DNA of 20,103 nt from a virus, in IMG/VR virus record IMGVR_UViG_3300027847_002098, positions 1 through 20,103 of that record, one strand, 5' to 3'. A model generated the notes under the pieces. That model had not been told where the DNA came from. It saw only the letters and a list, made by a program, of their open reading frames with translations, and did no database searches. The first letter of the stretch is position 1. The number at the start of each line of letters is the position of its first letter. Position numbers and translations under genes: made by a program. This document shows, one piece after another, positions 1 to 20,103 of this stretch.

Positions 1-2496
1 AGGCACACCACTATCTAAATTTACAACTGTAACATTAGAACTAAACGAAGGTTCTGGATTTGGTGTCCATAATACAACTGCCGAATCTTTTTCATATGTC
101 ATATAACTACCTTCAGTAAGTCCGGTAGTACCTGAAACAGATTCACACTTTAATGTCATTGTAGCATTTATATTTCCTCCGGCAACTGAGATAAAATCTT
201 GATCATGATATCCATTTGTAAGAGTGTTAACATCATTGGATATTGTAACATTATTACCTGGAGTAGTTACATCTTCAAAAAACCAATCTGCGTGAGTAGC
301 ATTACCATTTGGCCCTTCGCCAGCATAACCCGATTGAGCTGGATTCATCCAATCTGTAATAGAAAATCTAACAGTTAATGGTACTGTTGGTGAAGCACTT
401 CCCTCAGCAGGCGATGGAGTTGTTACTGTAAATACTGCTCCTTGGACATATTTGTTTATTTTAATATTTTTAATGGTTTCATTTACTGCATCAAGTGCAT
501 CCGATACTGTTCCTGTTGTATCAACCCCTGTTAAAAACTTGCCTCCTGAGACAACAGTATTTTTTTGGTAATATGCGCCATCGTTATATGTTGTATCGGT
601 TGGTGCACCTAATGTTAACCCTGATTGTCCTGGTTGAGCAAGTACAAATTTAAGCGTAGCATTATCCCATGTTAATACTTTTCCATCGTCACCTGCGACT
701 GGGGTACCAACATTAACATCTTTTATTTCATTTATTAATGTTCCACTTAAATCAAATACGCCAGCGTCGCCGCCGTATAGTTCTGATGCATTTATACCAT
801 CTGGTATATACGTAAATTTACCTAAACTATCATCAAATCCAAAAAAACCTGTTTTTGACGTTTCTGAAGTAATTGCAGTACCTGGGTTAGAATGAGCTGA
901 GCCGCTGGCATTTGCTGTAAATATTGTTCCTATGGCAAATTCTGTAAGAATACTTACTGTTGTCCAGTCTGTATCACCAAGTGTTTTAATAATATATTCC
1001 GTTCCACTAACAATAGCAGTTGCAAAAACATCTGCTGTACCGTCATGCCATTTAAATTCAATACCCCTATCTTTATTATCATCTGTAAATGTATAAACAG
1101 TCGATCCTGCTCCTAATGTTATAATCGGATCATCAATTGTTGTAACATTTGAATTAACAGTTGTTGTTGTTCCGCCTACTGTTAAATCACCTGTTATAAT
1201 AACATTCCCTAAACTATCTATAATCGAATTTTTAATTATAAGTGTTTTTTGTTGTGCCGTATATGTAGATCCCGATCCATTTACTGGATTTGATTCATTA
1301 TAATCATATAAAACCGGAGTATCATTTTTTCCTTTTAGTTGTAAATATGCTCCTGCTGCTCCATCAGATATTCTAACACCACCAGCCTCGCCATAAGTAA
1401 TACCATTAGAATAAGTGAGTCCTCCGGTGGTGTGTGTGCCGTCGACTGTTTCTGAAAATTCAAATTGACTATTTCCTGATGGTGTATTGCTTGTATCAAA
1501 ACGATATGTACCGCCAGCAATAAAATTAAAAGATGTAACTGGGTTACCGCTAGTTGCGGCATCTTCAATAACATACTTGCCACTAGCAAATTTTACATAA
1601 TATGTTTGTATAGTACTTGGTGGTGTTACTGTAGTTAATGTTATGCCATCGCCTGCCTCAACAGTTATTTCGTCAACACCTGATGCTGTAAGTGGATCTT
1701 GCCCTGAAATATTCCAATGTTTAAAGGTACTCTCCATGGCAATTTTTGTAATTTGTTTGCCGCCTGCCGAAACATCTGTTAGTGCAAATCCACTATCTAC
1801 ATCAAAATGTATTTCATCTACAGCAGTTTGAGAAAAGTTAGTAACAGGATCGTTTATTTCTTTTACTACCAACGACGAACTAACTGCCGGTATATACGAT
1901 GTTAAACCTTTGCCCCCTACATACCGCCATCCTGATACTAAATAAAGAGCCTTACCTGTTAATCCTGCAGGAATATTATCACCAGCAAATGCAAATACAC
2001 CTGAATTATAATCAAAATAAAATTCCTCGCCTGTTGTATTAGGAAATATTTGATATGCACCAGAGATCGTGCCGCCGGGCATGTTAAAATTTCCATGATT
2101 ACCGGCAGTTGCAATATAAAATTTAACGTCGTAAGTTGCTCCGTAGGTTGTAGGTATCCAAGAATCTAATCTTGTATTTTTTACACCAACTGTCGAACAA
2201 GCAAGAAATGCTCTGCCGCTAGATACAGTAGTATCTAGTGTCATTTCAATAATACCTTTAGTGGTACCCCCGACGGATCCCCATTGCCAAGAATCTATTA
2301 GTAAACTAATATTTGTTGCTGGAGCTACTGCTGGTATTAAATGAGATTCTACCCAAAATTTATCTGTACCTTGGGGCATAGGTGATGCAATGGCCTCATT
2401 AAGAGGACCTTTGAATTCATGTGCTGCTGTTCTTGCTTTGCCATAATTAATCTTTTTATCTAATCTATTAGTTATAACTGTTTGTGAAATAGCCAT
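1..2496 (-). CDS. Large modular phage structural / fiber-like protein, 3' end outside the window
   Basis: The frame read down from the ATG at 2496 stays open for 832 codons to the window edge, so the C-terminus is missing. The start follows an AAAGGA ribosome site, 14 bases after the stop of the 1859-residue gene. Modules seen in order: an N-terminal segment beginning MAISQTVITNRLDKK; an FDYNSGVFAF plus SGWRYVGGKG segment (about residues 150-200); a degenerate cupredoxin-like beta domain (about 296-403); a GDLTVGG...DDPIITLG segment (about 434-465); an RGIEFKWHDG...KTGFFGFDDSLGKF segment split by a small insert (about 486-545); a TLGAPTDTT...DAVNE linker (about 626-688) shared with the upstream giant gene; and a PKD-like region. 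These modules are typical of virion fiber or tail proteins of marine T4-like phages. The virion role is inferred; no enzyme motif was seen. Confidence 0.85.
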   Translation of the reverse strand, partial: MAISQTVITNRLDKKINYGKARTAAHEFKGPLNEAIASPMPQGTDKFWVESHLIPAVAPATNISLLIDSWQWGSVGGTTKGIIEMTLDTTVSSGRAFLACSTVGVKNTRLDSWIPTTYGATYDVKFYIATAGNHGNFNMPGGTISGAYQIFPNTTGEEFYFDYNSGVFAFAGDNIPAGLTGKALYLVSGWRYVGGKGLTSYIPAVSSSLVVKEINDPVTNFSQTAVDEIHFDVDSGFALTDVSAGGKQITKIAMESTFKHWNISGQDPLTASGVDEITVEAGDGITLTTVTPPSTIQTYYVKFASGKYVIEDAATSGNPVTSFNFIAGGTYRFDTSNTPSGNSQFEFSETVDGTHTTGGLTYSNGITYGEAGGVRISDGAAGAYLQLKGKNDTPVLYDYNESNPVNGSGSTYTAQQKTLIIKNSIIDSLGNVIITGDLTVGGTTTTVNSNVTTIDDPIITLGAGSTVYTFTDDNKDRGIEFKWHDGTADVFATAIVSGTEYIIKTLGDTDWTTVSILTEFAIGTIFTANASGSAHSNPGTAITSETSKTGFFGFDDSLGKFTYIPDGINASELYGGDAGVFDLSGTLINEIKDVNVGTPVAGDDGKVLTWDNATLKFVLAQPGQSGLTLGAPTDTTYNDGAYYQKNTVVSGGKFLTGVDTTGTVSDALDAVNETIKNIKINKYVQGAVFTVTTPSPAEGSASPTVPLTVRFSITDWMNPAQSGYAGEGPNGNATHADWFFEDVTTPGNNVTISNDVNTLTNGYHDQDFISVAGGNINATMTLKCESVSGTTGLTEGSYMTYEKDSAVVLWTPNPEPSFSSNVTVVNLDSGVP

Positions 2497-2510
2497 TTTA
2501 AATTTATCCT

Positions 2511-5500
2511 TTAAACATCTTCTATTGAAATAGATGTTACTTTGTTATTTACCGCAATACCAAACCTAACTAGTATTACTTTATTGGTAGAATCGCCTGT
2601 ATTGGCTTCTCCTAATTCTATGTTTGCAACTGCATTTGTTTGATCTGTGTTAATTGCAAAATTACCTTGGTCTACAGAACTTCCTGTTTTTCGAACACCG
2701 TTTGAATTATTTCCTGAAATACCGTTGCTATTAGATACAGTATTGGCACCAGGAAACCCTGATCCTCCAAACAACGTCGAACAATCTAACCAACCATTTA
2801 ATGTGCTTGTGTCATCTGTGTCATATCCCGGGATTGCTATATACAAAGATGTAACCTCGCCTGATATTTTAATAGCAAATCTATTTGCCCCATTTCTTTT
2901 AAAACCAAATGTAAAATATTGTATTGCATTATCTCGTCCTGTACTTAAATTAGGTCCGGCAGGTAGGTAATCACTAAAGTCTGTTAGCATATGTTTTATT
3001 TCATTAAGATAACAAACTGCTTCGGTTCTATTAATAATTGTAGATAAATTATTCCATGCATATGTTGTATAAAAATCACTAGAAGCATTTGACGAATAAT
3101 TTGGGGTATCGCCTGTCCAACTATAATCTATTCTTTTTCCTACTGTAGCACCAGTAATTTCTGCACCATGTGTCATATTAATAGAAATAGAAAGTTCATC
3201 CAATAATGGAGTTTCGTGCCAAAAATGAATTGGTTGTGTACTTTCAACTTTTGTTCCTTCTCCATTACAATTTTCAGCAAAAATTCTTGCATAACCAACT
3301 CCTAGCGATGTCCCACCGGTCAGCCCAATATTTAATGTACTTAGACTTTGTGTAGCCAACACACCCACATTTTTAGGTGGAGGATTTGTTAATCCAATAT
3401 CGGTATATGTATATGTTTTTTGTGTGAACACATCATCTGCTATACTATTTTCCCATGTTAATGGTTCTATTTTTACTTTTCCATTATTTCTATATGTTTC
3501 TCCGGTTAAATTTGCTACAGTAATTCCACTTATTGATATTTCGCCACTATTATTATAAAAAGGTATTGATGACATTATTCTTTTATTGCCCGGAGTAGAT
3601 TCTGTTATTACCCATCCACCTGCTATAGTAGGAGTGCTTGTTATATTATCATACACAAATTCTGTTATATCTGACGAAGACCCATCGGAATGGGTAAGTT
3701 TAATTTCATTATAACCCAATGGTGTACTTGTTTTTTCTACTTGTGCTTTTATTACTTTATAAAAATTTGCAGGTATAGTAGGTTTATTAGTAGTAATTGT
3801 ATTTGCATCAACATCAACAGTAAGTGTTAGTGTTCCATTGGTTACATTTGTTTGATCAGTTGCATTTAATTGTATTATTCCAGCACCTGCTCCATTTATT
3901 ATTGCTGTTAATGTTGCTGTATTTGTACCATTAGATGCAATTTTGTTTACATGATCACTAAGTTCTCCTAATTGTACTGTTGAATTTGTTACTCGTACAA
4001 CATCTGCTCCTGCTGTTATTGTAGTAGTTGTATTATTTGTTGTGTCGGATGCTAGTTTAGGTGCAGTTCCGATAGAAGTTAAACCCATAGTTTTTCCTGA
4101 TAAATTTGAAGGCGATACTGGCGCCGCTTTGATTTCTATGTAATCTGTTTTTATTTCTGTATCATCAACAAAAGTTGCGGCTCTACCAGGTACGCTTCCT
4201 GTTGCAACCGAAGTTGGGCCCGTTGCTTCTAATGTTACACTAAATGTTCCGAGAGCATAACTGTGATTTGATACATTTTGTGTAGAAGGAGTTGTATTAT
4301 CTCCCAAATCCCATGCCCATGTATCTGTATTAACACTAGTATTATTAAATGTAATCAAACTATAATCATTACCATCATATCCTGTAAATTCAAATCCAAT
4401 TTGTTGTGAATCATAGTTTGTATGTCCGGTCGAATCGGTTGTTGTTTCGCCGGTATAACTTGCTCTTGGATCAACAGTAACAGTAATTGTAGTTGCTGAA
4501 CTTGTTATTGGTGCAGTACTATATCCGTTATCTATTATTAATGTTACATCAAATGTTTGTGACACACTCGAATTAGTTGTATGTTCGAAAAAATGTTCAA
4601 TTACATTACCTGGTGTACCTGCGACATTTGATCCATCATCCACAATTACAGTATCGGCGGAAGTATCACCCCAATCCCATGTATAAGTTGTATTACCAAA
4701 TTCTCCCATATTTGAAGTAGTATTTGTAAATTCTACTCTCCAACCTTCGGTGCTACTATATCCTGCGGCTAGATTATCTTCAGGGGCATTACTATTACCT
4801 GTTGTTGTATCAGAAGTAAAAGTAGGTACTGGTAGCACATATATTTTAATATGGTCATCATTATCTAAATGTCCTATTTCTCCGCTAGGTCCTGCTGTAG
4901 GTGCCCATACATATAAATCAAAATCATATTCAATATCTGATGTTGTTGTCCAGGTGTGATCTACATAAGGAATATTAGTTATATCTGCCCATGCTGTATT
5001 TGATGTACCTAAAGGATCATTGTTAACAGCACCTGTAGGATATTTTGTTCCGTCACCAAATTCTATCATATATGTATCTGCATATTGTGTATCACTAACT
5101 GTATGCTGTATAATTGTACCTGTATCTGCATCATGGGTTGAACATACAACTGCAGGTATAGGCGATGGGGCGTAAACTGTTACATAATTGTCACGTTTAA
5201 ATACCGCATAACTGCCTTCACTACCTGAGGCATTAGCACTTGTTGCAATTGCTTTAAGTTCAACATTAAATGGAGAACCTACAAAAGTAGTATATGTGTG
5301 GGTATATGAAGCATTTGCTGTAGTTACTGTATTTCCGTCTCCAAAATCCCATTCATAACTATTAGCATTATAATCGCTTGTTGTAGTAAACACAACATCT
5401 AATGGTGCATTTCCTGTTACTGGAGTTGCAGTAAAAGTAGCATGTCGAACAAATGAATCATTTCTTATGTTTAACATTACTTCATTAACTGCATCAAATG

Positions 5501-8090
5501 CTTCTGTTATTGTACCTGTTGTATTAAAACCAGTTAATGGAATACCTGTATTAAATGTTTGGTTTTTTTGTAAAAATGCACCATCATGAAAAGTAGTATC
5601 AGCTGGCGTTCCTAATGTTGACGTTGTGCCTGTTGCACCTGTTGAACTTATAGTAAGTTGATCATCTGTTCCAGATTGACTTGTTACTATAGAAACATTG
5701 TCGCCTGCAATTACAGTCAATGTGTCGCTTGATGATGCCGCTATTATGTCTGCACCCGATGAGCTCCCTGTACCTGTATCTGTTACTGCTATAGTCTGAT
5801 ATGCGTTACCACCTTCAACATCAATATTTAATATACCACCCATACTAGCAGTTGATTTCGATTGATAATATAATTGCACCGGAGCATCCATTGGGACGTT
5901 AAATAATAATTGAAAAGTTGATCCTACATTCCCTGATGTAGACACCCCATCTGTATATTCACCTACTCCGCTTGCGCCGCCTGTTGAAGATGTAGAAATA
6001 TATAATTCGTTACCTATATTAGTACTATCAGTTTGGTTAAAAACATATAAGAATCCTTTATATATTCTTAAGGTTTGTTGTAAATTACCATTTAAATAAA
6101 ATTGTCCATTTGTAACCGTAACAATTTGTGTAGGTCCTGCGGCTTGAATTCCGTGGCCGAATATAAATTTGGAAGTGTTATTATTCCATACTACTTGTAA
6201 ACCATCTTCTGCTGTTCCTGGGGTACCTAAATTAGTATCTTCTAATCCTACTAAGGTGCCTACTCCTAGAGAACCGCCGCCTGTTGTGCCAGCATCTGAA
6301 CCCATTATCCATTTGCTAACACCCGAACTCCATTTTAAAAGCATACCATCAGACCGATTTGTTATATCAACATCATACAAATCTTCTATTGTTGCTAAAC
6401 CAATTCTGGCATCTACTCTAGTATTAGTATAATATAAATTAGTAGATCCTTCTGATAAATTAAAAGTAGATTTATTTCCGAAATTTGTATTAAAATCTGT
6501 AGAATCATACGGTTTTAACCATTCAAATTTTGTATTAGAATGATCGTATGTTAATACATAATTATCCTTAGAAGCACCAACAGCATCAACATCTGCTAAG
6601 TCAGGTAAGGATGCTAGTGCTATTCTAGCATCTGCTCGTCCATTTGTAAAGTATAAATTAGATCCTTCTGCTACATTATCTGTATCTTTAGTTGCTAAAT
6701 CTATATCAAAAAGAGTAGAACTGTAATATTTGTTTGTAGTTCCTTGAGGTACATCATCGGTATCACCATTCCATCCTATTGCGCCTGATGTTGTATTATA
6801 TATTATCGGATTAACTGCCGAAATTGCTACTCGTATGTTACTGTTTGTGGCATATTTGTTAGTGGATCCTTCTGATAAATTATCAGTTGTTTTGGTATTA
6901 AAATCTGTATTAAAATCTGTGGTAGAATATAATACAGTATTACCTGCCATTGCTTGTCCTACTCCGGTTCCTATTGTTAATGCAGTATCGGTGCCTGCTT
7001 CCCAATATCCAGTAAGACTGTTCCATTTTAATACTTGTCCATTGTTTGGGGTAGATGATATTGAAACATCAGATAAGTCAACTAAATTTGCAAGTGCTAT
7101 TCTGGCATCTGTTCTAGTATTAGTATAATATAAATTAGTAGTTCCTTCATTTAAATCATCAGTATCTTTTGCTGCAAAATCTGTGTTAAAATTAGTAGAA
7201 GTATATGCAGCAGGAACAGTAGACCATACAAAGTTTGTACCGTTATATTTTAAAAATTTATTAGTATCTGCATTAGTAGTTGCATCAACATCGGTTAAAT
7301 CAGTTAAATTTGCAAGTGCTATTCTAGCATCTGCTCTAGCATTTGTATAATATAACCTCGTACCTTCACTTAAATTTGAAGTTGTAAATGCAGATAAAGT
7401 TACACTTGCAGTTAATTTATTTTGTGCATCATCATATACTGTTTGAAATCCGGTACCATCTATAAAAAGTGCATCAACTCTATCATCAACTCTTTCATTT
7501 GTAAAATATAAGTTAGTTGTGCCTTCACGTAAATTGTCAGTAGTCTTTGATAAAAACCTAGTATCAAAACTAGCATTTGTATATGGATTAGCTAATTCAA
7601 ATACTCCATTTGCATTAGTTTTTAATATTTTATCTTGAGCTGGTGTACCTATTATAGTAACATCTGATAAATCGGTTAATTCTAATGTATATGGTTTAAA
7701 TTTATTTGAACTATCATATTTTAAAACTTGTCCATTAATTACAGTACTAGTTATAGAAACATCTTTTAATGCAGTTAGTTCTAATGTAGCGTTTACAACC
7801 CCTGTATCACTATATTTTAAATATTCAGAAGTATAACCATATGTGTATAATGTAACATCATCTAATTCTTCTAATTTTTCTTTAGAACTAACTGGATTCC
7901 AGGAACCATTAACATATTGTTCAATATGTTGTTTTCCTGTATCAACATTATAACGGATTTGACCCACAGTAGTTGCAGTTGCTTCTGCCGTAGTTCCAGA
8001 TGGTAAGATTAATGCGCCAGTAGTATTTAATGTTAAAACCTGACTAGTAGTTGAAAGTTTATCACGTTGATGATCTAAGTTTATGGCCAT
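2511..8090 (-). CDS. Giant modular fiber-like structural protein with EGTTNLYYTN repeats and PKD domains
   Basis: This 1859-residue protein starts at an ATG preceded by AAGGA with 8-base spacing and a GATAAATA late promoter. Residues about 180-560 carry seven degenerate repeats around EGTTNLYYTN, mostly followed by R.DARI.LA and DL.DV; such repeats are common in fibers of marine T4-like phages. A cupredoxin-like domain (about 653-757) keeps the terminal MGG but not the usual copper ligands. A shared linker (about 822-885) leads into four PKD-like beta-sandwiches, marked by WDFGDG (about 915), EFGDG (about 1010), WDWGD (about 1138) and WDLGD (about 1260). The last 200 residues look like a separate terminal domain rich in Gly, Ser and Asn. 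No signal peptide, membrane segment or peptidase motif was seen. A tail fiber or virion-surface adhesin is the best inference. The next giant gene follows after 14 bases and is probably co-transcribed. Confidence 0.88.
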   Translation of the reverse strand: MAINLDHQRDKLSTTSQVLTLNTTGALILPSGTTAEATATTVGQIRYNVDTGKQHIEQYVNGSWNPVSSKEKLEELDDVTLYTYGYTSEYLKYSDTGVVNATLELTALKDVSITSTVINGQVLKYDSSNKFKPYTLELTDLSDVTIIGTPAQDKILKTNANGVFELANPYTNASFDTRFLSKTTDNLREGTTNLYFTNERVDDRVDALFIDGTGFQTVYDDAQNKLTASVTLSAFTTSNLSEGTRLYYTNARADARIALANLTDLTDVDATTNADTNKFLKYNGTNFVWSTVPAAYTSTNFNTDFAAKDTDDLNEGTTNLYYTNTRTDARIALANLVDLSDVSISSTPNNGQVLKWNSLTGYWEAGTDTALTIGTGVGQAMAGNTVLYSTTDFNTDFNTKTTDNLSEGSTNKYATNSNIRVAISAVNPIIYNTTSGAIGWNGDTDDVPQGTTNKYYSSTLFDIDLATKDTDNVAEGSNLYFTNGRADARIALASLPDLADVDAVGASKDNYVLTYDHSNTKFEWLKPYDSTDFNTNFGNKSTFNLSEGSTNLYYTNTRVDARIGLATIEDLYDVDITNRSDGMLLKWSSGVSKWIMGSDAGTTGGGSLGVGTLVGLEDTNLGTPGTAEDGLQVVWNNNTSKFIFGHGIQAAGPTQIVTVTNGQFYLNGNLQQTLRIYKGFLYVFNQTDSTNIGNELYISTSSTGGASGVGEYTDGVSTSGNVGSTFQLLFNVPMDAPVQLYYQSKSTASMGGILNIDVEGGNAYQTIAVTDTGTGSSSGADIIAASSSDTLTVIAGDNVSIVTSQSGTDDQLTISSTGATGTTSTLGTPADTTFHDGAFLQKNQTFNTGIPLTGFNTTGTITEAFDAVNEVMLNIRNDSFVRHATFTATPVTGNAPLDVVFTTTSDYNANSYEWDFGDGNTVTTANASYTHTYTTFVGSPFNVELKAIATSANASGSEGSYAVFKRDNYVTVYAPSPIPAVVCSTHDADTGTIIQHTVSDTQYADTYMIEFGDGTKYPTGAVNNDPLGTSNTAWADITNIPYVDHTWTTTSDIEYDFDLYVWAPTAGPSGEIGHLDNDDHIKIYVLPVPTFTSDTTTGNSNAPEDNLAAGYSSTEGWRVEFTNTTSNMGEFGNTTYTWDWGDTSADTVIVDDGSNVAGTPGNVIEHFFEHTTNSSVSQTFDVTLIIDNGYSTAPITSSATTITVTVDPRASYTGETTTDSTGHTNYDSQQIGFEFTGYDGNDYSLITFNNTSVNTDTWAWDLGDNTTPSTQNVSNHSYALGTFSVTLEATGPTSVATGSVPGRAATFVDDTEIKTDYIEIKAAPVSPSNLSGKTMGLTSIGTAPKLASDTTNNTTTTITAGADVVRVTNSTVQLGELSDHVNKIASNGTNTATLTAIINGAGAGIIQLNATDQTNVTNGTLTLTVDVDANTITTNKPTIPANFYKVIKAQVEKTSTPLGYNEIKLTHSDGSSSDITEFVYDNITSTPTIAGGWVITESTPGNKRIMSSIPFYNNSGEISISGITVANLTGETYRNNGKVKIEPLTWENSIADDVFTQKTYTYTDIGLTNPPPKNVGVLATQSLSTLNIGLTGGTSLGVGYARIFAENCNGEGTKVESTQPIHFWHETPLLDELSISINMTHGAEITGATVGKRIDYSWTGDTPNYSSNASSDFYTTYAWNNLSTIINRTEAVCYLNEIKHMLTDFSDYLPAGPNLSTGRDNAIQYFTFGFKRNGANRFAIKISGEVTSLYIAIPGYDTDDTSTLNGWLDCSTLFGGSGFPGANTVSNSNGISGNNSNGVRKTGSSVDQGNFAINTDQTNAVANIELGEANTGDSTNKVILVRFGIAVNNKVTSISIEDV

Positions 8091-8117
8091 GCATAAATTC
8101 CTTAAGGCTAACTTAGA

Positions 8118-8125
8118 TATTTATC
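8118..8125 (-). promoter_or_regulatory. T4-type late promoter GATAAATA
   Basis: The minus strand reads GATAAATATCTAAG, one base off the T4 late consensus TATAAATA, and lies 27 bases before the ATG at 8090. It shares the ATAAATAT core with four other sites in the window, all upstream of structural genes. There is no -35 element, as expected for T4 late promoters. Confidence 0.65.
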
Positions 8126-8157
8126 TGAAAAATATGGTCTTCGGGTATTATATAATA

Positions 8158-8177
8158 TGGGGCAAAGAAATGCCCCA
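8158..8177 (-). terminator. GGGGC hairpin, terminator-like, end of the cassette array
   Basis: TGGGGC and GCCCCA form a 6-bp stem with an 8-base loop in the gap after the 74-residue gene. The sequence matches the hairpins at 9590-9603 and 10836-10853 (GGGGCATTT...GCCCC), but a clean T run is absent on the minus strand (ATATTATA follows). It may be a weak terminator, a processing site or an mRNA 3' end protector. Confidence 0.5.
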
Positions 8178-8196
8178 TTATAAAAATAAAAACAGA

Positions 8197-8421
8197 TTAA
8201 CTTTTGAGGTCTTCTGCGCCTGCCATAGCAGAATCTGTTCCAGCTTCTTCCATCTTTCGAATAGCATCATTTTTTAGTTTTTCGTTAAAATTATGACCAA
8301 AATCTATTAAATCACCATTGTACTCAATTTGTCCAGGTGCATGACTTTTACGAATAATTAATCGGTCTTCACTATTTTTACTACTAATAAATTCGTGTAG
8401 TATTTTATCCTTTTTTGCCAT
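8197..8421 (-). CDS. Small charged protein of unknown function, 74 residues
   Basis: The start ATG is preceded by AAAGGAGA with about 8-base spacing, and the gene begins 22 bases after the stop of the first cassette gene, so the two are probably co-transcribed. The product is rich in Lys, Asp and Glu and contains LIIRKSHAPGQIEYNGDLIDFG followed by an amphipathic, helix-like stretch (NEKLKNDAIRKMEEAG). There is no Cys, signal peptide or membrane segment. I do not recognise the family. Its position among virion fiber genes suggests a small assembly or accessory protein, but the sequence does not prove this. Codon use resembles the AT-rich neighbours. Confidence 0.7.
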   Translation of the reverse strand: MAKKDKILHEFISSKNSEDRLIIRKSHAPGQIEYNGDLIDFGHNFNEKLKNDAIRKMEEAGTDSAMAGAEDLKS

Positions 8422-8443
8422 TGTTATTTTCTCCTTTAGTTAT

Positions 8444-9508
8444 TTAAGGTCCACCAGTCGATGAGGTTGTATTCCAGGTTGTAGTTCCAGGTGTTCTTAG
8501 CTTAAATCTCCATGCCGGCGGCGCCATGGTGGAAAAATAGCCCCAGTTCATTGATGTTGTTGAACTAGCCGACGGAAGCGCGCCAGCAGGCCCCATATAA
8601 CCATTCGGATCGCCTACTATTAACACCACACTCTTTACACTATTCCCAGAACTCCACATGTCTTGCATCCAATAGCAATCAAGGTCAATAGGACTTGTGT
8701 TTCCGGTGCCAATTTGTAGTTCTAAAGTCAGTTTTGTGCCCATTGGCACATTTCCGTCGCCCCCTTCCATTATCGGGTTAAGTATATCGGCATAGACCTC
8801 CCACAGACCTGACGGAACTGTGGAAGTTTGATATGGGTTCCATGAACCGCCTGATATTGTTACTAATTCAAACGGAAGGCCGGTATTGCTTGGATGGCCG
8901 GGTGGGCCTGCCCAAACGACCTGCATATTCTCCGTTGAAAGAGCTGGCGGCGTATAGTCTCCAAATTCTGTAATTGCGCCTTCCGACGGATGAGTATATT
9001 CCACAAAAGCAGAACCTCCTCCTCCTCCTCCGGAGGTATCGCTTACAAAGCTACCAGCGTCTTCAGCAGTTTCAAGTTCAACTGTTTCAATGTCAGTGCC
9101 TGCGGCTGCGGCGGGTCCGGTGAAATTCCACATAGCTTTTACATTTGTTGTAGAACCATCTGCTTGATAAACCAATGTTCTGTTCATAATTTTTATAACT
9201 CTATGAATAACATTATTATGATTTTTGCAGTTCATGATCATTTCATTTTCGTCTAATGGAAGTGTAGTGGATAATGCACCTGTGTCTTCTGATTTATTAA
9301 CCAAAGTACAAAGGCCTTCGTTTCCGGCCGCATCTTGTACTCTAAATCTATTAGTACCTTTTTGTTCCAAAATTGTATAGTCTGCAACAGGATTTGCACC
9401 AATCTTGCAGAGACCACTAATAGTTTCAGCACCTCCCGCTTGGCCAAATAATGCAGCATGGTCCATATCGTACTTATTAAGCCATAGTTTTTTTATCGGT
9501 CTTCCCAT
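8444..9508 (-). CDS. Cassette 1: paralogous phage surface protein, constant N-terminus and variable C-terminus
   Basis: This is the first of three tandem paralogs, 354 residues from the chosen start. An in-frame ATG at 9544 would add 12 residues (MGRRPRTSNGDI). The ATG at 9508 is preferred because GGAG sits 5 bases before it and the upstream ATG is destroyed in cassette 2. Residues 1-147 match the other copies: MGRPI, ITGLCKIGA-type and KGTNRFRVQD segments, CTLVNK, VMNRTL-type and AAAAGTDIETV. A glycine-rich linker (SGGGGGGS) follows, then a divergent, GC-rich C-terminal domain of about 190 residues. That domain retains MWSSGNS and W.FKL, faintly shared with cassette 3. The likely role is a virion surface or receptor-binding protein: the N-terminus would attach to the particle and the C-terminus would vary. 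This is inference from architecture and location. Confidence 0.8.
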   Translation of the reverse strand: MGRPIKKLWLNKYDMDHAALFGQAGGAETISGLCKIGANPVADYTILEQKGTNRFRVQDAAGNEGLCTLVNKSEDTGALSTTLPLDENEMIMNCKNHNNVIHRVIKIMNRTLVYQADGSTTNVKAMWNFTGPAAAAGTDIETVELETAEDAGSFVSDTSGGGGGGSAFVEYTHPSEGAITEFGDYTPPALSTENMQVVWAGPPGHPSNTGLPFELVTISGGSWNPYQTSTVPSGLWEVYADILNPIMEGGDGNVPMGTKLTLELQIGTGNTSPIDLDCYWMQDMWSSGNSVKSVVLIVGDPNGYMGPAGALPSASSTTSMNWGYFSTMAPPAWRFKLRTPGTTTWNTTSSTGGP

Positions 9509-9573
9509 AATATCTCCATTCGACGTTCTAGGTCGTCTTCCCATTTAAGGGCGAACTCATTTTTGAGTATTAA
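9509..9573 (-). promoter_or_regulatory. Conserved structured 5' leader of cassette 1
   Basis: The 65 bases between the late promoter and the ATG differ by one base from the cassette 3 leader and by three from the cassette 2 leader. It can form CTCA-AAAA-TGAG, CCC-TTAAAT-GGG and GACG...CGTC hairpins. It ends in GGAGATATT before the start codon, and the GGAG decides the start. A 10-codon reading frame (9560 down to 9528) lies inside, without an evident ribosome site. Confidence 0.65.
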
Positions 9574-9581
9574 TATTTATT
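9574..9581 (-). promoter_or_regulatory. T4-type late promoter AATAAATA for cassette 1
   Basis: The minus strand reads AATAAATATTAATAC, one base off TATAAATA, with the same extension seen at cassettes 2 and 3. It sits 65 bases before the start codon and begins 2 bases after the T run of the preceding terminator. Confidence 0.7.
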
Positions 9582-9582
9582 T

Positions 9583-9603
9583 AAAAAATGGGGCAAATGC
9601 CCC
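9583..9603 (-). terminator. Rho-independent terminator after cassette 2
   Basis: On the minus strand GGGGC-ATTT-GCCCC forms a 5-bp all-GC stem with a 4-base loop, followed by A and six T. It ends the cassette 2 transcript and abuts the cassette 1 promoter. Confidence 0.75.
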
Positions 9604-9615
9604 CTATTTTATTAA

Positions 9616-9648
9616 GATTGCAGTCAATTTAGTGCATTGACTGCAATC
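9616..9648 (-). repeat. Perfect 13-bp inverted repeat, 3' hairpin of cassette 2
   Basis: GATTGCAGTCAAT and its exact reverse complement flank a 7-base spacer, 18 bases after the cassette 2 stop codon and just before the GGGGC terminator. No T run follows directly, so it is not a classic terminator by itself. It is absent from the other two cassettes and could stabilise the mRNA 3' end or bind a protein. Confidence 0.75.
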
Positions 9649-9665
9649 AATTATTCAACTCTTAA

Positions 9666-10754
9666 TTAAGGCATTACTAATTGCCAACCCCATGGTACAT
9701 AATTGTACTGACTCGACTCATAGAAGTCAACAAAGACTTCGGCATGCCAGTCTAACTGACTCTGATTGTCTATTGCATAATTGTGAGAAAACTTGAATGA
9801 AGGCGAAGCCCACGAGCCAACATTCATCCAGTAACCATCCGTCCAGGTGTTCATAATGCAGTTGCATTCTATGCCTACAAGAGTGCTATAGTTGGTGTAG
9901 TCGTTGAGCTCACTAAAATAACCAGTGTCTGGCATAATTTTCATTATAAAAGGTATATGTGTTGATGGAACAGAAGGATTGATTGCTTGCAAGGCCGAGA
10001 TGCCCACATACTCAGCAAAGATGTTGTTGTCTCCTTGGTAAGCCGATGCCTGGTCCATTTGGAACCAATTGGACCCAGAATATGACCAGTATTTAATCCA
10101 CGATGATGTGCCTTCGTCTACGACCTGTGCCCATGGACTTGGATATTCAGGGTGAGCACCCGTGCCAAACTGCTCGGCTGCCGTGAACCCTGGCCCACCC
10201 GTAGGATACCAGTGAGGAGCATGATATGGGCCATATGTGCTCGGCGTTGGAGGCACATTGGTCCATACGATAGTCTCGCCTGATGCAGGGCCTGTAGCAA
10301 ATACAGTTTCAATTTCTTGAAGTTGAACTGTTTCAATTGATCCTGTGTCAGTACCGGCTGCTGCGGCCGCAGCAGCCCAACCCCACATTGCTCTTTTTGA
10401 TACATTAGCATCTGTTTCATAGATCAGTGTTCTGTTCATAACTTTCATAACTCTGTGCTTGATATCACCGCTATCTATGCAATTCATCATCATTTCATTA
10501 TCTGCTAACGCAGCGGTTCCTGCACTTAAATCGCCGGGTTTATTAACTAAAGTACACGTTCCTTCATTTCCGGCGGAATCTTGTACTCTAAATTTATTAG
10601 CCCCTTTTTGTTGTACAATTGTATATTTTGCAACCGCATTTGCACCAATTTTGCAGAGGCCTGTGATAAGTTCATTACCGGCCGGCAGTCCCGTCACTTC
10701 TGCGTGTGAGGCTCTTATCTCATTAAGCCATTGATCTCTTATTGGTTTTCCCAT
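9666..10754 (-). CDS. Cassette 2: paralogous phage surface protein, constant N-terminus and variable C-terminus
   Basis: This is the second paralog, 362 residues. It starts MGKPIRDQWLNEIRA at an ATG with GGAG 5 bases upstream. Residues 1-151 are close to cassette 3 in both protein and DNA: ITGLCKIGANAVAKYTIVQQ, CTLVNKP.DLSAGTAALAD and VMNRTLIYETDANVSKRAMW. They end at IETVQLQEIETVFA, and a short insertion gives GTDTGSIETV in place of GTDIETV. Homology then falls away. The roughly 210-residue C-terminal domain is rich in Trp, Tyr, Ser and Pro and GC-rich in DNA. It shares only faint marks with cassettes 1 and 3, such as F.MKIM and NTWTDG. No signal peptide or catalytic motif was seen. It has its own promoter, leader and terminator. 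A fiber tip or head-decoration protein is the likely role, by inference. Confidence 0.8.
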   Translation of the reverse strand: MGKPIRDQWLNEIRASHAEVTGLPAGNELITGLCKIGANAVAKYTIVQQKGANKFRVQDSAGNEGTCTLVNKPGDLSAGTAALADNEMMMNCIDSGDIKHRVMKVMNRTLIYETDANVSKRAMWGWAAAAAAAGTDTGSIETVQLQEIETVFATGPASGETIVWTNVPPTPSTYGPYHAPHWYPTGGPGFTAAEQFGTGAHPEYPSPWAQVVDEGTSSWIKYWSYSGSNWFQMDQASAYQGDNNIFAEYVGISALQAINPSVPSTHIPFIMKIMPDTGYFSELNDYTNYSTLVGIECNCIMNTWTDGYWMNVGSWASPSFKFSHNYAIDNQSQLDWHAEVFVDFYESSQYNYVPWGWQLVMP

Positions 10755-10819
10755 AATATCTCCATTCGACGTTCTAGGTCGTCTTCCCTTTTAAGGGCGA
10801 TCTCATTTCTGAGTATTAA
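10755..10819 (-). promoter_or_regulatory. Conserved structured 5' leader of cassette 2
   Basis: This is the same leader as in cassettes 1 and 3 with three substitutions. One is in the loop of the first hairpin (CTCA-GAAA-TGAG). One lies before CGCCC. One turns the alternative upstream ATG into AAG while extending the second hairpin to CCCTT-AA-AAGGG. Stems are kept and loops vary. GGAGATATT precedes the start. Confidence 0.65.
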
Positions 10820-10827
10820 TATTTATT
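10820..10827 (-). promoter_or_regulatory. T4-type late promoter AATAAATA for cassette 2
   Basis: The minus strand reads AATAAATATTAATAC, identical to the cassette 1 promoter, and lies 65 bases before the ATG at 10754. It begins one base after the T run of the cassette 3 terminator. Confidence 0.7.
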
Positions 10828-10828
10828 T

Positions 10829-10856
10829 AAAAAATGGGGCAAATAAATGCCCCATT
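10829..10856 (-). terminator. Rho-independent terminator after cassette 3
   Basis: On the minus strand AATGGGGC and GCCCCATT pair around an 8-base loop (ATTTATTT), and the hairpin arm runs into six T. It belongs to the same family as the hairpins at 9590-9603 and 8158-8177. Confidence 0.75.
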
Positions 10857-10884
10857 ATAAAACTAGGTAAATTATCCTTCAATA

Positions 10885-10952
10885 ATCAACATATATTTTA
10901 TTGTGAATCAAATCGGCCATCGTCTGGCCATTTATGATCAACATATATTTTA
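10885..10952 (-). repeat. 16-base direct repeat bracketing the cassette 3 stop codon
   Basis: TAAAATATATGTTGAT (minus strand) occurs at 10937-10952 and again at 10885-10900, 52 bases apart. The first copy encodes KIYVD inside the gene and the second straddles the stop. Read in the frame of the first copy, the second would give KIYVDY then TGA. A 6-base ggccat repeat lies between them. Confidence 0.8.
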
Positions 10953-11869
10953 AATTTCCAAACATTTGAGCCGGGCCATGGATTGTTTTGCGATTGGTCC
11001 CAGCCGTACATCAATTCAGCCTCGCCCGGAAAGAGCCCGCCGCTGGCGGTGTAGTCACTGGTATCAAATTTAAGCACGGATGAGTTTCCACTGCTCCATG
11101 GGCCGTACGAGAGTTTACAATTTACATCAAAGTCTGTAGTAGGGCCTGTATTCGCTGCGGAACGCATTATTTTCAAAGTAAACTTTGCATTGTATTGGTA
11201 ACTGCCACTGTAGAGGGCCACCAGGTCCGCAAACGCACCTGCGTCCGAATTATTAGGATGCCTCCAACTACCATTTCGGAGTTGATATTGTTTTCCATAC
11301 CACACTGTCGTGTTGCCGCCGTCACTCCATGTCCAAGGGCTGCCGGCGGACAACCACATGTCGGCGCCGCTCGTCTCCTCGCCAAACTCTTCAACACCGT
11401 TGTACTGAACAAATCCCGGTGCAAATACAGTTTCAACTTCTTGAAGTTGAACTGTTTCAATGTCAGTGCCAGCGGCTGCGGCCGGGGCGTTCCAACTCCA
11501 CATTGCTCTTTTTGATACATTAGCATCTGTTTCATATATCAGTGTTCTGTTCATAACTTTCATAACTCTGTGCTTGACACCCCCGCTATCTAAGCAGTTC
11601 ATGACCATTTCATCATCTGCTAACGCAGCGGTTCCTGCACTTAAATCGGCAGGTTTATTAACTAAAGTACAAGTTCCTTCATTTTGATTAGCATCTTGTA
11701 CTCTAAATCTATTAGTACCTTTTTGTTGTACAATTGTATATTTTGCAACATCATTTGCACCAATTTTGCAGAGGCCTGTGATAATTTCATTACCTGGCGG
11801 CAATCCTTCAAGCCCTACGTGTGTTGCTCTTATCTCATTGGTCCATTGATCTCTTATCGGTCTTCCCAT
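10898..11869 (-). CDS. Cassette 3: paralogous phage surface protein, constant N-terminus and variable C-terminus
   Basis: This is the promoter-proximal paralog of the array, 323 residues from the ATG at 11869. An upstream in-frame ATG at 11905 would add 12 residues but is not conserved in cassette 2. Residues 1-149 are nearly the same as in cassette 2 (MGRPIRDQW, IITGLCKIGA, IVQQKGTNRFRVQD, MNRTLIYETDANVSKRAMW), ending at IETVQLQEVETVFA. The following 174 residues are unrelated or only remotely related to cassette 2. They contain F.LKIMR, DFDVNCKLSYGPWSSGNS and VWKFKIYV, of which the WSSGNS and W.FK marks recur in cassette 1. The DNA becomes GC-rich exactly in this part. The last codons (from KIYVDH on) lie in a 52-base segment bounded by a 16-base repeat. 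A surface or receptor-binding role is inferred. Confidence 0.8.
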   Translation of the reverse strand: MGRPIRDQWTNEIRATHVGLEGLPPGNEIITGLCKIGANDVAKYTIVQQKGTNRFRVQDANQNEGTCTLVNKPADLSAGTAALADDEMVMNCLDSGGVKHRVMKVMNRTLIYETDANVSKRAMWSWNAPAAAAGTDIETVQLQEVETVFAPGFVQYNGVEEFGEETSGADMWLSAGSPWTWSDGGNTTVWYGKQYQLRNGSWRHPNNSDAGAFADLVALYSGSYQYNAKFTLKIMRSAANTGPTTDFDVNCKLSYGPWSSGNSSVLKFDTSDYTASGGLFPGEAELMYGWDQSQNNPWPGSNVWKFKIYVDHKWPDDGRFDSQ

Positions 11870-11934
11870 AATATCTCCATTCGACGTTCTAGGTCGTCTT
11901 CCCATTTAAGGGCGAACTCATGTTTGAGTATTAA
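11870..11934 (-). promoter_or_regulatory. Conserved structured 5' leader of cassette 3
   Basis: One base differs from the cassette 1 leader, in the loop of the first hairpin (CTCA-AACA-TGAG). It keeps the CCC...GGG and GACG...CGTC stems, the 10-codon internal frame and GGAG 5 bases before the start codon. Confidence 0.65.
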
Positions 11935-11942
11935 TATTTATA
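11935..11942 (-). promoter_or_regulatory. T4-type late promoter, exact TATAAATA, for cassette 3
   Basis: The minus strand reads TATAAATATTAATAC, a perfect match to the T4 late consensus, 65 bases before the ATG at 11869 and in the gap after the 77-residue gene. An AT palindrome (AATTTTA-C-TAAAATT, 11942-11956) lies immediately upstream. Confidence 0.8.
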
Positions 11943-11976
11943 ATTTTAGTAAAATTCCTTAGGGTAGGATTAATTA

Positions 11977-12210
11977 TTATTCTAATTCCAATCCTCGTTT
12001 TTTGGCAAGAATTGCCACAAACTCAGTATCATCTATTGGTAACTCATTTTGCCAACATGTTCGTTGTTCTTTAAGAATATTACCAATAGAATCTTCCATC
12101 CACCAATCAAAGGTATAATTACCTGTTCGTTCAAAACACAAGTTTGTTATTGTCTTTCTACCAATTTTGTAATTGGTTCCTCCTACAACATTATATTTTT
12201 TTTCTGCCAT
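11977..12210 (-). CDS. Small protein of unknown function, 77 residues
   Basis: The start ATG follows AAGGAAATAACA, 13 bases after the stop of the 1295-residue gene, so it is likely co-transcribed with that gene. The sequence reads like a small beta domain: KYNVVGGTNYKIGRKTITNL, FERTGNYTFDWWMEDSIGNI, then an acidic C-terminus (LPIDDTEFVAILAKKRGLELE). It has two Cys, no signal peptide and no membrane segment. I do not recognise the family. Placement directly after a large fiber gene would suit a fiber assembly or accessory protein, but nothing in the sequence shows this. No terminator is visible between it and the cassette array. Confidence 0.7.
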   Translation of the reverse strand: MAEKKYNVVGGTNYKIGRKTITNLCFERTGNYTFDWWMEDSIGNILKEQRTCWQNELPIDDTEFVAILAKKRGLELE

Positions 12211-12223
12211 TGTTATTTCCTTA

Positions 12224-15200
12224 TTACTGTGGTATCATTGAAAATTTTGTACTACCTGTCATATAAAGAGGAACTAAAGATAGGTTTATATTAGTACTAT
12301 AGATATTTGGATCAGGATTGTGTAGGAAAGTAAGCATAAAAGAAGATGTTAGAACATCCGCAATACCCCAAGGATTAGCAGGGTAACTTGCAAACGATGA
12401 ACCTTCAGTATCCCCAATAATTTCATTATACTGTTCAATTGATACCGCCGAAAATGATCCAGTGGATTTTCCTCCAGCAATCCAAAATTCTTGTTCGGAA
12501 GAAACTGCACCTGAACTCCCTTCTGCATGACAAATGAATTTTATTGCCCAAAATGCCTCCCAAATATTCTCATTAAATTCAAACTTAAAAACATTCTGTG
12601 CAGTTGCGTTTATACCGATAGACTTATAACTAGAATATGACCCAGTCAGATTATTTAAAAACGGTTCTCCTTTATGATCTGCCATAGTAGACGATGTAGT
12701 TTGGTATGGAAAACCGTAGTTAGTTCCGTCAGGTTTTCCACCATCAATACCATATGCGAATTCAACTCTTCCATCATTTAATACATTTAAAGATCTTGTG
12801 TTATTTGTATCACTCCCAATATGAAGTCCTGTTGTCTCATGGACATAAAACCTAAATTTGTCACCACTGGTATCGCTTAACAACAATACCGGTTGTTCTC
12901 CGCTAATTTCTAACCCCGACGTTGGTGTTATGGTTGTACCAGTAAACGGAGCCGTTGTTCCGATACCGACATTGCCGTCTGAACTAATAAAAAGCCTAAC
13001 AGGATTGTTTGAAGAGTATTCATCCCTTATAAAGAAGTTGTTTTTAGCAAGGGTTCCGGCTGTTTCAGCCTCAACATCTGTGCCAATAGTAAATATTTCC
13101 TGCGGTTCATCTTGTGTATCAGCATCAATAATGCCTTTAAACATGACCCTGGATCCTGTGGAGTGTCCCCCATTATTTGCACTGCCCATGTCATGAGTAT
13201 TGTCTATAATAAGAGTTGACCATTCGGTATGTCCTGGGTTTGATGAAACATGCAGTACTGAAGAAGGGCTTGTTCCAATACCGACATTACCCGATGTTGG
13301 ATTTAACAGTAAATCATTATCTGCTGACGCCTCGCTTGTCTTCTCAATTACTCCTTTTCCTGTAGTATCAATATGCATATTAATTGCACGAAGAGAACCC
13401 GAAGATTGATCTGTATTTTGAACAACTATTCCGTCTGTAACACCGCCGCCTGTGTGTAAAACAGTAAACAACCCCAAAGGAGTATTCGTCCCGATACCAA
13501 TGTTTCCACTAGCAGAGATACACATACGTTCTGTTGGTACTGTATCTGCGGTTGCCTCTCTAGTACCAAAAATAAGATCACCTTTACAAAAGTCGGTAGT
13601 ATCGGTGGTAACATATCCTATATAAGCAGCACCTTTGGTTGCAACACTTGACGAAGTTGCTCCAAAAGTAATGTGATTCACAGTACTAGCCTCCGAATTA
13701 TTACCAATATGTATACCTGCATTTGCAATATCACCTATAGTGGTGTTTCCTCCTGTGTAGATTTCAAGTTTTGACACAGGGGACGTTGTGGCGATGCCAA
13801 CATTACCACCATCTAAAACCGTGAAAACCTCAGATGTACCATCAAATAAATTTAAAATATCACCAGTGCCGTCCTGTTGAATCCTTAGTGTTGTCTGAGT
13901 ACAGGATGTGTGATCATCTATCAAATTTAAAAGTGGATTAGAACCAGCGCCGGCAATATTTCGTTCAAATTTCGCTGCAAAACCGCCAGCAATATCTTGA
14001 TTAATATGTAATCCATACTTACCGGCTATATCTATACAATAATTTCCAGCAGAAGTGGCTTGACTGTCGATAAAAATTCCAGTATCATCATCATCTTGGT
14101 TAATATACAACCGCGAATCATTCAAAACTAAACCGGGTATGATCTCATTATTCCATGTCATATTGGAACTTGGAAGATCACCGTAAAACATAACATCATT
14201 TCCGGCACCCTCTGAACCAACTACTATTCCTTGATTATAAACCCACGAATCTAACGAATTTGTCCATAAAATAGTTTTGTCAGTATCGCCCTTTAGTGTA
14301 AATCCGCCGCCGTCTGCCGTTAAATCTGTTGGAGTAGTTACATTACCAATAACTATATTATGATCTTCAACTAATAAATTTTGTGTATTAATATTACCAG
14401 AAATAATTAAATCACCGCTAACTATTAGATTATCATTAATGGTTGTTTCAGAAGTAGTGTGGCCTATTGATACTGCAATACCAGAAGTTTCAGTAGCAAT
14501 TTTTAATGCACCGTCTGAATTAGAAATATAAGAATCCGTACCATTATAATATATTTCTAATTCAGAAGAACCACCAAATTTAATTGCTGTTGAATCTGTT
14601 AATTCTAACTGGTCACCTGTTTGATTCCACTTTAAATTGCTTCCAGACGATGCACCATAAAAATAAACATCATGTCCGGCGCCATCGATACCAACTTGAA
14701 CTGTTCCACGAACATCAAGCAAGGATGCAGGAGTTATTGTTCCAATACCAACATTACCAGATGTTGGATTTAACAGCAAATCATTATCTGCTGACGAGGT
14801 ACTTGTCTTCTCAATTACTCCTTTTCCTGTAGTATTAATATGCATATTAATAGCACGAAGAGAACCCGAAGATTGATCTGTATTTTGAACAACTATCCCA
14901 TCTGTAACACCACCACCTGTGTGTAAAACTGTAAACAATCCTGAAGGAGTATTCGTCCCGATACCAATATTTCCATCAGACTTGATTATCATCCTTTCAA
15001 ATTGATTAGCGGTAGTGCTAGTCCAAAAATTTATATCGCCTGGAATATAACTATCTCCTGCTGCGGCAGATTGGGTGACGAATATTTTGGCTGCTATGCT
15101 GCTGTTGCCAAGCGCACCTACTCCATTGAATTGCATTAATCCTATTTCATCACCTAACTCAGTTTCTAGGTGGGCACCTATCGACGCACCTTTACTTTTC

Positions 15201-16111
15201 AAAAATGTAATATGTGAATTATCTATAATGTTAGTACTATAAGTTCCTAGTAATAATTCTGCGCTTGCTGCTAATTCAGCAACATGTAATGCTTTGCTCA
15301 CAAGCAAAGTTGCTTGGCCTGGATATGGGTTTGTTATCCCAATACCAACGTTCCCTTCTATATAAGGAATAACAGCGGAGCCAGGGACAATCAACTTTCC
15401 GCCGGCAACCAAGTCTCCAGCTTCACGCTTCCCTATCACAAATGGGGTTGGTATAGTCCCTTTTTCAAACTGTACTGCTGTTATCAGGGCATCTGTTGGA
15501 ATAGTAGTAGTAGTAAAACCAAGATTGAGCGTCCCTGCGGAGGTCGTAGAGGCAAACCCACTTACTCTAATCCATTCATCGGTTAATATATGTGCAGTGC
15601 CTCCCACATAAATATGCCAATCAGGATACTGCGTGCCGTCTACGAGGTAGGTTGGTCCCGGCTGATAATATTTAACATATGCGCTCAAAACATAGTTAGT
15701 ATTCGCCTCCAAATTAGTCCACTGTTTATAATTGTTGCGGTTTCTGCCATAATTGCCTCCGCCATCCAATCTAGAAGCCCCACCGTGACTCACCAATGGC
15801 AGCCCACGGATATCAGCTCCTGCATTTTCTGTCCAACTTGCAGGACCGCTTGAATCAACAAAGTCATATCCAGCAGCCGCAGGATTAAAAGGTAGTGTCT
15901 CTAAATTCTCGGTTGCGCCTGCTGTTACTATTTCACTGTCAACGGTTGTTGTAAGACTTTCCTTGTTGAGCTTGATTCCTGAAAACGTAGGGGAGTCTTC
16001 TTCACCTACACCTAAGGCACTTGCTGCCGCAGTCGCGGTTGTTGCCCCAGTCCCTGTTTCTGAGATACCAATACCATCGCCATAATCAGCTATTGTCCTT
16101 GCTCTAGTCAT
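12224..16111 (-). CDS. Long tail-fiber / adhesin-like protein with GNVGIGT repeats and a carbohydrate-binding-like domain
   Basis: The 1295-residue product starts MTRARTIADYGDGIG after AAGGAATAAGGT. Residues 1-55 resemble the N-terminus of the 204-residue protein upstream and may be a common attachment segment. Residues about 70-235 look like a carbohydrate-binding beta-sandwich: NTNYVLSAYVK, DEWIRVSG and ITAVQFEKGTIPTPF are typical of such modules in phage fibers. The rest is punctuated by seven GN(V/I)GI(G/A)T motifs, a pattern of trimeric phage fibers. A segment near residues 560-620 (VSGDLIISGNINTQNLLVEDH then GGGFTLKGDTDKT) is another recurring fiber module. An 80-residue block is duplicated (about 379-458 and 868-947). 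The C-terminus ends in a different beta domain, and no S74-type self-cleaving chaperone motif was seen. Confidence 0.85.
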   Translation of the reverse strand: MTRARTIADYGDGIGISETGTGATTATAAASALGVGEEDSPTFSGIKLNKESLTTTVDSEIVTAGATENLETLPFNPAAAGYDFVDSSGPASWTENAGADIRGLPLVSHGGASRLDGGGNYGRNRNNYKQWTNLEANTNYVLSAYVKYYQPGPTYLVDGTQYPDWHIYVGGTAHILTDEWIRVSGFASTTSAGTLNLGFTTTTIPTDALITAVQFEKGTIPTPFVIGKREAGDLVAGGKLIVPGSAVIPYIEGNVGIGITNPYPGQATLLVSKALHVAELAASAELLLGTYSTNIIDNSHITFLKSKGASIGAHLETELGDEIGLMQFNGVGALGNSSIAAKIFVTQSAAAGDSYIPGDINFWTSTTANQFERMIIKSDGNIGIGTNTPSGLFTVLHTGGGVTDGIVVQNTDQSSGSLRAINMHINTTGKGVIEKTSTSSADNDLLLNPTSGNVGIGTITPASLLDVRGTVQVGIDGAGHDVYFYGASSGSNLKWNQTGDQLELTDSTAIKFGGSSELEIYYNGTDSYISNSDGALKIATETSGIAVSIGHTTSETTINDNLIVSGDLIISGNINTQNLLVEDHNIVIGNVTTPTDLTADGGGFTLKGDTDKTILWTNSLDSWVYNQGIVVGSEGAGNDVMFYGDLPSSNMTWNNEIIPGLVLNDSRLYINQDDDDTGIFIDSQATSAGNYCIDIAGKYGLHINQDIAGGFAAKFERNIAGAGSNPLLNLIDDHTSCTQTTLRIQQDGTGDILNLFDGTSEVFTVLDGGNVGIATTSPVSKLEIYTGGNTTIGDIANAGIHIGNNSEASTVNHITFGATSSSVATKGAAYIGYVTTDTTDFCKGDLIFGTREATADTVPTERMCISASGNIGIGTNTPLGLFTVLHTGGGVTDGIVVQNTDQSSGSLRAINMHIDTTGKGVIEKTSEASADNDLLLNPTSGNVGIGTSPSSVLHVSSNPGHTEWSTLIIDNTHDMGSANNGGHSTGSRVMFKGIIDADTQDEPQEIFTIGTDVEAETAGTLAKNNFFIRDEYSSNNPVRLFISSDGNVGIGTTAPFTGTTITPTSGLEISGEQPVLLLSDTSGDKFRFYVHETTGLHIGSDTNNTRSLNVLNDGRVEFAYGIDGGKPDGTNYGFPYQTTSSTMADHKGEPFLNNLTGSYSSYKSIGINATAQNVFKFEFNENIWEAFWAIKFICHAEGSSGAVSSEQEFWIAGGKSTGSFSAVSIEQYNEIIGDTEGSSFASYPANPWGIADVLTSSFMLTFLHNPDPNIYSTNINLSLVPLYMTGSTKFSMIPQ
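13272..13508 (-). repeat. 237-base intragenic repeat, second copy
   Basis: This copy encodes NIGIGTNTPLGLFTVLHTGG through LLLNPTSGNVGIGT and is nearly identical in protein and highly similar in DNA to 14739-14975. Both copies are exactly 237 bases, so the frame is kept. Confidence 0.85.
14739..14975 (-). repeat. 237-base intragenic repeat, first copy
   Basis: This is the N-terminal copy in the 1295-residue gene. It starts at the same GNIGIGTNTP motif and ends at GNVGIGT like the copy at 13272-13508. The few protein differences include PSG/PLG, HINTTG/HIDTTG and TSTSSA/TSEASA. Confidence 0.85.
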
Positions 16112-16121
16112 ACCTTATTCC

Positions 16122-16436
16122 TTAATCTAATTTGGGATATTTGTTCTTAACTGTTTTTAATGCCTTATAAAAAGCACTAGTCTTGTCAAATTTATCTTTA
16201 TCTATAGCATGATAAATCATATCTAATTGTTCGGCTATAGAAGGATAATTAATTTTTCTTTTGCGATAATGAGCAATGCTATGTTTCCATTCTGAAACCG
16301 AATCAAATAATTTACCATCGCCATTTGATATAATTTTCTCTATCTCATCCATATCCTCACGATCAATCCATGTAGTAGATTTGTCTTTGATAACTACTTC
16401 GACTGCATGGTCATCTTGTTTATAAAAATATCTCAA
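16122..16436 (-). CDS. Small tail-region protein with YPSIAEQLDMIYH motif, TTG start
   Basis: The frame has no ATG near its 5' end. TTG at 16436 is the only good start: AGGA lies about 6 bases upstream and an in-frame TAG precedes it by four codons; the first ATG (MDEIEKI) would remove about 28 residues. From TTG the product is 104 residues. It contains NYPSIAEQLDMIYHAIDKDK near residue 65, then FYKALKTVKNKYPK at the end. A PSI..QLD..YHA...VK.KYPK ending recurs in small proteins encoded beside tail and fiber genes of many marine phages. Its function is not established to my knowledge. The gene lies between two fiber-like genes with gaps of 10 and 14 bases, suggesting a fiber assembly or attachment partner. 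Confidence 0.75.
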   Translation of the reverse strand: MRYFYKQDDHAVEVVIKDKSTTWIDREDMDEIEKIISNGDGKLFDSVSEWKHSIAHYRKRKINYPSIAEQLDMIYHAIDKDKFDKTSAFYKALKTVKNKYPKLD

Positions 16437-16450
16437 ATTATTTTCCTATA

Positions 16451-17065
16451 TTAATAAACACCACTAGGTACTATTACTTCCCAAGCATCAACTTTGCCGG
16501 TTGTTGCCTCAGTACCTCCGGTCCAATCAACTTCAATAACTAAATCATCGAAGGAGTTTGTTAACTGAATCTGACCTCCAATGTTCGACCCCTCAGCCCC
16601 AGTCCAACTAACTTCGGAGAGGTTAATTGTTCTTAAAGATGCAGAGCCATATGGTGCAACACTAAAAGACCAAAAAGCAAGATTTACTGTATGATGAAGG
16701 CTTGTTTGCCCCCTTATATAAATAAATCCTGCTGTATCCTCTCTTAACGCAAAATAATTTGAAACCAAAGTTGCAGTTCCACTGTAATTAGCAACCGCAT
16801 CTACTTGTACATTATTTGCAATTTTTCGCCACACCCAACCTAGTTGGGTATAAAGGACAGTTGTTAGGGATTCAGTTTCTGAATTTGTTCCAAGTGTCAT
16901 CCCAGCAAACGAAGGACTATTCGCAGTGCCAAGTCCCAACGCAGTTGCTGCTGCTGCTGAATTTGTTGAATTTGTTCCGCCTTGTTCAATAGCAAGAGTT
17001 CCGCTTGTGATTTCTGAAGCTGCGATACCATCTCCGTGGTTTGCGTTAGATCTTGCTTTTGTCAT
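16451..17065 (-). CDS. Short tail-fiber-like protein, 204 residues
   Basis: This is the first gene after the gp23 terminator, with a CATAAATA promoter and AAGGA seven bases before the ATG. The N-terminus MTKARSNANHGDGIAASEI matches the start of the 1295-residue fiber (MT.AR..A..GDGI..SE). LAIEQGGTNSTNSAAAATAL and a SPSFAGMTLG-type segment follow, a phrase typical of phage fiber N-terminal regions. Residues about 70-204 form a beta-rich domain with many Trp, Thr and Ser (YTQLGWVWRK, FIYIRGQTS, WEVIVPSGVY) that I cannot assign to a family. No chaperone or peptidase motif was seen. A small fiber or fiber-adaptor subunit is the likely role. The shared N-terminus suggests that both proteins dock at a similar site. 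Confidence 0.8.
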   Translation of the reverse strand: MTKARSNANHGDGIAASEITSGTLAIEQGGTNSTNSAAAATALGLGTANSPSFAGMTLGTNSETESLTTVLYTQLGWVWRKIANNVQVDAVANYSGTATLVSNYFALREDTAGFIYIRGQTSLHHTVNLAFWSFSVAPYGSASLRTINLSEVSWTGAEGSNIGGQIQLTNSFDDLVIEVDWTGGTEATTGKVDAWEVIVPSGVY

Positions 17066-17084
17066 ATATTATTCCTTGTAATAA

Positions 17085-17092
17085 TATTTATG
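17085..17092 (-). promoter_or_regulatory. T4-type late promoter CATAAATA for the fiber operon
   Basis: The minus strand reads CATAAATATTATTAC, one base off TATAAATA, 19 bases before the ATG at 17065 and directly after the gp23 terminator T run. It probably drives 17065 down to 11977, because no other promoter or terminator is evident in that stretch. Confidence 0.7.
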
Positions 17093-17096
17093 TCAT

Positions 17097-17125
17097 AAAA
17101 AAAGGATGTATCCGAAGATACACCC
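17097..17125 (-). terminator. Strong rho-independent terminator after gp23, TTCG tetraloop
   Basis: On the minus strand GGGTGTATC-TTCG-GATACATCC forms a 9-bp stem (one G-T pair) with a stable TTCG loop, followed by seven T. It lies 25 bases after the gp23 stop and separates head genes from the fiber operon. Confidence 0.92.
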
Positions 17126-17149
17126 TTATTTCTATCTGCTCAGTAAATT

Positions 17150-18319
17150 TTACTGAAACTTAACATTAGTGCTTGTGACACCGACATTAGCCAAGTAATC
17201 AGCTGCATTACCTAAGGACGATGCTTGGTTTGTAAGCTCAACATAACCATATCGTGTCATAAACGAAACGACTGGTTCAAATGTTTGTGGATCAAGCACT
17301 ACCCCGGAACTCATCAGCGGAATGTATGGGCAATAAAAACTTGCGGCATCCATTTCGCCTGGGCCCTTATAACCAACAAGCACAGGTGTCGCATCTGCAG
17401 CATATTGGTTAACATATACACGGACGGAACTATTCAATGTTCCGACAAATTTAGTATTTGTTGGTGCTTCAAAAGTACCTTCAGTTGTTCTTGCGAACGC
17501 AGAAGTAGTAGCACTCTGGAGTACTGTTAATACTAATGGACTAACAACACACCAGTTACCTGCGCCACGTCGTGTACGTGCAGCAATAATATTAGCGGCT
17601 CTATTAATAAGAACTGCTAATGCAGCGTGTTCGTCACCAACAAAAGTTGCTGTACCAGAAACTGCGGCTTGATTATATGTATCAACCGGAGTTCCTGCTA
17701 AAGATTCTAATGAACCAAGAACTTCTTGGTCAATTTCAGTTGTAATCTCTTGAGCAAGAGCGGCCATAACTTCGGCTTCAACGTCGATGCCGTGCTGTGA
17801 CTGAGCATCTTGTGATGCTTCAAAGGTCCAACGTGCGGATAATCTGCGTGTCTTCGCTTCAACAGTTTGCTTTAAGATTTGGATTGACATTTTATTACCT
17901 GGAATACCTTCCATTGTCCCTGTAGGACTTGGAGCGGCACTGCTGCTTGGTGCACCAGAATAAGCGTTTGCAATCTTGAAAGGGCTTAATGCTTCTTCAC
18001 CAGCGGTTGCACCGTTGTTAGTATCAGCATATCGTACCCGTAATGTATGAATTTGTCCTACTGGACCAGTCATTGGTTGTACACCAATAAGCTCGTTTGC
18101 GATAACCGTAGGCATTACCCGCCTGATAACAGGAAGAATAACTTTATTTAAAGTGGCAACGTTACCCGCATTAGTTGCGCCTGCACCTGCTGTTTCCAGT
18201 AGTGCTTGACGTGTGTTTTCTAATGTTGTTTCCATTACCGTTCTTTTGTTGCCTGTAAGTCCTTCACACAGAGCGTCCTTGGTCGGTTGCCAGTTTGACT
18301 CAAATAGTGCGTCTGCCAT
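17150..18319 (-). CDS. gp23: Major capsid protein, T4 gp23-like
   Basis: The 389-residue product has gp23-family segments: LIGVQPMTGPVGQIHTLR (about 78-95), QTVEAKTRRLSARWTFEASQ, HGIDVEAEVMAALAQEI, RGAGNWCVVSP, YKGPGEMDAASFYCPYIPL and FMTRYG. It forms the head lattice after proteolytic maturation. A gp21-type (L/I)xE cleavage site is present as LLE (residues 40-42), so the mature protein probably starts at Thr43, in the place where T4 gp23 is cut. It is shorter than T4 gp23 (521 residues). The shortfall lies largely between the LRVRYA and NKMSIQIL segments, where T4 carries the insertion domain. The start has AAGGAGA eight bases upstream, 17 bases after gp22. It is followed by a strong terminator. 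Confidence 0.97.
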   Translation of the reverse strand: MADALFESNWQPTKDALCEGLTGNKRTVMETTLENTRQALLETAGAGATNAGNVATLNKVILPVIRRVMPTVIANELIGVQPMTGPVGQIHTLRVRYADTNNGATAGEEALSPFKIANAYSGAPSSSAAPSPTGTMEGIPGNKMSIQILKQTVEAKTRRLSARWTFEASQDAQSQHGIDVEAEVMAALAQEITTEIDQEVLGSLESLAGTPVDTYNQAAVSGTATFVGDEHAALAVLINRAANIIAARTRRGAGNWCVVSPLVLTVLQSATTSAFARTTEGTFEAPTNTKFVGTLNSSVRVYVNQYAADATPVLVGYKGPGEMDAASFYCPYIPLMSSGVVLDPQTFEPVVSFMTRYGYVELTNQASSLGNAADYLANVGVTSTNVKFQ

Positions 18320-18336
18320 AATTAATTCTCCTTAAA

Positions 18337-19473
18337 TTAAATTCCTGCTAGTTTTTTAAGGTTAATAATTTCAGCTTGTGCATCTACCGTTTCCGGAGAT
18401 ACATGGACTGGTTTATTACCTGTTATCACAGTTTTCTGTGATCTAGCTTTTGGCTGTACATTCTCTTTTAATGTTTTTTTGGAAACTGTACTGCTTGTTT
18501 CTTTTCTAACATTTTCATTAAGAACTGTTGGTAAATATTTCTCATATTGCCGCTTAAGATTCTCTGTTTGAACTGATTCTAACAGATCCTGCATAATTTC
18601 CCGCTTATCTTTCGAAAGTGGGTCGAGCAATTCTGATAATACTTTATCTCGCTTTGCAATACCTTCTGCTATGCGAGTTTGTTTTTGTGCTTCTGAAATT
18701 TGTACTTGTTTAGACGAAATTTGTACTTGCGCCTCTTCAAGTGTTCCTTCCAGATCTTTAATTTTAGAGGACAGTTTTTTAACTTCTGTCCCTTCAGCTA
18801 AGTGACTTGTCATAAATTCTGCCGCAAAAGCTTCAAACATTTTTCTTCCAAAAGCATTTTCTCGGGCTGATTTGATATCTTCTTTCAAAGAACCAATCTC
18901 TCCTCTGAGTGTGCTTTCAACAATGTGTTCTACTTTCTTGGCTGCTTTTCTAACAAAATTAGCTTTTGTGTCACGTAAAAGTTGTTTTCCTTCTTTAACA
19001 AGTTTAACTTTCTGTTCTACAACAGATCGTTTATCGCTATGAAATTCGTTCAACTCTTTTGTTAACTGTTTCAAGACAAATCCTTCTAATTTCTTAAAAT
19101 TTGTGCCTTGGGTGCTTCTATCTTCTCGAAGTTCAGTTATTTCCTTCTTAAGAGCGTTCATTAAGAACGTATCCAATACTCCTGCGTGTTCGCGCATTCT
19201 TTGTTTGTATTGAACTCGTGCCTCAACTAATGCTCCTTTATCATGTGCAAATTCCTCAACCTCTTGCTTAATAGCATCGGTCAACATGTTATCCATTGCT
19301 TCTACAATTTGCGTTTTGTCGTTGTTATAACGACCTGCAAATTCTTCGCGGATCTCATTAGTAATCTGCTCACGAGCCTCAGTAAGTTTTACTTCCCAAG
19401 CCTCTGTTAAAGAAGTTTTAACATCTTCCGACAGGACGTCACCACCTAATAATTCTTCAAAAGCGTCTGCCAT
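18337..19473 (-). CDS. gp22: Prohead core scaffolding protein, T4 gp22-like
   Basis: The 378-residue protein lies between protease and capsid genes, the T4 position of gp22. It is highly charged and mostly alpha-helical, with long heptad-like stretches (about residues 20-310), few aromatic residues and almost no Cys or Trp. These are the marks of the scaffold that fills the prohead and is then digested. Candidate gp21 sites of the (L/I)xE type occur, for example LAE in SHLAEGTEV. The C-terminal 70 residues are Lys- and Ser-rich and end KKLAGI. The gp22 family diverges fast, so the assignment rests on context and composition more than on motifs. The ribosome site AGGAGA overlaps the gp21 stop region, with a 12-base gap, so translation of 21, 22 and 23 is probably coupled. 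Confidence 0.9.
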   Translation of the reverse strand: MADAFEELLGGDVLSEDVKTSLTEAWEVKLTEAREQITNEIREEFAGRYNNDKTQIVEAMDNMLTDAIKQEVEEFAHDKGALVEARVQYKQRMREHAGVLDTFLMNALKKEITELREDRSTQGTNFKKLEGFVLKQLTKELNEFHSDKRSVVEQKVKLVKEGKQLLRDTKANFVRKAAKKVEHIVESTLRGEIGSLKEDIKSARENAFGRKMFEAFAAEFMTSHLAEGTEVKKLSSKIKDLEGTLEEAQVQISSKQVQISEAQKQTRIAEGIAKRDKVLSELLDPLSKDKREIMQDLLESVQTENLKRQYEKYLPTVLNENVRKETSSTVSKKTLKENVQPKARSQKTVITGNKPVHVSPETVDAQAEIINLKKLAGI

Positions 19474-19485
19474 AATAAAATTCTC

Positions 19486-20103
19486 CTAAATTTTAAGACT
19501 GTTGATAAAACCAACAATCCCTTTAGTAAGGTGTTTTTGCGCTTTACTGTCATACCGAACAGCAGTTGCCAATTCCAACAATGATTTACCTTGTTTATAA
19601 TTTTCCAGTCTTTCATATATTGGATCTGGATATGCATTCGGTGCGCTCGGTTGTGCAACAATATCAACTGTTACAATTTCAAAATCGGAAACCTTGCCGC
19701 CGTCTCCGACGTTGCCTGATCCCCGAGAACTTACACCTAGTTTAACACCACTTTCTAATAGCGTTTTAACTAGATTACCCATTGGTGTTGGTAAAATTTT
19801 AAGTTTTCCTACACCATCCGACTCACGCATATCCATTTCTTGAATTACATGAGAAACCCGATCTAAATTAACTGTTAGATCTTCTGGATGGTCGGCTTCT
19901 CCTAATACCGAATACCCTGAATTAATTTTCTCTTTAAGCGATTTTACCGCTTGATGAATTTCGTTAATAGGATAAACCCGTTGATTTTGATTTTTGACGT
20001 CACCTTGTATAAAAACCCCTTTCATAAAGAGATTTTTATCGCCATTGTCGGCCATAACGGATTCTACTTTTATATTAGCTTGATCAAATGTTAATTGTTC
20101 TAC
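19486..20103 (-). CDS. gp21: Prohead core protease, T4 gp21-like, start outside the window
   Basis: The frame is open to the window edge. An internal ATG at 20055 is preceded in frame by VEQLTFDQANIKVESV, which belongs to the protein, so the true start lies beyond 20103. The visible 205 residues carry the family marks: FMKGVFIQGDVKNQNQRVYP near the start, GEADHPED with the probable catalytic His (fragment residue 72), and LGVSSRGSG with the probable catalytic Ser (about 126). DFEIVTVDIVAQPSAPNA, the conserved strand after the active site, follows. The enzyme is a serine protease of the T4 prohead type (peptidase family U9/S-type fold) that cleaves gp22, gp23 and itself during head maturation. 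It is followed at once by gp22 and gp23, the T4 order. Confidence 0.95.
   Translation of the reverse strand, partial: VEQLTFDQANIKVESVMADNGDKNLFMKGVFIQGDVKNQNQRVYPINEIHQAVKSLKEKINSGYSVLGEADHPEDLTVNLDRVSHVIQEMDMRESDGVGKLKILPTPMGNLVKTLLESGVKLGVSSRGSGNVGDGGKVSDFEIVTVDIVAQPSAPNAYPDPIYERLENYKQGKSLLELATAVRYDSKAQKHLTKGIVGFINSLKI

Follow-up and report, generated by a model that had tools for sequence, protein, structure and literature searches.

Three paralogous genes, c1, c2 and c3, stand in tandem in a 20,103-base virus fragment (hereafter the window, meaning the whole stretch analysed). Each lies behind its own late promoter and a short structured leader that appears to be a diverged relative of the Rfam RNA freshwater-2. 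Their N-terminal domains belong to one protein family, while their C-terminal parts differ. The array is real, and its link to the RNA adds to its interest. How the proteins act is a matter of proposal: we consider it moderately probable that they are late virion surface proteins, in which a constant N-terminal anchor carries interchangeable adhesion domains, encoded in RNA-led cassettes made by copying and recombination.

Layout of the array

The minus strand of the window holds the head module of a T4-like phage, with a prohead protease, a protein in the scaffold position and gp23. Compared among named phages, this gp23 is nearest to those of the jumbo phages Phosso, Vibrio 2.275.O and the PA5oct group. 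Downstream of gp23 lie a pair of small genes, then a fibre-like protein of 1295 aa and an open reading frame (ORF) of 77 aa, followed by c3, c2, c1 and the small ORF p74, and finally by an 1859-aa protein with PKD domains and with matches to minor-tail and structural PHROGs. The array begins ~5.3 kb past gp23, amid fibre genes, and its cassettes recur in register at a spacing of 1.1–1.25 kb, all on the minus strand (Table 1).

Table 1 Features of the three cassettes, in the direction of transcription
Feature	Position	Strand	Description
c3 late promoter octamer	11935..11942	-	TATAAATA; exact consensus
c3 leader, freshwater-2-like RNA	11870..11934	-	R1 match 19.8 bits; three hairpins
c3 gene	10898..11869	-	323 aa; MGRP core (about 142 aa) and C-terminal domain homologous to that of c1
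Terminator hairpin past c3	10833..10856	-	GGGGCATTTATTTGCCCC and T run
c2 late promoter octamer	10820..10827	-	AATAAATA; one mismatch to consensus
c2 leader, freshwater-2-like RNA	10755..10819	-	R1 match 26.0 bits; three hairpins
c2 gene	9666..10754	-	362 aa; MGRP core and C-terminal domain, no relative detected
Terminator hairpin past c2	9590..9603	-	GGGGCATTTGCCCC and T run
c1 late promoter octamer	9574..9581	-	AATAAATA; one mismatch to consensus
c1 leader, freshwater-2-like RNA	9509..9573	-	R1 match 21.9 bits; three hairpins
c1 gene	8444..9508	-	354 aa; MGRP core and C-terminal domain homologous to that of c3
p74	8197..8421	-	74-aa ORF in the c1 unit
Hairpin closing the c1–p74 unit	8157..8178	-	GGGGCA repeat family, like the other hairpins

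The inner ATGs, at 11869 (c3), 10754 (c2) and 9508 (c1), are the likely starts, because c2 has no upstream ATG and nearly all relatives begin at the motif MGRP. An upstream ATG, which would give MGRRPRTSNGDI, was ruled out as a start, being missing from c2 and from the relatives. Like T4-type late genes, all three genes carry a TATAAATA-like octamer just 5′ of the leader. A 126-nt repeat spanning promoter, leader and gene start is shared by all three cassettes at 81–92% DNA identity. These octamers and in-register repeats bear out the first-pass annotation of this DNA, which had described three paralogs in a row, each with a late promoter and a nearly identical 65-nt leader.

Beyond this repeat, c2 and c3 stay in register for 300 nt more at 88% DNA identity. 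Identity between the two is high to the end of the N-terminal core and low beyond it, falling from 45/59 in one 60-column alignment bin to 9/33 in the next. Alignment of the genes and their flanks as DNA, a check that the annotation had proposed, thus located a break at ~10299 in c2 and ~11421 in c3, the very point it had named; its description of the two cassettes as nearly identical up to there corresponds to a DNA identity of about 90%.

Terminator-like sites numbered 15, compared with 7.2 ± 2.7 in shuffled sequence. Of the one hairpin per gene claimed earlier, those of c3 and c2 were recovered, whereas the hairpin assigned to c1 comes after p74. Unit 1 therefore consists of two genes, c1 and p74, the latter without a family match among the Pfam, PHROG and NCBIfam models.

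The MGRP family and its leader RNA

The N-terminal domain common to c1–c3 spans ~145 residues. The c1 core is 57–59% identical in protein sequence to those of c2 and c3, and core codon-position identities make c2 and c3 the closest pair. No model in Pfam, PHROG or NCBIfam fits this core, and a single-protein search with the N-terminal half against named phages and IMG/VR returned no match. Relatives were reached through gp23 similarity first and then with a core profile. A profile built from the three window cores matched the contig L005 at 8e-21 and L017, L062 and L024 at about 1e-10; its iteration yielded a family of proteins, usually ~130 aa long, that begin with MGRP (MGKP in c2). With a profile match across the core and an MG[RK]P start, the window proteins are members of this family.

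AlphaFold2, applied to full-length c3, gave a reliable prediction only for residues about 30–130, a confident small beta domain. In structure searches with the core, the best viral matches were unnamed proteins and Atu_ph07. Comparison with solved structures gave no convincing match; Tudor/SH3-like hits in the PDB, with Z about 5, were distrusted.

The family has a usual place in the genome. In the 107 genes for which gp23 lay within the 3-kb search range, the MGRP gene starts 129–2,040 nt downstream of it. In the window, this slot is taken by the fibre-like gene. In L005, a relative with a similar terminator and promoter context, the RNA and the MGRP gene fill the slot after gp23. The array looks like this family unit relocated, multiplied and closed off.

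Multiple copies are rare. Among 128 non-redundant contigs, 123 hold one MGRP copy, four hold two and the window holds three, numbers that are lower bounds because many contigs are fragments; the start motif was required for the count, and the more diverged second copy of L019 was left out of it. Records of 98–210 kb still have a single copy where the gene is present. Clear members among named phages occur only in Atu_ph07, with two dispersed copies, and in Phosso, with one. The suggestion of a general repertoire system is therefore not sustained, multi-copy arrays being confined to 5 of the 128 contigs, plus L019.

When the DNA 5′ of the family's start codons was aligned, a conserved stretch emerged, bounded by a GATAAATACT-like late promoter on one side and by the Shine–Dalgarno sequence on the other. 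In relatives, Rfam names this stretch freshwater-2 (RF02980), directly upstream of the MGRP gene. Across 39 leaders, a three-stem structure is paired in 93.6% of cells, with 97 double-change cells compared with 27.8 in shuffles and a covariation score of 0.436 compared with 0.122. Sliding the stem partners abolishes the covariation signal.

A search of the window with RF02980 gave no match at the gathering cut-off of 49.9 bits, which many relatives reach. For R1, a model built without the window leaders, the top three matches in the window are the three leaders (Table 1), and the next scores 11.2 bits. Each leader folds into three hairpins, the last of which (P3) bears a CUAGAAC loop and is followed by the Shine–Dalgarno sequence and start codon. 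Folding energy by itself does not set the window leaders apart (z about −1.4); the case for them therefore rests on homology and position, which point to a diverged freshwater-2 relative. The first-pass annotation had treated the shared leader as a mere flank for recombination, a view that gives way to that of a structured RNA of freshwater-2 type.

RNA and gene are closely coupled. At E values up to 0.1, RF02980 was absent from 7 of 37 records, six of which have no MGRP gene, the seventh being the window. In the gp23-selected set, the P3 motif accompanies 40 of 41 MGRP genes; the exception, in L035, is a second copy within an operon. Scanning with the P3 stem-loop pattern added 115 loci, of which 111 have a family protein and four have the RNA at a contig end; as this set was picked by the RNA, full coupling there shows only that the motif is absent elsewhere. 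RNA plus gene is the copied unit. Weak second RF02980 matches in L064 and L019 proved to be stretches before other late genes with ribosome-binding sites, and were rejected as RNA copies. A weak match in G027 lies away from the leader.

A private promoter and leader were present at 122 of the 123 single-copy MGRP genes. The next ORF starts within 60 nt at 106 of 122 genes, so the MGRP gene is as a rule the first of an operon. At 14 of 122, c2 and c3 included, a terminator lies no more than 110 nt past the gene. A private promoter with its RNA is thus the family norm, and it is in its private terminators that the array is unusual. Of the earlier remark that a promoter and a hairpin for every gene are unusual, only the half concerning the hairpin holds.

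C-terminal variation in the array and its relatives

The C-terminal parts of c1–c3, which begin after the motif IETVxL, comprise 181–217 differing residues, of which 10–18% are W, Y or F, compared with 4–6% in the core. Those of c1 and c3 are homologous, with a BLOSUM62 local score of 89 against 36 ± 6 for shuffled sequences (z = 8.5; 0 of 500 shuffles as high). The c2 C-terminus scores at shuffle level against both. The earlier statement that the C-termini are not readily alignable therefore holds for c2, whereas those of c1 and c3 are related. The two halves of the proteins are discordant: N-termini pair c2 with c3, C-termini pair c1 with c3. Judged from these alignments, exchange of the 3′ part would be the simplest reading, and gene conversion of the 5′ part would serve equally.

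Searches with the C-terminal halves returned nothing usable, for c1 and c3 against named phages and for all three against IMG/VR, the PDB and Pfam. No Pfam PA14 or GLEYA match was found in them, and hhalign comparison with a PA14 set gave probabilities under 1%. A fold predicted for the C-terminal part of c3 together with that of c1 was discarded (pLDDT 34).

Relatives carry recognizable domains behind the same core. Tandem MGRP pairs occur in L147, L153 and L227, where the first copy (353–373 aa) ends in GLEYA (1e-11 to 1.5e-14) and PA14, above the Pfam cut-off. GLEYA and PA14 are usually carbohydrate-binding. In L147 and L227, each of the two copies has a promoter-like octamer and an RNA to itself; the second copy of L153 comes behind the first within the operon. 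L047, L126 and L200 have another extension in common, which in L200 is an E1_FCCH match (5e-10). In other members, among them L068, L192 and L225, long insertions separate the MGRP peptide from the core. The discordance in the window and these fusions, two of them in tandem RNA-plus-gene cassettes (L147 and L227), uphold the idea of a constant N-terminus with an exchangeable C-terminus. Display cannot be the main task of the family, since most relatives have no display domain at the C-terminus.

Proposed surface display and comparison with known systems

In the reading we favour, each cassette would be a self-contained late unit of promoter, folded RNA leader, virion surface protein gene and end hairpin. 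The MGRP domain would serve as an unchanging anchor. Since MGRP genes as a rule lie next to gp23, the phage head is the most likely site of this anchor, and the late promoters are consistent with this. The C-terminal parts may be exposed, exchangeable adhesion domains, probably for glycans, as the domains of relatives and the residue composition suggest. The leader RNA, which moves together with the gene, would most likely control how stable, or how well translated, the mRNA for an abundant late protein is; the position of the leader and Rfam's cis-regulatory class suggest that it raises or tunes expression. Copying of promoter, RNA and N-terminus, followed by swapping of the 3′ part through recombination in the shared 5′ stretch, would have produced three display variants.

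A different site on the particle is conceivable, if doubtful: the MGRP core might dock to the tail, with c1–c3 as tail or baseplate fibre components and the C-termini as receptor-binding tips, under the same cassette logic. The array is flanked by the fibre-like protein of 1295 aa and by the protein of 1859 aa that matches minor-tail and structural PHROGs, genes downstream of the L147 pair resemble fibre genes, and the distance of about 5 kb to gp23 and the fibre genes around the array count against head display. However, c1–c3 themselves have no tail-fibre family match in PHROG or Pfam to support the fibre-like identity first given to them, although many fibres lack profiles. Most family members, at only ~130 aa, are too short for a fibre, and their usual site is next to gp23, with head genes. 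This place of the core family makes a head surface protein no less likely than a fibre for c1–c3.

We consider it improbable that the array reflects a recent neutral or dosage duplication, with fast C-terminal divergence, no selected repertoire and a 5′ likeness of c2 and c3 owed to gene conversion. The rarity of arrays (5 of 128 contigs) would fit, as would the alignable C-termini of c1 and c3, which could be fast-evolving orthologous parts. Such a history sits badly with the abrupt c2/c3 break between adjacent bins, with a c2 C-terminus not detectably related to the other two, and with clearly foreign domains behind the same core in relatives. That MGRP proteins are non-virion late proteins, such as assembly or host-takeover factors controlled accordingly by the RNA, is very unlikely: although we infer their place in the virion and the core at best resembles small Tudor/SH3-like barrels, a class of many roles, they are fused to GLEYA/PA14, domains acting outside cells, have late promoters and are encoded among head genes.

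In a bolder version, the widespread freshwater-2-type RNA might serve specifically to control a display protein on the surface of the phage head. Together with the anchor domain it would then form a mobile cassette, with which a phage could keep and co-express several adhesion domains at set levels, perhaps through feedback of free anchor on every leader; we regard this extension as speculative and rather unlikely. Freshwater-2 itself gains a home, as the leader behind the T4-type late promoter of one gp23-adjacent gene family in uncultured T4-like phages, which makes its function testable. The family also points to a natural display scaffold, in which one anchor bears varied domains (GLEYA/PA14, E1_FCCH and those of the window), sometimes in tandem with the RNA copied, and it bears on surface diversification in uncultured phages.

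The window leaders share with RF02980 three hairpins in the same order, a P3 loop of the form [CA]UAGAAC and the Shine–Dalgarno sequence and ATG that follow, and RF02980 is found at the same place in the window's relatives. They differ in being shorter (65 nt), in a P2 cut to a CCC/GGG stem and in scoring below Rfam's threshold. Furthermore, Rfam lists the RNA only as a cis-regulatory motif, whereas here it belongs with a late promoter and a single family of phage genes.

Among named phages, Agrobacterium phage Atu_ph07 has two proteins with the MGRP core and long C-terminal extensions (AUZ95257.1, 326 aa; AUZ95225.1, 470 aa), and Sinorhizobium phage Phosso has one (XYS97586.1). Unlike the window cassettes, the Atu_ph07 copies lie about 24 kb apart, and freshwater-2 RNA was undetected at both.

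In the tail-fibre adhesin exchange of T4-type phages, a constant attachment part carries a swappable distal part, and recombination proceeds through shared sequence, as proposed here for the cassettes. There, variant replaces variant, whereas the window holds three in tandem that are not detectable fibre homologues.

No match of c1–c3 to head decoration or head-fibre protein families was found. On the proposed reading, they would nonetheless resemble T4 Hoc and other head decoration and head-fibre proteins as modular head surface proteins, with a capsid-binding part and adhesion domains, their genes lying among late genes. Hoc consists of Ig-like domains and a capsid-contacting end domain, and it is one of the head decoration proteins that bind to the surface of cells (PMC7602432). 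The window proteins differ from Hoc in pairing a constant N-terminal core with a variable C-terminus, in several copies that each have a promoter and RNA. By this analogy, the mode of action would be a familiar one, and the tandem RNA-led cassettes would be what is new.

Genes flanking the cassette array

The 1859-aa protein with PKD domains also matches structural and minor-tail PHROGs; it probably forms a large fibre or whisker of the virion. Small ORFs lie on either side of the array of three paralogous cassette genes (c1–c3); their start regions share 91% DNA identity over 22 nt, and no family match was found for either.

Features of the window
Feature	Position	Remark
1859-aa PKD protein	2511-8090	
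74-aa ORF	8197-8421	one side of array
Inverted repeat, 13 bp	9616-9648	immediately 3′ of c2; distinct from the GGGGCA hairpin closing cassette units
77-aa ORF	11977-12210	other side of array
Slot behind gp23 (major capsid gene)	16451-17134	occupied by a 204-aa fibre-like gene

Leaders and MGRP genes in relatives

In the related contig L005, the counterpart of the promoter context preceding the 204-aa gene opens into a freshwater-2 RNA leader and a gene of the gp23-adjacent MGRP family. The leader at L085:7925-8000 retains the P2/P3 hairpin layout with a different P3 loop (ATCGGTAAAACCGAT), possibly representing a further diverged freshwater-2-type form. Retrieved via the same RNA motif as other MGRP relatives, L168, L180, L220 and L237 encode members of the MGRP core family whose N-terminal start differs, for example MAKLKIQ or MANRLKIAK.
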